Notes: generated from the sequence alone by a model not told the origin. DNA of 62,332 bases from a bacterium (GCA_021781555.1 JAJXWQ010000010.1:1-62332); one strand, 5' to 3'; counted from the stretch's first letter, positions 1 to 62,332 are shown. Numbers and translations are program-made.

Positions 1-18
1 AGGGCTCAGAGAGCACCG

Positions 19-1317
19 ATGCAGGCGGATATCGTCATCATCAGCAACGCCCCGGGCGAGCTGGCCGCGTGGGTACGGCCGGTGGTGGGCGAACTGCGCC
101 GCCGCTTGCCGGAGGCACACATCACCGTGGCCCTGGTGCCGTGCCCCTATGCCTCGGGGCACGAGGCCGAGACCCTGGCATCGTGGAATGATCGCCTTGA
201 GGTCTGGCGACCGGGCCAGACCCTGCGCTTCCTGCTCACCGGCCGCACCCCGGAGGATCGATCGGTTTCCCGGCGGGGGGTCATCCTCTTCCTCGGGGGG
301 GACCAGCTCTTCGGCGTGATCATGGCCCGGCGCACCGGCCTTCCGCTGCTGGTCTACACGGAGACGGTCGGACGCTGGCCCTTGGCCGTCGACCGTTTCC
401 TGTTGTCGGACCGGACGCCCTACCTGGCGATGCGGGGCAAGAGCATCGCGCCCGCCAAGCTCGCCCTGGTGGGCAACCTCATGGTGGATTCGGTCCAGAC
501 CCGCCTTTCCCCCGCGGCGACCCGCGAGCGGCTGGGCTTGACCGATCGCCAGCTCGTGCTGGGCCTGCTCCCGGGCTCCAAGCCCTTCAAGGTCTTCTAC
601 GCGACCCCCTTTCTGCTCCGCATCGCCGAACTCCTGCGCCAGGCCGATCCAGGGATCCAGATCATCCTTCACCAGTCGCCCTTCACCCCGCTGGCACAGC
701 TCGAGCGAGCCATCACGACCCCCGCCTTCGCCTTTGCCACCGGGGGCACCACCGGGCGCCTGCAGTTCAAGGACGGGCAGGTCTGGATCATCACGGCCGG
801 GGGCTGTCCGGTGCAGATCGTCCCCCCCGAATACCAGTACGACGCCATGGCCGTCGACGATGTCGCCCTCACGGTCCCTGGAACCAACACCGCCGAGCTC
901 GCGGTGCTGGGCGTTCCGCAGGTGGTCGTGCTGCCGCTCAACAAGCCCGAGGAGATTCCTCTCGAGGGGCTCGTGGGCCGGCTCGGGAGCTTCCCCTTCG
1001 TCGGCAAGTGGATCAAGCGCGCAGCCATCGGCTACCTGGCGCGGCGTGTGGGGCTCGTGGCTCTGCCCAACCGGCGGATGGGCCGCATGGTGACGCCCGA
1101 GCTCGTTGGCGTCCTTTCCCCCGAGGTCGTGGCTGGCGAGGCTGCTGGCCTCCTCTCCGATCCGATGAGGCGCCGCCAGGTCAAGCTGGATCTCTTGCAA
1201 GCCATGGGCTATCCGGGGGCCGCGAGCGCCGTGGTCACGGCCGTCACCGAGGCCCTGTCGGGGCTCTCTTCCGCCGTGCCCGGCGAGGTCGCGCGGCCGA
1301 CTCAAGACGCGAGCTGA
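19..1317 (+). CDS. Lipid-A-disaccharide synthase-related glycosyltransferase
   Basis: The 432-residue protein has the GT-B layout of the LpxB superfamily. The N-terminus (ISNAPGELAAWVRPVVGELR) matches the first nucleotide-sugar-enzyme motif of LpxB-related proteins, and a late GTNTAEL...PLN segment (about residues 288-310) resembles the UDP-sugar binding loop. From memory, this LpxB-related family occurs in Cyanobacteria and Deinococcus-Thermus, often without classical lipid A; its reaction is not settled. The ATG at 19 is preceded by a weak purine-rich stretch (cagagag). The next gene, an ABC exporter, begins within a few bases of the stop, so the two probably form an operon making and exporting an envelope lipid or glycan. 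I am confident of the family, not of the substrate. Confidence 0.85.
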   Translation: MQADIVIISNAPGELAAWVRPVVGELRRRLPEAHITVALVPCPYASGHEAETLASWNDRLEVWRPGQTLRFLLTGRTPEDRSVSRRGVILFLGGDQLFGVIMARRTGLPLLVYTETVGRWPLAVDRFLLSDRTPYLAMRGKSIAPAKLALVGNLMVDSVQTRLSPAATRERLGLTDRQLVLGLLPGSKPFKVFYATPFLLRIAELLRQADPGIQIILHQSPFTPLAQLERAITTPAFAFATGGTTGRLQFKDGQVWIITAGGCPVQIVPPEYQYDAMAVDDVALTVPGTNTAELAVLGVPQVVVLPLNKPEEIPLEGLVGRLGSFPFVGKWIKRAAIGYLARRVGLVALPNRRMGRMVTPELVGVLSPEVVAGEAAGLLSDPMRRRQVKLDLLQAMGYPGAASAVVTAVTEALSGLSSAVPGEVARPTQDAS

Positions 1318-1344
1318 ACCCTGCTCAAGCGCCTATTTCCCTTC

Positions 1345-3012
1345 TTGCGGCCGTATCTGGGCGCTCTGGTCCTCGGGCTGGTGTTTCTCCTTGGCAGCGC
1401 ACTGTCCAGCCTCGGGGCCATCCCGATCGCTCGCCAGTCGGCCTTCGTATTCGCTCAGCTGGCCAAGCGATCGCCCGGAGCATTGCGAGAACTCGATCTG
1501 CTGGCTCTGGCGGGTGTCGCCCTGTACTTCGCCAAGGGCCTGTGCAGCTACCTGCAGAATCTGATCATGGCCCACGTCGGTCTGCGGGTCGTACGCGACA
1601 TCCGTTCGGCCGTCTTCGCCGCGCTCCAGCGCCAGGGGCTGTCGTTCTTCACTCGCTTCCGGCAAGGCGACCTGGCCTCGCGGGCCGTGACCGACGTGAC
1701 GGCGCTTCGCGATGCCATCGTCCTCGGCTACTCCGATCTGCTGCCCAACGTCCTGGTCCTGGTCGGTGCGCTGGCCTACATCGTCTGGGTCAACTGGCAC
1801 CTCGCCCTGCTCACCATGCTCGGCCTCCCGCTGGTCGGGACCGTGCTCACCCAGTTCAGCACGCGGCTGCGACGGTGGTCGCTGGCGATCCAGCGCCAGG
1901 CTGCCGACATCCTGACCACCATGACCGAGAATCTGGCCACCTTGCAGGTCGTCAAGGGCTTTGGCCGCGAGGATTTCGAACAGGCGCGCTTCGATCAGGC
2001 CAATGATCGCCATTTCCTGGCGGCCTTTCGCGGAGCTCAGGTCCAGGCGCTCCAGACCCCCCTGGTTGCCTTTCTCCAGACCTCGGCGATCGCGGGGGTG
2101 CTGTGGGTCGGCGGGTGGGAGATCTTCCACGGGCGGCTGGCCGTCGCCGACCTGCTGGCCTTCGGTGCGGCGGTGGGCGTGAGCATCGATCCCGTCCTGG
2201 CGGTGAGTTCGGCCTGGGGCCGCATCCAGCAGGCCAGCGGGGCACTGGCGCGGGTCTTCGAGATCCTGGACGCTCCGCCGGAAGGCCAGGATGCCCCCGA
2301 CGCCATGGTTCCGGACCATTGCTCTGGGGGGATCGCGATGCGCGGCGTCCGCTTCGCCTATCCGCGGGGCCCCGAGGTCCTGGCGGGAGTCGACCTGGCG
2401 ATCCATGCCGGCCAGATCACGGCGCTCGTGGGGCCGTCGGGCGGCGGCAAGAGTACCCTGATCGGCTTGCTCTTGCGGTTCTACGATCCGACGAGCGGTG
2501 AGATCACGCTCGACGGCGTGGCCCTCGGGCAGCTCAAGGCCGCCTGGCTTCGCCAGCAGGTCGGATTCGTGCCGCAGGATCCGGTTCTGTTCTACGGGAC
2601 GATCGCGGACAACGTGGCCTTCGGCAAGCTGGGGGCGAGCCGCCAGGAGATCGAGGAGGCCTGCCGGGCAGCCTCGGCACACGAGTTCATCGCGGGGCTC
2701 GAGAATGGTTACGAGACCCTCGTGGGCGAGCGGGGTGCGGCACTTTCCGGAGGCCAGCGCCAGCGGCTCGCCATCGCACGGGCCTTGATCCGGGATCCCC
2801 GGGTCCTGTTGCTCGACGAGATCACGTCCGCCCTCGATCCGGAGTCCGAGGCGGCCATCCGCGATTCGCTCCTGGCCCTGCGCCAGGACCGGGCCATCGT
2901 TGCCGTGAGCCACCGCCCGGCGATCGTGGAGGTGGCAGACCAGGTCATCGAGATCACCAATGGCGTCGTGACCCGGGTCGAGCTGCGGCAGCCTGTTGCC
3001 GTCGCGCCCTAG
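1345..3012 (+). CDS. MsbA-type ABC exporter (fused permease and ATPase)
   Basis: This is a 555-residue half-transporter. An N-terminal six-helix membrane domain (about residues 1-300) is followed by an ATPase with Walker A GPSGGGKST (about 363), signature LSGGQRQR (about 467), Walker B VLLLDE (about 489) and a SHR H-loop. It presumably flips a lipid-linked substrate or exports a glycolipid. The start is uncertain: TTG at 1345 is used here, but an in-frame CTG at 1321, right after the previous stop, would give the more typical N-terminus LLKRLFPFLRPYLG. The TAG stop lies inside the CTAG that begins a 108-bp repeat, so any transcript runs directly into that hairpin. Confidence 0.9.
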   Translation: MRPYLGALVLGLVFLLGSALSSLGAIPIARQSAFVFAQLAKRSPGALRELDLLALAGVALYFAKGLCSYLQNLIMAHVGLRVVRDIRSAVFAALQRQGLSFFTRFRQGDLASRAVTDVTALRDAIVLGYSDLLPNVLVLVGALAYIVWVNWHLALLTMLGLPLVGTVLTQFSTRLRRWSLAIQRQAADILTTMTENLATLQVVKGFGREDFEQARFDQANDRHFLAAFRGAQVQALQTPLVAFLQTSAIAGVLWVGGWEIFHGRLAVADLLAFGAAVGVSIDPVLAVSSAWGRIQQASGALARVFEILDAPPEGQDAPDAMVPDHCSGGIAMRGVRFAYPRGPEVLAGVDLAIHAGQITALVGPSGGGKSTLIGLLLRFYDPTSGEITLDGVALGQLKAAWLRQQVGFVPQDPVLFYGTIADNVAFGKLGASRQEIEEACRAASAHEFIAGLENGYETLVGERGAALSGGQRQRLAIARALIRDPRVLLLDEITSALDPESEAAIRDSLLALRQDRAIVAVSHRPAIVEVADQVIEITNGVVTRVELRQPVAVAP

Positions 3013-3116
3013 GCCTTTTGCAGTTTGAACGGGTCCCTCTGCGCGGTCGCTTCGCTGCGCAACCGGGCCCCGTTTGACTCATCGGGCTCGATCCATTCAA
3101 ACCGGGAGCACTCTAG
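3009..3116 (-). repeat. CTAG-bounded 108-bp repeat, copy 1 (full length)
   Basis: Full copy, 108 bp from CTAG (3009) to CTAG (3113-3116), in the orientation opposite to the copies at 9789, 9893 and 16100. Symmetric GTTTGAA arms sit about 10 bp inside each end and the centre holds the imperfect palindrome TGCGCGGTCGCTTCGCTGCG. The left CTAG contains the TAG stop of the ABC exporter. No reading frame is seen in it. Confidence 0.9.
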
Positions 3117-3157
3117 GCGCGCGTTTCTTTCGCGCTGCCGGAGCTGGCCGATCAGGC

Positions 3158-3163
3158 TATCAT
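3158..3163 (+). promoter_or_regulatory. Candidate -10 box for a leaderless GT2 mRNA
   Basis: TATCAT lies 7 bases before the ATG at 3171. A start point 6-7 bases downstream of the -10 would fall on that ATG. The same spacing is seen before pdhA and other genes here. The -35 region (CTGCCG, 17 bp upstream) is weak. Confidence 0.45.
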
Positions 3164-3170
3164 GAAGGGC

Positions 3171-4013
3171 ATGGCCGCTCGGTTCGACGTCGTCATCGTC
3201 TCTTTCAACACGCGCGACCTCCTGCGTGACTGTCTGACGGCGCTGGAGGCAGACCCGGGCGTGCCGTTCCGCGCCATCGTCGTCGACAATGCCTCATCGG
3301 ACGGCTCGGCGGACATGGTTCGCCAGGAGTTTCCCAAAGCTCGCGTCTTGCCGCTCGACCGCAACCTCGGATTTGCCGGGGGCACCAACCGAGGCCTGGC
3401 AGAATCCGATGCCCCTTACATCCTCCTGCTCAACAGCGATACCCGGATGCGCCCCGGGGCGCTGGCCAAAATGGCAGGATGCTTCGAGCAGGATCCCCGA
3501 GCGGGGCTGGTCGCGGCCAGGCTCCTCAACGCCGACGGTTCCTGGCAGCCGTCGTGCGTGCCCGCGCGCTTTCCCTGGTCCTACCAGAGCCCGCAGCGAG
3601 CCGAGCGCCTGCTGTGGGCCAGCGGGGCGGCCCTGGCGATACGCCAGGAGTGTCTCTTGGCGGTCGGCGGCCTTGACGAGGAGTTCTTCTACACGGGGGA
3701 GGACTGCGACTGGGGCTTGCGGGTGCGTCGCGCCGGCTGGCGCGTCGCTTTCTGCCCCGAAGCCGAGGTCGTGCACCTCGGGGCCGCATCGCGTCGGCAC
3801 GTGCCCCGGCAGTGTGCCGAGGGCGTCCATTTTGGCCGGCAGCACTTCTATGCCAAGCACTTCGGGAGCCTGGGGCTGGCCTACGCGCGCCTGCACTCCT
3901 CGGTCGAGCTCACCGGCGTGGCCTTGAAGGGACGTGGCAGCGATCGCCAGTTCGCCCTGGGCCTCCTGCGTCGTACCTGGGCCTACGCGCCGCGGCGCTC
4001 ACCTCGGGCATGA
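3171..4013 (+). CDS. Family 2 glycosyltransferase (rhamnosyltransferase-like)
   Basis: A GT-A fold enzyme of about 280 residues. It has the typical start FDVVIVSFNTRDLL, a nucleotide-binding VDNASSDGS segment, NLGFAGGTNRG and a divalent-metal LLNSDT motif, then a late GEDCDWGLRVRRAGW acceptor-site motif. This pattern is typical of WbbL-like enzymes that add rhamnose or similar sugars to O-antigen or cell-wall glycans. An in-frame ATG at 3162 overlaps the putative -10 box, so 3171 is preferred. The stop overlaps the next gene's start (ATGA at 4010), which implies translational coupling with the CPBP protease. Confidence 0.88.
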   Translation: MAARFDVVIVSFNTRDLLRDCLTALEADPGVPFRAIVVDNASSDGSADMVRQEFPKARVLPLDRNLGFAGGTNRGLAESDAPYILLLNSDTRMRPGALAKMAGCFEQDPRAGLVAARLLNADGSWQPSCVPARFPWSYQSPQRAERLLWASGAALAIRQECLLAVGGLDEEFFYTGEDCDWGLRVRRAGWRVAFCPEAEVVHLGAASRRHVPRQCAEGVHFGRQHFYAKHFGSLGLAYARLHSSVELTGVALKGRGSDRQFALGLLRRTWAYAPRRSPRA

Positions 4014-4852
4014 GCGAGAGTCCGGCTGTCGCATCAGCGGAACCGGCCGGGCCGCAGGTAGCCGGCCGGGTGCGCCTGCTCCAGTATTTCGGGCTGGTCG
4101 TGCTCTCGTTGGCCGTCTGGGTGGCCTTGCTGCTTGCGGCCTTCGGCAAGGGCCCGGCGGTCCTGCTCCACGCCGGGCGGCTTCCAGGGACCGCGATCGT
4201 ACTGTACGGCACGGGCCTTTACGTCATTCTCCTGGGAGCCGCCGCATGGGTGTGGACCCGGGACGGCGGGCGGATACCCTTCGTTTTTTCCGGCCCAAAG
4301 CTCTTCGAGGGCCTCGCGGTCGGAGGCGTGAGCCTGGCGGTGCTCCTCGGCGTCCAGGCGGCCCTCGGTTGGATCTCGATGCGGACCGGAACCCGACTGG
4401 CGCCGGTCGAGGTGCTGTCGGCGGCCGCCGTGGCCATGGCCTTTGCGGTTTCGGAGGAGATCCTGTTTCGGGGGTTCATCCTGGGTCTGCTGGCGCGAGA
4501 TTTGCCTCCCGGGGCGGCCATCGTCGCGAGCGCGGCGATCTTCGCGCTCGCCCACTTCCTTCACCCCCTCGACCTTCGCTCCGTGGCGTTGCCGTTCATC
4601 GGCCTGCTCTGCGCCGGAGCTGTCCTGGCCTCGATGCGTCTGCGGTCCCGCTCGCTCTGGCCAGGGGTAGGCCTGCACGCCTCCTGGGTCTGGTACATCA
4701 CGGTCACGGGCCAGACTCGCCTGCTGGCCTTGCACGCGCCGGCCTGGACCCAGGCCGGGAGTCTGGCGGCCAATCCGCTGGCCCTGGCGGCGCTCGGGCT
4801 GATCTACCTGTGGTTCCGGAGACGCTATCCGGCGCGGTCCTCTTCCGCCTGA
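4010..4852 (+). CDS. CPBP-family intramembrane metalloprotease
   Basis: The 280-residue protein has about eight hydrophobic segments. It carries the diagnostic motifs of the CPBP/Abi (type II CAAX prenyl endopeptidase) family: EEILFRG (near residue 149), a downstream FALAHF histidine motif, and a third hydrophilic motif near GVGLHASW with the second histidine. Bacterial members cleave membrane substrates or act in bacteriocin immunity or protein processing; the substrate here is unknown. The ATG at 4010 overlaps the previous TGA. Its last 28 bases overlap the tail of the convergent XRE gene. Confidence 0.88.
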   Translation: MSESPAVASAEPAGPQVAGRVRLLQYFGLVVLSLAVWVALLLAAFGKGPAVLLHAGRLPGTAIVLYGTGLYVILLGAAAWVWTRDGGRIPFVFSGPKLFEGLAVGGVSLAVLLGVQAALGWISMRTGTRLAPVEVLSAAAVAMAFAVSEEILFRGFILGLLARDLPPGAAIVASAAIFALAHFLHPLDLRSVALPFIGLLCAGAVLASMRLRSRSLWPGVGLHASWVWYITVTGQTRLLALHAPAWTQAGSLAANPLALAALGLIYLWFRRRYPARSSSA

Positions 4853-5340
4853 TCTCGACAACCTTGTGGAGCGCAGAGCTCGAGGAAGATATCCTCCAGA
4901 TCGCGCAGGATGCGCCGGCGGGACGTGCGGTCCCGGTACCAGAACTGCCCGTCCTTCCGCGGATCGATCTCACCCCAGTCGATGCGCGAGACCCGGCGGA
5001 GAATTTCAAGCTCCCCTTCTGTCGGGCTCTGGGTGATGTCATCCGGCACGAGGAACTCCTCAGCGGAGTTCCACACCGACCGCTTGCTCCCGTCCATGAC
5101 CGCGAGCAGATCGTCCCGGATCAGCCCCAGACCCGCAGCCAGTGCGTCGATCTTGTCGATCGTCGGCCGCGGTGGGCGACCGGTGTTCGGGTTGACTCCG
5201 GCCTCGAGCTTGGCGATGTAGGATGCGGATAGCGCGAAGCCGGCCCGCCTGGCCCGAACCGAAACGGCATCTCTCGAGAAGCCCAGCTCGTGACGCCGTC
5301 GCGTGATGAATTCGCCAAGGTCTTCGGGCGTGCTACTCAA
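4825..5340 (-). CDS. XRE-family helix-turn-helix regulator (paralogue A)
   Basis: A 171-residue protein. Residues about 8-85 form an XRE/Cro-type HTH: FITRRRHELGFSRDAVS, then SASYIAKLEAGVNP with the recognition helix. The C-terminal part (about 105-160) is not a domain I can name, but it resembles the same region of the XRE gene at 23730: an ELEILRR stretch, then RRRILRDLEDIFLEL against RRWIFFNLENFVHTV. It is convergent with and overlaps the CPBP protease. The upstream region holds an unusual AT-rich island with an inverted repeat that could be its operator, and a 108-bp-family repeat beyond that. DNA binding is confident; target and effector are unknown. Confidence 0.85.
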   Translation of the reverse strand: MSSTPEDLGEFITRRRHELGFSRDAVSVRARRAGFALSASYIAKLEAGVNPNTGRPPRPTIDKIDALAAGLGLIRDDLLAVMDGSKRSVWNSAEEFLVPDDITQSPTEGELEILRRVSRIDWGEIDPRKDGQFWYRDRTSRRRILRDLEDIFLELCAPQGCRDQAEEDRAG

Positions 5341-5410
5341 GATGCGTTGAGTCTCTATTCGAAGCGTGAGGAACGGTCCCGCAAGGGACCCTTATATGTT
5401 AAATTATCCC

Positions 5411-5446
5411 CAATACACTTCGGTAAAAATCTCACGCACTGTATTG
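5411..5446. promoter_or_regulatory. Inverted repeat, possible XRE operator
   Basis: CAATACA (5411-5417) and TGTATTG (5440-5446) form a perfect 7-bp inverted repeat with a 22-bp spacer, about 70-105 bp upstream of the minus-strand XRE start. The position and symmetry suit a dimeric repressor site. This is inference from layout only. Confidence 0.4.
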
Positions 5447-5482
5447 CAACGAGTTATGCGGGTTTTTCAGGGCAGCTCGCTT

Positions 5483-5568
5483 TTAGACCTTTTGCAGTTT
5501 GAACGGGTTCTACTGCGCGGTCGCTTCGCTGCGCAACCGAGCCGCGTTTGACTCCCGCGGACCGATCC
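5483..5568 (-). repeat. Dispersed repeat, copy 2 (diverged)
   Basis: Begins TTAG (fits YTAR) followed by the conserved right end, cagtttgaacgg, and the central palindrome, then drifts after gtttgactc. It has no recognisable far-end CTAG. It lies between the XRE gene and dnaX. Confidence 0.8.
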
Positions 5569-5612
5569 TTTTCCACGCGAAAGCGCAAATGGCAAGCCGT
5601 CGGGCCCCATGA

Positions 5613-5642
5613 TTGCCTGTAGTCCCCGGGCGCTGCTATGAT
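5613..5642 (+). promoter_or_regulatory. dnaX promoter
   Basis: TTGCCT (5613-5618), an 18-bp spacer, and TATGAT (5637-5642) preceded by TGC, giving an extended -10. The dnaX ATG follows the box by 11 bases, so the leader would be only a few nucleotides. Confidence 0.6.
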
Positions 5643-5653
5643 GCCTGCGCCGC

Positions 5654-7678
5654 ATGTCGAGCTACGAAGCGCTTTACCGGAAGTACCGGCCCCAGACCTT
5701 CCGCGATCTCGCGGGTCAGGATCCTGTGGCCAGCACACTCCGCAACGAGGTTCGCAGCGGCCATCTCGGGCACGCATATCTCTTCACGGGGCCACGCGGC
5801 ACCGGCAAGACGACGACCGCTCGCCTGCTCGCCAAGGCCCTGAACTGTGTCCGAGGCCCCACCCCGGACCCCTGCGACGCTCCGGTGAATGGCACCAGGA
5901 GCGCAGATCCGACGGATGAGTGTCTTCAGTGCCAGGCGATCCGACTCGGGAGCCACATCGATGTGGTCGAGGTCGACGCGGCATCCAATCGCGGGATCGA
6001 TGACATCCGCAGCCTGCAGGAGCGGGTCCGACTGGCTCCGGTCCAGGGGCGCTACAAGGTCTTCATCATCGACGAAGTCCACATGCTCTCGCCCCAGGCG
6101 TGGAACGCGCTTCTGAAGACCCTCGAGGAGCCCCCGCCCGGCTGCGTTTTCATCATGGCCACGACCGAGGTCGACAAGGTCCTCCCCACGGTGCTTTCGC
6201 GGTGCCAGCGTTTCGATTTTCAGCGCATCGCGCACCCCCGCCTGGTGGAACGCCTGGTACAGGTCGCCCGGGCCGAGGACCTGGATGTCGAACCCGCTGC
6301 GCTCGAGCTCCTCGCCCGGCGGGCCGACGGTGGCCTGAGGGACGCGCTGTCCCTGCTGGATCAGGTCGCGGCTGGGCTCCGGGGCACATCCCCCGAGAGC
6401 GTCACGACGATCACCGCGGCCCTGGTGACCGAGTCCCTGGGCCTCATCCCCGCCGACGCGGTTGCAGCCATCGGTGACGCGCTTGCGGCCAGGGACGCAG
6501 CGTCGGCCATCGTGGGCTGTAACGAGCTGCTGGCCGCCGGTCACGACCATCGCGCCATCTTGCGGGAGCTGCTGGGCTGGGTGCGCAACGTCATGCTCTT
6601 GCAGCTCGCACCGGACCGCGCAGATGCACTCGAGATCCCGCCGGGCCAGCGCGAGCGCATCCAGCGCCAGGTGACGACCTTTTCCCACGCGGAGCTCCTC
6701 TTTGCCCTGGAGATCCTTCGCCAGACGGACCAGGCTCTTAAGAACTCGGCCCAGCCCACGATCTGGCTCGAGATGGGAATCCTGCAGCTCTGCGATCGAG
6801 CCGAGCTCCCGAGTCTGGTGGAGCTCGCCGGCCGGGTGGCCGCCCTGGAGGCGCGCCTTGGGGGACAAGCCGGGCCGTCCATGCCAGGGCCCACCGGTGC
6901 TCTGCTGCCTACCTTGGCCCCGGTCCGATCGCCGGTCGATGCCCATCTTGTCGCAGGCGCGCCGGGTCCGTCAGCCGCGCTGCCCCCAGCTTCTCCCCCA
7001 GAACCGCCGCTCCCCCGGGCGCCTGTTTCCCCGCCGCGGACCCCTGCCAGCGCGGATCCCTTTCCAGGCCCTGCCACGGCAGCGACGGCGGACGACCCGG
7101 TTTTTGCCGCTCCGGCAGCGACCGGCCGGGATGCGCTGACGGCCTTCCGGGAAGCCACGCGATCGTTGCCCGTCTCCAAGTTGAAGAACCTGGATCAGTT
7201 TCTTCTCGACGCAACGATGGCCCGCCCTGGCATCCTGGTGGTGTACCTGAAGAACGACAAGCTCTTCAAGGAGGGAAGCGACGGCTACAAGGCCTTGCTG
7301 CCGCTCGTGCACCAGCGCTTTGGCGAGGGTACTCGCCTCGAGATCCACACGGACCCTCCGGGAGATCGCGGCGGCGCTGCGCGCCTGTCGTCGCCGCCGT
7401 CCCCCCCGTCAGGCCCCTTGACCCGGGTGGCGGAGCCACCTGAGCCTGCCCCCGGCGGACCGGTCCCTGCTCCTGCCCCGATCGCCCCGGCAACGGCCGC
7501 TTCCGATCCGGCGCCCGCGGCGTCGGGAGATCCTCCGAACGTGCCGCCCCCCCGTGACCCGCAGCCCATGCCAACCCCTGAATCCGATCCCTCCGTTCCT
7601 GTTCCCAGAGGCTCGGCCACGGGGGATGCCGTGGCGCTCGCCAGTGAGCTCTTGCTGGGCAAGGTCATCGAAGGGTAG
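5654..7678 (+). CDS. dnaX: DNA polymerase III subunits gamma and tau
   Basis: The clamp-loader ATPase of the replicative polymerase, 674 residues. N-terminal AAA+ module: YRKYRPQTF, Walker A GPRGTGKT (46-53), zinc-module cysteines at 65, 74, 90 and 93, Walker B IIDEVH (138-143) and the SNRGIDDIR segment. The spacing between the second and third cysteine is longer than usual. Clamp-loader domain III extends to about residue 380. A long Pro/Ala-rich linker is interrupted by a folded segment (about 490-570, FREATRSLPVSKLKNL) that could be the tau part contacting the polymerase. The polymerase gene dnaE is in the same window at 50.3 kb. The stop overlaps the mltG start (TAGTG). Confidence 0.96.
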   Translation: MSSYEALYRKYRPQTFRDLAGQDPVASTLRNEVRSGHLGHAYLFTGPRGTGKTTTARLLAKALNCVRGPTPDPCDAPVNGTRSADPTDECLQCQAIRLGSHIDVVEVDAASNRGIDDIRSLQERVRLAPVQGRYKVFIIDEVHMLSPQAWNALLKTLEEPPPGCVFIMATTEVDKVLPTVLSRCQRFDFQRIAHPRLVERLVQVARAEDLDVEPAALELLARRADGGLRDALSLLDQVAAGLRGTSPESVTTITAALVTESLGLIPADAVAAIGDALAARDAASAIVGCNELLAAGHDHRAILRELLGWVRNVMLLQLAPDRADALEIPPGQRERIQRQVTTFSHAELLFALEILRQTDQALKNSAQPTIWLEMGILQLCDRAELPSLVELAGRVAALEARLGGQAGPSMPGPTGALLPTLAPVRSPVDAHLVAGAPGPSAALPPASPPEPPLPRAPVSPPRTPASADPFPGPATAATADDPVFAAPAATGRDALTAFREATRSLPVSKLKNLDQFLLDATMARPGILVVYLKNDKLFKEGSDGYKALLPLVHQRFGEGTRLEIHTDPPGDRGGAARLSSPPSPPSGPLTRVAEPPEPAPGGPVPAPAPIAPATAASDPAPAASGDPPNVPPPRDPQPMPTPESDPSVPVPRGSATGDAVALASELLLGKVIEG

Positions 7679-8703
7679 TGGCCAGGGAGAAGCGGCGCCG
7701 AGCGACCAGAACCTGGATCCTGGCCCTGGCCCTGGCCACTGGCGGCGGGATCGGCCTGGCCTGGATGGTTTCGGTTCTTGGACCCGCCCGCCCGGGGGAT
7801 CGCGCCAGTGTCATGTTCGAGGTCCGGCCCGGGGACGGCCTGGCTGCGATCTCGGCTCGTCTCGCCAGGTCGGGCCTTTTGCGGAGCCCCCTGGTCTTCC
7901 ATGCGGTAGCTCGGCTCCTGGCGGAACCCGTCCGGGCGGGCCTTTATGACCTCAGGCAGTCCATGAACGCACTCCAGGTCCTGGCAGCGCTGCACCAGGA
8001 GCCTTCGGCCCAGCGTCTGACCATTCCCGAGGGTTACTCCATCGAGCAGATCGCCGCCCTGACCGCACGTCTGGGCATCTCGCCCGCAACCGACTTCGAG
8101 CAGGCCGCCGCCTCGCCTGCTCCTTACCTGCAGCGCTTCCCCTGGCTGGCGATCTTGCCCAAGAAAGCCTCGCTCGAGGGTTTCCTGTTTCCCGATACCT
8201 ACTTCCTGCCCGACCACAAGATCCCGGCCCGGCTCCTCGTCACGATGATGCTGGCGCGGTTCGGCCAGGTCGTCTGGCCAAAGCTGGAATCCCGCTCCAA
8301 GCCGCTGGCACCCTTTCAGACCGTGACGCTCGCGTCGATCGTCGAGCGCGAGGCCAGGCGGGAGAGCGAACGCCCCATCATCGCCGGAGTGTTTCTGTCT
8401 CGCCTTCGCCGCGGCATGCCGTTGGGCTCGGATCCGACCGTTGAATATGCCCTCGGGCTCCACGAGGATCCCGCGCACCCCTTGACGCTTGCGGACGTCC
8501 GGGTCGCCTCGCCGTACAACACGTATCGCTACCGCGGGCTCCCGCCGGGCCCGATCGCCAACCCGGGTATGGCCTGCATCGAGGCCACCCTGCATCCGGC
8601 AAAGACGCCGTATCTTTACTTCGTGGCCCGGGGCGACGGGACCCACGAGTTCAGCCGCACCTACCGCCAGCAACTGGCGGCAGAGCGAAGATACCAGCCC
8701 TAG
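7678..8703 (+). CDS. mltG: Endolytic murein transglycosylase MltG
   Basis: A 341-residue single-pass inner-membrane enzyme that cuts nascent glycan strands and sets their length. One N-terminal helix (about residues 13-31) is followed by a LysM-like segment (VRPGDGLAAISARLARSG) and the YceG catalytic domain. The catalytic glutamate is in ASIVERE (about 222), followed by LGSDPTVEYALG, SPYNTYRYRGLPPGPI and the late TPYLYFVARGDGTHEFS motif. The GTG start overlaps the dnaX stop, implying co-translation. The stop codon lies in CTAG and is followed 4 bases later by a truncated repeat copy. Confidence 0.95.
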   Translation: MAREKRRRATRTWILALALATGGGIGLAWMVSVLGPARPGDRASVMFEVRPGDGLAAISARLARSGLLRSPLVFHAVARLLAEPVRAGLYDLRQSMNALQVLAALHQEPSAQRLTIPEGYSIEQIAALTARLGISPATDFEQAAASPAPYLQRFPWLAILPKKASLEGFLFPDTYFLPDHKIPARLLVTMMLARFGQVVWPKLESRSKPLAPFQTVTLASIVEREARRESERPIIAGVFLSRLRRGMPLGSDPTVEYALGLHEDPAHPLTLADVRVASPYNTYRYRGLPPGPIANPGMACIEATLHPAKTPYLYFVARGDGTHEFSRTYRQQLAAERRYQP

Positions 8704-8707
8704 CACG

Positions 8708-8755
8708 CTTTCGCTGCGCAGCGCAGCGACCGCGCAGAGGGACCCGTTCACACTG
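8708..8755 (+). repeat. Dispersed repeat, copy 3 (truncated)
   Basis: Only the central palindrome and right arm remain (gcgcagcgcagcgaccgcgc, then gacccgttcacactg). It starts just after the CTAG that holds the mltG stop codon. The palindrome centre reads GCGCAG instead of GCGAAG. Confidence 0.8.
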
Positions 8756-8777
8756 CGGCAGCTGCGGACCGCTCGGA

Positions 8778-8783
8778 TATACT
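8778..8783 (+). promoter_or_regulatory. Candidate -10 box for a leaderless pdhA mRNA
   Basis: TATACT ends 7 bases before the ATG at 8791, so transcription would begin at or next to the start codon. There is no Shine-Dalgarno sequence in this gap. Confidence 0.55.
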
Positions 8784-8790
8784 GGCAGGC

Positions 8791-9792
8791 ATGTCCGTTT
8801 CTCCGCGCCCGGGTGCGGCCTTGTCCAACTTGCCAGAGATGTACCGCGAGATGGTTCTGGTACGGGAGCTGAGCTCCCGCGCCGTCGCCCTCCAGCGGCA
8901 GGGGCGGATCGGTAGCTGGCTCGGCTCCGAGGGCCAGGAAGCCGCGATGGTGGGCTCTGCCCATGCGCTCGAGCCCTTTGACTGGGTATTTGCATCCTAT
9001 CGGGAGCACGCCGTGCCGCTGGTCCGAGGCGTTCCGGTCGTGGCCCTGTTCAACCACCTCTTCGCCAACGTCGACGACAATGCCCGCGGTCGCAACCTGC
9101 CGCCCGAGTACACCTTCCGGGAGGTCAACTTCGTCTCGGTATCCGCTCCGGTCGGCAACCAGGCCCTCCAGGCGGTGGGCGCGGCCACCGCGGCGCAGAT
9201 CCGGGGCGACAGGACCGTTGTCATGACCTACTTCGGGGACGGAACCGCCTCGCAAGGGGATGTGCACACGGCGATGGTCTTCGCCGCGCAGCTCAAGGCA
9301 CCGGTCGTGTTCTTCTGCCAGAACAACGGCTGGGCGATCTCGGTCCCGACGGCTCGCCAGAGTGCGGTTCCGCTCGTGGAGCGGGCCGCGGCCGTCGGTC
9401 TCAAGGGGATCCAGGTCGACGGCAACGATGCCCAGGAGGTCCTCGATGCGACCCGCGCTGCAGTCGATCGCGCCCGCAGCGGCGCCGGGCCCACCTTCAT
9501 CGTGGCCATGACCTACCGGCTCGGAGCCCACTCGACCTCCGACGATCCCTCGAAGTACCGCGACGCCGCCGAGCTTGCCAGGGCCGAGGCGCGGGATCCC
9601 CTGCGGATCGCCCGCGCCCAGCTGGGGCTTTCGGACTCCGAGGACGAGGCCATCCGGGCCGAGGCCCGGCGGGCGATTGCCGAGGCCGTGGCGCAGGCCG
9701 AGCGGGTGCCCCGTCCCCAGGCGATCGAGCTTTGCGACGGAGTCTACGCAGAGATGCCCTGGCATCTGCGCCTGGAGCAGCAAGAACTCTAG
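8791..9792 (+). CDS. pdhA: Thiamine-diphosphate dehydrogenase E1 component, alpha subunit
   Basis: A 333-residue E1-alpha subunit of the pyruvate or branched-chain 2-oxoacid dehydrogenase type. The thiamine-diphosphate motif begins GDGTASQGD at about residue 150 and ends with CQNNGWAIS. The phosphorylation-loop region is present as YRLGAHSTSDDPSKYR. It would decarboxylate a 2-oxoacid and reductively acylate E2. Neither the beta subunit nor E2/E3 is next to it, so the partner genes must lie elsewhere, and pyruvate is not proven as substrate. The TAG stop is inside the CTAG that opens a full repeat copy. Confidence 0.88.
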   Translation: MSVSPRPGAALSNLPEMYREMVLVRELSSRAVALQRQGRIGSWLGSEGQEAAMVGSAHALEPFDWVFASYREHAVPLVRGVPVVALFNHLFANVDDNARGRNLPPEYTFREVNFVSVSAPVGNQALQAVGAATAAQIRGDRTVVMTYFGDGTASQGDVHTAMVFAAQLKAPVVFFCQNNGWAISVPTARQSAVPLVERAAAVGLKGIQVDGNDAQEVLDATRAAVDRARSGAGPTFIVAMTYRLGAHSTSDDPSKYRDAAELARAEARDPLRIARAQLGLSDSEDEAIRAEARRAIAEAVAQAERVPRPQAIELCDGVYAEMPWHLRLEQQEL

Positions 9793-9896
9793 AGTGCTCC
9801 CGGTTTGAAGGGATCGAGCCCGATGAGTCAAACGGGGCCCGGTTGCGCAGCGAAGCGACCGCGCAGAGGGACCCGTTCAAACTGCAAAAGGCCTAG
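9789..9896 (+). repeat. CTAG-bounded 108-bp repeat, copy 4 (full length)
   Basis: 108 bp from CTAG (9789-9792, holding the pdhA stop) to CTAG (9893-9896). It has GTGCTCCCGGTTTGAA at the left, the central GCGCAGCGAAGCGACCGCGC, and GTTCAAACTGCAAAAGG at the right. It is followed immediately by a second copy. Confidence 0.92.
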
Positions 9897-10000
9897 AGTG
9901 CTCCCGGTTTGAAGGGATCGAGCCCGATGAGTCAAACGGGGCCCGGTTGCGCAGCGAAGCGACCGCGCAGAGGGACCCGTTCAAACTGAGAAAGATATAG
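9893..10000 (+). repeat. 108-bp repeat, copy 5 (tandem with copy 4)
   Basis: Shares CTAG 9893-9896 with copy 4 and runs to ATAG at 9997-10000, again 108 bp. It is almost identical to copy 4 except for the last 16 bases (gagaaagat in place of gcaaaaggc). This suggests insertion of one element into the CTAG beside another, or a duplication. Confidence 0.9.
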
Positions 10001-10109
10001 GAGGGCAGGGACCGGGCCCGAGAGGCCAAGCGGGAGCCGCTCGCAGCGCACCAGATAGCAAGAGCCCGGTCCTGGAGCCGAGCTCGATCCCGTACGCGTC
10101 ACAGACCGG

Positions 10110-11471
10110 ATGGCACGCGCGGGGAACACTGGGCTCATGGTGGAGGTGGACTGGAACGCCGTCGAAGCCGAGGCCCTGGAGCACTTCCAGGCCCTGTTGC
10201 GCTTCGATACCACGAATCCTCCGGGCGATGTCGCGCCTGCCACGCGCTACATTGCCGAGATCCTCGGGCGCGAAGGGATCCCGTCCACCGTGCTCGAGGC
10301 GGCACCGGGCCGGACCAACCTCGTGGCCCGGCTATCGGCCGGCAATCCCTTTGATGCGCTGATGATCTCGGCCCACCTGGATGTGGTGGCGGCCGAGGCG
10401 GAGCGCTGGGCGCACCCGCCCTTCGCGGGCGAGATCCACGACGGCTACCTGTGGGGCCGCGGGGCGGTCGACATGAAGCACATGGCCGTGTACGGGCTGA
10501 TGACCCTGGTGCTGCTGCGCCGGCTGGGCGTCGAGCTGCGGCGAGACGTGGTGCTGGCCGCGATTGCCGACGAGGAAGCGGGCATGGAGTACGGCTCCAA
10601 GTGGCTGGCTGCGAACCACCCGGGCCTCATCGCCGGCCGCTGGTGCCTGAGCGAGGTGGGCGGGTTCACGTTGCACGTGGGCGGCCAGAGGGTCTACCCG
10701 ATCCAGCGCGCCGAAAAAGGGATCGTCTGGCTAAAGATGACGACCACGGGGACGCCTGGCCACGGCTCGATGCCGCACCGTGACAACGCCGTCGTGAAGC
10801 TTTCTCGCGCCCTATCGCGCCTGGCCGCTCGCTCACTCAAGCGCCATCGCAACCTGCCGGTCCAGGGCATGATCGCGGCTCTCGCCAGGGCCGCTGGCTT
10901 TCCGCTTTCGGTCCCGCTCCGCCTGCTATCGGTCCCCCTGGTGGGGGACTGGGTGCTCGATCGCTTGCCGGGCTCCGATCTCACCCAGGTGCTCTTTGCG
11001 CTCCTGCACGACACGGCCTGCCCCACCGGCCTGGCGGCCGGCCAGAAGGAGAACGTCATCCCGTCGGAGGCCTCGGTGGTCCTGGACTGCCGGATCCTGC
11101 CCGGGTCCTCGCTGGCTGAGCTGCAATCCGAGATCCGCCAGGCGGTGCGGGAAGACGTGAAGTTCGAGGTGATCCAGGCCAGCGATCCGGTGGTCCACGA
11201 GGATGACACCCCCCTCTTCCACGTGATACGCCAGGTGCTCTCGGAGCGCGATCCCGGCTGCCATGTGGTGCCCTCTTGCAGCGTCGGTTACACGGACGGC
11301 GCGAGCTATCGCAAGATCGGCTACACCACCTACGGTTTTGCCCCCATCCGCCTGCCGGATGACCTCGTCTTCAGCCAGCTCTATCACGGCCACGACGAGC
11401 GCATCCCCATCGAGGGATTCAACTGGGGTCTCCGGACCTTCTTCGAGGTGGTCCACCGCTTCTGCGCGTGA
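10110..11471 (+). CDS. M20-family metallo-aminoacylase/peptidase
   Basis: A 453-residue zinc hydrolase of the M20/ArgE/DapE/carboxypeptidase-G2 group. Metal ligands are visible in order: ISAHLDVV (first His and catalytic Asp), GRGAVDMKHM (bridging Asp), ADEEAG (catalytic Glu and metal Glu), and a late YHGHDERI histidine. The insertion between about 200 and 330 is the dimerisation domain (GTPGHGSMPHRDNAV). It should release an amino acid from an N-acyl or peptide substrate. ATG 10110 is used; ATG 10137 (MVEVDWNAVEAEALEH) is a plausible alternative. The 109 bp before it, after the tandem repeats, hold nothing I recognise. Confidence 0.85.
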   Translation: MARAGNTGLMVEVDWNAVEAEALEHFQALLRFDTTNPPGDVAPATRYIAEILGREGIPSTVLEAAPGRTNLVARLSAGNPFDALMISAHLDVVAAEAERWAHPPFAGEIHDGYLWGRGAVDMKHMAVYGLMTLVLLRRLGVELRRDVVLAAIADEEAGMEYGSKWLAANHPGLIAGRWCLSEVGGFTLHVGGQRVYPIQRAEKGIVWLKMTTTGTPGHGSMPHRDNAVVKLSRALSRLAARSLKRHRNLPVQGMIAALARAAGFPLSVPLRLLSVPLVGDWVLDRLPGSDLTQVLFALLHDTACPTGLAAGQKENVIPSEASVVLDCRILPGSSLAELQSEIRQAVREDVKFEVIQASDPVVHEDDTPLFHVIRQVLSERDPGCHVVPSCSVGYTDGASYRKIGYTTYGFAPIRLPDDLVFSQLYHGHDERIPIEGFNWGLRTFFEVVHRFCA

Positions 11472-11473
11472 AT

Positions 11474-11503
11474 CTCGGGGGGGAGGGCCCTGGCACCCCC
11501 GAG
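11474..11503. terminator. Hairpin between convergent genes
   Basis: CTCGGGGG (11474-11481) pairs perfectly with CCCCCGAG (11496-11503) around a 14-nt loop. It lies between the stop of the M20 peptidase and that of the convergent PadR gene. There is no U-tract on either side, so it would be an atypical bidirectional terminator. Confidence 0.5.
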
Positions 11504-11529
11504 GCACGAAACGGGAAGGGCTGCTGGCG

Positions 11530-12087
11530 TTAACCGGGATCCTCGGCCGGCTCGGACTGCGGCAAGACGAGAATGGCGCCGAGCTCGACCAGCCACGCGA
11601 GGGTGCGCTCGACCACCTCGCCCTCCAGGCGCACGACCGAGCGCCGGTGGAGCGGCGCGCCTTCGTCGGGCATGCCGAGGCGCTCGCGCACCTCTTTGAG
11701 CTGCATGGCACTGGCAGCCAGACGGCTCTTCAGGATTCCCGAAGACAAAACCTGGGCGTAGGCGACGCCACGCCGGAAGGCTTCGGTGGTCGCCGGCTCG
11801 CGGAGGGCATGGTCGGTCGCCAGCCACAGGGCGCTCTGCCCCGTCTGGGTGATGTCGTACGCGGTGTGCCCCTTGCCGGCGTGCCCGGCCTCCTTGTGGC
11901 TGTCGATCCAGCCTCGCCTCTGGAGCGCGGCCAGGGCCTGGTACACGGCGACCGACCCCGACCCGGCGACCTCGTGCGCGTGCGGAGCCGCCTCGATAAG
12001 CTTGAGAAGCTCGTAGCCGAAAGCCCGCCCATCCGACAGGAGGCCCAGGAGGTGGTGCTCGAGGGGAGATATCGACGGCTGGCTCAA
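11530..12087 (-). CDS. PadR-family transcriptional regulator
   Basis: A 185-residue protein with the PadR winged helix at the N-terminus: SPLEHHLLGLLSDGRAFGYELLKLI, then GSVAVYQALAALQRRGWI and the beta-wing HTAYDITQTGQSAL. The C-terminal half is helical (VERLGMPDEG-like region) and probably dimerises, as in PadR subfamily proteins with a Vir-type tail. The best start is TTG at 12087 (LSQPSISPLEHH), because longer frames run into pepP; no ATG is available between. It is 26 bases downstream of pepP on the same strand. The regulated genes are not evident. Confidence 0.8.
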   Translation of the reverse strand: MSQPSISPLEHHLLGLLSDGRAFGYELLKLIEAAPHAHEVAGSGSVAVYQALAALQRRGWIDSHKEAGHAGKGHTAYDITQTGQSALWLATDHALREPATTEAFRRGVAYAQVLSSGILKSRLAASAMQLKEVRERLGMPDEGAPLHRRSVVRLEGEVVERTLAWLVELGAILVLPQSEPAEDPG

Positions 12088-12113
12088 GACCCGGGCCCGG
12101 ACTCTGTATCGAT

Positions 12114-13430
12114 CTAGCGTGCTCCGGCGAGGGCGCCCGCGCGCATGAGCGCCTCGATCTCCTCGATCTCCTTGGGGACGCCCGACGAAAGAACGTCGCA
12201 TCCGGTTTCGGTGACCAGCACGTCGTCCTCGATGCGGATGCCGATGTCGTACCACCTCGAGTCCACCTTGGCGCCCTCGGGAATGTAAAGACCGGGCTCC
12301 ACCGTGAGCACCATGCCGGGTTCGATGCGCCGCCATTCGCCATCTGCGCGGTAGTTTCCGACGTCGTGGACGTCCATGCCAAGCCAGTGGCCGGTGCGGT
12401 GCATGTAAAAAGGCTTGTAAGCCTCCGCTTCGAGCGCCTGCTCGAGCGGCCCGGAAAGGAGGCCGAGTGCGATGAGGCCCTCGGTCAACCGGCGCACGGC
12501 GACGTCGTGGACGGCCTGGAAGCTCGGGTGCGAAGCGACCGTGGCGATCGCCGCCTTCTGCGCAGCCAGGACCACCTCGTACAGAGCCCGCTGTTCACGC
12601 GAGAAGATCCCGCTGACGGGAAAGGTGCGCGTGATGTCCGAGGCATAGCCGTCGAGCTCGCAACCGGCGTCGATCAACACCAGATCCCGCGCTCCCATCC
12701 GGCGCTCGTTGGCCGTGTAGTGAAGGATGCAACCATTGGGACCGGAGCCGCAGATCGTGCCGTAGGAAGGAGCCTGGGCGCCGAGCTTGCGGAAGCTGTA
12801 CTCGATCGTCGCCTGCAGCTCGTACTCGTACATGTCGGGCCTGGCGACGATCATGGCCTGGCGATGGGCCTCCGCGGCGATCTCCGCCGAGCGCTTCATG
12901 AGCGCGATCTCCTCGGGCCCCTTGATCAAGCGCATCTCGTTGGCGATGCGGGCGGGATCGACCAGGGTGTCCGGGGCCAGGATGCCCTGGCGGGCCTTGG
13001 CCTGGACCGCCTGGATCCACCCCAGTACGCGCTGATCGAACTCCGGGCTGCTCCCGAGCGCGTAATAGAGCTGCGGCGCACCCTCGAGGTAACGCGGCAA
13101 GACCGCATCCAGCTCGGACAGGGCAAAGGCCGCATCGGCCTCGAAATCGCGCACGGCCCCTTCGACTCCGGCCCGGCGCCCGGTCCAGACTTCCTTGGCC
13201 GGGTCCTTGGGATTGACGAAGAGGATGAACCGATGCTCCGGATGACCGGGAGCCAGGACCGCGATGGCGTCAGGTTCGGTGAAACCGGTCAGGTACCAGA
13301 AGGTGCTGTCCGCCCGGTAGGGATATTCGGTACCGCCGTTGCGCAGAGCGATGGGGTGGCTCCGGATCACGGCGACCCCGCCTTCCATGCGCTGCATGAA
13401 GCGGGCGCGCCGATCGGCGAAGATTGACAC
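12114..13430 (-). CDS. pepP: Xaa-Pro aminopeptidase (M24B)
   Basis: A 438-residue aminopeptidase P that removes N-terminal residues preceding proline. The N-terminal creatinase-like domain begins IRSHPIALRNGGTEYPYR and contains FWYLTGF. The C-terminal pita-bread domain has the dinuclear metal ligands: DAGCELDGYASDITRTFPVSG (two Asp), HRTGHWLGMDVHD (His), ILTVEPG-type MVLTVEPGLY (Glu) and IRIEDDVLVT (Glu). The start is GTG at 13430. The stop lies in CTAG, and 12 bases across the stop (ctagcgtgctcc) match the end of the dispersed repeat, so the C-terminus may derive from an old insertion. Confidence 0.94.
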   Translation of the reverse strand: MSIFADRRARFMQRMEGGVAVIRSHPIALRNGGTEYPYRADSTFWYLTGFTEPDAIAVLAPGHPEHRFILFVNPKDPAKEVWTGRRAGVEGAVRDFEADAAFALSELDAVLPRYLEGAPQLYYALGSSPEFDQRVLGWIQAVQAKARQGILAPDTLVDPARIANEMRLIKGPEEIALMKRSAEIAAEAHRQAMIVARPDMYEYELQATIEYSFRKLGAQAPSYGTICGSGPNGCILHYTANERRMGARDLVLIDAGCELDGYASDITRTFPVSGIFSREQRALYEVVLAAQKAAIATVASHPSFQAVHDVAVRRLTEGLIALGLLSGPLEQALEAEAYKPFYMHRTGHWLGMDVHDVGNYRADGEWRRIEPGMVLTVEPGLYIPEGAKVDSRWYDIGIRIEDDVLVTETGCDVLSSGVPKEIEEIEALMRAGALAGAR

Positions 13431-13565
13431 TCGTGGCCTCGGTCCGAAAAAAGAACTGTCCGATCCCTTGTTGTATTGTACCTCTTTGCCATCGGACGCT
13501 CTTAGAAAGACCTTAACCTCGGTGGAGAGCTACCGGGCCGAGGACATGGCAGGAGGAGCAAGGGA

Positions 13566-14474
13566 GTGGCGAGCGCAAGCGCGATTCTGGGGAAGACAGC
13601 ACCGGTACGAGCGCTGAAATCCAGCTCGGATGTCCGGTTCTACTTCGCGGCAGATAGCCACGACGGCTTCCAGCTCCTCGATCGCTTCGTCAAGACGAGC
13701 AACGAGAACAAGCCAGCCTTCGTCCTGTCGGGCGGCGACATGACCGAGGTGGGCACGGCCAAGGAGCACGCCGCCACGGCCAAGGCGCTCGGCAAGCTCC
13801 AGGTCCCGCTCGAGTCCATCCCCGGCAACCACGACTACCGCGGCTCGGAGCGCGATCGCTTCGTCAAGGATTTCGGCACCACGCCGCGCTCCTTCGACCG
13901 GGGCGGGGTGCACTTCATCCTGCTGGACGACGCAAACCAGCACATCGACGCTTCGACGTTCTCGTTCCTCGAGCGGGATCTGGCGGCCAACCAGGGCAAG
14001 CCCACGGTCGTCGCGATGCACGTGCCGGCGGTCGGCAAGGACGTCTCGGCAGTCGTGGCCAAGCTCCATGCGCGCATGCCCGCGAGCATCGCCTATCCCA
14101 AGCTCGAGGATCCGGCCCAGTCGGCGCGCTTCACCGACCTCATGAGCCGCTACAACGTCAACCTGGTGCTCGCCGGGCACACCCATGTTCCCGACGAGCG
14201 GACGGTGGGCGGGGTCCGGTACGTGACGGCCGGGGCGCTCGGCGGCAAGCTCACGAAGGTCGGCAGCACCCACGAGTACCTGGACGTCGCCCTTCACGAC
14301 GGCAAGGTCGACGTGAAGCACGTTGCCCTCGATGCGCCGGCAGACGGGATCAAGGGCCTGATCGCCGACGATGGCCGCTATGTCGGCCGTCAAGTCCAGA
14401 CCTTGACCCGGGGGTCGTTCTCGTCGGCCTTGCGGCGCGCCTTCGGCGACCTGATCGAGCATTTCCACTTTTAG
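13566..14474 (+). CDS. Calcineurin-like metallophosphoesterase
   Basis: A 302-residue phosphohydrolase with all five metallophosphoesterase motifs: ADSHD (first Asp and His), SGGDMTE, PGNHDY, VAMHVP and LAGHTHVP. Serine stands between the Asp and His of motif 1, which is acceptable in this fold. There is no signal peptide, so it probably acts in the cytoplasm on a nucleotide, phosphoprotein or phosphodiester. GTG at 13566 follows a good purine run (aggagcaaggga). It is divergent from pepP, with a shared 135-bp promoter region. A strong hairpin follows the stop. Confidence 0.85.
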   Translation: MASASAILGKTAPVRALKSSSDVRFYFAADSHDGFQLLDRFVKTSNENKPAFVLSGGDMTEVGTAKEHAATAKALGKLQVPLESIPGNHDYRGSERDRFVKDFGTTPRSFDRGGVHFILLDDANQHIDASTFSFLERDLAANQGKPTVVAMHVPAVGKDVSAVVAKLHARMPASIAYPKLEDPAQSARFTDLMSRYNVNLVLAGHTHVPDERTVGGVRYVTAGALGGKLTKVGSTHEYLDVALHDGKVDVKHVALDAPADGIKGLIADDGRYVGRQVQTLTRGSFSSALRRAFGDLIEHFHF

Positions 14475-14510
14475 GGGGGCTTTTCTCCCGCGCTGCGCTC
14501 GGGCAGGGAC

Positions 14511-14536
14511 TCGAGGGAACCCGCCGGTTCCCTCGA
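14511..14536 (+). terminator. Perfect 11-bp hairpin after the phosphoesterase
   Basis: TCGAGGGAACC (14511-14521), loop CGCC, GGTTCCCTCGA (14526-14536): a perfect 11-bp stem. No T-run follows. It is likely a 3' end of the upstream transcript. Confidence 0.6.
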
Positions 14537-14617
14537 ACGCTCCCCGGCTGATGGCTTGACAGCGTCACGGGAGGCAAGTATGGGTGAGCAGCCACCCTTC
14601 GTCCCGAGGTTGCTCAG

Positions 14618-15277
14618 ATGACTCGTCTGGAAGACGTCCGCCGCCGCGCCGAGCGCTACCTGGCCCAGGATCCCCGCGTCCGACGCTGGCGCATCGGCAC
14701 CGACGGGGAGATCGCGCTCGAGGTCCTCGTGGAGGGGGCCGTTCCCCCGCAGGATCGCTACCAGATCGTCGAGTTGCTGGGCCGGCCGCTTTTCCGCATC
14801 GATCGCCCCGAAGGGGCCCTCGACGCGTTGCTCGAGGACCTCGTGGTCGTCCGTGTCGACGTCGACGGGCTGCGGGAAGAGCCGCTGCCAGAGGATCCGA
14901 GCAAGGCCCTCGAGCACCTGCATCAGCGCTTCTGGGTCGACGTCTGGGTAGCCTACGGTTTTCTCGAGCGAGAGAAGCTTTACAAGGCCCTCAAATGGTT
15001 GACCGACCTCCGCGAGACGCTGTTCGCCGTAGGGAGGCTCTCGGCCGACAACCCCAAGCTGCGAGACGAGGAGGCCATCCCGGAGGCCCTGCACGGGGCG
15101 CTGGCCCAGACCTGCTGCAAGCCCGAACCGGAGGCGATCGGCAAGGCCTTGCTCTTCGCCATCTTCGTCTACCGCCAGACCCGCCAGGATGCAGCCCAAC
15201 GCCTGAAGCTGGGATTCAACGAGGAAACCGAGCTTGCGCTCATCCACCACCTCGAGGAGCGTTTCGGCACGATTTAA
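14618..15277 (+). CDS. Conserved-looking protein of unknown function
   Basis: A 219-residue soluble protein with no signal peptide or membrane segment. The first 90 residues look like an alpha/beta domain (RWRIGTDGEIALEVLVEG, then LEDLVVVRVDVDGL). The rest is helical (FWVDVWVAYGFLEREKLYKA, about 110-130). The layout faintly recalls a degenerate nucleotidyltransferase with a helical C-terminal domain, but I see no catalytic GS...DxD motif, so I do not claim it. It ends 12 bases before the enoyl-CoA hydratase start and is probably co-transcribed with it. Confidence 0.7.
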   Translation: MTRLEDVRRRAERYLAQDPRVRRWRIGTDGEIALEVLVEGAVPPQDRYQIVELLGRPLFRIDRPEGALDALLEDLVVVRVDVDGLREEPLPEDPSKALEHLHQRFWVDVWVAYGFLEREKLYKALKWLTDLRETLFAVGRLSADNPKLRDEEAIPEALHGALAQTCCKPEPEAIGKALLFAIFVYRQTRQDAAQRLKLGFNEETELALIHHLEERFGTI

Positions 15278-15289
15278 GGAGTCCAAGCC

Positions 15290-16087
15290 ATGCCAACCTC
15301 TACCGCTGTCCCGGTGCAGTACGAAAACCTCCTCGTCGATCGTCACGACGCGGTGGCGGTCGTGCGCCTGAACCGGCCCAAGGTCCTCAATGCGCTTTCC
15401 CCGCAACTGATGGCGGAGCTCACCCAGGCGATGGCGGCGCTCGACGCCGATCCCGGAGTTGGCGCGATCGTCCTGACCGGGAACGAGCGCGCCTTTGCCG
15501 CCGGCGCGGACATCAAAGAGATGGCCGAGGCCTCCCTGGTGGACATGGTCTACCGCGACCTGATCGGTGTCTGGGATCGGCTGCGCCAGGTCAAGAAGCC
15601 GCTGATCGCCGCCGTGTCGGGGTTCGCTCTCGGCGGCGGCTGCGAGGTCGCGATGATGTGCGACTTCATCGTGGCCTCCGAGACGGCGGTCTTCGGCCAG
15701 CCGGAGATCAACCTCGGGGTGATCCCGGGCGCGGGCGGTACCCAGCGCTTGACGCGCCTGCTCGGCAAGTCGCTGGCGATGGATATGATCTTGACCGGCC
15801 GGCAGCTCAAGGCCCAGGAAGCCCTGGCGCACGGGCTGGTGTCGCGGGTATTTCCGGTGGCGTCCTACCTGGACGACGCCATCGCGCTCGCCAAGGACAT
15901 CGCCAGCAAGGGGCCGATGGCCTTGCGGGTGGCCAAGGAAGCCGTCAACAAGGCTTTCGAGACGACTCTCGCCGAGGGCCTCGAAGCCGAGCGGCAGCGT
16001 TTCTACATGCTTTTCGCGACCGAGGACCAGAAAGAGGGCATGCGAGCCTTCCTCGGCAAGCGGCCGCCGCAGTTCACCGGACGCTAG
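15290..16087 (+). CDS. Enoyl-CoA hydratase (crotonase family)
   Basis: A 265-residue crotonase-fold enzyme that adds water to trans-2-enoyl-CoA in fatty-acid or amino-acid breakdown. The oxyanion-hole segments are AFAAGADIKEM and GFALGGGCEVAMMCD. Both catalytic glutamates of true hydratases are present: the E of GGGCEVAMM and the E of FGQPEINLGVIPGAGGTQRL. This supports hydratase rather than isomerase or decarboxylase. A ribosome-binding site (aaggagt) precedes ATG 15290. A full 108-bp repeat begins 13 bases after the stop. Confidence 0.92.
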   Translation: MPTSTAVPVQYENLLVDRHDAVAVVRLNRPKVLNALSPQLMAELTQAMAALDADPGVGAIVLTGNERAFAAGADIKEMAEASLVDMVYRDLIGVWDRLRQVKKPLIAAVSGFALGGGCEVAMMCDFIVASETAVFGQPEINLGVIPGAGGTQRLTRLLGKSLAMDMILTGRQLKAQEALAHGLVSRVFPVASYLDDAIALAKDIASKGPMALRVAKEAVNKAFETTLAEGLEAERQRFYMLFATEDQKEGMRAFLGKRPPQFTGR

Positions 16088-16099
16088 GCGCCAAGGCGT

Positions 16100-16207
16100 C
16101 TAGCGTGCTCCCGGTTTGAATGGATCGAGCCCGATGAGTCAAACGGGGCCCGGTTGCGCAGCGAAGCGACCGCGCAGAGGGCCCCGTTCAAACTGCAAAA
16201 GGTCTAG
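16100..16207 (+). repeat. CTAG-bounded 108-bp repeat, copy 6 (full length)
   Basis: CTAG 16100-16103 to CTAG 16204-16207, exactly 108 bp, same orientation as copies 4 and 5. It has one change in the right part (gagggccccg for gagggacccg). It lies between the hydratase stop and the polysaccharide locus. Confidence 0.92.
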
Positions 16208-16313
16208 CTGACGCCCGGGTCGGAACCGTGCGGTACCATGAAGGTTCCGCCACCGAGCGGCGTGCCGTAGAGTCCCTGCGGCGAAGCAGTCAGACCGGGA
16301 TCGAAGTCAAAGC

Positions 16314-17798
16314 TTGTCCAACCCACGCCCCGGGACCGTACGGCGCAACACCCTGATCAACGTCGCGGGCGCCGCGCTGCCGGCCGTCCTGTCGCTGGTG
16401 ATCGTGCCGGCGTTCCTGGCTGCCGTGGGCCAGGTTCGCTATGGCGTCCTGGCCATCGTCTGGACGCTGCTCGGCTACTTCTCCATCCTCGATCTCGGGT
16501 TCGGGCAGGCGACCTCCAATCGCGTCGCCACCCTCAAGGACGCCCCCAAGGAACAGGTCCGGCGGGTCTTCTGGACGGCTCTGGCGCTCAACGCGGCGAT
16601 CGGCTTGCTCGGCAGCGGAATCCTGCTGGTGGTCGGGAACCTGCTCCTCGGGTCGGTGTTCAGGATCCCGCAGGCGATCCGCCCGGAGGCCTTGGGCTCG
16701 GTTCCCTGGCTCGCGCTCGGCGTTCCCATCGTGACGACGGCCACGGTGCTGAGCGGCACGCTCGAGGGCGAGGAGCGGTTCGGAACCCTGAATCTCCTGG
16801 GGGTCGCGGGGACGCTGGCCATGCAGGTGGCCCCGCTGCTCTGGGCGTGGGGGCATGGCCCGGCACTGTCCGGTCTCGTGGCGGTCACGATCGTGGCGCG
16901 AGCCCTCGGCAATCTGGCGACGCTGCTGGCCTGTTTCGGGGTTGTCGGTCTCGGGGCCCCGAGCCTGGATCCGGGTCAAATCGGGGGGTTGTTCCGCTTC
17001 GGGGGCTGGGTATCCATCTCGGCGGTCATGAATGCCGTCCTGCAGTCCGCCGATCGCTTCGTCATCGGGATCGTCAACGGGATGGTGGCGGTCACCAATT
17101 ACACGATTCCCTTCAACCTCGTGAACCGGCTGATCGTGCTGCCCGCGAGCCTCGGCCGCACGCTCTTCCCGCGCTTCGCGAAGATCTCGTCCGAGTCCGC
17201 CGACGCGCTGCTGGCAGAGGCCGCGACCTCGGTCGCGGTCGTCATGACGCCGGTGGCGGTCGCCGGCTTGCTCGTCGTCCGGGAATTTCTCTCGCTCTGG
17301 GTCGGACCCGCGCAAGCGGCTGCTTCCACACCGGTCGCCGACCTCATCTTCCTCGGTCTGTGGATGAACGGCTTGGCGCACGTGCCGTCGTTCTTCCACC
17401 TCGGCCGCGGTCGGCCCGATATCCCAGCCAAGTTCCACCTCATCGAGGCGATCCCGTTCGTGCTTGCCCTCGTGCTCGGGACGCGCTTCTGGGGGATCAC
17501 CGGTGCGGCCCTGGCATGGATTCTGCGCGTGTCGGTAGACGCCGTACTGCTTTACCAGGCAGCCAGGCTGCCGTTATACCGGCAAGCGCGGTTCTACCCG
17601 GCCCTCGGGTTGCTACTCCTTGCGTTCGGACTGGCGATCCATCCGCTACCGCCGCTGCTCGAGATCGGGGGAGGGGTCTTGCTGACCTTGCTGGCCGTCG
17701 TGTGGGGCTACCGGGCGGCTCCGCCTCCGCTGCGCGTGCTCTTTGACCGGCGGGCCCGCAACGCCGGCCTGGCCGGTGACAAGGGGGCCATCCCGTGA
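16314..17798 (+). CDS. Polysaccharide flippase (Wzx/MOP superfamily)
   Basis: A 494-residue, very hydrophobic protein with about 12-14 membrane helices, starting RRNTLINVAGAALPAVLSLV and VRYGVLAIVWTLLGYFSILD. This is the N-terminal pattern of Wzx/RfbX-type MOP exporters, which flip undecaprenyl-linked oligosaccharide repeat units across the inner membrane. The start is TTG at 16314, within weak upstream sequence. The stop overlaps the GTG of the following GT4 gene (GTGA at 17795). Together with that gene, hddA and gmhA it forms the first block of a surface-glycan locus. Confidence 0.88.
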   Translation: MSNPRPGTVRRNTLINVAGAALPAVLSLVIVPAFLAAVGQVRYGVLAIVWTLLGYFSILDLGFGQATSNRVATLKDAPKEQVRRVFWTALALNAAIGLLGSGILLVVGNLLLGSVFRIPQAIRPEALGSVPWLALGVPIVTTATVLSGTLEGEERFGTLNLLGVAGTLAMQVAPLLWAWGHGPALSGLVAVTIVARALGNLATLLACFGVVGLGAPSLDPGQIGGLFRFGGWVSISAVMNAVLQSADRFVIGIVNGMVAVTNYTIPFNLVNRLIVLPASLGRTLFPRFAKISSESADALLAEAATSVAVVMTPVAVAGLLVVREFLSLWVGPAQAAASTPVADLIFLGLWMNGLAHVPSFFHLGRGRPDIPAKFHLIEAIPFVLALVLGTRFWGITGAALAWILRVSVDAVLLYQAARLPLYRQARFYPALGLLLLAFGLAIHPLPPLLEIGGGVLLTLLAVVWGYRAAPPPLRVLFDRRARNAGLAGDKGAIP

Positions 17799-18910
17799 GG
17801 GTCGCGGTCGACGCGCGTTACGCCTACCTGCCGGTGCGCGCTGGCTTCGGCGAGGCCCACCGGGCTCTGCTCGCCGAACTCTTGCCGCTGTCCGACGGCA
17901 TCGAATGGGATCTTTACCTTTGCGGGCGTGAAGTCATGGCCGACATCCCCGACGGTCCCCGGATCCATCGCCACGTCCTCGAATTTCCCTTCGGAAGCCT
18001 CTGGACCCACCTGCGCCTGCCTGCCGGGCTCTATGCCCATCCGCCCGACGTCACTCTCTACATGGCTCAGTCGATTCCCATCGTGGCCCCGGGCGTCAAG
18101 ATCGTGACGATTCACGATCTGACCTTTCGCAAGGTCAAACTCCGGAGCTTCGCCGATCGGATGCGTCTGGAGGCCCAGACCCGCCATGCGGCGCGGTTCG
18201 CGGATCGCATCGTCGCCGTCAGCGAGACGACGCGGCGCGATCTTGGCGCCGAGTACGGCGTGCCGGAATCCAAGATCGTGGTGGCCAGGGAGGCCTACGA
18301 CAGCCACCGCTTCAAGGCCGACCACGACCCCGCGCGGGTGGCCGCTCGGGGCTCCCGCCTGGGCCTGACGGGGCCCTATGTCCTCTTCGTCGGAACGACT
18401 GCTCCCCACAAGAACCTGGTTCGCCTCGTCGAGGCCTTCGATCGCCTGCTCTTTGCTGGCGACCTGCCCCACCAGCTGGTCATCGCAGGGCGGCCGGGCA
18501 GCGCCGAAGCGGCCCTCCGTTCGGCCATGCTCGGCCTAAGCGACCCCGGCCGGGCCATCCGCCTCGTCGCGGTGGCGCACGAAGATATCCCGCTGCTCTT
18601 TGCCGGCGCAGCGGCCTTCGTTTTTCCGTCCCTGTACGAGGGCTTCGGGCTGCCGATCCTCGAGGCCATGGCCAGCGGCGTCCCGGTCGTCGCGAGCGAC
18701 GCCGGCGCGATCCCCGAGGTGGCCGGTCCGGCCGCCATGCTGGTCGATCCGCTCGACGTCGAGGGTCTGGCCAAGGCGCTCGATCGCGTTCTTCGGGAGC
18801 GCGGCCTCGCAGATCGCCTGATCCGCCTGGGGCTGGCCCGAGCCGCGGAGTTCAGCTGGGCGCACACCGCCCGGGTGTTCCGTGCGCTCCTCGACGAGTA
18901 CCGAAGGTAA
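17795..18910 (+). CDS. Family 4 glycosyltransferase
   Basis: A 371-residue GT-B enzyme. The N-terminal acceptor domain begins MRVAVDARYAYLPVRAGFGE. The C-terminal donor domain has YVLFVGTTAPHKNL and the retaining-GT signature FVFPSLYEGFGLPILEAMAS with the EX7E glutamates, followed by GVPVVASDAGAIPEVAG. This is the pattern of mannosyl- and related transferases in O-antigen assembly. GTG start overlapping the flippase stop. The sugar is not predictable. Confidence 0.92.
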   Translation: MRVAVDARYAYLPVRAGFGEAHRALLAELLPLSDGIEWDLYLCGREVMADIPDGPRIHRHVLEFPFGSLWTHLRLPAGLYAHPPDVTLYMAQSIPIVAPGVKIVTIHDLTFRKVKLRSFADRMRLEAQTRHAARFADRIVAVSETTRRDLGAEYGVPESKIVVAREAYDSHRFKADHDPARVAARGSRLGLTGPYVLFVGTTAPHKNLVRLVEAFDRLLFAGDLPHQLVIAGRPGSAEAALRSAMLGLSDPGRAIRLVAVAHEDIPLLFAGAAAFVFPSLYEGFGLPILEAMASGVPVVASDAGAIPEVAGPAAMLVDPLDVEGLAKALDRVLRERGLADRLIRLGLARAAEFSWAHTARVFRALLDEYRR

Positions 18911-19053
18911 TCGCCGGGCGCGGTCTACGGGTTTTTCGTGTGCACGCTCGCAGTGTATGCTGTCCACTGAAGGAACCGCTGTCCCGAATGTTACCGTCCG
19001 AACCTTCCGCAGCGACTCTGGCCAGCTTGTTGCAACCGGGAAGGTCACAGCGC

Positions 19054-20067
19054 GTGATACGCGCCCGCGCTCCGCTCCGCATCAGTTTCGCGGGCGGGGG
19101 AACCGACGTTCCGCCCTACTGTGACGAGCGCGGTGGCGCCGTCCTCTCCGCCACCATCAACCGCTATGCCTGCGCTTCGGCAACGATCGGCGGAGGCAGG
19201 CTCGCGGTCAAGAGCCTGGATTACGACGCGACCATCTCCTACGGCATCGAAGATCCGTTCGTGTACGACGGGCAACTGGACCTGGCCAAGGGAGTGCTCG
19301 ACCATTTCCGCAAGACAGCCCCCCTGCACGAGGGCCTCGACATCGCGCTTCACAACGCGGCCCCGCCGGGCTCGGGCCTGGGGTCGTCGTCGGCCATCAC
19401 GGTCGCGCTCGTTCGAACCGTGGCCGAGTTCATGCGCATCGCGCTCGATCCCTACCAACTGGCCGACATCGCATACCGGATCGAGCGCCTGGAGGTCGGG
19501 ATCAAGGGCGGCAAGCAGGACCACTACTCGACGGCGTTCGGCGGCTTCAACTACATCGAATTCTATGATGGCATCGCCGTGGTGAACCCGTTGCGATTGC
19601 GTCGGGAGACGCTCTACGAGCTCGAGTACCGCATGGTGGTGGCGTACGTCGGCGGCTCGCATTTCTCGTCGAACATCATCGAGCGACAGGTCACCAACTA
19701 CCAGAATTCGGTCGAGCGCACGCTCAAGGCGATGGACGAGCTCAAGCGCCTGGCCTTCGAAATGAAGCAGGCGCTGCTGCGCGGGCGTATCGATGAATTC
19801 GGTGCCATGCTGGATGCCTCCTGGCAAGCCAAGAAGCAGATGGCCGAGGGCATCACCGATCCCCGCATCGATGAGATCTACGAGGCCGCCCGCAAGGCGG
19901 GTGCGCTCGGTGGCAAGATCACCGGTGCCGGAGGAGGAGGCTTCATGTTCTTCGTGGCCGAACCCGGCAAGCTCTTCTTCCTGCAGAGCGCCGTCAAGGC
20001 ACAGGGTGCGCAGCTCGTGGACTTCAGCTTCGTCGAGGAAGGCGTGCACGCATGGACGCTGGGGTGA
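19054..20067 (+). CDS. hddA: D-glycero-alpha-D-manno-heptose 7-phosphate kinase
   Basis: A 337-residue GHMP kinase. It starts VIRARAPLRISFAGGGTDVP, the N-terminal signature of HddA-like kinases. The ATP-binding motif 2 reads PPGSGLGSSSAITVAL and motif 3 reads KITGAGGGGFMFF. It phosphorylates heptose 7-phosphate at C1 in the GDP-heptose branch. GTG 19054 is chosen because GGGAAGG lies about 9 bases upstream and the length then fits the family; the frame is open further back to 18940. It overlaps gmhA by 16 bases. The later steps (phosphatase GmhB, guanylyltransferase HddC) are not in the window. Confidence 0.9.
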   Translation: MIRARAPLRISFAGGGTDVPPYCDERGGAVLSATINRYACASATIGGGRLAVKSLDYDATISYGIEDPFVYDGQLDLAKGVLDHFRKTAPLHEGLDIALHNAAPPGSGLGSSSAITVALVRTVAEFMRIALDPYQLADIAYRIERLEVGIKGGKQDHYSTAFGGFNYIEFYDGIAVVNPLRLRRETLYELEYRMVVAYVGGSHFSSNIIERQVTNYQNSVERTLKAMDELKRLAFEMKQALLRGRIDEFGAMLDASWQAKKQMAEGITDPRIDEIYEAARKAGALGGKITGAGGGGFMFFVAEPGKLFFLQSAVKAQGAQLVDFSFVEEGVHAWTLG

Positions 20068-20672
20068 TCCTCGAGACGGTCGATGCGGGCCTGGCGGCCC
20101 ACCTGGCCGTGGCCCGGGCCATGGGGGCCCTGGCCGCGCCTCTTGCCGAGGCCGGCAAGGCGATCGCCGAGCGCGTGGCCCTGGGCGGCAAGGTCCTGTT
20201 CTGCGGGAACGGGGGGTCGGCCGCCGATGCGCAGCACCTGGCCGCGGAGCTGGTCGGCCGCTTTGAGCGCGAGCGGATGCCCTTAGGAGCCATCGCCCTG
20301 CACGCCAACTCCTCGGCAACGACGGCGATCGGCAACGACTACGGCTACGAGCAGACCTTCGCCCGGCCCCTGCTCGCGCTGGGACGGCCTGGCGATGTCC
20401 TGGTCGCCCTCTCGACCAGCGGCAACAGTCCGAACGTCGTCCAGGCCGCGATTGCCGCCAGGACCTGCGGGATCTTCGTGGTCGCCCTGACCGGGGAGGC
20501 CGGCGGCGAGCTGGGCGCCCACTGTGACCTCCTTCTCGCCGCCCCATCCAGGAACACGGCCCGCATCCAGGAAGCTCATATCTTGATGGGGCACCTGCTC
20601 TGTCAGATCGTCGAGCTTGCGGTCGTGGGGGCCTTCGAGACCGCGCCAGTGACCGTGGCGAAAGACCGCTAG
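20052..20672 (+). CDS. gmhA: Sedoheptulose-7-phosphate isomerase
   Basis: A 206-residue SIS-domain enzyme making D-glycero-D-manno-heptose 7-phosphate, the substrate for HddA encoded just upstream. Typical motifs: LFCGNGGSAADAQHLAAELVG, the SSATTAIGNDYGYEQTF region, ALSTSGNSPNVV (phosphate loop) and IQEAHILMGHLLC with the active-site His. It would act in the cytoplasm at the start of the heptose branch. The start overlaps hddA. The stop is in CTAG (20669-20672) and a truncated repeat follows 4 bases on. Confidence 0.95.
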   Translation: MDAGVILETVDAGLAAHLAVARAMGALAAPLAEAGKAIAERVALGGKVLFCGNGGSAADAQHLAAELVGRFERERMPLGAIALHANSSATTAIGNDYGYEQTFARPLLALGRPGDVLVALSTSGNSPNVVQAAIAARTCGIFVVALTGEAGGELGAHCDLLLAAPSRNTARIQEAHILMGHLLCQIVELAVVGAFETAPVTVAKDR

Positions 20673-20675
20673 GGA

Positions 20676-20735
20676 TACGGGGCCCGGTTGCGCAGCGCAG
20701 CGACCGCCCAGAGGGACCCGTCTCAACTGAAAAGG
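20676..20735 (+). repeat. Dispersed repeat, copy 7 (truncated)
   Basis: Central palindrome and right arm: ggggcccggttgcgcagcgc through gagggacccgtctcaactg. The left arm is missing. It follows the CTAG stop of gmhA and occupies most of the gap before the next glycosyltransferase. Confidence 0.82.
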
Positions 20736-20753
20736 GTACAGGCAAATTCCCCG

Positions 20754-21758
20754 ATGGAACGCAGGTGGCGGGTCTTCTACACGCGGAACACGTCAGCAGC
20801 TTGGGCGGTCGACGACGGCACGGCGCTGGCGCAGGAATTTGACGTCCGGGAACTCGACCACCGGCGCCTCGGTTCGGTCGGCAAGGTCGTTGCGGGAGTG
20901 CTCTGGTGCGACATCGTCGTCTGCCGCTTCGCCAACCGCATCGCCCTGCTGGCAGTGGCTCTGGCGCGCCTCCTGCACAAGCCCGCCGTGGTGGTCGTGG
21001 GCGGGTACGACACGGCGGCGGTGCCGGAGATGAATTACGGGAGCCTCCGTGGGGGGCCGGTCCGTTGGATGACCCTCGCGATCTTCAAGCTGGCCGATCG
21101 CCTCCTGCCGACCTCCTACACGGCCGGACGCGAGGCGCGTGCCAACGGCGGCGTTCTTGAGAGCAAGATCCTGGTCATCCCGAACGGCTACCCCGAGATC
21201 CCGGCCCCGACGGTGGCCAAGCAGCCGATCGTCATCACGGTCGGGAACATCATTGCCGAGAACGTCGTGCGCAAGGGCCTGGCCGCCTTCGTCGAGGTGG
21301 CCAGGGCGATGCCCGAGGTCCGCTTCGTGATGGTGGGGCGTGCCGATGCCGAGGGTGAGGCCTGGTTGGCCAGCTGCCGCCCGGCCAACCTCGAGACTCC
21401 CGGGTTCCTCTCCGAGGCCGACCGCGATGCGCTCTATGGCCAGGCGACGGTCTACGTGCAGCTGTCCCTGCACGAGGCCTTCGGGAGCTCCGTCGCCGAA
21501 GCGATGCTCCTGCGCTGCATCCCGGTGGTCTCGGATCGCGGTGCCTTGCCCGAGGTGGTTGCTGACGCCGGATTCGTCGTGCCATACGGCGACACGACCG
21601 CCGCGATCGCCGCCGTCCGCGAGGCCCTCGCGGCCCCTGCCGAGGCTGGAGACCGGGCGCGGGCGAAGATTCTTCGCGATTACCGCATCGAGGATCGGGA
21701 CCGCCAGCTTCGCCAGGTCGTCCGGGAGCTCCTGGCAGGGGGCAGCGGGCGCGACTGA
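20754..21758 (+). CDS. Family 4 glycosyltransferase
   Basis: A 334-residue GT-B protein. The C-terminal half has VITVGNIIAENVVRKGL and VRFVMVGRAD, then VYVQLSLHEAFGSSVAEAML with the EX7E pair, and CIPVVSDRGALPEVV. The N-terminal acceptor domain is short (about 150 residues, MERRWRVFYTRNTSAAWAV). The ATG at 20754 is preferred because the upstream in-frame extension lies inside the repeat. No clear ribosome-binding site. It ends block one of the glycan locus. Confidence 0.88.
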   Translation: MERRWRVFYTRNTSAAWAVDDGTALAQEFDVRELDHRRLGSVGKVVAGVLWCDIVVCRFANRIALLAVALARLLHKPAVVVVGGYDTAAVPEMNYGSLRGGPVRWMTLAIFKLADRLLPTSYTAGREARANGGVLESKILVIPNGYPEIPAPTVAKQPIVITVGNIIAENVVRKGLAAFVEVARAMPEVRFVMVGRADAEGEAWLASCRPANLETPGFLSEADRDALYGQATVYVQLSLHEAFGSSVAEAMLLRCIPVVSDRGALPEVVADAGFVVPYGDTTAAIAAVREALAAPAEAGDRARAKILRDYRIEDRDRQLRQVVRELLAGGSGRD

Positions 21759-21765
21759 GCAGTCC

Positions 21766-21798
21766 AGCGACCGCACCGAGGGACCCGTTCAAACGGGA
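21766..21798 (+). repeat. Dispersed repeat, copy 8 (decayed remnant)
   Basis: ccagcgaccgcaccgagggacccgttcaaac keeps only the right half with several changes. It sits directly after the TGA of the glycosyltransferase. Confidence 0.6.
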
Positions 21799-21878
21799 AA
21801 CACCCCAAAGGCAGCGAGAATCGTCTGCAAACCTCCGTTGTTTATCCGGATGTGGGATTTGCTTTGACCTGAGTGCGG

Positions 21879-21908
21879 TTGGCTGCCTCCAGATCACCGT
21901 GATATGAT
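21879..21908 (+). promoter_or_regulatory. cysK promoter
   Basis: TTGGCT (21879-21884), 18-bp spacer, TATGAT (21903-21908) preceded by TGA, an extended -10. This gives a leader of about 35 nt with a ribosome-binding site (agagga) before ATG 21949. Confidence 0.6.
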
Positions 21909-21948
21909 CCAGGCCTCTCGTGACCTGTTTACCTGCAGAGGACCCCGG

Positions 21949-22961
<1,013 letters not shown>

Positions 22962-22965
<4 letters not shown>

Positions 22966-23711
22966 TCCTCAAGCTGGGCACCCAGGCGGCCGATGCCGGC
23001 CCGGCGCAACTGTCCATGTGGACCGACCTGTGGCAGATCCTCGGTCGGATCCAGCGCGAGGATCCCGCGGCGCGCGGCCGTTTCGAGATCGCGCTCCTGT
23101 ATCCCAGCGTGCATGCGGTGTTCTGGCACCGGATCGCGCATGTCCTGTGGCGACGCCACGTTCCCTTCTTGCCCCGGTTGATTTCTCAGCTCACGCGCTT
23201 CTTTACCCAGATCGAGATCCACCCGGGGGCCCGGATCGGCCGCCGCTTCTTCATCGACCACGGAGCGGCGGTCGTCATCGGTGAGACCGCGGAGATCGGC
23301 GACGACGTGCTCCTCTACCACCAGGTGACGCTGGGCGGTACCTCGCTCGAGCGCGGCAAGCGTCATCCCACCTTGCAAGATGGCGTCGTGGTCGGCGCCG
23401 GGGCCACCCTGCTCGGCCCCATCACGGTGGGCGCAGAGGCTCGGATCGGTGCGGGAAGCGTCGTGCTGCGGGATGTGCCGCCGGGGGCGACCGTGGTGGG
23501 AATTCCTGGCAAGATCGTCTTGGTCCAGGGCAAATCCATCGAGCCCCCGGGGCCCGGTGTGGTGCCGCTGCCCGATCCCGAGGCGATGGCGATCAAGGCC
23601 TTGAGCGAGCGGCTCGTCGCCCTCGAAGACCGCGTCGCCGAGCTTTCCCGGGGGCCCGCGCCAAGGCGGGCCGAGGCGATCGAGGACTTCCTTAACGGCG
23701 CCGGGATCTAG
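22962..23711 (+). CDS. cysE: Serine O-acetyltransferase
   Basis: A 249-residue acetyltransferase that makes O-acetylserine for CysK encoded just upstream. The left-handed beta-helix shows hexapeptide repeats from about residue 85 ([20 protein letters not shown]), with catalytic-site residues in [18 protein letters not shown] and [17 protein letters not shown]. The C-terminus extends about 50 residues past the helix and ends FLNGAGI; that terminal Ile suits docking into the CysK active site as in the cysteine synthase complex. ATGA overlap with cysK. Confidence 0.95.
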
Positions 23712-23729
23712 CCGGGGGCGGGGGTACCG

Positions 23730-24236
23730 TTACCGCGATCGGCCAGGAATGTCCTCGAGCAGGACCCGGTGCACCTCGACAGTGTGGACGAAGTTCTCGA
23801 GGTTGAAGAAGATCCAGCGCCGATCCACCGGGTGCAGATCCAGGATCTCGAGGTGACTTGCGAGGTCCCATTGCACCCCGACGTACTTCGCGTCCTTGAG
23901 GATCGCGAGTTCCTCGGCCGTGAGCGGATACCTGCCCGCCGGGTCGCGCTTGCGGGCCTCACAGGCGGGAATGTCCTCGCCGTACCGGGCCACGACCTCG
24001 AGATCCACCGGGTGCCCGCCTGCAATCTTGATCAGGAGCTCGGGATCCACCCTCAAACCCAGGGCTAGCCTGCGCAGGGTGGTCAAAGAGGGTGCCTTCT
24101 TGATGCGGCCGACCATCAAATTGGCGAGCGTTCCCGGATCCAGATCGGACGCCCGGGCCAGGGCATTATGGCCAAGCCCGAGATGGGCCCGGCGTTCCTT
24201 GATGAAAGTTACCAGCTGCTCGACGGGAGTGGGCAT
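23730..24236 (-). CDS. XRE-family helix-turn-helix regulator (paralogue B)
   Basis: A 168-residue protein. The N-terminal HTH reads FIKERRAHLGLGHNALARAS, then a helix ending NLMVGRIKKAPSLTTL. The C-terminal region (about 110-160) carries ELAILKDAKYVGVQWD and RRWIFFNLENFVHTV, which aligns with the tail of the XRE gene at 4825. The two are therefore likely paralogues sharing a small uncharacterised domain. It is convergent with cysE, 18 bases away. A decayed copy of the dispersed repeat lies about 17 bases upstream of its start, again as for paralogue A. Confidence 0.85.
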   Translation of the reverse strand: MPTPVEQLVTFIKERRAHLGLGHNALARASDLDPGTLANLMVGRIKKAPSLTTLRRLALGLRVDPELLIKIAGGHPVDLEVVARYGEDIPACEARKRDPAGRYPLTAEELAILKDAKYVGVQWDLASHLEILDLHPVDRRWIFFNLENFVHTVEVHRVLLEDIPGRSR

Positions 24237-24252
24237 CTGACCGTCCTCGAGC

Positions 24253-24334
24253 GCCTGCAGTTTGAACGGATCCCTCGGTGAGATCGGGCCCCGCTGGATT
24301 CCTCAGGCCCGATCCATCCAGGCCCTTTGAACTC
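24253..24334 (-). repeat. Dispersed repeat, copy 9 (decayed)
   Basis: Keeps cctgcagtttgaacggatcc at one end and cccgatccatcc...ttgaa at the other, but the central palindrome is lost (ggtgagatcgggccccgctgg). It probably represents an old copy with an internal deletion. Confidence 0.6.
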
Positions 24335-24421
24335 CAACTGCTGAGCGTCCCTTCATTGTACTCGTTCTGGACGGTCGCAGACGGATTCAAACGGTTTTGG
24401 CTGGAAGGAACCGGGCCAAAG

Positions 24422-24477
24422 GAGTCAAACAGGGCCCGGTTGCGCAGCGCAGCGACCGCGCAGAGGGACCCGTTCAG
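24422..24477 (+). repeat. Dispersed repeat, copy 10 (partial)
   Basis: gagtcaaacagggcccggtt, the palindrome with GCGCAG centre, then gagggacccgttcag. The outer arms are missing. Confidence 0.82.
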
Positions 24478-24509
24478 CCGGAGGATGCGCTCGATACGAC
24501 CGGGCCCAA

Positions 24510-24580
24510 GGAGTCAAACGGGGCCCGGTTGCGCAGCGCAGCGACCGCGCAGAGGGACCCGTCAAACTGAGAAAGAAACA
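24510..24580 (+). repeat. Dispersed repeat, copy 11 (partial, tandem with copy 12)
   Basis: ggagtcaaacggggcccggt through the palindrome to gtcaaactgagaaagaaac. The 60 bases from 24521 repeat almost exactly at 24581. Confidence 0.85.
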
Positions 24581-24640
24581 GGGCCCGGTTGCGCAGCGCA
24601 GCGACCGCGCAGAGGGACCCGTCAAACTGAGAAAGAAACG
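24581..24640 (+). repeat. Dispersed repeat, copy 12 (partial, ends inside tatD)
   Basis: A 60-bp unit that differs from 24521-24580 only at its last base. Its right end encodes, on the minus strand, the last five residues (VSFSV) and the TGA stop of tatD. Confidence 0.85.
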
Positions 24641-25467
24641 GGCAGGCCGAAGAGCCGCCTGGCATTGGCCGCGGTGATCTGCCCCACCTCCGCCGGCTCC
24701 AGCCCGTGAATGGCCGCCAGGGCCTCGACGGTCCGCACGACCCAGGCGGGCTCGTTGCGCTTACCCCGATACGGTACCGGAGCGAGATAGGGCGCGTCGG
24801 TCTCGACGAGAGTCCGCTCGAGCGGCACCCTGGCCACCAGGGTCCGCAGGTCGTTCGAGCTGGCGAAGGTGATCACGCCCGAGAACGAGATGAAGAACCC
24901 CATGTCGAGGGCCAGCCTCGCCAGGTCCCAGGTGCCCGTGAAGCAGTGCATCACTCCGCCCACCTGCGCCGCGCCCTCGCCGGCCAGGATCGCCGCGGTG
25001 TCCTCCTCGGCCTCGCGGGTGTGGACGACGAGCGGCTTCTTGAGGGCCCTGGCCAGGCGGACCTGGTCCCGGAAGGCCTCTTGCTGGCGGACCCGGGGCG
25101 AGAGGTCGTAGTGGTAATCAAGCCCGCACTCTCCGATGGCCACGACCCTGGCGTCGTCCGCCGCGGTAGCCAGTCGCTCGAGCGACGCGGGCTCCCAGGT
25201 GCTCGCCTCGTGGGGGTGAATGCCAAGGGCCACCCAGACGACGTCCGCAAAACGCTCGGCAGCCTCCCGCACCCTGCCGAAATCCTGCCAGGCACAGCCC
25301 GATACCACGATCTGGCCCACCCCCGCAGCGCGTGCACGGGCCACGATCTCGGCCTGCTCGCGGGCTTCCTCGGCCGCCGTCGGCGGGACCGACTTGCGCC
25401 AGCTCGCGAGCATGTCGAGGTGGCAGTGCGAATCGACCACCAGCGGATCGGCGGGCCCCGCGAACAT
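24622..25467 (-). CDS. tatD: TatD-family metal-dependent hydrolase
   Basis: A 281-residue TIM-barrel hydrolase of the TatD/YcfH deoxyribonuclease family. Metal and catalytic residues are visible: VVDSHCHLD (N-terminal HxH), GECGLDYHYD (Glu), PLVVHTREA (His), GVMHCFTGT (His) and LVETDAPYLAP (Asp). It lies 9 bases downstream of metG, a pairing seen in many bacteria. The normal domain ends near ITAANARRLFGLP; the final VSFSV and stop come from repeat copy 12, so an insertion has replaced the original 3' end without harming the fold. Confidence 0.93.
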   Translation of the reverse strand: MFAGPADPLVVDSHCHLDMLASWRKSVPPTAAEEAREQAEIVARARAAGVGQIVVSGCAWQDFGRVREAAERFADVVWVALGIHPHEASTWEPASLERLATAADDARVVAIGECGLDYHYDLSPRVRQQEAFRDQVRLARALKKPLVVHTREAEEDTAAILAGEGAAQVGGVMHCFTGTWDLARLALDMGFFISFSGVITFASSNDLRTLVARVPLERTLVETDAPYLAPVPYRGKRNEPAWVVRTVEALAAIHGLEPAEVGQITAANARRLFGLPVSFSV

Positions 25468-25476
25468 CCTCGGCGG

Positions 25477-27087
25477 CTACTTCTTGCCGGCCTTGCCCAC
25501 GATCTCGGTGCCGATGCGTGGATAGACGGGACCGGTCTTCCGCGTGACGAAGACGCGCTCGCCGGCCAGCTGGGAGCCTTCCGGGGAACCGTCGGGAGCG
25601 GCCCCCCACCGGGTGTGCTCCCACCGGCGATCCGTGCGCTCCGCAAGAAGCTCACCTTGTGTCCCGATCTGCTCCCAGATCTTCGCTGCCAAGGTAGGCA
25701 CCGTGGGCCAGACCATGATCGCCACCACCCGCAGGGTTTCGAGCACGGACCAGACCACATGCTGCAGGGGAGTCTTGTCCTCCTGCTTGGCGAGCGCCCA
25801 GGGCGCCTGGCGATCGACGAACATGTTGAGCTGGTCGAGGAGCTCCCACGCCGCCGCGAGAGCGTCATGGAGTGCCAGGGCTTCCATGCCGGCGACGAAA
25901 CGTTCCCTGGCGAGCTCGGCCGCAGCCTCCAGCATCCGGATCGCCTCGGGGGCCTCGGTGGCAGGGCGACTGATGTGGTTGTCGAAGTGGCGCTCGGCGA
26001 AGGTCAGGATCCGGTTCAGAGCATTGCCGAGATTGTTCGCCAGATCCGCGTTGACCCGCTTCTCGAAGGCCTCGTAGGTAAAATCGCCATCGCGCCCGAA
26101 GTTGACCTCGCGCAGCAGGTAATACCGGATGGGATCCGGCCCGTACTTTTCGGCCAGGCCGAGCGGATCCACGACGTTGCCGGTGGACTTGCTCATCTTT
26201 TCTGCGTCCAGCAAGACGAAGCCGTGCACGAAGATCTGCCGGGGCAGCGGAAGGTCGAGGGCCATCAAGATGGCGGGCCAGAGGATGGCATGAAACTTGC
26301 TGATGTCCTTGCCGACCAGGTGGACGTCCGCCGGCCACCAGCGTGAGAAGGTGGCTTCGTCGCGGCCGTATCCAATGCCCGTCAGGTAGTTGGACAGGGC
26401 GTCGATCCAGACATAGACTACGTGTTCGGGATCGCCGGGTACCGGAATCCCCCACTTGACGCTCTGGCGTGACACCGACAGGTTGGGAAATCCTTCGAGA
26501 AGGTTCAGCACCTCCTTGCGCCGGAACTCTGGCTGGACGAAGTGCGGATCGGACTCGATCTTGGCGCGCAGCCGATCCCGGTATCGGGCCATGTCGAAGA
26601 CGTAGTTCTCCTCGGAGGTCCATTCCGCCGGCCGCTCATGGTTGGGGCAAATCCGGCCTTCCAGGAGATCGCGCTCGGCCTTGAACTCCTCGCAGCCGGA
26701 GCAATACCAGCCCTCGTACCGCGCCTTCACGACGTCGCCCTGGTCGATCAGCCGCGCGAAGATCCGCTGCACCTGCTCGCGATGGGGTGCCTCGGTGGTG
26801 CGGATGAAGCGGGAGTACGAGATGCCGAGCGCGGCCCAGGCGGCCTTGAAGGCCCCCGCCATCTGGTCGACGAACTCCTGCGGGCTGACCCCGGCCTCCT
26901 TGGCCTTGCGCTCGATCTTGAGCCCGTGCTCGTCCGTGCCGGTCAGGAAGAAAACGTTCTCGGCGCCGCACCGCAGCCGGTGGTAGCGCGCCAGGCAGTC
27001 CGCGGCGATCTTCTCGTAGGCGTGGCCAAGGTGGGGGGGAGCGTTGGCATAGTCGATGGCCGTGGTGATGTAGTAGGTATCCGTCAT
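25477..27087 (-). CDS. metG: Methionyl-tRNA synthetase
   Basis: A 536-residue class I synthetase that charges tRNA-Met. It has HLGH (residues 19-22, the HIGH motif), the KMSKS loop near residue 297 (DAEKMSKSTGN), and an anticodon-binding helical domain. The zinc site is a single knuckle with Cys129, Cys132, Cys147 and His150 (CPNH), the pattern known from Thermus thermophilus MetRS. No C-terminal dimerisation (EMAP-II-like) domain. The ATG at 27087 is chosen from the conserved start MTDTYYITTAIDYANAPPHL; the frame is open 200 codons further back without family similarity. Confidence 0.96.
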   Translation of the reverse strand: MTDTYYITTAIDYANAPPHLGHAYEKIAADCLARYHRLRCGAENVFFLTGTDEHGLKIERKAKEAGVSPQEFVDQMAGAFKAAWAALGISYSRFIRTTEAPHREQVQRIFARLIDQGDVVKARYEGWYCSGCEEFKAERDLLEGRICPNHERPAEWTSEENYVFDMARYRDRLRAKIESDPHFVQPEFRRKEVLNLLEGFPNLSVSRQSVKWGIPVPGDPEHVVYVWIDALSNYLTGIGYGRDEATFSRWWPADVHLVGKDISKFHAILWPAILMALDLPLPRQIFVHGFVLLDAEKMSKSTGNVVDPLGLAEKYGPDPIRYYLLREVNFGRDGDFTYEAFEKRVNADLANNLGNALNRILTFAERHFDNHISRPATEAPEAIRMLEAAAELARERFVAGMEALALHDALAAAWELLDQLNMFVDRQAPWALAKQEDKTPLQHVVWSVLETLRVVAIMVWPTVPTLAAKIWEQIGTQGELLAERTDRRWEHTRWGAAPDGSPEGSQLAGERVFVTRKTGPVYPRIGTEIVGKAGKK

Positions 27088-27380
27088 TGGCAGTTCCAAA
27101 TGCGGCGCGATCGGGCCGCTCGAGGCCTGGCAGGCGTGGTGGGGTTCTTCAAGGTAACAAATGGCTCGCGAAATGCAACCAGCCATCGCCGGTCGCCGCC
27201 GGGTGCCCTCTGGAGCCGGTGGTAAAATCGGAGATGCCGTCGAGACGGGTCCAGGTGGCCGTTCGGGTCGTAACGCAAGCTGTTCTTGCGCTCGACAAAC
27301 GCGTGCCGGCCAAAGACCCTTTCCCCGACGGGTCGGTTCGGCCGTGGGGCTAGCTCCGATCCCGCGGTCGGGCGGTGCGC

Positions 27381-28106
27381 ATGGATGAGAGCCAGCGTAT
27401 CGCCGAAGTCTACGGCGACCGCGAGAGGATCCTTCCGGCGGGCTACTACGCCCTGTCCCGGCCAGCGAATCTTTACCGGACGCAGCGGCGCGAACGCGCC
27501 ACGCTGAGCCTGCTGGCCCGATGGGGCCTGGACGATCTGGCCGGCCTGCGCATCTGCGAGGTGGGCTGCGGCGCTGGTGCGGAACTCCTGCGCCTGGCGA
27601 GCTGGGGCGCCCGGCCGGAGAACCTGAGCGGCGTGGACCTGCTGGCCGATCGAATCGCCGGGGCGCAGGCGCTGTTGCCCGCCGCAACGCTCGAGGTCAA
27701 GGACGCCCGGTCCACGTCGTTTGCCGACGGGAGCTTCGACCTCGTGATGCAGCTCACGCTCTTCTCGTCGGTTCTCGATCCCGAAATCCGCCTGGCCATT
27801 GCCCACGAGATGCGGCGCATCCTCAAGCCCGGCGGCAAGATCCTCTGGTACGACATGCGCGTCGTGCGGCCCGATCGTCCCCTGGTGGCCCTTCGACGGG
27901 CCGAGATCGCCCGGCTATTCCCGGACTGCCATCTCGATCTTCACGCCGAGACCCTCAATCCGGTGATCGGCCGGATGACCGCCAGAACATCCTGGATGTT
28001 TAGCGATATGTTGTCTTACATACCCGGAGCGCGCAGCCACTACCTGGGCATGATCGTGCCGCAAGCCCGTGCCGGCTCCGGGAACCAAGCTCGCCTCGAG
28101 CGCTAG
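27381..28106 (+). CDS. Class I SAM-dependent methyltransferase
   Basis: A protein of about 241 residues with a Rossmann methyltransferase fold: motif I ICEVGCGAGAELLRLA, acidic motif II near LSGVDLLADRI, FADGSFDLVMQLTLFSSV (motif IV) and MRRILKPGGKILWYD (motif V/VI). It opens block two of the glycan locus and ends 11 bases before a GT4 gene, so it probably methylates a sugar or lipid carrier product. The start may be GTG 27375 or ATG 27381. The upstream gap (about 290 bp, shared with metG) shows a possible TAAAAT box near 27222 and otherwise nothing I recognise. Confidence 0.85.
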   Translation: MDESQRIAEVYGDRERILPAGYYALSRPANLYRTQRRERATLSLLARWGLDDLAGLRICEVGCGAGAELLRLASWGARPENLSGVDLLADRIAGAQALLPAATLEVKDARSTSFADGSFDLVMQLTLFSSVLDPEIRLAIAHEMRRILKPGGKILWYDMRVVRPDRPLVALRRAEIARLFPDCHLDLHAETLNPVIGRMTARTSWMFSDMLSYIPGARSHYLGMIVPQARAGSGNQARLER

Positions 28107-28117
28107 TCCGGGCTCCC

Positions 28118-29365
28118 ATGCGCTTTTGCTTCCTGACTCCTTACTACCCGCCCGAGGTGGGCGCTCCGCAGACGCGGATCCACGAGCTGGCCATCCGGCT
28201 CGTGCGGCGCGGGCATCAGGTGCAGGTGCTGACAGCTCTGCCCAACTACCCGTCGGGGATCATTCCACTTGAGTACCGCGACCGGGCCGAAACCTGGCAA
28301 GAGCTCGATGGCGTCGAGGTTTACCGGACCTGGATCTACGCCACCCCCAACCGCGGCTTTCTGCGCCGGATCCTGAACCACCTTTCCTTCATGGCGATGG
28401 CCATCCTGGCGGTGCCCCGGATGGCCCCCTGCGACGTGGTGTACGTCGAGTCCCCTCCGCTCTTCGACGGCGTGGCCGGTTGGGTCCTTGCGCGGGCCAA
28501 GGGCGCGCGGATCTTCTTCAACGTCGCCGATATCTGGCCCCGTTCGGCGGTCGAGCTCCAGATGGTCAAGAACCGGGCGCTGGTGGGCCTGGCCGAGGTC
28601 CTGGAGCGGTGGTGCTACCGGACGGCCCGGCGGGTCCTCTGCGTGACGCTCGGCATCGAGCACGACCTCCGGAGCCAGGGGGTCAAGCAGGCGGTCTACT
28701 TCCCGAACGGCGTCGACACGGAGCGCTTCGCCCGCAAGGATGGCGCCAGCTTCCGCGCGAGGCACAGCTGGCAGGATCGGTTCCTCGTCGTGTACGCAGG
28801 CACCCATGGCCTGTCGCAGGCGCTCGAGTTCGCGGTGCGAGCGGCCGATCTCCTCTTGTCCCCCGCGGCGCCGGACGCCAGGCCGGATGCGGGGGCCGGG
28901 CCCGCCGGGCGGCCGATCCATTTCGTCTTCGTGGGTGACGGGGCTCAAAAGGCCGAGCTCCAGAGGATGGCAGGGCCCAACGTCACCTTCCTCGACCCCG
29001 TGCCTCGCGAGCAGATGCCCGACCTGCTGGCCGCCGCCGACGCCATCCTGGTATCGCTCCGAGATCTTCCCCTTTTCCGGGGGGCCGTGCCCAGCAAGAC
29101 CTACGAGGCCATGGCCGCGGCCCGCCCCATCGTGCTGGCAGCGGCGGGCGAAGCCGCGGACCTGGTCAGCCGGGCCGACTGCGGGGTCGTCGTGCCGCCC
29201 GAGGATCCAGAGGCCCTGGCTGGCGCCATCCGGGAACTTGCCGCCGCTCCCGAGCGGGCGCGGAGGTTGGGCGAAAACGGGCGCGCTTTCGTCCGTCAGG
29301 TGTTCGATCGCGAGCGGCTTGCCGAGCGTTTCGAGGCGCTGGCCCTGGACTTTCCTCTAGAATAG
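28118..29365 (+). CDS. Family 4 glycosyltransferase (WcaI/WbuB-like)
   Basis: A 415-residue GT-B enzyme. The start FLTPYYPPEVGAPQTRIHEL is typical of WbuB/WcaI-type transferases, which often add fucosamine or fucose. Middle: VADIWPRSAVELQMV. Donor domain: VVYAGTHGLSQALE, then the acceptor-end segment VPSKTYEAMAAARPIVLAAAG. The EX7E motif is of the less conserved type seen in this subgroup. It lies between the methyltransferase and the CapD-type dehydratase, all in one direction, within a likely operon. Confidence 0.9.
   Translation: MRFCFLTPYYPPEVGAPQTRIHELAIRLVRRGHQVQVLTALPNYPSGIIPLEYRDRAETWQELDGVEVYRTWIYATPNRGFLRRILNHLSFMAMAILAVPRMAPCDVVYVESPPLFDGVAGWVLARAKGARIFFNVADIWPRSAVELQMVKNRALVGLAEVLERWCYRTARRVLCVTLGIEHDLRSQGVKQAVYFPNGVDTERFARKDGASFRARHSWQDRFLVVYAGTHGLSQALEFAVRAADLLLSPAAPDARPDAGAGPAGRPIHFVFVGDGAQKAELQRMAGPNVTFLDPVPREQMPDLLAAADAILVSLRDLPLFRGAVPSKTYEAMAAARPIVLAAAGEAADLVSRADCGVVVPPEDPEALAGAIRELAAAPERARRLGENGRAFVRQVFDRERLAERFEALALDFPLE
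29358..29363 (+). promoter_or_regulatory. Candidate internal -10 box before the CapD-type gene
   Basis: TAGAAT ends 8 bases before ATG 29372 and overlaps the end of the preceding GT4 gene. It matches the spacing at other starts and could give an internal leaderless transcript. Confidence 0.4.
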
Positions 29366-29371
29366 TGGCTG

Positions 29372-31231
29372 ATGCCGCGGCTAGCTAAATTTCTCGTGCC
29401 CCTCCTCGATGCGGGGCTGGTCGTGCTGGCGTACCTGCTGGCCTTCGTGCTGCGTTTCGACGGTATTCGCCAGATCCCGGTCCAGCACATCGACCAGTTC
29501 TGGATGTTCCTGCTCGTGGTGCCGGCCATCCGCGTGATCAGCAACTCGGCGTGGGGCCTGTACCGCCACATCTGGCGTTACGTCGGCACTCGCGAGGCCT
29601 GGGCGCTGGCCCAGAGTGTGCTCACCGGATCGGCGGGGTTTGCTCTGTTGGCCCTGATGAGCGGCCAACGGGGGATCCCGCGGTCGGTCATCGGGATCGA
29701 AGCCCTGCTGAGCCTGGTCTTGATGGCCGGAGTCCGTCTCGGCTGGAGGGCATACGTGGAGCGTCGCGGTGGGCGCCTGGCCGAGGGGGTCACGCGCACT
29801 CTCGTGGTCGGCGCCGGCGATGCCGGCGAACTCCTGGTCCGCGACATGATGCGCAACCCGGAGCGGGGCCTGGTTCCGGTCGGGTTCATCGACGACGATC
29901 CGGCCAAGCGCAAGGTGCGCATCCACGGCGTCGAGGTTCTGGGCGGCCGGGAGGACCTCGGACGCGTCGTCAGCGCTCGGCAGGTGGATCTGATCGTACT
30001 GGCCATCCCCGGGGCGCCCCTCAAGGAGCGCCGCTCGGTGCTGCAGCTGGCGGCAACCACTCCCGCCAAGGTCAAGACCCTGCCGGCGCTCCACGACATC
30101 ATCGGGGGCAACGTGACGGTGAGCGCCATGCGCGACGTGGCGATCGAGGACCTTCTCGGCCGGGAGGCAGTGGTCACGGATACCTCGCTCCTCGGCTACC
30201 TCCGTGGTCGGCGGGTTCTGGTGTCGGGGGCCGGGGGCTCTATCGGGTCCGAGCTTTGCCGGCAGATTGCCCAGCTCGAGCCCGCCTCGCTGATCCTCCT
30301 CGGGCACGGCGAGAACAGCGTCTATGGCATTGACCAGGAGCTTGAGGCCCCCTCGGCCTTCGAGATCTTCCGGGTGATCGCCGACGTCCGGGACGAGGCC
30401 CGGATCGACGAGATCTTCGCCCGGCATCGGCCCGAGATCGTCTTCCACGCCGCCGCGCACAAGCATGTACCCCTGATGGAGGAGAACGAGGTCGAGGCCG
30501 TCACGAACAACGTGCTTGGCACTCGTACCCTGGCCGTTGCATCGGATCGCCACGGGGTCGAGCGCTTCGTCCTGGTCTCGACCGACAAGGCCGTCAACCC
30601 GACGAGCATCATGGGCAAGACCAAGCGAGCGGCCGAGCTGCTGGTCCAGGACCTGGCTGCGCACAGCCGGACTCGATTCGTCGCGGTTCGCTTCGGCAAC
30701 GTCCTGGGCAGCCGGGGCAGTGTCGTGCCCTTGTTTCGCCGCCAGATCGAGATGGGGGGCCCCCTGACGGTCACCCATCCCGACATGCGCCGCTACTTCA
30801 TGACGATCCCCGAGGCGGTCACGCTTCTGCTGCAGGCCGCCGACGTCGGGCACCAGGGCGAGGTCTTGCTGCTCGAGATGGGCGACCCGGTCCGCATCGT
30901 CGATCTCGCGCGCAATCTCATCAAGCTCTCGGGCTACAAGGAGGACGACGTCGAGATCGTCTTCACGGGCATCCGGCCAGGCGAGAAGCTCTTCGAGGAG
31001 CTCCGGGTCACCGACGAGATCGCCCGGGCGACGGATCATCCTCAGATCTATGCCATGCGCGCCGAGAGCGCGCCCGATCCGCAGTGGTGGCGCCCGGCCC
31101 TGGCCCGCCTGGAGGCCGCCGCGTCCTCCCACGACCCGGCGGGGATCCGCGCTGCGCTCGACGCCGTGATCCAGCCCCGGAGTCCCGGGCGGCCCGGTGG
31201 CGTCGTGATGCAACCCGAAGCGACCCCCTAG
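29372..31231 (+). CDS. CapD/PglF/WbpM-type UDP-sugar 4,6-dehydratase
   Basis: A 619-residue membrane enzyme. Four N-terminal helices (to about residue 130) precede a first Rossmann domain (TLVVGAGDAGELL) and a second, catalytic extended SDR domain with SGAGGSIGSELCRQI near 287. The altered catalytic triad typical of the long dehydratases is present: STDKAVNPTSIMGKTKRAAE near 403, with Met-Lys in place of Tyr-x3-Lys. It should convert UDP-N-acetylglucosamine to a 4-keto-6-deoxy sugar. Its downstream neighbours (aminotransferase, phosphoglycosyl transferase) suggest an amino-dideoxy sugar of the bacillosamine type. The stop lies in CTAG. Confidence 0.92.
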   Translation: MPRLAKFLVPLLDAGLVVLAYLLAFVLRFDGIRQIPVQHIDQFWMFLLVVPAIRVISNSAWGLYRHIWRYVGTREAWALAQSVLTGSAGFALLALMSGQRGIPRSVIGIEALLSLVLMAGVRLGWRAYVERRGGRLAEGVTRTLVVGAGDAGELLVRDMMRNPERGLVPVGFIDDDPAKRKVRIHGVEVLGGREDLGRVVSARQVDLIVLAIPGAPLKERRSVLQLAATTPAKVKTLPALHDIIGGNVTVSAMRDVAIEDLLGREAVVTDTSLLGYLRGRRVLVSGAGGSIGSELCRQIAQLEPASLILLGHGENSVYGIDQELEAPSAFEIFRVIADVRDEARIDEIFARHRPEIVFHAAAHKHVPLMEENEVEAVTNNVLGTRTLAVASDRHGVERFVLVSTDKAVNPTSIMGKTKRAAELLVQDLAAHSRTRFVAVRFGNVLGSRGSVVPLFRRQIEMGGPLTVTHPDMRRYFMTIPEAVTLLLQAADVGHQGEVLLLEMGDPVRIVDLARNLIKLSGYKEDDVEIVFTGIRPGEKLFEELRVTDEIARATDHPQIYAMRAESAPDPQWWRPALARLEAAASSHDPAGIRAALDAVIQPRSPGRPGGVVMQPEATP

Positions 31232-31284
31232 GCGCGGGTGATACCTTGCACCCTCATCTTTCGTCTGACAGGAGCGATCGCGCC

Positions 31285-32457
31285 ATGACCGTCCAAGCCG
31301 CCCGCCAGATTCCTTATGCGCTGCCGCTCATCGGGGACGCGGAGATCGCTCAGGTCACCGAGGCCCTTCGCAGCGGCTGGATCACGACGGGGCCCAAGAC
31401 GACCGAATTCGAGCGTCGCTTTGCCGACTATGTCGGAGCCAGCCATGGCCTGGGCCTCAATTCCTGCACGGCGGCCCTCCACCTCGCCCTGCTCGGGGCC
31501 GGCGTGGGCCCCGGGGATGAGGTCGTGACCACGCCGCTGACCTTCTGCGCCACCGTGAACACCATCATGCACGTCGGCGCCCGGCCGGTGCTTGCCGACG
31601 TCGACCCCCGGACCCTGTGTCTGTCGCCCGAGCGCGTCGCACAACACCTGACGCCGCGCACCAAAGCCATCCTTCCGGTCCACTACGCAGGCTGCCCGGC
31701 CGACCTGGACGCCTTCACGCGCCTGGCGGCCGATCGTGGACTCAAGGTCATCGAAGATGCCGCGCATGCCATCGGCACCCTGAGCCGCGGCCGGCCGGTC
31801 GGGGGAATCGGGGACTTCACCTGCTTCTCCTTCTACGCCACCAAGAACCTCACCACCGGCGAGGGCGGAATGCTCACGACCGAGGACCAGGATGCGTCCG
31901 AGCGGCTCCGCAAGATGGCCCTGCACGGCATGAGCCGCGACGCCTGGAAGCGCTATACCAACGCCGGATCCTGGCAGTACGAGGTCGAAGCCGCCGGGTT
32001 CAAGTACAACATGACCGACGTCGCCGCGGGGCTGGGCCTGGCCCAGCTCGACCGCTTCGACCACATGCAGGCGGTGCGCGCCCGCTACGTCGAGCGCTAC
32101 AACCAGGCATTCAAGGACGCGGGCTTCGAGCTTCCGGCCGACTCCGACCTGCCCGGCGATCGGCATTCCTGGCACCTCTACGTGCTCAGGCTCGATCCCA
32201 TGCAGCTTGCGATCGAGCGGGCCCAGTTCATCGACGAGCTCAAGGCGGCAGGGATCGGCACGTCCGTACACTTCATCCCGATTCACCTGCACGCCTTCTA
32301 TCAGCGCGAACTCGGCGTGCGCCCGGGCGACTTCCCGGTGACGGAGCGGGCCTTTTCGCGGATGGTCAGTCTGCCGCTCTACCCCAAGATGTCCGAGGAC
32401 GACGTCGACTACGTCATCGAGCGGGTGCTCGAGATCGCAAGCAAGTATCGCCGGTGA
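31285..32457 (+). CDS. DegT/DnrJ/EryC1-family sugar aminotransferase
   Basis: A 390-residue PLP enzyme that aminates a keto sugar, here presumably the 4-keto product of the preceding dehydratase. Motifs: SGWITTGPKTTEFERRFADY, the N-terminal active-site loop LNSCTAALHLAL, VIEDAAHAIGT, and the PLP lysine (near residue 187) in FYATKNLTTGEGGM. The ATG at 31285 follows a good ribosome-binding site (acaggag); the open frame to 31084 lies within the dehydratase gene. The stop overlaps the next gene (GTGA at 32454). Confidence 0.94.
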   Translation: MTVQAARQIPYALPLIGDAEIAQVTEALRSGWITTGPKTTEFERRFADYVGASHGLGLNSCTAALHLALLGAGVGPGDEVVTTPLTFCATVNTIMHVGARPVLADVDPRTLCLSPERVAQHLTPRTKAILPVHYAGCPADLDAFTRLAADRGLKVIEDAAHAIGTLSRGRPVGGIGDFTCFSFYATKNLTTGEGGMLTTEDQDASERLRKMALHGMSRDAWKRYTNAGSWQYEVEAAGFKYNMTDVAAGLGLAQLDRFDHMQAVRARYVERYNQAFKDAGFELPADSDLPGDRHSWHLYVLRLDPMQLAIERAQFIDELKAAGIGTSVHFIPIHLHAFYQRELGVRPGDFPVTERAFSRMVSLPLYPKMSEDDVDYVIERVLEIASKYRR

Positions 32458-33134
32458 GCGCTCCCTTGGGCCCCGACACCCGCAGACGAGCTGGGGACGA
32501 ACCGGGCGTGCCGCCGTTCAACGAGGCTGACCTCGTGCCGCCGCCCGACACCTACGTACCGAGCGGGGCCTACGTCGACGTCATCAAGCCGGCCCTCGAC
32601 GCGATCGTGGCACTGGCCCTCCTGATCCTTCTCTTGCCGCTTCTGGCCCTCCTGGCGGTCGTCATCCGCCTCGATTCCCGCGGACCGTCGCTGTTCACGC
32701 AAGATCGGGTGGGGCGCCGGGGCCAGCTCTTCACCATCTACAAGTTCCGGACCATGCGAACGGACCTCTCGGGCCCGGCGCTCACGCAAGCGGCCGACCC
32801 ACGCGTCACCCGGGTCGGCCGCCTCCTGCGGCGCACCAGCCTCGACGAGCTGCCTCAGCTCCTCAACGTCCTCTGGGGGGACATGAGCTTCATCGGCCCC
32901 CGGCCCGAGATCCCGCCCATCGTCGCTGCCGAGTACACCCGCGAGCAAAAAGGCGTCCTTGCGGTTCGCCCTGGCCTCTCGGGATGGGCTCAGATTCATG
33001 GCCGCGACGATCTCGAGATCCCGGTGAAGCTGGCCTACGACCTCGAGTACGTCCACCAGATCTCGCCGCTCTTCGACCTCGGCATCCTCTGGCGGACCCC
33101 CGGCCTCTTGCTGAGCGGCCGCGGGATCAAGTAG
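32454..33134 (+). CDS. PglC-type phosphoglycosyl transferase
   Basis: A 226-residue monotopic enzyme that moves a phosphosugar onto undecaprenyl phosphate to start glycan assembly. One hydrophobic re-entrant helix (about 45-68), then DRVGRRGQLFTIYKFRTM, LDELPQLLNVLWGDMSFIGP with the catalytic Asp-Glu pair, and a PGLSGWAQIHGRD tail. The length matches the short PglC class rather than the WcaJ class with extra N-terminal helices. GTG start, GTGA overlap with the aminotransferase. No acetyltransferase of the PglD type is adjacent. Confidence 0.93.
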   Translation: MSAPLGPDTRRRAGDEPGVPPFNEADLVPPPDTYVPSGAYVDVIKPALDAIVALALLILLLPLLALLAVVIRLDSRGPSLFTQDRVGRRGQLFTIYKFRTMRTDLSGPALTQAADPRVTRVGRLLRRTSLDELPQLLNVLWGDMSFIGPRPEIPPIVAAEYTREQKGVLAVRPGLSGWAQIHGRDDLEIPVKLAYDLEYVHQISPLFDLGILWRTPGLLLSGRGIK

Positions 33135-33141
33135 GGCGCGC

Positions 33142-33471
33142 TCAGTACCGACCCACTTCTGCGGCAGGGATGAGCCAGGTTTCGATGGACCGGCCCTGCT
33201 CGATCGCATCGAGGAGCGCGTCGACGCGATCGACGGTCATGTGGCCATAGTAGTCGCCTTCAGGCCAGACCACGACCGTCGGCCCGAACGGGCAGCACTT
33301 GAGGCAGCTGGTCGAGTTGACCGCGACTTGACCCTTGAGCCCGCGCTCGTGGATCCGCCGCTTGATCGCGTCGAGCACCTCGGCGGCTCCCTCGGGGGCG
33401 CAGGATCCCTTGGGATGCCCGGCAGGGCGTTCGTTGAGGCAAACCAGGATGTGGTGGTGCGGTCTGGGCAT
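33142..33471 (-). CDS. Thioredoxin-like [2Fe-2S] ferredoxin
   Basis: A 109-residue protein starting PHHHILVCLNERP, with PKGSCAPEGA and STSCLKCCPFGPTVVVWPEG. The four-cysteine arrangement (two near the N-terminus, two in CLKCC, which has one extra Cys) matches the thioredoxin-fold [2Fe-2S] ferredoxins such as the Aquifex or NuoE-like shuttle proteins. It would carry one electron in the cytoplasm; the partner is not evident. It is convergent with the phosphoglycosyl transferase 7 bases away, and divergent from thrB. Confidence 0.87.
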   Translation of the reverse strand: MPRPHHHILVCLNERPAGHPKGSCAPEGAAEVLDAIKRRIHERGLKGQVAVNSTSCLKCCPFGPTVVVWPEGDYYGHMTVDRVDALLDAIEQGRSIETWLIPAAEVGRY

Positions 33472-33630
33472 GGGCCTCGATCGGAGAAGCAGGCGGCTGT
33501 GCGCCGATACGATGTGTCGGAGCCGTACTCGGCCTCCGGACCCTCGATCCTACCTCGAGCTGCCGCCTGCATGCGCTGCGACGGCCCGGGCAAGTGTGAA
33601 AGCCAGCTGGCTCGGACCCCGGCCGGGTCC

Positions 33631-33636
33631 TACAAT
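33631..33636 (+). promoter_or_regulatory. Candidate -10 box for a leaderless thrB mRNA
   Basis: TACAAT ends 6 bases before ATG 33643. There is no room for a Shine-Dalgarno sequence in the transcript. The -35 region is weak. Confidence 0.5.
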
Positions 33637-33642
33637 TCCAGG

Positions 33643-34542
33643 ATGGCCTCTCGCATCGTCCATGTCCGTGTGCCCGCCACCTCGGCCAATCTTGGCCCGG
33701 GATTCGACGCGCTGGGGATGGCGATCGACCTCTGGCTCGAGGCCGAGGTGGGGATCGCGCCTGCCGACGGCTTCGAGGGCAAGCAAGAAGCCACCGAACT
33801 CACAGCGCCCGGCGCGAACCTGATCCACGAGGCGGCTGCAGCCGTGTATGCCGAGGTCGGCCTCCCGCGACCGCCCCTGCTCGTGAAGTGCAGCTCCGAG
33901 ATTCCGCTCGCCCGGGGACTTGGCAGCAGCGCGGCGGCGATCTGCGCCGGCATCCTCGCTGCCGATGTCCTCACCGGGGCGGCGCTTTCGCCGCAACGGC
34001 AGCTGGCCCTCGCGGCGCGGATCGAGGGCCATCCCGACAACGTGGCGCCGGCGCTCATGGGCGGTATCACGGTGGCCGTCGGATCCAGAGGCCAGGCCTG
34101 CGCCCTGGCGCTGCCTTCCGACCTGCACGTCGGGCTCGGTCTGGTGCTGGCGATTCCCCGGTTTCGTCTCGCCACGGTGGAGGCCAGAGCGGTCCTGCCC
34201 GAGCAAGTCCGGCTCCAAGACGCGGTCTACAACGTGGGGCGGAGCGCCCTGCTCGTTGCGGCACTTAGCTCGGGGCGCCTGGACCTGCTGGCCGAGGCGC
34301 TGGGCGATCGCCTGCACCAGCCTTACCGGGAGCCGCTGGTCCCCGGCATGGCTCAGGTCGTCGCGGCCGCCCGCTGTGCGGGCGCCCACGCCGTGACGCT
34401 CTCGGGCGCGGGCCCGGCGCTGCTGGCCTGGTGCCCCAGGACGGCGGTGGAGCCGGTTCGCCTGGCCATGCAGGGAGCGTGGGGCGATCGGGCCAGCGCC
34501 CGGTCCGTCGAGCTGTCGCGCACCGGGGCCCGGGCCTGGTAA
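33643..34542 (+). CDS. thrB: Homoserine kinase
   Basis: A 299-residue GHMP kinase that phosphorylates homoserine on the way to threonine. It starts IVHVRVPATSANLGPGFDAL, the signature of ThrB. The ATP loop is IPLARGLGSSAAAICAGI, followed by EGHPDNVAPALMGG, and motif 3 is AVTLSGAGPALLAW. The ATG at 33643 is favoured by the conserved N-terminus; the frame is open back to 33241 but unrelated. lysC lies 91 bases downstream with its own promoter, so two aspartate-family genes cluster here. Confidence 0.95.
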   Translation: MASRIVHVRVPATSANLGPGFDALGMAIDLWLEAEVGIAPADGFEGKQEATELTAPGANLIHEAAAAVYAEVGLPRPPLLVKCSSEIPLARGLGSSAAAICAGILAADVLTGAALSPQRQLALAARIEGHPDNVAPALMGGITVAVGSRGQACALALPSDLHVGLGLVLAIPRFRLATVEARAVLPEQVRLQDAVYNVGRSALLVAALSSGRLDLLAEALGDRLHQPYREPLVPGMAQVVAAARCAGAHAVTLSGAGPALLAWCPRTAVEPVRLAMQGAWGDRASARSVELSRTGARAW

Positions 34543-34555
34543 GCCTCGCGCTACT

Positions 34556-34584
34556 TTGCGACCGGCTTCGGCAGGTGCTAGCCT
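34556..34584 (+). promoter_or_regulatory. lysC promoter
   Basis: TTGCGA (34556-34561), a 17-bp spacer, TAGCCT (34579-34584) preceded by TGC. One of the best-formed promoters in the window. It leaves a leader of about 43 nt. Confidence 0.6.
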
Positions 34585-34633
34585 TAGCAGGGTTCGAGTT
34601 CGGTCCTCGGCCGACGACCCTCACCGGTGATCC

Positions 34634-35878
34634 ATGAGCCTCATCGTCCAGAAATTCGGCGGCACCTCGGTCGGCACGATCGATCGCCTCAAGCGGGTGG
34701 CCCAGCGCGTGGCTCGCACGCGGTCCGAGGGCCATGATGTCGTGGTCGTGGTCTCGGCCATGGGGCACGCGACCGACGAGCTGGTCGAGCTCATGGGGCA
34801 GATCACCTCGAGGGCCTCCGGTCGCGAGGTGGACATGCTGCTCTCTACGGGTGAGCAGGTCTCGATCGCCCTCGTCGCCGCGGCCCTGGGTGAGCTCGGT
34901 ATATCGGCACGCTCGCTGCTCGGATTCCAGGCCGGCATCGAGACCGAGCAGGCTCACACCCGGGCGGCCATCCGCAACATCGACACGACGCGCTTGCGCA
35001 GCCTGCTCGCCGCGGGGGTGATCCCCGTGGTGGCCGGGTTCCAGGGCCTGACCCCGGACGGTGAGGTCACCACGCTCGGTCGCGGGGGCTCGGATACCAC
35101 GGCCGTGGCCCTGGCGGCAGCCCTTGCGGCCGACATCTGCGACATTTACACCGACGTCGAGGGCGTCTACACCACCGATCCCCGGATCGTCCCGGAGGCC
35201 CGCCTGCTGCGCGAGATCTCCTACGAGGAGATGCTAGAATTGGCCAGCCTGGGGGCCAAGGTACTGCACCCGCGCTCGGTCGAATACGCCAAGTGGAAGA
35301 ACCTCGTGCTGCGGGTGCGGTCGAGCTTCTCCGACCACCCCGGGACGGTCGTCAAGGGAGTCGATCAGTTGGAGATCCTGAACCCCGTCAACGGCGTCAC
35401 CGCAGACCTCAACCAGGCCAAGCTGGCGGTCCTGGGCGTTCCCGATCAACCAGGCGTCGCGGCTCGTCTGTTCGCGAGCCTGGCCGAACGTGGGATCAAC
35501 GTCGACGTCATCAGCCAGTCGGTCCACGCCGGGCACCTCACGAACGACGTCGCCTTCACGGTGACCCTCGACGATATGGCGCCGGCCCGCGAGATTTGCG
35601 AGGCCCTGGCCGCGGAGATCGACGCGAAGGGGGTCGTGGCAGACGGCACCGTGGCCAAGGTCTCCATCGTGGGCGCCGGCATGATCAACCACCCGGGCAC
35701 GGCGGCCCAGATGTTCGAGGCCCTCGGCGGGGCCGGCATCAACATCCAGATGATCTCGACCTCCGAGATCAAGGTTTCTTGCGTCATCGACCGAGCGCGC
35801 GCCCTCGAGGCGATCGCCGTCGTCCACCGCCGCTTTGCCCTGGATCAGGAGCAGCAACCGGTCGTCCTGAGCCGCTAG
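34634..35878 (+). CDS. lysC: Aspartate kinase
   Basis: A 414-residue aspartokinase, first step of the lysine, threonine and methionine pathways. The kinase domain opens IVQKFGGTSVG and contains VVSAMGHATDEL, TLGRGGSDTTAVAL and DIYTDVEGVYTTDPR. Two ACT domains follow from about residue 260 (LAVLGVPDQPGVAARLF and VSIVGAGMINHPGTAAQMF), with INIQMISTSEIKVSCVID typical of lysine/threonine-regulated enzymes. Monofunctional, without homoserine dehydrogenase. The stop is in CTAG. A convergent secreted-protein gene ends 47 bases downstream. Confidence 0.96.
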   Translation: MSLIVQKFGGTSVGTIDRLKRVAQRVARTRSEGHDVVVVVSAMGHATDELVELMGQITSRASGREVDMLLSTGEQVSIALVAAALGELGISARSLLGFQAGIETEQAHTRAAIRNIDTTRLRSLLAAGVIPVVAGFQGLTPDGEVTTLGRGGSDTTAVALAAALAADICDIYTDVEGVYTTDPRIVPEARLLREISYEEMLELASLGAKVLHPRSVEYAKWKNLVLRVRSSFSDHPGTVVKGVDQLEILNPVNGVTADLNQAKLAVLGVPDQPGVAARLFASLAERGINVDVISQSVHAGHLTNDVAFTVTLDDMAPAREICEALAAEIDAKGVVADGTVAKVSIVGAGMINHPGTAAQMFEALGGAGINIQMISTSEIKVSCVIDRARALEAIAVVHRRFALDQEQQPVVLSR

Positions 35879-35925
35879 GGTGCTCGCGGGCTGATGCCGG
35901 CGGGATCCAAGGAGAGCCAGGCGCT

Positions 35926-37473
35926 TCAGCGCAGGGGCACGCCCTTGATGAGCTGGGCTTGCCAGTCGTAGCTCCAGGTCTTGCCCGGCGCCTCGATGGT
36001 CGTGGTTCCAAAGAGGTGCCGGCCCCCATCGGCAAGCGTGACCAGGCTATGAGCCGAGGATCCGATCGACGCGGGCGTTTGCCAGGTTGCCAGTAACGGG
36101 CCCGTGCGCGTGCCATCGATCGGCCACACGGCGCCGATCTTCTTGCCGCTGGCCCCAGGGCCGAAGGTGGGCATGGAGAATCCGCCGATGTGCCCGCGGC
36201 GGGTCCACAAATCGAGGACACCGCCCATCTTGCGCGCCCCGCTCGTGGCCACCCAGACGTAGGTCGAACCGTGGCCCAGGGCATTTGCCATGCCGAAGGA
36301 GGTCCAGTCCCAGGTGGCGTGGGCTTGCATCCTGTGGCCGGAGCGCTGGGTAAAGCCCCGCGGATTCCAGGCGGTACCCGCTGGGTCTTGCAGTCCTCGG
36401 GTGGAAATCGACGTGATTCCCCAGGCCGACAGGGGTTTGACTTCGCCCGGCTCCGCGACGCCGTCCGAGTTGGCGTCGACCCACACGGCCAGGTCCTTGA
36501 GCTCGGATCCCGAGAGCTTGCCATCGTGGTCACGGTCCAGATACCGCAGCACCTGGTAGCCATCCGCCCAGTACTTGCCCCAGGTGAAGGTCCCGATCAA
36601 CTGCTTGCCCGATGTGATCCGCCCGGTATGCGTGGGATCCCAGACCAACAGACCGGACCCGGGTCCGATCCACTCCCATTTCGAGCAGCCGGAGCCATCA
36701 AGATCGAAGGATCGCAAGGCGGAAACAGCGACGGGCCGTCCAGCCGTCGGCGCCCAGCTGGAACCCGAGAGCAGATCCGGGCGCTGGAGATGGCCGACGT
36801 CGAGGACGATCGGGTCCACCCCGACGTAGTTGTAGGCCGTCTCGTCAACCGTGCCGACAACGTTGTAGTCGGCGCCCAAGCTCGATCCCAGATCGGTGCC
36901 CAGCCCGGTCGAGCCGCTCTCGGAATCGACCGTGAGCAGGGGCAGGGTGGCGGGGATGGGCTGGCCGGCCTGGTAGGCATCAGGCATCCCAGGACCCCAG
37001 GCCCAGACGGTCCGCGATCCGGTCTCGTTCCAGAGCTGGTTGGCGCTGTTAGCGCTCAACGATGTGGACTGGGGCCCCGAGCCCCCCGACTCCGCGAAGT
37101 ACTCGACCTGGCTGCCGCCACTCTGGGCGACCATCCCGCCCCTGTAAAGCCAGGTGGCGGCATCGCTGCCGATGTTGACGCCGAAGTACTCCTTGACGTC
37201 CGTGAGATAAACCGCCACGACGTCGACATCAGGTGCCCAGACCTGGGTCGGCACCATCTCCTGCACGCTCTTCGTGCCGACCGGCGCCCACTGGTAAGTG
37301 TCGGTGCGGTAGTCATGGACCAGGCTCTGGATGCGGCCGGACTGCACCGTGCGCGTGCCGAGATCGACCTTCACGGCCCGGCTGGAGCCGGGAATCGGAT
37401 CCTGGGCATGACCGGCCGTCGCGAGGCCGAGCGTCAGCGCCGTCCCGAGGACCGCCGTCGGAAGGGTCTTCAT
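35926..37473 (-). CDS. Secreted protein with a calcium-binding (FDLDG/EF-hand) module
   Basis: A 515-residue protein with a signal peptide ending near TAGHAQD. The first half (about 30-250) is unrecognised and rich in Gly, Ser, Trp and Tyr. A module at about 255-355 begins SFDLDGSG and contains GLLVWDPTHTGRITSGKQL, DRDHDGKLSGSE and VWVDANSDGVAEPGE. This resembles the calcium-binding module often found in large RTX/haemolysin-type proteins, here isolated in a smaller protein. The remainder is Trp-rich beta-like sequence. It overlaps the upstream gene by ATGA, so the two are translated together. Function unknown. Confidence 0.82.
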   Translation of the reverse strand: MKTLPTAVLGTALTLGLATAGHAQDPIPGSSRAVKVDLGTRTVQSGRIQSLVHDYRTDTYQWAPVGTKSVQEMVPTQVWAPDVDVVAVYLTDVKEYFGVNIGSDAATWLYRGGMVAQSGGSQVEYFAESGGSGPQSTSLSANSANQLWNETGSRTVWAWGPGMPDAYQAGQPIPATLPLLTVDSESGSTGLGTDLGSSLGADYNVVGTVDETAYNYVGVDPIVLDVGHLQRPDLLSGSSWAPTAGRPVAVSALRSFDLDGSGCSKWEWIGPGSGLLVWDPTHTGRITSGKQLIGTFTWGKYWADGYQVLRYLDRDHDGKLSGSELKDLAVWVDANSDGVAEPGEVKPLSAWGITSISTRGLQDPAGTAWNPRGFTQRSGHRMQAHATWDWTSFGMANALGHGSTYVWVATSGARKMGGVLDLWTRRGHIGGFSMPTFGPGASGKKIGAVWPIDGTRTGPLLATWQTPASIGSSAHSLVTLADGGRHLFGTTTIEAPGKTWSYDWQAQLIKGVPLR

Positions 37474-38147
37474 TGTGCATCCTCCCCGTCGCCGGAGGGC
37501 TGGCGCGAAAGCCAGACGGCACCGTCGAGCGAAGCCCCGGATCCCGCCGCCGGGGCCATCTTCACCAGCCGATCATCCGCCGAGAGGCCGGAGAAGTTCA
37601 CCGCGCTCAAAGGGAAGGAGACGGCATCTCCGAGCTCTACCTTGCCCTTGGAGTCATAAGGGGCCATCCGGACGGTCTGCGAGCCGATGACCACCACGTC
37701 CGAACCGCCGCGGTACTGGCAGTACCAGGTCCCCGAGTACGGGCTCGACAGGCCGCCAGAACCTGACTTCGCCGCCGGCGCCCGGGCGGCGTCGTGAGAA
37801 TGGGACAGGGCCACGGCCGCGGCGACGTCCTGGGCGCTGCGGGCGTGGATTCCCGCCATTTCGCCCCCGGAGTAGGCGAACGACCTTCCTGCCTCACTGG
37901 GCCCGTCGTTCGGCCCGGCCGCCAAAGCCGTGCGGCTCAAGGTGACCTCCGAGGTCTGGGAGCCCTCGAGCACCCATCCGTACACCGGCACGGTGACGCG
38001 GGTCAAGACATCCTTGGTCACCCAGTGTCCAGCCCCGGCAGGATTCGCCGGGGCCTGAGATTCGGCCCGAGCCAACCCGCCAAGACCCAAGCTCGCCACG
38101 ACGAAGGCGGCGATCCCCACGGCACGTACCAGCTGAGCGTCTTGCAT
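37470..38147 (-). CDS. Small secreted protein of unknown function
   Basis: A 225-residue protein with an N-terminal signal sequence (AVGIAAFVVASLGLGGLARA). The mature part shows no domain I recognise; it contains VTVPVYGWVLEGSQTSEV and GTWYCQYRGGSDVVVIGSQ, suggesting beta structure, and only one cysteine. It is the first gene of a two-gene operon, with the larger calcium-module protein starting at its stop (ATGA). The pair is likely secreted together. A promoter is visible upstream (see the box at 38221-38248). Confidence 0.75.
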   Translation of the reverse strand: MQDAQLVRAVGIAAFVVASLGLGGLARAESQAPANPAGAGHWVTKDVLTRVTVPVYGWVLEGSQTSEVTLSRTALAAGPNDGPSEAGRSFAYSGGEMAGIHARSAQDVAAAVALSHSHDAARAPAAKSGSGGLSSPYSGTWYCQYRGGSDVVVIGSQTVRMAPYDSKGKVELGDAVSFPLSAVNFSGLSADDRLVKMAPAAGSGASLDGAVWLSRQPSGDGEDAQ

Positions 38148-38220
38148 ACTCGAGGCCTCGCTCGTTTCCCCCGGCTCAGCCCCCGCCAGCCGTTCGCCAG
38201 CAGCAAGCTTCCCCTGAGTG

Positions 38221-38248
38221 AAAATACCACCCCCGGAAGCTCCTTAAA
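38221..38248 (-). promoter_or_regulatory. Promoter of the secreted pair
   Basis: On the minus strand TTTAAG (38243-38248), 16-bp spacer and TATTTT (38221-38226) preceded by TGG. It lies about 75 bp upstream of the 38147 start. Confidence 0.45.
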
Positions 38249-38255
38249 CTGCCCG

Positions 38256-39224
38256 TCATGGTAGAGGCCCATCGAAGGGCCCCGGGCTGGCGCCAGTGCC
38301 GAAGAAGAACTCGAGCGGCCGGTAGACCCGTGCGCCCCAGTCGGACTCGTCGTGCGCGGCGCCCGGGGCTTCGAAGTATCCGAGCTTGGGCCCGAGCTGG
38401 TAACCCCGCCGCTCGATCGCCTGCTCGAGGGCCCGGGCGTCGGCCAGGTTCTCGAGATAGTCCTGCGGCCCCTCGCCCTCACGGGTACCCATGTCGAGCC
38501 AGATCCGGAGATTCGTCGGCATGGCCGGGACCTCGGACAAGACCTCGCGGTCGTCCCACCAGATCGAGGGGCTCATCATGCCGACGTCGCCAAAAACCTG
38601 CGGATCGTAGCGTCCCAGGAAGAACGCGATGAGGCCGCCGAGCGAAGATCCCATGATGGCGGTGTGCCGCCGATCGGCGAGGGTCCGGAAAGTCCGATCG
38701 ATCAGCGGCTTGATCTCCCGGGTGAGCATCCGCGCGTAATCCCGGCCCCCCCCCCCATCCCCGACCGAGGGATCGGGCTGCCACGTGTACTCGAAAACCC
38801 GCGCCGGGCTGTTGTCGACGCCCACGATGATGAGGCTCTGGATCGCCCCCTGCGCGATCAGGGTCTGCGCCGTCTCGTCCAGGTGCCACTCGTTACCGAG
38901 AAAGGCCGTTGCTCGATCGAAGAGGTTCTGGCCGTCTTGCATGTAAAGCACCGGATACCGGCGAGACGGCGCGCGAACGTAGTCTGGCGGAAGGTACACG
39001 ACGAGATTCCGGTCGCCGGGCAGATACTGCGAGTGGAATCCCGAGATCACCTGGATGTCGCCCGTGAGCGTGTGGCCGCCAGCGCTCTTTGCCTGCACGG
39101 TCGAAGACCCGGCCGTTACCAGGGCGATCGGGCGCCCGCAAGCTGGGATCCAGAGCGCGAAAGCCATCGCCAGGGCCAGGGCGATCATCCTGCCTGAAAG
39201 GTGCGTGAGAGGGTACCTCTTCAT
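38256..39224 (-). CDS. Lipoprotein esterase (alpha/beta hydrolase, esterase-D type)
   Basis: A 322-residue predicted lipoprotein: hydrophobic signal ending ALWIPAC, with Cys as the lipidation site. The hydrolase domain resembles the enterobactin/feruloyl esterase (Fes/XynZ/IroE) group: VVYLPPDYVRAPSRRYPVLY, MQDGQNLFD, the nucleophile in AIMGSSLGGLIAFFLG, and a late GAAHDESDW histidine. It would cleave esters at the cell surface. The codons of DGGGGRD contain an uninterrupted run of eleven C/G at 38746-38756, a possible slippage site. The tandem array at 39322 lies 97 bp upstream of its start. Confidence 0.85.
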   Translation of the reverse strand: MKRYPLTHLSGRMIALALAMAFALWIPACGRPIALVTAGSSTVQAKSAGGHTLTGDIQVISGFHSQYLPGDRNLVVYLPPDYVRAPSRRYPVLYMQDGQNLFDRATAFLGNEWHLDETAQTLIAQGAIQSLIIVGVDNSPARVFEYTWQPDPSVGDGGGGRDYARMLTREIKPLIDRTFRTLADRRHTAIMGSSLGGLIAFFLGRYDPQVFGDVGMMSPSIWWDDREVLSEVPAMPTNLRIWLDMGTREGEGPQDYLENLADARALEQAIERRGYQLGPKLGYFEAPGAAHDESDWGARVYRPLEFFFGTGASPGPFDGPLP

Positions 39225-39601
39225 GCGGTATAGCGTCGGCGTACATCCTGACCGCTGGCATGGATGTCACGCCATGCAGCATGGCATGCCATTTCCCCAG
39301 CATCCTACTGGCAGTACAAAGCCTGGGATCGCCCCCCTTACCCAGACGAATACTATCCCTGGTTAATCGTCATCTCGGCTAATCGATCACCGCCCGGGAT
39401 CGCACCCCTTACTCTGGCAAATACTGTCCCTAGTTAATAACAACCTCGGCTAAGCGATCATCACCCGGGATCGCACACCTTACCCTACCCTGGCACATAC
39501 TGTCTCTAGTTAATAGCAATCCAGGCTAATAGCTAACCCAGCCAAGGACTCCAGGTCCCCCTCCAGCTCTTTCGCGGTGGCCCCTGCGCCAGGTGCCTGC
39601 T
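39225..39601. other. Intergenic region with a 71-bp tandem array
   Basis: This 377-bp region separates the esterase start from the C39-like protease stop. The array at 39322-39541 fills most of it. The 39225-39321 stretch probably carries the esterase promoter and includes an ATGCCATGC-like palindromic patch (39256-39300). No coding frame is supported. Confidence 0.65.
39322..39541. repeat. Tandem array of a 71-bp unit, three copies
   Basis: Copy one 39322-39392, copy two 39393-39463, copy three 39464-39541 (with a few inserted bases). Each begins C[CT]GGGATCGC and contains ATACT[AG]TC[CT]C[TA], TAGTTAATA-like and CTCGGCTAA-like blocks. Copies are about 75-85 percent alike. The composition is more AT-rich than its surroundings. 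Confidence 0.85.
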
Positions 39602-40525
39602 TCAGGCTGCGAAGGCGATCCCCTCGTTCCAGCCCTGGTAGGCCATGTACTGCTGGAGCTGCGCCGTGCTGATCGAGATGGCGCCGATGTGCGAGAGGGG
39701 ATCGTCGATCGTCACCCGATCCCCGCTCACGCCGGTCACCACGATGAAGTGGCCGCCCGAGAACGGGTAGTACTGCTGGCTCGAGAAGCCCGTATTGTAG
39801 GCAGCCGGATTTCCCGAAAGCACGACCAGCTGTCCCGCCGACACGGCCGCCTCGACCTGATCCACGCTGCTGACCTTGGCTCCCGAGAGCCCGTATTGCT
39901 GACCGGCGGAAAGGATCTCGTCCGGCGTGGTCAGGCCGTTGTGGTCATCCGCACCGGTCATGGTGTAGCGCACCTGGTCGATCAGGGCCTCGGCATCCGG
40001 CTCGGACGGTGCCTTGCCAAAGGCCTTGAGCACCATCGCCAGGGAGGTCGGACCGCAGTCCGCAGTGGTGGCAGGGGCATCTGGATTGAAGCGCGAATCG
40101 TGAAGCTGGCAGATGAAGTACGATTGCGGATCCGAGAGGCTGACGGCGGAGCTCGAAGCCCCCACCGGCGCCGGCGCTCCGCCCTGGGAGGCCCCCAGCT
40201 CCGAGATCGTCGACAGAACCTGGGACAGGGAGCCCACAGGCAAGGCCTCGATCGCCGAAAGCGCGTCGGCCAGGGGTCCCAGTGGCAAGGGCTCTGGGCC
40301 GGACGACGACGCCGTGCCGACCGCGGCCGAGGAGGCCGAGAAGAAGGGGGCGACGGGCGCCGCAGGTGGCTCGATGGCGGTCTGGTCCCAGGCCATGACG
40401 ACGGGCGGCTGCCAGCCTGTCTGGACCTGCGGGGGCGCCCAGCCACCGCCCGCCCGAACCGAGCCGGTGGCGGACCCTCTGTACAGGGGCCTCGCCCCTG
40501 CACGGGCGACCGATCCGATGGCCAT
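39602..40525 (-). CDS. Papain-like C39-family peptidase domain protein
   Basis: A 307-residue protein. The C-terminal domain (about 135-300) has the bacteriocin-processing-like cysteine protease triad: TTADCGPTSLAMVLKAFG (Cys), GGHFIVVTGVSGD (His) and DDPLS (Asp). No ABC transporter is attached, so it is a stand-alone member. The first 130 residues are low-complexity Pro/Ala/Ser with no classical signal peptide; the start MAIGSVARAGARPLY resembles that of the protein at 49099. The ribosome-binding site GGAGG (40531-40535) precedes the ATG. It may cleave a surface or exported peptide; unproven. Confidence 0.82.
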   Translation of the reverse strand: MAIGSVARAGARPLYRGSATGSVRAGGGWAPPQVQTGWQPPVVMAWDQTAIEPPAAPVAPFFSASSAAVGTASSSGPEPLPLGPLADALSAIEALPVGSLSQVLSTISELGASQGGAPAPVGASSSAVSLSDPQSYFICQLHDSRFNPDAPATTADCGPTSLAMVLKAFGKAPSEPDAEALIDQVRYTMTGADDHNGLTTPDEILSAGQQYGLSGAKVSSVDQVEAAVSAGQLVVLSGNPAAYNTGFSSQQYYPFSGGHFIVVTGVSGDRVTIDDPLSHIGAISISTAQLQQYMAYQGWNEGIAFAA

Positions 40526-40979
40526 GGCTTCCTCCAGCTATATACCTTGGGTTGTCGGCTGCGACTTCTGCGATCCGGTTAAGAAAGCCCCAAGGCACAG
40601 GAAAGGAGCGTTCAAGCTTTCGAGCTCCCCGGCGATAACGTTACGGAGTCTGGCCATAAACGCCTGGCCACGCGGATCTTGCACCGGTTCCGGCGGTCCC
40701 GAACCAGCCTCCCAAAACGTCGCATAAGGTCGGTTATGTAAACCACGGCCTCCAGCTACCCGACTCGCACGAAGGCGCGCTCAAAAATCGCGCCAGACTA
40801 TGAACCAAGAGCAGACGGCCAGATCCTCGAATGGATCTGGCCGTCTGGGCGTCCATCGGGCCATGGATGTGTTATGTAAGTCCAGGCCCGTCTAACCCCG
40901 AGGGCTGAACACCCCGAGGTTCGAGCGCAAGGCCCTGAAACGGGCTCTTGCCGGGGCGATCCTGGAGAAGGCCGTGGAA
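40526..40979. other. 454-bp intergenic region with a strong hairpin
   Basis: Lies upstream of the C39-like gene and downstream of the ATP-grasp gene (both minus strand). It holds a TATATA box (40539-40544) close to the C39-like start, the hairpin at 40813-40846, and two copies of gttatgtaa (near 40733 and 40871). I looked for known riboswitch cores and a short ORF and found none that I would support. Confidence 0.6.
40813..40846 (-). terminator. Perfect 14-bp hairpin after the ATP-grasp gene
   Basis: AGACGGCCAGATCC (40813-40826) and GGATCTGGCCGTCT (40833-40846) with a 6-nt loop. On the minus strand it is followed by gctcttggttc, partly T-rich. It would end transcription from the ATP-grasp gene 134 bp upstream. 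Confidence 0.65.
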
Positions 40980-42155
40980 TCAGGCGGTCTGGTGATCGGG
41001 GGTGGGTACGTGGGCCATGAAGTCGCTCATGAAGCGCTCGGTGTATTCCTTCTCGAGGGCAACGACACGTTCGGCCGCCGGGGACTGGAAAATCAAGCCC
41101 GCGTGGTGGGGCTTGTTCTGCACCCAGGCGATCTCGGGATCGTTGTAGGGAGTCATGTCGGGGGTCTCGGGCCCGGCCAGGCACATCACCGCGCCCGCAT
41201 ATCCCTCGCGGAAGGGGGGCAGGGAATAGGAATCCTGGGTCTCGATCTTGACCCACTCGTGCCAGAGACACACATCGGTGGCAAAGCACAGGACGTCGGC
41301 GATCTTCGCCGAGCCAACGCGCGCTCCGATCTCGAGGAAGTAGAACTTGCCGTCGTCACCTTTGATGTACTCCCCGTGCGTGGGCCCGCGAACCAGACCG
41401 AGGGCCTCGACGACGTGGTCGTTGAGGTCGGCGAGCTTTTGCCAGTCGGGGTCCTTGCGATCGATCAAGCGACTGGAATAGACCCCACCGCTGACATTGA
41501 GATCGAGCATGGACTTGCCGTACTTGGAGACGCCGCGGAACAGCACCTTGCGGTCGTACACGATGGAGTCGACGTGGTACACCTGGCCCGGCACGTAGCG
41601 CTCGATGAGGTAGCCCGACTGCTCGTCGCCGAGTTCCATGACGCGCTGCCAGACTTCCTGGTCAGTCATCATCTTCTTGACGCCCACCGAAGCCGCCGCC
41701 TGCCGGGGCTTGATGACCCAGGGGGCGGGAATCCGCTGCATGAAGTCGAAGACATCGTCGTGGTTGAGGATGTGGACGAACTCGGGCACGCGGACGCCAC
41801 CCTCCTGCGCCTTGATCCGCATGGCCAGCTTGTCGCGGAAGTAGCGCATCGTGGTTTCGCCCATACCGGGAATCCGCAGGTGCTCACGCAGCATGCAGGC
41901 CGTCTCGACGTCCCAGTCGCTCACAGCAACGATCCGATCGATCTTCCGCCGCTGCGAGATCCAGGCCACGGTGTTGCGGATCTCCTTCTCCTGCCAGTGC
42001 TCGACCCCGATAACCTCTTCGAGCGCCTCGTGCGGCCAGGCGCCATCCAGCATCGTCTTGTGCGTGAGCACCATGACCTGGTGGCCTTGCTGGGCGGCGA
42101 ACTTCATGAACGGGCGGCCCATCACCGCCCCGCCAACGACGATCAGGATGCGCAT
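40980..42155 (-). CDS. ATP-grasp enzyme of unknown substrate
   Basis: A 391-residue protein. The N-terminal pre-ATP-grasp fold starts RILIVVGGAVMGRPFMKFAA. The ATP-grasp part has PAPWVIKPRQAAASVGVKKM (phosphate-binding lysines), YLIERYVPGQVYHVDSIV and FYFLEIGARVGSAKIADVL (metal-binding Glu). Such enzymes join a carboxylate to an amine or thiol. The N-terminus recalls carbamoyl-phosphate/biotin-carboxylase-like or L-amino-acid ligases. It is divergent from a glucosidase gene, with a 161-bp gap. The product is not predictable from the sequence. Confidence 0.85.
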   Translation of the reverse strand: MRILIVVGGAVMGRPFMKFAAQQGHQVMVLTHKTMLDGAWPHEALEEVIGVEHWQEKEIRNTVAWISQRRKIDRIVAVSDWDVETACMLREHLRIPGMGETTMRYFRDKLAMRIKAQEGGVRVPEFVHILNHDDVFDFMQRIPAPWVIKPRQAAASVGVKKMMTDQEVWQRVMELGDEQSGYLIERYVPGQVYHVDSIVYDRKVLFRGVSKYGKSMLDLNVSGGVYSSRLIDRKDPDWQKLADLNDHVVEALGLVRGPTHGEYIKGDDGKFYFLEIGARVGSAKIADVLCFATDVCLWHEWVKIETQDSYSLPPFREGYAGAVMCLAGPETPDMTPYNDPEIAWVQNKPHHAGLIFQSPAAERVVALEKEYTERFMSDFMAHVPTPDHQTA

Positions 42156-42316
42156 CTTTGCCTCCGACTGCGTGGGGACAGAGCGCCGTCACGCCACGCA
42201 ATGCAAGATCGGCGCTCGGACGACTCCTTGGGACGACTCAATCGTAACAAGTTATTGGCAGAGCGAGCGTCGGTAGAAGAGGGAGAAGGGGCACTCGACA
42301 GAAGGCGAGGCAGCAA

Positions 42317-45028
42317 GTGACACCGAAAGAAGGACAGCGCCTCGCCGCGGCCGCACAAGGCGCGCCATGGCGCCGCTGGGGGCCCTACCTCGCCGAGCGC
42401 GCCTGGGGCACCGTCCGGGAAGACTACAGCGCGGACCAGGATGCCTGGAATTCCTTCCCGCACGACCACGCAAGATTCCGTGCCTACCGGTGGAATGAAG
42501 ACGGCCTGCTCGGGTGGTCCGACGAGCACCAGCGCTTGTGCTTCGCCCTGGGGCTCTGGAACGGTGTAGATGGCATCCTGAAGGAACGTCTATTTGGCCT
42601 TGCGGGGCCCGAGGGCAACCACGGCGAGGACGTGAAGGAAGTCTACTTCTACACCGACGGAGCGCCCACGCATTCATACATGCGTGCCCTCTATCGCTAT
42701 CCCCAGGCCGCTTTCCCGTACGAGGAGCTGCTCGCGGAGAATCTGCGTCGGACGAAGGAGGAACCCGAGTTCGAGCTGCTCGAGACCGGGATTTTCGACG
42801 CAGATCGCTACTTCGACGTCGACATCGAGTACGCCAAGGCCGGCCCCCTCGACACCCGGATCGCCGTACACGTCACCAACCATGGCCCCGACCAGGCGAT
42901 CTGCTGGGTCTTGCCAATTCTCTGGTACCGCAACGCGTGGTCGTGGGGCCGGATCGATCCGGCCTTCCCCGAGGCCGTCCGCCGCCCCCGCCTGCGCCTC
43001 GAACCCGGACGCCGCATCACGGCGGAGGCCTACCGCGGGCTCGCCCCCTGCCAGCTGGCCTGGGAGGTCGATCCCGAAGCGGTGCTCTTCACCGAGAACG
43101 AGACCAACACCGCGCGGCTCTTTGGCACCGAGGGTCCGCGCTATGCCAAGGACGCCTTCGGGACCTACCTCATCGATGGCGACCGCACGGCCGTTCGCGC
43201 CGACCACGAGGGCTCGAAGGCGGCCCTGCTCTACCGCCTGGACCTGGCTCCGGGCGAGACTGCCACCCTGCGCTTCCGCCTTGCCGAGGTCGACGGATCG
43301 GCCGAGCCTGTCGCCTCGCCCCACCGCGGCGCAGCTGCTGGCCAGGAAGTTATCTGGCCGGGCTTCGATGCCCTGATCGCCGAGCGCAGGGACGAAGCCC
43401 GCGAGTTCTATGACGGCGTCCTCGGCGGTCTGGCGGCGGATCGCCGGGAGGTCGCCCGGCAGGCCCTGGCTGGCCTCCTCTGGTCCAAGCAGTACTACCA
43501 CTACGTGGTGCATGAGTGGCTCGAAGGCGATCCCGCCGAACCGCCCCCGCCCGCGGTCCGCCGCGAGGGCAGGAACTCCACCTGGCGGCATCTTCACTGC
43601 GGCGACGTCTTGCTGATGCCGGACAAATGGGAATACCCCTGGTTCGCCGCCTGGGACCTCGCATTCCACTGTGTGGCGCTGGCGCTGGTCGATCCGGAGC
43701 TGGCCAAGGAGCAGCTCCTGCTCTTGCTCCGCGAGTGGTACCTGCACCCCAGCGGCCAGCTACCGGCCTATGAATGGGCGCTTTCGGACGTCAACCCGCC
43801 GGTCCACGCCTGGGCCGCATTGCGGGTTTACCAGATGGAGAAGCGCCGCACCGGAACGGGCGATCGCCTGTTTCTCGAGCGGGTCTTCCACAAGCTCCTG
43901 CTCAACTTCACCTGGTGGATCAACCGCGAGGATGCCTTCGACAACGACATCTTCGAGGGGGGATTCCTCGGCCTGGACAACATCGGGGTCTTCGACCGCA
44001 GCCGCCCCCTCCCCACGGGCGGGGTGCTCGAGCAGTCCGACAGCACGGCCTGGATGGCGATGTACACGATCGACATGCTCGAGATCGCTCTGGAGCTCGC
44101 CCGCGAAAATCCCGCCTACGAGGACGTGGCGAGCAAGTTTCTCGAGCATTTCGTGCGGATCGCCCACGCCATGAATGCCCCCGATGGCAGCCTGTCGCTC
44201 TGGGACGACGAAGACGGCTTCTACTACGATCTGCTGCGGCTTGCCGACGGGGCAGACTTTCGCGTCAAGGTTCGCTCGGCCGTAGGATTGATCTCGCTGC
44301 TGGCCGTGGGTTTGCTCGAGCCCGACCTGTACCAGCGCCTCCCCCATTTCGGCGAGCGGCTGCGCTGGTTCATCCTGCACCGGCCGGACCTCACCTCGGG
44401 TGCCGCAGACCTCACGCTGCCAGGGGAGGGCGATCGGCAGCTCCTGGCCCTCCTGGACGCGGATCGCCTGCGGCGCCTGTTGAGCCGCCTGCTCGACGAG
44501 GCGGAGTTCCTGTCGCCGTACGGGATCCGTTCCCTGTCGCGATTCCACGCGGACCACCCTTACGAGCTCGACGGCGGCGCTGGCTACGTCGTTCGCTACG
44601 ATCCCGCGGAGTCCACGACCGGGCTGTTCGGAGGCAACTCCAACTGGCGGGGGCCCGTCTGGATGCCGCTGAACTTCCTCTGGATCGAGGCCTTGCGAAC
44701 CTTCCATGCCTATCTCGGCGACTCCTTCACGGTGGAGTTCCCGACGGGCTCGGGCCGACAGATCTCGCTGGCAGAGGTCGCCGATCGCCTGGCCGAGCGC
44801 ATCATTTCGCTGTTCTTGCCCGACGCGACCGGCCGCCGCCCGCAGGATGGGGAGGATCCACGCTTCGCATCGGATCCGCGCTGGCGCGATCCGATGCTCT
44901 TCTACGAGTACTTCCACGGCGACACGGGCCGCGGCCTCGGGGCCTCCCATCAGACCGGCTGGACGGCCCTGGTGGCCGTATTGCTGGCCGAGCGGGTCCA
45001 CCCGGTTCCAGCGCCGGCCAAGGCCTGA
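42317..45028 (+). CDS. GH63-type alpha-glucosidase-like glycoside hydrolase
   Basis: A 903-residue cytoplasmic-looking protein (no signal peptide). The N-terminal beta domain contains ERAWGTVREDYS and WNEDGLLGWSDEHQRLCF. The C-terminal (alpha/alpha)6 barrel carries WEYPWFAAWDLAFHCVALAL with the likely catalytic Asp, GGFLGLDNIGVFDRS, FGGNSNWRGPVWMPLNFLW and a final LGASHQTGWTALVA. This is the pattern of GH63/MGH1-like enzymes such as mannosylglycerate or glucosylglycerate hydrolases and processing glucosidases. A link to compatible-solute turnover is possible but unproven. The start is GTG 42317. A GT4 gene follows with its own promoter. Confidence 0.88.
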   Translation: MTPKEGQRLAAAAQGAPWRRWGPYLAERAWGTVREDYSADQDAWNSFPHDHARFRAYRWNEDGLLGWSDEHQRLCFALGLWNGVDGILKERLFGLAGPEGNHGEDVKEVYFYTDGAPTHSYMRALYRYPQAAFPYEELLAENLRRTKEEPEFELLETGIFDADRYFDVDIEYAKAGPLDTRIAVHVTNHGPDQAICWVLPILWYRNAWSWGRIDPAFPEAVRRPRLRLEPGRRITAEAYRGLAPCQLAWEVDPEAVLFTENETNTARLFGTEGPRYAKDAFGTYLIDGDRTAVRADHEGSKAALLYRLDLAPGETATLRFRLAEVDGSAEPVASPHRGAAAGQEVIWPGFDALIAERRDEAREFYDGVLGGLAADRREVARQALAGLLWSKQYYHYVVHEWLEGDPAEPPPPAVRREGRNSTWRHLHCGDVLLMPDKWEYPWFAAWDLAFHCVALALVDPELAKEQLLLLLREWYLHPSGQLPAYEWALSDVNPPVHAWAALRVYQMEKRRTGTGDRLFLERVFHKLLLNFTWWINREDAFDNDIFEGGFLGLDNIGVFDRSRPLPTGGVLEQSDSTAWMAMYTIDMLEIALELARENPAYEDVASKFLEHFVRIAHAMNAPDGSLSLWDDEDGFYYDLLRLADGADFRVKVRSAVGLISLLAVGLLEPDLYQRLPHFGERLRWFILHRPDLTSGAADLTLPGEGDRQLLALLDADRLRRLLSRLLDEAEFLSPYGIRSLSRFHADHPYELDGGAGYVVRYDPAESTTGLFGGNSNWRGPVWMPLNFLWIEALRTFHAYLGDSFTVEFPTGSGRQISLAEVADRLAERIISLFLPDATGRRPQDGEDPRFASDPRWRDPMLFYEYFHGDTGRGLGASHQTGWTALVAVLLAERVHPVPAPAKA

Positions 45029-45082
45029 CGGCCCGCATCGAAGAGTTCTCGGCCGGTCCGGGGAGATTGCCTGCTCCCGTGC

Positions 45083-45088
45083 TAGAAT
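45083..45088 (+). promoter_or_regulatory. Candidate extended -10 box for a leaderless GT4 mRNA
   Basis: TAGAAT preceded by TGC, ending 6 bases before ATG 45095. The same TG-C-TANNNT form is seen before dnaX, lysC and rpsT. Confidence 0.5.
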
Positions 45089-45094
45089 CCGGTC

Positions 45095-46045
45095 ATGCCG
45101 CTGGAAGTGAACGAACTGTCCCGGAACTCGCGGGGCGGCACGGAGCTGATGCTCGGCTGGCTCTACGAGAGCATCGAACCGACCCTGCTCGAGCCCTTTC
45201 AGATCATTCCATCACGGGTCCGCGCCCTCGAGCCCGACAAGATCCGCATCCTCTGGATGCACCTGGCCGCCCACCACGCGGAGGCCCGGCACCTGGCGGA
45301 CGGCGGATGGGCCCGGTTCGACAAGATCGTCTTCGTCTCCAACACCCAGATGCAGGCCTTCATCGCGAGGTTCGGCATTCCGTGGTCGCGCTGCGCGGTC
45401 ATGCAGAACGCGATCGAACCCATCGAGCCGCATACCAAGCCCGCCGGGGCCACCCGGTTGATCTACACGTCCATGCCCGACCGGGGCTTGGTGTTGCTCG
45501 TGCCGGTTTTTGACGCGCTCTGCCACAAGTATCCCGAGCTCGAGCTCGAGGTCTTCTCCTCGTACCGGCTCTATGGCTGGCCCGAGGCCGATGCGCCGCT
45601 CAAGCCCATCTTCGACGCCTGCCGGGCCCATCCGCGCATCCACTACCACGGCGCGGTGGGTAATGCCGAGGTCCGCGAGGCCCTCAAGACCGCCCACATC
45701 TTCGCGTATCCTTGCATCATGCTGGAGCCGGCTCCGCTCACCTTGATGGAAGCAATGTCGGCCGGACTGCTCTGCGTGCACCCCAACCTCGGCGGGATGT
45801 ACGAGATCGCCGCCAACTGGACCCACATGTACCCGTGGCACGAGGATCCCGCGGCCCATGCGCAGCGCTTTGCGGTCGCCCTCGACGCCGCGATCGCCGC
45901 TCTTTGCGAGCCGGCTACCCAGGAGCGCCTGGCCGCCCAGAAGCACTACGCCGACCTCGTCTACAGCCGCGACCGGCGCAAGCACGAGTGGAGTGCCCTC
46001 CTGACCGATCTCCTCCGCGACGGCCGCATACGGTCGGAGGATTGA
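45095..46045 (+). CDS. Family 4 glycosyltransferase
   Basis: A 316-residue GT-B-like protein. The start NELSRNSRGGTELMLGWL has the GGTE donor-side loop seen near the N-terminus of many GT4 enzymes. Later: KIVFVSNTQMQAFIARFG, RLIYTSMPDRGLVLLVPVF and LEPAPLTLMEAMSAGLLCVH with the EX7E-like pair. At about 316 residues it is shorter than usual because the first Rossmann domain is small. It lies after the GH63-type gene; both could act on the same glucoside. The tandem 16-bp array lies just after its stop. Confidence 0.87.
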   Translation: MPLEVNELSRNSRGGTELMLGWLYESIEPTLLEPFQIIPSRVRALEPDKIRILWMHLAAHHAEARHLADGGWARFDKIVFVSNTQMQAFIARFGIPWSRCAVMQNAIEPIEPHTKPAGATRLIYTSMPDRGLVLLVPVFDALCHKYPELELEVFSSYRLYGWPEADAPLKPIFDACRAHPRIHYHGAVGNAEVREALKTAHIFAYPCIMLEPAPLTLMEAMSAGLLCVHPNLGGMYEIAANWTHMYPWHEDPAAHAQRFAVALDAAIAALCEPATQERLAAQKHYADLVYSRDRRKHEWSALLTDLLRDGRIRSED

Positions 46046-46063
46046 CCCGGACACGATTATCTC

Positions 46064-46110
46064 GGCTACATATTATCCGGGCTACATATTATCCGAGCTA
46101 CATATTACCC
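46064..46110. repeat. Three tandem copies of a 16-bp AT-rich unit
   Basis: Units start at 46064, 46080 and 46096: GGCTACATATTATCC, then GGCTACATATTATCC, then AGCTACATATTACCC. The array lies between the GT4 stop and the convergent YD-repeat gene stop. It shares the block TCTCGGCTA with the array at 39322. Confidence 0.8.
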
Positions 46111-46117
46111 AGACTAA

Positions 46118-46963
46118 CTATTTGCCAGGAGATCCCTCGAGGCCAGCGCCGGCCTTCTTCTCGCGGAAGACCTTTCCCTGGGCGTCCATCCAGCGCTCGG
46201 CCACGATGTTTCCGACCGCATCGTAGGTGTTCTCCTGGCGTAGCGTGAGGCGGTCCAGCGCCCCGAACGACTCGATGCGAGAAATCCGGCCCTGGCTGTC
46301 GTAGAGGAAGTGCATGCGGCTGCGCCGCTTGCCATCTGGCCCCTTCCAGATGCGATCGCTGACCCGGCCCTGCTTGTCGTAAGCTATCTCGAGCGTGCCG
46401 ACCGCGTTGCCATTCTCGTCGGTCCGGGCCTCGGCGACGATCTCCCCCTTCTTGTCGTAGCGATAGCTGAGCTGTTTGACCCGCTTGCCATCTCCGTCCG
46501 TCCAGGTCTCGCTCTCGAGCAGGCCATCGCCGCTGTAGGCCGACGTGATCGCGTAGAAGAGCTTGCCATCCCAGTTATACTCGCCGCGCCACGTCAGCAG
46601 GCCGGTCGCGGTGTCGTAGGTATAACGATGGTAATTCCACACCACGCCTTCCTCGTTGAGCCACAGGGACTCTGCGACCTGAAAGCCATCGTAGCGGTAG
46701 AGCCGGATGTTGATGGGCTTTTGCGTACCCTCGCCGAACTTCTCGAGCCGCAGGCATCGCCCCATCGAGTCGAGGTGGTGCGTCTGATGCTCGGCGGGAA
46801 GCTTGTCTCCCTTGACCTCGACCACCCCCACCACGCGGCCGAAGCGATCGATGCGGCCCGAGCGGAAATGCCGCACCGACGCCAGCTCCGGGTCGATCTC
46901 GGCGATCCACTTGGCCAGGGGCAAGACCACGGGGGACGACGCCACAGTTGTCTCCTTCGTCAA
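46118..46963 (-). CDS. YD/RHS-like repeat protein
   Basis: A 281-residue protein with no signal peptide. From about residue 90 it has seven or so roughly 25-30-residue repeats of the YD type (YTYDTATGLLTWRGEYN, YRYDKKGEIVAEARTDENG, IAYDKQGRVSDRIWKGPDG, FLYDSQGRISRIE). These would form a small beta sheet or partial shell as in RHS proteins, but there is no toxin tail. The start is TTG, overlapping the TGA of the radical SAM gene (TTGA at 46960-46963). As the last gene of a four-gene operon it may be a substrate or partner of the radical SAM enzyme. Confidence 0.78.
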   Translation of the reverse strand: MTKETTVASSPVVLPLAKWIAEIDPELASVRHFRSGRIDRFGRVVGVVEVKGDKLPAEHQTHHLDSMGRCLRLEKFGEGTQKPINIRLYRYDGFQVAESLWLNEEGVVWNYHRYTYDTATGLLTWRGEYNWDGKLFYAITSAYSGDGLLESETWTDGDGKRVKQLSYRYDKKGEIVAEARTDENGNAVGTLEIAYDKQGRVSDRIWKGPDGKRRSRMHFLYDSQGRISRIESFGALDRLTLRQENTYDAVGNIVAERWMDAQGKVFREKKAGAGLEGSPGK

Positions 46964-48810
46964 AAGTACTGCTGGGTGGGCATCACCAGGTGCCGCATGC
47001 TGCGCTGGGCAACCCAGGCGCTGCCAAACCGTGACAGGTACAGATGGATGTTCTCACGGTAGCGCAGGAAGAACCAGAGGCCGTAGTCATAGGCCTCGGC
47101 GCAGCGGCTGGTGCAGATCTCCATCACCTCCCGGAGTTCTTCGTCAGGCATCCCCTGGCGGTCCCGGTACGACAGGTTGGTCGACAGCTCCTGGGTATCC
47201 TCCACGACATCCACCAGCCCCAGGGCCTCCCGGTCGGCATATAGCGGCGAGTGCTTCCCGAGGGTGAACACCGAGCGACCGTACGACTGGATGATGTCGG
47301 TATGCTGGCGGATGATGTCGACGGTCTCCAGGGCCTCGTCGAAGGTCTCGGTCGGGAACCCGAAGAAGATGTAGGCGAAGTTCCAGATCCCGGCCGCCGC
47401 GGTGCCCCGCAGGACCTCGAGCCGCTTGTCGAAGGAAACGCCCTTGCGGATGAGCTTGAAGATCCGCCGGGAGCCCGACTCGAAACCCCACAGGATCATC
47501 TGCAGGCCAGCTTCGTGCAGGAGCTCCATCAGATCGGGGCTAAAACGGCTCTCGAGGCGTCCATTGCAGAACCATCGGATATCCAATCCCTCGGCCAGGA
47601 AGCGTTCGGCCATGGCCCGCAAGCGGACCGGGCTGATCGCCTCGTCGATGAACTGGAAGTGCCGGACCCCGTAGCGGTCGCGCAGGTGCTTGATCTCCGC
47701 CACCAGCTGATCGATGCCCTTGGTGTCTGGCTTGACCCCGACGAACGAGTCACAGAAGGTGCAACGGCCCCAGTAGCAGCTCTTGCCCGCCTGGATCGTG
47801 AGCACCAGCTCCGGCGTCAGATAGAGCTCGAGCGGCAGGCCCTCGAGATCCTGCACACCGACCACGTCCAGTTGCGGGGGCTCTGCCTCCGGCGTCACGA
47901 CGACCGTGCCCTCGCGATGGACCAGCAGGTTCGGGACGAGGGCGAGATCCGTGCCCTCGTACACCGCCCTGACCAGATTGAGGACCGTCTGCTCCCCCTC
48001 GCCGAAGGCAACACTGTCGGCGAATTCGGCAAAGAAGGCCGGCAGCGAGGAAAGCGTCTCCTTGAGCCGCGAGAAGAAGTTGCCGCCGATGCTGACGTGG
48101 AGATCCGGGGCGGCGATCTTGAGCAGCCGAGCCAGGGTCAAGCCCGGAAGCACCTGGGAGAAGGAGTTGATCGAGATGCCGACCGTATCCGCCTGCTCGG
48201 CCAGCAGCGAAGGAATCTGCTCCTCGAAGAAGGCATAGAACATGTTGTTGGGCGCGTCTTGGGCGTGCGCAGCCAGACTCTCGACGGTGAGCGGGCAGGT
48301 GGGTTGCTCGAAGTCGTTGAGCGAGATGCGGGCCGGATAGAAGGGCAGCGACACGATCTCGAGGGCCCGATCGAGGATGCTCATCGCCGCCACGAGGGTA
48401 TCGGGGTGGTAGAAGCGCTCCGGATCGCGCATCACCGACCTGGCATCGGCGATCACGCTGGCGATCCGGCCGAGTTCCTTGGGATGCACCTCGTGCCACC
48501 GGGCCCAGATATTCTGACGCGCGACGTCGCGCTCCATGGCCGGAGTGACGTTGCCGAGAGCCTTGGCGAGCGGTAGCTGCGACCACAGGTACCGCTTCTG
48601 CGTCTCGATGCGGGAAGCCGTCGCCACGAGGTAGTCGCGGGTCAAGACCCGATCGTAGAACTCGATATTGAGATCCCGGACCGAAGCCTCGGCGCCGTTC
48701 GCACGCAGATGCCCCGCAATCGCCCGCAACGAGAAATGCGGGTTCTGCGGTGACCACTGCGGGGGAAAGACGACGAGGGCCTTGGGGCCGGACCCCCTAC
48801 CTCGAGGCAC
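46960..48810 (-). CDS. B12-binding-domain-type radical SAM enzyme
   Basis: A 616-residue protein. The N-terminal third looks like the cobalamin-binding Rossmann domain of this class (KALVVFPPQWSPQNPHFSLR ... VGISINSFSQVLPGL, VSIGGNFFS), though the B12 histidine motif DxHxxG is not evident. The radical SAM domain has CYWGRCTFC near residue 350, a C-x4-C-x2-C spacing rather than the usual C-x3-C-x2-C, then FIDEAISP and the GFESGSRR segment. GTG 48810 is chosen because GAGGG precedes it and the longer frame overlaps the upstream gene. It overlaps the coiled-coil gene by 14 bases and the YD gene by 4. The product is unknown; similar enzymes modify peptides. Confidence 0.83.
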   Translation of the reverse strand: MPRGRGSGPKALVVFPPQWSPQNPHFSLRAIAGHLRANGAEASVRDLNIEFYDRVLTRDYLVATASRIETQKRYLWSQLPLAKALGNVTPAMERDVARQNIWARWHEVHPKELGRIASVIADARSVMRDPERFYHPDTLVAAMSILDRALEIVSLPFYPARISLNDFEQPTCPLTVESLAAHAQDAPNNMFYAFFEEQIPSLLAEQADTVGISINSFSQVLPGLTLARLLKIAAPDLHVSIGGNFFSRLKETLSSLPAFFAEFADSVAFGEGEQTVLNLVRAVYEGTDLALVPNLLVHREGTVVVTPEAEPPQLDVVGVQDLEGLPLELYLTPELVLTIQAGKSCYWGRCTFCDSFVGVKPDTKGIDQLVAEIKHLRDRYGVRHFQFIDEAISPVRLRAMAERFLAEGLDIRWFCNGRLESRFSPDLMELLHEAGLQMILWGFESGSRRIFKLIRKGVSFDKRLEVLRGTAAAGIWNFAYIFFGFPTETFDEALETVDIIRQHTDIIQSYGRSVFTLGKHSPLYADREALGLVDVVEDTQELSTNLSYRDRQGMPDEELREVMEICTSRCAEAYDYGLWFFLRYRENIHLYLSRFGSAWVAQRSMRHLVMPTQQYF

Positions 48811-49084
48811 GGCCCTCTTTCTCCCTGCCGGCGCGGGCCGCCCGCGCCGCCCGCACGTAGGCCTGCAGCTCCACGATGATGGGAAGCATTCCCTCCATGC
48901 GGTTCTTCCGGATCTCGGCAAGCATGGCGTCGTGCTGCCGGAGCTTTTCGCGTACCTGGGCGCGATCGCCGCTGATCTTGAGGGCGATCAGGTTCTCGTG
49001 AAGTTCGCGTTCGCGGGCGAGCAGCTCTTGATAGCGGCGCGCCCGCTCCTCGACTTCATCCGGGGTCAGGGGAAGCTTGTCCAA
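48797..49084 (-). CDS. Small coiled-coil protein
   Basis: A 95-residue, highly charged protein that is almost entirely helical (DEVEERARRYQELLARERE, then KLRQHDAMLAEIRKNRM). It ends with an Ala/Arg-rich tail. The start is TTG at 49084. It lies 14 bases after the proline-rich gene and overlaps the radical SAM gene, so it belongs to the same operon. A role as adaptor or scaffold is only a guess. Confidence 0.72.
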   Translation of the reverse strand: MDKLPLTPDEVEERARRYQELLARERELHENLIALKISGDRAQVREKLRQHDAMLAEIRKNRMEGMLPIIVELQAYVRAARAARAGREKEGRASR

Positions 49085-49098
49085 GCGACTACCGCCCC

Positions 49099-50034
49099 CT
49101 AGCTCGAGATGCCAGTGCCAGGGCCGACGGAGATCCGGGTGTCGCCCGCACTGTAGGCCGGAACCGCGCCAGCCTCGAGCGGCGGCGGAGTGCCGGGAGC
49201 ACCCTGCGTGCCGGTACCGGCGGAGCCACCACCGGTGCTCGGTGCGTTGTTTCCAGCCTCTTGCGCCGCGAAGACGGCAGCGGCTTGCTTGGCATTCGCC
49301 GCCGCATCGGCCTGCTCGCGCTCCCTGTCCTTGTTGGCCTCCGCAAGGGCGTCCATGACGACGTTGAGGGAGCCCTCGCCCATGCCGGCGCCCGGAGTAC
49401 CGAGGGACTTGACGTCGACTCCTGCCGAGCTGAGGGCCTTGGAGAAGTCCATGTCTCCCATGTCGGCGACGCCGTTGCCGTTGGTGTCGACCATGATGGT
49501 GTCGCCGGTGGCGGGATTGACCAGCGCCGCATGGCCGTCGACCGTGGTCTGCGTGGCATCGATCCCGTAGTCAGCCTTGAGGTCCTTGGCCAGGGAGGAG
49601 AAGGACATCCCGATCAGGCCCTTGCCGGCGTGGGTCTTGAGTTCGGAGTAGACGGCCGTCGCCTCGCTCTCCGTCATGGAGTAGCTCTTGGAGGCCCCCA
49701 TACCGGTTCCGCCCTGCACCATGATCTTGGGATCCGGCGGCGGCGGCGGCGGCTCAGGCTGTGTCACCTGCTGCGGCGGCGGCGGCGGCGGCGTGGGATT
49801 GGGATCCGGCGCGCCGAGCTGCATCTTGGCTGGCTGCTGTGGCGGCGGCGGCGGCATGGGGTCCATCGGCTTGGGAATCATGGGATCTTCGGGTGGCTTC
49901 TGGTTGGGATCGAGCGCCCCCAGGCCCCCGTCGAACGCGGTGCTCGACGTGCTCTGCGCCGCCGAGTTGCGACTGACGGTCGTCGTGTAAAGGGGATTGA
50001 CCGAGCTCCCCGATGTCGTCGATCCGACTCCCAT
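49099..50034 (-). CDS. Proline-rich protein with an EF-hand-like loop
   Basis: A 311-residue low-complexity protein. Residues about 45-105 are runs of proline (seven or so in a row, with PDPN and QQ spacers). A folded middle (about 115-215) has SMTESEATAVYSELKTHAGK, DGHAALVNPATGDTIMVD and DTNGNGVADMGDMD, a calcium-loop-like Asp-rich stretch. The tail is Ala/Gly-rich. No classical signal peptide; the start MGVGSTTSGSS...PLY resembles that of the C39-like protein at 39602. ATG 50034 with GGGAGGTG upstream is better than GTG 50043. First gene of the four-gene operon. Function unknown. Confidence 0.75.
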   Translation of the reverse strand: MGVGSTTSGSSVNPLYTTTVSRNSAAQSTSSTAFDGGLGALDPNQKPPEDPMIPKPMDPMPPPPPQQPAKMQLGAPDPNPTPPPPPPQQVTQPEPPPPPPDPKIMVQGGTGMGASKSYSMTESEATAVYSELKTHAGKGLIGMSFSSLAKDLKADYGIDATQTTVDGHAALVNPATGDTIMVDTNGNGVADMGDMDFSKALSSAGVDVKSLGTPGAGMGEGSLNVVMDALAEANKDREREQADAAANAKQAAAVFAAQEAGNNAPSTGGGSAGTGTQGAPGTPPPLEAGAVPAYSAGDTRISVGPGTGISS

Positions 50035-50060
50035 GAGTTGCACCTCCCGCCACGTGTAGA

Positions 50061-50086
50061 CCAGGCCCTAACGGGCTCCTGGTCGT
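50061..50086 (-). other. Hairpin in the leader of the proline-rich gene
   Basis: ACCAGG-CCC and GGGC-TCCTGGT form an imperfect stem (about 50062-50085) close to the ribosome-binding site of the minus-strand gene. It may influence translation. Confidence 0.35.
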
Positions 50087-50277
50087 TTCATTCCCGCGAG
50101 GAAGGCCTTCTAATCTCATCGAGGCAAGCCTCGGAGGTCCTGAAGGGCCGATGCTCTCGCGCTGCATCCGCTATCGGGGAGCCCTGGCCGCACCGTGTTA
50201 TTTCTAAAGGATCTTAAACACGCGCCATACGATCGCCAAACGCCCGGGGCCCCTTCTTGCCGGTCCGGGTGGTTTTC

Positions 50278-50327
50278 GGTGTGAACGGGTCCCTCTGCGC
50301 GGTCGCTGCGCTGCGCAACCGGTTCAG
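50278..50327 (-). repeat. Dispersed repeat, copy 13 (truncated)
   Basis: gtgtgaacgggtccctctgc, the palindrome with GCTGCG centre and gcgcaaccgg. It begins directly at the dnaE stop codon (TGA at 50324-50326 on the minus strand). Confidence 0.82.
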
Positions 50328-53300
50328 ACCGCCCGCAGGAGCGGCCGCGGATCGGTCCAGGCGACGGCCCCGGGCGCCGGGAACATCGCCTCGAGGACGG
50401 TATCCAGGCCAGACGAGCGCTCGACCCAGAAGGCCTCGCCCACGACCACCTGCTCGAGACGCCCGTCGAAGTGGAGAATCACGGGCGTCTCGCCCTTGTG
50501 CTGCTTGAGGGCCTCCTTGAGCCGCACCAGGGCCACGGGGTCAGCCAGGTCGGGGAGCGTCAGGTGGAGGGAAGCCAGCCCACCAAGCTCCCAGACGTGC
50601 TCGATCTCCACCTGCACCCGATCGTCGTTGCTGCTACTGACCTTGCCCTTGATCAGCAGCCTGGCGTCCTCGACCAGCAGGCCGGCGAAGGTGTCGTAGC
50701 GCTTGGGGAACGCCACGACATCGACGGTGCCGGAACGATCCTCGAGCTTGCCCGTGATCATCGCGTCGCCCTTCTTGGTGAGGATCTTCCGGGTGCTGTG
50801 CATGAGCCCCCCGACGACGACGATCTTGGCATCCTGCCAGCGCCGACTCGGGTCGGTCGGGGTCGAGGCGGCAATCCGCTCGACCTCCTGGCATGAGGTG
50901 GTCGTGTGCCACTCGAGACGGATGGGGAGGGTGTCGAGGGGATGCCCGGTGAGGTAGAGGCCGAGAAGATCCTTCTCGTTCTTGAGCGCCAGATCGGGAT
51001 CCATCGAAGGCGTCTCGCGTAGCTGTGGCTTGGGGACGATGATCTCTTCCTCGAACCCCGCAAAGAGGGAAACCTGGTTGGAACTGGCCCCTTTTTGCAG
51101 GCGGTCCGCCCATTCGCAGAGGGCTTCGAGATTGTAACCATCGAATCCGAGCAAGAGCGCCCGATCGATGCCGAAGCTATCCAGTGCCCCGCACAGGATC
51201 AGGGACTCCAGGCACTTCTTGTTGACGATCCGGTGGTCGATGCGCTCGAAGAAGTCGTAGACGTCCTTGTACCGCCCGCCGGCAGCCTCCCGCTTGCGCA
51301 GGATCTCCTCGACCGCAGGAAGTCCGACGTTCTTGACCGCCCCGAGGCCGAATCGAACGTCGCCGACGACGACCGAGAAGTCCGATGCGCTGAAGTTGAC
51401 GTCAGGCGGCAGTACGTTCAGGCCCATCCGCCGGCAGTCGAGAATGGTGAGCATGATCTTGTCCATCGAGCCGACCAGGCTCGACAGCAAGGCCGCCATG
51501 TACTCGGCGGGGTAGTGGGCCTTGAGGTAGGCCGTCTGGTAGGTGAGGACGCCGTAAGCGGCCGTGTGGGCGCGGTTGAAGCAGTACTCGGAGAACTTCT
51601 CCATGTCGTCGAAGATCGATTCGGCGACCTTGAGATCGACCCCGTTCCGCTCGCAGCCCTCCATGAAGACGGACCGCTGCTTGTCCATCTCCTCTTTTTT
51701 CTTCTTGCCCATGGCCCGGCGCAGCAGGTCGGCTCCCCCCAGCGAATAGCCCGCCAGGACCTGCGCGATCTGCATGATCTGCTCCTGGTAGACCATCGTG
51801 CCGTAGGTATCCTTGAGGATGGGCTCGAGAGCCGGGTGAGGGTACTCGATGGGGGCCTTGCCCAGCTTGCGATCGACGTACTTATCCACGTAGCCGGACT
51901 GGATCGGTCCGGGGCGGTACAGGGCGTTGACGGCCGAGATATCCTCGAAGCAGGTCGGCTTGAGGCGCTTGAGAAGCTTGGTCATGCCCTCGGATTCGAC
52001 CTGGAAGAGCCCGACGGATTCCCCGCGTTGCAAGAGCTCGTAGGCCATGGGGTCGGTAAAGTCCTGGGTCGAAAAATCCGGCCTCTGGCCGTGATTCTTC
52101 TCGATCATGTCGAGGGCTTTGCCGATCATGGTGAGGTTACGCAGGCCCAGGAAGTCCATCTTGAGCAGGCCGAGCATCTCGACGTATTTTTGCTCGTATT
52201 GCGTCGCGACCCCCCCGTCACTCGAATCCTTGAGGCGCTGCAGGGGGACCAGGCGGTCGATCGGTTCCTCGGCGATGATCACGCCGGCGGCGTGGATGCT
52301 GGTCGCCCGGGTCAGACCCTCGAGCTTGCGGGCCATGTCGAGGATCTCGTTGACCTTGGGGTTGTTCTCGGCAGCCTCCCGCAACTCGGCTGATTTCTCC
52401 AGGGCTTGCTCGAGGGTAATGTTGAGCTCGTCTGGAACCTTCTTGGCAAGCTCGTTGGATTCGGCAAACGGAAGCTCCATGACGCGAGCGACGTCCTTGA
52501 TCGCCGCCTTGGCCTTGAGCGTGCTGAAGGTGACGATCTGAGCGACCCGGTCCTCGCCGTACTTCTCGCGGGTGTAACGGATGACCTCGTTGCGGCGATC
52601 GATGCAGATGTCGACGTCGATGTCGGGCATGGAGACGCGCTCGGGGTTGAGGAACCGCTCGAACATGAGGTTGTACCGGACAGGATCAATATCGGTGATG
52701 GCCAGGCAGTACGAGACCAGCGATCCGGCGGCGCTTCCGCGCCCAGGGCCGACGGGAATACCGGCGGACTTGGCCCAGTGGATGAAGTCCCAGACGATGA
52801 GGAAGTAGGCCGGGAACCCCATCGAGGTGATGATCGAGAGTTCGTAGCGCAGGCGCTCCTCGACGTGCTCGGGCGGCGGATCGCCATACCGGCGCCGCAT
52901 ACCCTCCTCGGCAAGCTGCACGAGGTAGGACTCGGCAGAATGGCCCTCGGGCACCGGATATACGGGCAGGCGGTTGCGTCCGAGTTCGAGCACCACGTTG
53001 CACTTGGACGCGATCTCCAGGGTGTTGGAGATCGCGATCGGCACCTCGTGAAAGATCTCCGCCATCTGCTCGCCGGACTTGACGTAGAACTCCGGACCGT
53101 AGCTCATCTTGCGGGCGGGATCCGCCAGCGACTTGCCGGTACCGATGCAGATCAGCGCGTCGTGAGCCCGGGTGTCCTCGGGCTCCGTATAGTGGGTGTC
53201 GTTGGTCGCGACCAGGGGGATGCCGGTGCGCCCGGAGAGTTCGATGAAGGCGCTGTTGACGCGATGCTGCTCGGGGAGTCCGTGGTCCTGCAGCTCGAGG

Positions 53301-53821
53301 TAGAAATCTTCGCCGAAGACCCCCTGGTACCAGAGCGCGAGCTGTTCGGCCTCCTCGTACCGGCCCTGCAACACGAGCTGGGGAACGTGCCCGCCGATAC
53401 ACGCGGACAGCGCGATCAGACCGTCGTGGAACTCCTCGAGGACCTCGCGGTCGATCCTCGGCTTGTGGTAGTAGCCCTCGACATGGCCGATGGTGTTGAG
53501 CTTGACGAGGTTCTCGTAGCCCCTGTGGTTCCGGGCCAGGAGGATCAGGTGGCCGTAGTTCTTGCCGGTCTTGGCCGGGGTCTTGTCCCGGCGATCGCCG
53601 AAGGCCATGTAGGCCTCCATCCCGAGGATGGGCTTGATGCCGGCCTTCTTGGCGTAGTTGTAGAACTCGACCGCCCCGTGCATGACGCCGTGGTCGGTGA
53701 GGGCGATCGCCGGCATCTCGAGCTTGACCGCGCGCTTGACCAGGTCCCCGACGCGGCTGGCGCCGTCGAGAAGCGAATACTGGCTGTGCACGTGGCAGTG
53801 CACGAACTTGCCGCGGGCCAA
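50324..53821 (-). CDS. dnaE: DNA polymerase III alpha subunit
   Basis: The 1165-residue replicative polymerase of the DnaE1 type. The PHP domain begins FVHCHVHSQYSLLDGASRV and retains several metal-binding His/Asp residues (ALTDHGVMHG). The polymerase domain has GPGRGSAAGSLVSYCL, PDIDVDICIDRR with catalytic Asp, and GLLKMDFLGLRNLT. A tandem HhH (about 800-900) and an OB-fold (about 960-1060) follow. The start is TTG 53821 with GGAGGT upstream. The clamp-loader gene dnaX is in the same window. A truncated repeat follows the stop. Confidence 0.97.
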   Translation of the reverse strand: MARGKFVHCHVHSQYSLLDGASRVGDLVKRAVKLEMPAIALTDHGVMHGAVEFYNYAKKAGIKPILGMEAYMAFGDRRDKTPAKTGKNYGHLILLARNHRGYENLVKLNTIGHVEGYYHKPRIDREVLEEFHDGLIALSACIGGHVPQLVLQGRYEEAEQLALWYQGVFGEDFYLELQDHGLPEQHRVNSAFIELSGRTGIPLVATNDTHYTEPEDTRAHDALICIGTGKSLADPARKMSYGPEFYVKSGEQMAEIFHEVPIAISNTLEIASKCNVVLELGRNRLPVYPVPEGHSAESYLVQLAEEGMRRRYGDPPPEHVEERLRYELSIITSMGFPAYFLIVWDFIHWAKSAGIPVGPGRGSAAGSLVSYCLAITDIDPVRYNLMFERFLNPERVSMPDIDVDICIDRRNEVIRYTREKYGEDRVAQIVTFSTLKAKAAIKDVARVMELPFAESNELAKKVPDELNITLEQALEKSAELREAAENNPKVNEILDMARKLEGLTRATSIHAAGVIIAEEPIDRLVPLQRLKDSSDGGVATQYEQKYVEMLGLLKMDFLGLRNLTMIGKALDMIEKNHGQRPDFSTQDFTDPMAYELLQRGESVGLFQVESEGMTKLLKRLKPTCFEDISAVNALYRPGPIQSGYVDKYVDRKLGKAPIEYPHPALEPILKDTYGTMVYQEQIMQIAQVLAGYSLGGADLLRRAMGKKKKEEMDKQRSVFMEGCERNGVDLKVAESIFDDMEKFSEYCFNRAHTAAYGVLTYQTAYLKAHYPAEYMAALLSSLVGSMDKIMLTILDCRRMGLNVLPPDVNFSASDFSVVVGDVRFGLGAVKNVGLPAVEEILRKREAAGGRYKDVYDFFERIDHRIVNKKCLESLILCGALDSFGIDRALLLGFDGYNLEALCEWADRLQKGASSNQVSLFAGFEEEIIVPKPQLRETPSMDPDLALKNEKDLLGLYLTGHPLDTLPIRLEWHTTTSCQEVERIAASTPTDPSRRWQDAKIVVVGGLMHSTRKILTKKGDAMITGKLEDRSGTVDVVAFPKRYDTFAGLLVEDARLLIKGKVSSSNDDRVQVEIEHVWELGGLASLHLTLPDLADPVALVRLKEALKQHKGETPVILHFDGRLEQVVVGEAFWVERSSGLDTVLEAMFPAPGAVAWTDPRPLLRAV

Positions 53822-53997
53822 GGCTGCGACCTCCGTTCCATTATCCTACCGGCCAGCAGCGCGGTCGGGAACTGGAAAACTTCGGTCGTTCCAGGGGAAA
53901 TCCCCACGCCCTCGGTGGAGAACCTGGTGGACAACCACCGCTGCCCGCAGGATCCGGAAGCGGCGGTCCGCGCGATCGGCAAGCAGCTCCGGCGCTC

Positions 53998-55368
53998 TCA
54001 GGCGCCGGGCTTTTTCTTGGGCAGCTTGGCCAGGACGTCTTTGACCGTGGGCGCGAGATTGGGCACCTTGGGAATCTTGACCTGCTTGAGGAGCGGATCG
54101 AGATGGCTCTCGATGCGACTGCGGACCGAGCCCGCGATCTCCTCCATCGAGCTGTTGCGCAGGACGCTCAGGACCTCGCCGATCGCCCCGGACCGCAAGG
54201 CCGACGAAACCTGCTCGACGACATCGGGGCCGGCATATTGTGCCTGGACGCTCTGGTGAACCGGCGCCGCGGCGTCGGCCGGCTCGTCCTCGGGAAGGGC
54301 CTCATCCACCCAGGCCGGCCGATCGTTGACGGGCCGCAGGGGCGCCGTGCGGCTGGGGCCGATCTCGCTGGTGAGCTGGCGCTGGACCGCCTCGAGGGAA
54401 TGCGTGGCGGCGACCTTCGTCGTGACGGGCGGAGGTTCGAAAGTCTTGTCATCGCCGAGGGGATCGGGGGCAGACGCCGACAGGTTGCCGGCCCCTACCT
54501 GCTGGGTGAGACGTGCGATGGCCTCGCGAGCGATGGCACGGTACTCGTCGACGTCGAGCAGGGCCTTGTAATGCGCCACCGCCTTGGGATAGTGCTGCAA
54601 TTCCTCCCTGAGCTGGGCGGAGTAGAAGTACGCCGGCCACATGCGCGGATCGAGCCGCAGCGCCTCCTCGAAGGCCTTGAGCGCCTGCTTGCGGTCCTTG
54701 ATAGCCATGAAGGACCGGCCCAGACGCCAGTACAGGCCGGCATCCGCCTTGGCCATCTGCACGACCTTGACGTACTCGACGATCGCCTGGCGGTGGTCGC
54801 CAATGCGCTGGAAGATGTCCCCCTGGAGCACGAACGCCGGCGCGTAGTTGTTCGCCAGCTCCTTGACCACGTGAAGCTGGCTCAGGGCTCTCTTGTAATC
54901 CTCGCCCTCGACGCAGATCTGCGCTAGCTGGTAGCGAGCCACGACGGCTTTCTGGTCGTTGACGATCGCCATCTCGAAAGCCCGCGTCGCCTCCGGGACG
55001 CGCCGCTGCTCCTTGAGGACCATCCCCAGGCGTATGTAGGCGTCCGTGTACTTCGGCTCGCGGACGATGCACTCCCGCAGCAACTTCTCGGCATCGTCCC
55101 ACTTGCGCTGGTAGAAGTAACACTCCCCCAGGAAGTAGAGCGTCTGGGGATCGATCTTGGTCTGCAGCGAAAGCGACCGGCGCAGGGATTTCTCCGAGCC
55201 GTCGTGGTCGCCGCGCAGGGTCTGGATCCGGCCGATGTACGACAGGGCCAAGGCATAGAGGCGCTGGTTGGTCTTGGGGACCTGCGACAGCAGTGCAAAG
55301 GCGGCCTCATGGTCTCCTTGACCGAACCGCGCCACGCCCTCCTGATAGGCCTGCTCGATGGCGTCCAT
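53998..55368 (-). CDS. Tetratricopeptide-repeat protein
   Basis: A 456-residue protein. About eight TPR units fill residues 1-290 (LYALALSYIGRIQTLRGDHD, ALAL, AYIRLGMVLKEQRRVPEATR, LYWRLGRSFMAIKDRKQALK). The C-terminal third is a Pro/Ala-rich linker followed by a conserved-looking helical segment (EIAGSVRSRIESHLDPLLKQ). No signal peptide or membrane segment, so it is a cytoplasmic scaffold. ATG 55368 is 8 bases after a possible -10 (TATAAG). It is divergent from a membrane TPR protein at 55457, so the two may be co-regulated. Confidence 0.85.
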   Translation of the reverse strand: MDAIEQAYQEGVARFGQGDHEAAFALLSQVPKTNQRLYALALSYIGRIQTLRGDHDGSEKSLRRSLSLQTKIDPQTLYFLGECYFYQRKWDDAEKLLRECIVREPKYTDAYIRLGMVLKEQRRVPEATRAFEMAIVNDQKAVVARYQLAQICVEGEDYKRALSQLHVVKELANNYAPAFVLQGDIFQRIGDHRQAIVEYVKVVQMAKADAGLYWRLGRSFMAIKDRKQALKAFEEALRLDPRMWPAYFYSAQLREELQHYPKAVAHYKALLDVDEYRAIAREAIARLTQQVGAGNLSASAPDPLGDDKTFEPPPVTTKVAATHSLEAVQRQLTSEIGPSRTAPLRPVNDRPAWVDEALPEDEPADAAAPVHQSVQAQYAGPDVVEQVSSALRSGAIGEVLSVLRNSSMEEIAGSVRSRIESHLDPLLKQVKIPKVPNLAPTVKDVLAKLPKKKPGA

Positions 55369-55376
55369 TCGAGATC

Positions 55377-55450
55377 CTTATACACCGGCAAAGCGACTTC
55401 CATCGCTCCCCCCCACGCGGGTCGGCTCCGGCAGGGCGGCCGGGTACAAA
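55377..55450. promoter_or_regulatory. Divergent promoter region of the two TPR genes
   Basis: On the minus strand TATAAG (55377-55382) lies 8 bases before ATG 55368. On the plus strand TACAAA (55445-55450) lies 6 bases before ATG 55457. The 88-bp gap holds both. Confidence 0.35.
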
Positions 55451-55456
55451 GGCCGC

Positions 55457-57718
55457 ATGGCCAGTCTCCTCGATCTCGCACGCAACAGGCTCGCAGCGCT
55501 GGCCCAGGCGATGCGCCCGCGGGCGGCGGCCACCGAGCTGCCCGTTCCCGAGATCCACGCCGAGCCGGTCGTGCCCCCGCCCATCGACTACCGAGCTGCC
55601 TTGACCTGGTGCAAGACGGGCAAACATCGCCTCGAGTTCGTGCTCGGGAACGACCGCCATGAACTCTCGGGCGCCGGTCTGTTCATCCTGCTTGGCCCTG
55701 GACGCCGGATCCCGGTTTCTCCCTGGCTCGCCCTGGGCGATCCGACGCTCGCGGGCAACTTGCCCGCGCTGCGTCCCGAACGCCTGGCCGAGCTCCAGGA
55801 CGGCGCCTCTCCCCTGGCCGCTGCCTTCGTCGTGGACGGCGGCCCCCCCGCAGCTTGGGAGGCGGTGGCAAGGGCGATCGGTCCACCGGGATCTGGCCCC
55901 CGGTCGGACGCCGACCTCCTCGTCGCTCACGATCTCCTGGCCCCCGAGAAGCTGGCCGAGGCTTTCGAACAGGCCCGACCGGACGAGGCTTTCGAATCGG
56001 CCCTCTATCGGCTGGGTTCGGCACCGCTGAACGTCTGGCTCGAGGCCCTCGTGGGAAAGCCCAGGCTGCCGGGGGCGGCCGGCAGGCCCTTTGATGACAG
56101 GCTCGGCATGCGATTGCTGGCGGCCCACGCGATCACGCAGGGCCAGCTCAAGCAGGCGCTGGCCACCCAGGCTGACGAGGCGGCCATTCGCCCGCTCGGC
56201 CAGCTGCTCGAGGCCCCGCCCGCGGCGATCGCCAGGGTGGCCGCAGCCCAGAAGCCCGTGGCGACTCCCCTGGCTGAAGCGGACGCTCTAGGAGAGGTCC
56301 TGATCCGATGGGGGTGCGTCTCGCGTTCGGATTGGATGACCGCCCAGGTTGCCGGGCCGCAGGCTCAGCTTCGGCTGGTGGAAGCGCACAAGCTCCAGGC
56401 AGTCCATCTCACCCGCGCCCAGGCCTACCGCCATAACCTCCAGCGGCTCCTCGCAGGCCGGCAGGTACGCCTCGGCACCGTCCTCGTGGAGCAGGGCTTC
56501 GATCGGGCCACCTTGGGCAAGGCACTGGCCTGGCAGGTCGATCAACCTCTGCCGCTGGCGGATCTGATGCTCGTGCATCGCCTTCTCTCTCCCCCCCAAG
56601 CCGCCCGGGCACTGGGCCAGCAAGCCGATCGATACCGGCAGCTGGCCGAGGCCCCGCTGGCTCCCCTGGCACCCCGGCCGGCAGAGATTCCCCTGGCAAC
56701 GCCCGACATCGCGGCGCGCCGGCCGCTGCTGGATCGCCGGACGATCTCCTTCGCGGTCCTGGCGGCCGTGGCCCTGGCCTACGCCATCTCCTACGGGGCT
56801 CGTCTCCATGGTGCGGACTACGGCTGGTTCGATGTGTTCTTTCCGGTGTCCGAACCGACGCCGCCGGTCTACCTGGGGGCTCGCCAGGCCGTGGACCAGG
56901 TATCCCGGAGCCGATCGGCGACCGGGCCAGTGTCCGTGCAACCGGTATCCGCGCTGGCGATCCCTGGCCAGGGCCCCGCCGATCTGGCGGCCGGTGCGAT
57001 CGGGACGATGACAGCCAGCCAGCTTCACCCTGGCTTGGTGGAATCCGGTTCCTGGCCGCGGGGGCCCGTGGCCGGCCCCGCCGCCCAAGCCATCGGGGCC
57101 TGGCCAGGGCCAGGCACTCCGCCCCCAGGCTTCGTCGCGGGAACCTGGCAATCGGCGGCGAAACCGGTGGCCGACGGGCTCCCTGGCAACGGCATCGGCA
57201 GGCTCGCAGCGTCCGCGCCCCCCCCGGGGCCGAGCGCCCATCCCGGCGGAACGATCTCCGGGTCTTCCCCCTCCGGCGCGTTGCCCGCCCTGGCTCCCGG
57301 TCGGATTCCCGGCCACGGCCTCGTCCCGGCCCTGCGCCCGGGGGGACCGATCCAGTCCCTCGGGGTTGCAAGAGCCGTGACGAACTCGGCAGCCGGCGCC
57401 GTACCGTCGGGCCTGGCAGACCAGCGGCGTCCGCTGGCCGCCTCGGTGCGCCGATCCGAGGCCGTCTTTCGTTCGGAGCTGGGCGAAGCCTACTTCCAGC
57501 AGGGGGATCTCGCCGAGGCGGCGGCGGAGTTCTCCGGAGCCGCCGACAGCGATCCCAGCCTCGCGCTACCCCACTATTACCTGGGCCGCATCGAGACCCT
57601 GGCAGGGCAGAGAACCCAGGCCGCGCAGCAATTCTCGAGATACCTGGCCCTCGCGCCCCAGGGCGAGTTCGCCCCGTCGGCGCGCCGGTTCCTTGCTGCG
57701 GTCGCCTCGACGCGGTAG
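55457..57718 (+). CDS. Membrane protein with MshEN-like N-terminal repeats and a C-terminal TPR
   Basis: A 753-residue protein. The N-terminal half (about 130-420) contains several segments like the N-terminal domain of GspE/MshE-type ATPases: GMRLLAAHAITQGQLKQALA, ALGEVLIRWGCVSRSDWM and RLGTVLVEQGFDRATLGKAL. Such MshEN modules can bind cyclic di-GMP. A single helix (about 437-457, ISFAVLAAVALAYAISYGA) follows. A long Pro/Gly/Ala linker leads to a short TPR region at the C-terminus (GEAYFQQGDLAEAAAEF, LPHYYLGRIETLAGQ). No ATPase motif is present. It may link a second messenger to an extracytoplasmic assembly. Confidence 0.75.
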   Translation: MASLLDLARNRLAALAQAMRPRAAATELPVPEIHAEPVVPPPIDYRAALTWCKTGKHRLEFVLGNDRHELSGAGLFILLGPGRRIPVSPWLALGDPTLAGNLPALRPERLAELQDGASPLAAAFVVDGGPPAAWEAVARAIGPPGSGPRSDADLLVAHDLLAPEKLAEAFEQARPDEAFESALYRLGSAPLNVWLEALVGKPRLPGAAGRPFDDRLGMRLLAAHAITQGQLKQALATQADEAAIRPLGQLLEAPPAAIARVAAAQKPVATPLAEADALGEVLIRWGCVSRSDWMTAQVAGPQAQLRLVEAHKLQAVHLTRAQAYRHNLQRLLAGRQVRLGTVLVEQGFDRATLGKALAWQVDQPLPLADLMLVHRLLSPPQAARALGQQADRYRQLAEAPLAPLAPRPAEIPLATPDIAARRPLLDRRTISFAVLAAVALAYAISYGARLHGADYGWFDVFFPVSEPTPPVYLGARQAVDQVSRSRSATGPVSVQPVSALAIPGQGPADLAAGAIGTMTASQLHPGLVESGSWPRGPVAGPAAQAIGAWPGPGTPPPGFVAGTWQSAAKPVADGLPGNGIGRLAASAPPPGPSAHPGGTISGSSPSGALPALAPGRIPGHGLVPALRPGGPIQSLGVARAVTNSAAGAVPSGLADQRRPLAASVRRSEAVFRSELGEAYFQQGDLAEAAAEFSGAADSDPSLALPHYYLGRIETLAGQRTQAAQQFSRYLALAPQGEFAPSARRFLAAVASTR

Positions 57719-57771
57719 TGGCGGGGATGTTCGCGCACGCCGGTCAGGCTGGCGCAGGCAGGGATTCGTGC

Positions 57772-57777
57772 TATACT
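57772..57777 (+). promoter_or_regulatory. rpsT promoter (extended -10)
   Basis: TATACT preceded by TGC, 40 bases before the TTG start of rpsT. The -35 region is weak (CTGGCG). Confidence 0.55.
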
Positions 57778-57816
57778 GGTGTCTCTTTTGAGGCTGTTTT
57801 CTGGAGGTTTTTTCTC

Positions 57817-58095
57817 TTGGCCAAGCGCATCAAGTCGGGAATCAAGCGCACCGAGATCGCCGAGCGCAACCGCCTGCGCAACGTCGCGGGCAAGTCCGAG
57901 GTCAAGACGCGGTTCAAGCGCGTGATCGAGGCCGCCGGCGCGAGTGAGGACTCGGCCAAGACCGTCGAGCTCCTCAAGAGGGCGATCAGCACGATCGATC
58001 GGGCCGCGCACAAGGGGATCATCCATCCCAATACCGCCGCTCGTCGCAAGTCGCGTCTGGTCAAGGCCCTGGCGGCCAAGGGCGTAGCGCTCTAG
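57817..58095 (+). CDS. rpsT: 30S ribosomal protein S20
   Basis: A 92-residue basic protein of the small ribosomal subunit. It begins LAKRIKSGIKRTEIAERNRL and has the conserved helices KTRFKRVIEAAGA, LKRAISTIDRAAHKGIIHPN and TAARRKSRLVKAL. The start is TTG at 57817, with GGAGG 9 bases upstream; rare starts are typical for S20, which is often autoregulated. The frame is open back to 57718 without similarity. A strong hairpin follows 20 bases after the stop. Confidence 0.97.
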   Translation: MAKRIKSGIKRTEIAERNRLRNVAGKSEVKTRFKRVIEAAGASEDSAKTVELLKRAISTIDRAAHKGIIHPNTAARRKSRLVKALAAKGVAL

Positions 58096-58113
58096 TCCCG
58101 GGCGACCTTTTCA

Positions 58114-58141
58114 GGCGGATTCCCCAACCGGGGAGTCCGCC
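58114..58141 (+). terminator. Hairpin after rpsT
   Basis: GGCGGATTCCCC (58114-58125), loop AACC, GGGGAGTCCGCC (58130-58141): a 12-bp stem with one mismatch. No T-run. Confidence 0.6.
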
Positions 58142-58302
58142 CGAAGTGCGTTGGCGAGGCTGCTCCGGCCTGAGTGAATCGAGCCAACGCAGAGCTTAAT
58201 CTCTTCTTTCCCGAAGCCTGATCATGGCTTTACCGACCGGAGACTGAAAGCCTCGATAAGGCGCTCGGTACGGTTTGGATGTGCCCGAGAGGAGAGGAGC
58301 CC

Positions 58303-59250
58303 ATGGTCTGGTCTGCCCGAGTTACCCGAGGTCTTCTTGCCGCCACCTTTGCTGTGGCGCTGGCAGGGTGCGGCACGGCCGGCACGGATCTCGGCACCAG
58401 CGCCTATGGATCGGCTGGCTATGGCTCCGGCCTCAGCTCCGGCTCTGGCTACGGTGCGAGCGACGCCCAGGTGGGCGTGGACACCAACATCATGGAGCTC
58501 AACTCCGCTGGCGATCTCAGCAGCCTCAGTGACGCCGACCTGATGTCCCTCGACAACGCGGCGGATGACAACGCCGCACCGGTCTCCGCATCCGACCCCA
58601 CGGTTCAGGCCCTTGCGCAGATCCCGACCAACGTCAGCCAGACGGCGGTCACCGGGCCCACGATGACCAAGGTCGGCATCGTCCGATCCAATGCGAACGG
58701 CCAGTTCTTCCTGCAGATCAACAAGGGCTTCCTCTGGTGGCAGACGCAGGTTTCCTTGCCTCTTGTCGCCCCGGATACCAACACCGACCTGCGCATCGCG
58801 TCCGATCTCAACTGCAAGGTCATCATGCGGGGTACCGAGGATGGCAACGCCTGCCTGGTGCACCTGATGTTCAAGGTTCCCGATTTTGCGGTCATCTGGG
58901 ACCTCTTCACCGAGGGCCACATCGCCGGCAAGGCCTACGATACTGCCACGATGGCGGGATTGCCGGACGCCAGCATCACGATCAAGAATGATGCCAACGG
59001 CCGCATCTGGCGCGCAGTCACCCACGGCGATGGCTCGTACAGCGTGGGAGAACTCGTTCCCGGCGTGTACGACGTCTACGCCACGGCTGCCGGCTACGGA
59101 TCCGCGCCAGATCAGCAGATCACGGTCAGCAAGATGCACACATCGACGGTCAACCTCGCGATGGCCTCCGCGATGGCGTGCGGTTCGATCCAGAATCCTT
59201 GCCCGGCCCAGCCGAGCCCCTCGCCCGCGGCTCTGCTACCGACAGATTAA
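58303..59250 (+). CDS. Lipoprotein with a carboxypeptidase-regulatory-like domain
   Basis: A 315-residue predicted lipoprotein: hydrophobic signal LLAATFAVALAGC with the lipobox ALAGC. After a Gly/Ser linker comes an unrecognised middle domain (about 90-205) ending FAVIWDLFTEG. A beta-sandwich module at about 206-290 (GHIAGKAYDTATMAGLPDAS ... GDGSYSVGELVPGVYDVYAT) matches the carboxypeptidase D regulatory-like fold. These are common in envelope proteins. ATG 58303 follows GAGAGGAG; the frame extends to 58279. Function unknown. Confidence 0.82.
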   Translation: MVWSARVTRGLLAATFAVALAGCGTAGTDLGTSAYGSAGYGSGLSSGSGYGASDAQVGVDTNIMELNSAGDLSSLSDADLMSLDNAADDNAAPVSASDPTVQALAQIPTNVSQTAVTGPTMTKVGIVRSNANGQFFLQINKGFLWWQTQVSLPLVAPDTNTDLRIASDLNCKVIMRGTEDGNACLVHLMFKVPDFAVIWDLFTEGHIAGKAYDTATMAGLPDASITIKNDANGRIWRAVTHGDGSYSVGELVPGVYDVYATAAGYGSAPDQQITVSKMHTSTVNLAMASAMACGSIQNPCPAQPSPSPAALLPTD

Positions 59251-59322
59251 CGACCCCACCTTCATCTCCTCCTCGAACCTTGGCGCCCTCGACCGGGCGC
59301 CAAAGTTCTTGTTGGTCGGATC

Positions 59323-59925
59323 TCAGAGCGCCAGTGCCCCCTGCTCACCGGCTAGGACCGCGGTGATCTGGCAGCTACATTCATCCTGTCCACGGCCATC
59401 CATGTGGCAGGGCGGCATGATCTGGGAGACGACGTCAGGCTTGAGAAGGTCGTACTCCTTGTTGTGGCGGCCCTGGCAGACCTTGCACGCCGTCCGCGGA
59501 TCCTTGGCCTGGAATCGCACGCCGCGCACCCGGCCGTCCTGCGCGTACCACCCGATGACCAGCTCCCGGTTCTGGCGCAGGCGCTCCCCGATCACGGGCT
59601 CCCGACCGATCCTCTTGTCCACGGCCTTGGTGAACCGCCTCCGGGCCGCCTCGTACTTGCGGCGCTCGAGCGGAAGAGCCGGGCGCGGCGCCTTGGCTGC
59701 CGGAGTCTCCCGGGCCTCGGCTCGGCCAGCACCCTGCTTGGCCTTCTTCCGGTCGCCAGGGCCCGCCTTGGCGGCGGGCCGGTCCTTGCCCTTGGGGCCA
59801 CCCTTGGCGCTCTTTGCCGACCGGCGACCCGGCGCGGTACGCACCCCCCAGCCCACGACCAGCCCTACCGCCACGGCGATGATCGTGATGAGAGTGAGAG
59901 AAACTTCGGTCGGAGTGATGGTCAT
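59323..59925 (-). CDS. Membrane-anchored protein with a Cys-rich C-terminal domain
   Basis: A 200-residue protein with one N-terminal helix (about 9-26, LTLITIIAVAVGLVVGWG), a basic Lys/Arg/Ala-rich linker (about 30-80), and a C-terminal domain of about 110 residues. The tail reads DPRTACKVCQGRHNKEYDLL, PPCHMDG and DECSCQI. This resembles the Cys/His pattern at the end of Mu gpF-like phage head-morphogenesis proteins (D-R-T-x2-C-x2-C ... PP-x-H ... C-x-C). It is likely a zinc site. The start is ATG 59925 (MTITPTEVSLTLI); the longer frame to 60015 is not supported. Function unknown. Confidence 0.72.
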   Translation of the reverse strand: MTITPTEVSLTLITIIAVAVGLVVGWGVRTAPGRRSAKSAKGGPKGKDRPAAKAGPGDRKKAKQGAGRAEARETPAAKAPRPALPLERRKYEAARRRFTKAVDKRIGREPVIGERLRQNRELVIGWYAQDGRVRGVRFQAKDPRTACKVCQGRHNKEYDLLKPDVVSQIMPPCHMDGRGQDECSCQITAVLAGEQGALAL

Positions 59926-60183
59926 CGTTCTCGGAGTCCAAACGCAGGGGGATGCACGGATATCGAAGCCGCTCGCGCCACCTCCTGCAGGACAGGTGGT
60001 TGCCGGAGGTGCCACCGACCAGGATTCGCCTTCTGAACGCGGTGGTCAAGCCTTGGGGACCCCGCAGCGCGAGGTAAAGGCCCAGAAAACCTCGCCGGGA
60101 AGCTCGGTTTGGACCTTCCGGGACTCGCCGGAAGCTCCGAGAATTTTTGCCTTCTGTCCCGCGGCTTTTGCAATGGCACGTGA

Positions 60184-60189
60184 TAGCCT
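60184..60189 (+). promoter_or_regulatory. Candidate extended -10 box upstream of the zinc-ribbon gene
   Basis: TAGCCT preceded by TGA, ending 9 bases before ATG 60199. The preceding 273 bp, shared with the divergent gene at 59925, hold a short CTTCCGG/CCGGAAG hairpin and nothing else I recognise. Confidence 0.4.
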
Positions 60190-60198
60190 GCGAAGCCG

Positions 60199-60975
60199 AT
60201 GCGAATCTCAAAGTCCCCGGAGGTCCGTCAGCTGGTCCTGGTCTGCCACGGCTGCGGCACCCGGCACCACCTGGCCGATCGCTTCTGCTCGCGCTGCGGA
60301 AGATCGCTGCTGGCAGGCGCCTCGGGCGCCTCGACCCGACCGCTGTCACGCCTTGTCTCGGGCAGAACGCCGGCGGCTCGGGTCGGCATCGCCCTCGGAT
60401 TGGTCGGCCTTGGCCTGGCGGCCCTGGCCCTCCAGCGCCTGCCGCCCCGCGTGACGCTGGCCGGGGTCGGACTGGGAGACCGTCCGGCCCGGGTGCTAGA
60501 GCTCCTCGGAAGACCCGCCTTCGCGCCGGCCGCGATGATCTGGAAAACCGGCCACTCGGCCGTGATGTGGCACTACGACCCGGATCTCGAGGCGGGCGGC
60601 GTCCCGAATCTATCGGTGACCTTCATCGACGGGCGGGTTCGACGCGTAGCCGCGCTGAGCCGCCGGTACGCGACGACCGACGGCCTGCGGGTGGGCGATT
60701 CTTTGGCCAAGGCCCGAGCTCTGTACGGGATCGGCATCGAGGGCGACACCTCCGACGGGCTGGTGCCGTACAAGTTCCTCTTCGGCCCGGAGGTAATCAA
60801 GGTGATCGTCGCCGCTGGCAATCCGACCTTGCTGGCCGTGGGCGTCGAGACCCCCGAGAACGTGACCCTGCAGGCGCCACCGTCCGGATCCAACGAGAGC
60901 CCGAATCCGGGATTTCCCGGCAGCGCCAAGCACGGGGAGCTGCCCTTGCCGGGGGGCGTCGGGACGGCCCTGTGA
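60199..60975 (+). CDS. Zinc-ribbon membrane protein
   Basis: A 258-residue protein. The N-terminal zinc ribbon has CHGC and CSRC (about 16-35). A single helix follows at about 60-78 (VGIALGLVGLGLAALAL). The outer part begins LAGVGLGDRPARVLELLGRP and has repeated GLRVGDSLAKARALYG-like segments, a pattern typical of short repeat domains of the SmpA/BamE-like type that sense or bind at the membrane. No enzymatic motif is seen. It is a likely transcript of its own, upstream of a convergent deacetylase-like gene. Confidence 0.75.
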   Translation: MRISKSPEVRQLVLVCHGCGTRHHLADRFCSRCGRSLLAGASGASTRPLSRLVSGRTPAARVGIALGLVGLGLAALALQRLPPRVTLAGVGLGDRPARVLELLGRPAFAPAAMIWKTGHSAVMWHYDPDLEAGGVPNLSVTFIDGRVRRVAALSRRYATTDGLRVGDSLAKARALYGIGIEGDTSDGLVPYKFLFGPEVIKVIVAAGNPTLLAVGVETPENVTLQAPPSGSNESPNPGFPGSAKHGELPLPGGVGTAL

Positions 60976-61014
60976 GCCCCGGCGGATCGCCGTCAGCAAG
61001 GTGGAAGGCTCGCT

Positions 61015-62061
61015 TCAGCCGTGCGATGGCACCGGCCACCACCGCGCCTGGATCTCCCGAATCTGCGCCAGGCGTTGCTGGATATCGCGTTCGGGTCCGA
61101 CAGCCGGCCCCGGTGCATCAGCCGGCACCGGAAGGCCAAGGACGGCTGCCGCCGTCGCCGTGATGCTGGCCGCGAGGGCCTCGAGATCGTAACCACCCTC
61201 GAGGACCAGAGCCAGGCGCCCCCCGCACAAGGCGTGGGCCCAGGCCGTCACGCGGGCCGCAAGCTCTGCGAAACCGGTGGCCGACAGCCGCATGCCACCG
61301 AGCGGATCGCGCCAGTGGGCGTCGTAGCCGGCCGACACCACGATGAGTTCCGGAGCAAAGGCCTCGACGATCGGCCCGATCAGCTCGTCGAACACCAGCT
61401 TGAAACCCTGGTCCCCGGTCCGCGGGGGCAGCGGGATGTTGACCGTCGTTCCCGCGGCGGCCCCGGTCCCGACGTCTTCGGCCGCCCCGGTGTGCGGAAA
61501 GATGCCCTGTTGGTGGGTCGAGACGTAGAGCACCTCGGGGTCCTCCGAAAAGATCGCCTCCGTGCCATTGCCGTGGTGTACGTCCCAGTCAAGGACGGCA
61601 ACCTTCCGGATCCCCAGCGCTTGCGCGTGGCGAACCGCGATCGCCGCGTTGTTGAGAAAGCAGAAGCCCATCGCCCGATCCAAGGACGCGTGGTGACCGG
61701 GCGGGCGTCCCAGCGCGAAAGCCGCTTCCCCGGCGACCGCCAGCTCCACGGACTGCACCGCCGCGCCGGCAGCCAGGCGCATCACCTGGCTGCTTTCACG
61801 ACTGGCGACCGTATCCGCATCGACGGCCCCTCCGCCTTCCGCACACAGGCGATCCAGCTGGGCGAGGTGGCGCTCCGGATGGACGCGGCGGATCTCCTCC
61901 ACCGTCGCCAGACGAGGTGCAAGAAATCCCAGCTTTTCGATCGTCCGCAGGGCCTGGTCAGCGACTCGCCACCGTTCCGGGCCCTCCACGTGGGTGAGGC
62001 CCGTGTCGTGCTGGGCAAAGACCGCGTCACTGATGACGTGCAGCACCGTGGCTCCTTCCAT
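61015..62061 (-). CDS. Histone-deacetylase-superfamily hydrolase
   Basis: A 348-residue zinc hydrolase of the HDAC/acetoin-utilisation (AcuC)/acetylpolyamine amidohydrolase superfamily. The active-site motifs are [14 protein letters not shown] (tandem His), [11 protein letters not shown] (Asp-x-His zinc ligands), [11 protein letters not shown] and [10 protein letters not shown] (third Asp). Such bacterial enzymes remove acetyl groups from small amines or proteins. ATG 62061 ([20 protein letters not shown]) is chosen over 62133, which would overlap the divergent KGG gene. Substrate unknown. Confidence 0.88.
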
Positions 62062-62131
62062 CAGGTGGGCGTTGACTGCGTCCGTTGGGAGGTTAAGGTA
62101 AAGGCGCTCGAAATGCGAGAGGAGGACGGAC

Positions 62132-62332
62132 ATGGCGGAACGGCGCCAACAGGATCCCCGCGAGAAGGAGCCCAAGGGCGACATGACGGTTCGCGAGGCG
62201 GGTCATCTCGGGGGCGAGAAGGTCAAGGAGGAGCGCGGCCCGGAGTTCTTCTCCGAGATCGGCCACAAGGGCGGCCAGAAGGTCCGGGAGCTGATCGAAG
62301 AAGGCAAGCACGCCATGGAGATGGAGGAGGAA
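62132..62332 (+). CDS. KGG-repeat stress-induced protein (partial, runs off the window)
   Basis: The first 67 residues of a reading frame that remains open at the right edge of the window. It has [20 protein letters not shown] and [16 protein letters not shown], two KGG-type repeats typical of general stress proteins (GsiB/KGG family). The ribosome-binding site GAGAGGAGG is 7 bases before ATG 62132. It is divergent from the deacetylase gene. Such proteins are small, hydrophilic and induced by stress or starvation. Confidence 0.85.

Follow-up and report, generated by a model that had tools for sequence, protein, structure and literature searches.

In a 62,332-nucleotide stretch of bacterial DNA (the window), which is contig C144 of a 3.8-Mb draft genome, four minus-strand genes form a cassette around a radical SAM enzyme. 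The cassette is real, conserved and apparently undescribed. Judged by sequence, it is common to non-photosynthetic relatives of the Cyanobacteria and to a small number of bacteria assigned to other phyla. Its core is a triad in which the enzyme is joined by a small helical protein (CC) and by a protein with an EF-hand-like loop (PRO), to which a YD-repeat protein (YD) is a probable lineage-specific addition. The best explanation of the whole, to which we give even chances, is a dedicated post-translational modification system in which the enzyme would modify PRO, CC would serve as adaptor or chaperone, and YD would be accessory.

Organization of the cassette

ORF analysis of the window places PRO, CC, the radical SAM enzyme and YD in a single minus-strand operon. 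PRO (49099-50034, about 311 amino acids) starts at the ATG at 50034, a GTG being present at 50043; a gap of 14 bases (49098-49085) separates it from CC (48797-49084), a 95-residue predicted helical hairpin with a TTG start at 49084. The enzyme (46960-48810, about 616 amino acids) combines a predicted cobalamin-type Rossmann N-terminal part, a radical SAM core and a helical C-terminus. Its longest ORF begins at a TTG at 48921; because homologues start near 48810, however, the GTG at that position is most likely the start, giving an overlap of 14 bases with CC. YD (46118-46963) is a 281-amino-acid YD/RHS-repeat protein (RHS_repeat, PF05593; 30.2 bits, cut-off 22), whose TTG start at 46963 overlaps the enzyme stop codon within the TTGA at 46960-46963. 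Coordinates and strand thus agree with the coupled operon of the initial annotation, including its gap and both overlaps.

A scan for promoters and terminators gave matches little above chance level. Outside the cassette lie a dnaE-like gene upstream, named from sequence, and a glycosyltransferase gene (45095-46045) on the other strand, converging on YD; between these convergent genes is a tandem repeat (46056-46107, period 16, 3.3 copies, consensus ATTATCCGGCTACAT). Further off, a C39-peptidase-like gene (39602-40396; PF13529, E 1.3e-13) lies at a distance of about 6 kb. The protein encoded at 58471-59250 has a carboxypeptidase-regulatory-like domain (PF13620, E 6.9e-15).

PRO and CC are named by no Pfam, NCBIfam or PADLOC model, and PADLOC returned zero matches to known anti-phage defence for all four proteins. 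In the openly licensed literature we found no paper on the cassette, including in searches combining Sericytochromatia, Gastranaerophilales or Melainabacteria with radical SAM. The earlier proposal of an undescribed coupled cassette around a B12-type radical SAM enzyme is supported.

The radical SAM enzyme

The enzyme matches the Pfam Radical_SAM model (PF04055) with 57.9 bits against a cut-off of 29.5 (E 1.9e-15), and the B12-binding model (PF02310) with 19.8 bits (E 7e-4), under the cut-off of 32.1. Its structure is predicted with a pLDDT of 87.9 and a pTM of 0.89, and a fold search of the PDB with this model retrieves TsrM, OxsB, MgmA (9ccb), AprD4 and CysS; identity to the solved cobalamin-dependent enzymes is low in the fold alignments (14-20%). 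The predicted fold is that of a cobalamin-dependent-type radical SAM enzyme, which presumably binds cobalamin. The proposed [4Fe-4S] cluster motif is CYWGRCTFC (47752-47778, minus strand), and its three cysteines, spaced Cx4CxxC, are invariant in 20 aligned homologues. This spacing had initially been called unusual. It is constant within the family and, in a profile alignment, shared by OxsB, and is therefore not distinctive; a review describes spacing exceptions of the radical SAM motif as 'not unusual' (PMC8992657). We have dropped it as a novelty.

No NCBIfam cut-off is passed by the enzyme. The best score, from a match that covers both the cobalamin-type and the radical SAM part, is to the RiPP-maturation C-methyltransferases of TIGR03975 (111 bits, E 5.7e-32; cut-off 281.85), followed by the PhpK-type P-methyltransferases of TIGR04479 (109.5 bits; cut-off 600); the MgmA model TIGR04014 is matched with 57.4 bits (cut-off 360). 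Named relatives come from Candidatus Tanganyikabacteria, from Cyanobacteria MAGs, from Gastranaerophilales, and from MAGs labelled Chloroflexi and Armatimonadetes. In a maximum-likelihood tree of 40 enzymes, all 33 that have partners form one clade with a support of 100/100; the seven partnerless relatives fall outside it. Relatives with the enzyme but not the partners are those of class family f6 (L040-L044), L032 and L033.

PRO and its helical partner

The N-terminal half of PRO is proline-rich and of low complexity (proline-rich stretch at 49729-49911), and is followed by a conserved alpha/beta domain that carries the EF-hand-like loop. What PRO proteins conserve is this domain, which is small and folded, together with a GxGMG segment and a DxNGNG loop. 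The segment (GTGMG in the window, 49696-49710) is kept in most close relatives and absent from that of L025. In the alignment of window-type PRO proteins (A2), the first Asp, one Gly and the last Asp of the loop (DTNGNGVADMGD, 49453-49488) are invariant; in that of PRO family 2 of the Gastranaerophilales (A8), DANGNG is invariant. No Pfam EF-hand model is matched by the window protein, and Gastranaerophilales relatives match such models weakly (best E 0.011-0.016). By its sequence, the loop is calcium-binding-like.

In two loci, G003 and L025, PRO and CC are a single ORF, with CC fused to the C-terminus of PRO. The G003 fusion, modelled with 13 sequences, has a mean pLDDT of 69.3 and a pTM of 0.39; residues at about 121-222, which reach values near or above 90, fold into a small alpha/beta domain, whereas the model shows a disordered N-terminus and, for CC, a long helical hairpin. 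Proline richness belongs to the variable, predicted-disordered N-terminus of PRO; in G003, the part corresponding to the proline-rich stretch is predicted to be disordered. The fusion gave zero PDB fold matches at E 0.001, and PDB sequence searches with the PRO and CC profiles gave weak matches only.

Distribution in Sericytochromatia

Assignments to Sericytochromatia, as which we take the class, and to Gastranaerophilaceae, as which we take family f9, are our own. Profile searches of 18 class genomes detect a close enzyme in seven, and YD in the same seven. CC (6/18) and PRO (5/18) occur exclusively among these genomes, and those missing CC or PRO despite a close enzyme, two of the seven, are the ones with contig-end cuts; in G001 and G004 the cassette lies on contigs cut by their ends. 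In the 11 class genomes without a close enzyme, none of PRO, CC and YD was found. By tblastn and ORF comparison, all four genes occur together in G002, G003, G005, G009 and L024; G002 holds two cassettes, in one of which YD was undetected, and in G009 YD sits on the other side of PRO. L025 and L026 carry parts of the cassette. PRO relatives adjoin the enzyme in G002 (both cassettes), G003, G005, G009, L024-L026 and L031. Two genomes that are distant from each other also have, close to the cassette, homologous genes of about 455 amino acids with 56% identity (L034, 7455-8834; L026, 3749-5107).

The triad in Gastranaerophilales

Across the phylum, the enzyme is detected at E 1e-100 or better in 29 of 386 genomes. 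In about 20 Gastranaerophilales loci the enzyme gene stands side by side with one for a small helical protein and one for a third, mostly loop-bearing protein at the position of PRO. The small gene encodes 106-136 amino acids, is nearly always on the enzyme's strand and mostly lies within about 20 bases; at L092 it is correctly placed, yet outside the CC family. The PRO-position protein (267-524 amino acids, mostly with an EF-hand-like loop) usually lies within about 170 bases. In many of these loci PRO is on the strand opposite to the enzyme, so co-transcription is not universal. With a pattern that was chosen after the sequences had been seen, 22 of 26 partner proteins have an EF-like loop; among the other genes of at least 200 amino acids at the same loci, the count is 1 of 193.

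The partners also follow the enzyme at the level of genomes. The CC and PRO profiles of the lineage matched nothing in 11 Gastranaerophilaceae genomes that look complete and do not have the enzyme; among 11 enzyme-bearing genomes searched alongside, CC is matched in 10 and PRO family 2 in eight, and those without family 2 carry PRO family 3 or 49. The Gastranaerophilales loci, where the enzyme and both partners are present, yielded no YD, and for this reason the triad is taken as the core. YD, which we dropped as a core gene, would be accessory to the Sericytochromatia-type cassette. The neighbourhood search that the initial annotation had suggested, with lack of co-occurrence elsewhere counting against a unit, thus found the genes together across genomes; the unit stands, but with three core genes rather than four.

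What is more difficult to judge is whether the partners of the two lineages are homologous. In profile comparisons, about 48 columns round the loop align between window-type PRO (A2) and Gastranaerophilales PRO family 2 (A8), with E 1.2e-5 and a probability of 81%; the two CC families do not align, and single CC members give weak matches across them. By position and by loop the triad recurs, and common descent of the window and Gastranaerophilales partners is only partly shown by these alignments. Because the PRO profiles align at the loop only and the CC profiles not at all, part of the resemblance of the Gastranaerophilales triad could be analogy.

A putative modification system and its alternatives

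In the mechanism that we favor, the cobalamin-dependent-type radical SAM enzyme would most likely methylate, or otherwise radically modify, an unreactive carbon in PRO. CC would be the adaptor or chaperone by which PRO is presented, perhaps while still unfolded, and YD would be a lineage-specific accessory. We infer PRO as the target because of linkage, co-occurrence, the PRO-CC fusions and extra PRO copies. More than one copy per single enzyme is present at L079, L080, L089 and L090, and a third copy in G002 (C16, 12967-13746) is unlinked, no enzyme or CC being found in the surrounding stretch (L095); such copies are as expected for substrates. On the other side, the PRO families do not all share a single conserved modification site, and L028 has a second enzyme with no separate PRO next to it. 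The fold and the relatives of the enzyme suggest cobalamin-type chemistry, in most cases methylation; against methylation, OxsB and AprD4 among the fold matches are non-methylases, and TsrM is described as a non-radical methylase. The initial annotation had named the proline-rich and the YD protein as candidate substrates. PRO remains one; YD is an unlikely substrate, since it was not found in the Gastranaerophilales loci. That YD is modified, with PRO and CC as accessories, is extremely improbable: YD overlaps the enzyme stop codon and is present in every class genome with a close enzyme, but the triads of the Gastranaerophilales keep the loop protein and the small helical protein, YD not being found there.

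Possible, though not probable, is a role of PRO as a calcium-responsive partner or scaffold of an enzyme that acts on a small molecule, a lipid or another protein. Within PRO, conservation is highest in the loop, and the small-molecule enzymes OxsB, AprD4, TsrM and CysS are among the solved structures nearest in sequence and fold; however, a substrate is the better fit for PRO proteins that occur in several copies per enzyme and have long, variable, disordered regions, and no further biosynthetic gene is conserved beside the triad. It is highly doubtful that PRO is the large precursor of a RiPP-like pathway, the modified part of which is cut off and released. The enzyme's best NCBIfam score and the C39-peptidase-like gene of the window would agree with it, but that score is far under its cut-off, the peptidase-like gene is distant and was not noticed at other loci, and the triad is not repeatedly accompanied by genes for a peptidase, a transporter or leader recognition; moreover, PRO proteins have about 270-520 amino acids and a folded domain.

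A further reading, which we consider rather unlikely, holds that PRO is exported via a flagellar or type III-like apparatus, with CC as the export chaperone and the enzyme modifying PRO before export. Most PRO proteins are without a hydrophobic N-terminal segment. At L083 (G227), a run of FliN-, FliP-, FliQ- and FliR-type genes (1684-5610) ends beside a convergent cassette, and at L028 a PRO relative (4024-5598), which contains Pro/Ala/Val repeats and ends in a LysM domain, lies near a flagellin-N gene (587-1426); the LysM end suggests an extracytoplasmic location of this relative. Among 28 Gastranaerophilales genomes, the 12 with a high-scoring FHIPEP type all carry the enzyme as well, but five enzyme-bearing genomes are without this type and the pattern tracks genera. 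FHIPEP genes as such are near-universal (17/18 class genomes, 28/28 Gastranaerophilales); their presence is not specific, and we rejected it as proof of export. The full-length FHIPEP genes of the Gastranaerophilales fall into two score classes, the higher of which occurs only together with the enzyme in this sample. Export of PRO is a guess. Still broader, and decidedly unlikely in our estimate, is a cross-phylum class of protein-modification systems: proteins with EF-hand-like loops would be modified by a cobalamin-type radical SAM enzyme together with a small helical adaptor, and would afterwards leave the cell, possibly via such an apparatus.

Comparison with known systems

To our knowledge, few cobalamin-type radical SAM enzymes that modify large proteins have been described, examples being Mmp10 and MgmA, which both act on methyl-coenzyme M reductase, and we know of no link of OxsB, TsrM, CysS or TokK to a PRO-type protein partner; all four are relatives of the enzyme by sequence, and OxsB, TsrM and CysS also by fold. 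The best parallel to the proposed modification of PRO by the window enzyme is MgmA. According to excerpts of the MgmA report, this B12-type radical SAM enzyme methylates a Gln of a large protein, methyl-coenzyme M reductase, acting on a peptide stretch probably before folding, and its gene clusters with the substrate operon in some methanogens (PMC11796369). In its predicted structure the window enzyme matches the B12-type radical SAM fold of MgmA, and its proposed target is likewise a large protein encoded nearby; the partners of MgmA are different, however, its model is missed by a wide score difference, and the excerpts report no CC-like adaptor. The cassette is unlike TIGR03975 systems in the length of its partner protein and in having no processing genes, and it differs from the PhpK family in its gene partners.

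If the favored interpretation is true, the cassette would be a further, distinct system of enzyme and partner that recurs, comes with natural fusions and offers multiple candidate substrates for one enzyme, in lineages, the Sericytochromatia and the Gastranaerophilales of the gut, whose cell biology is poorly known. The pairing of enzyme and partner would make a direct test by mass spectrometry feasible.
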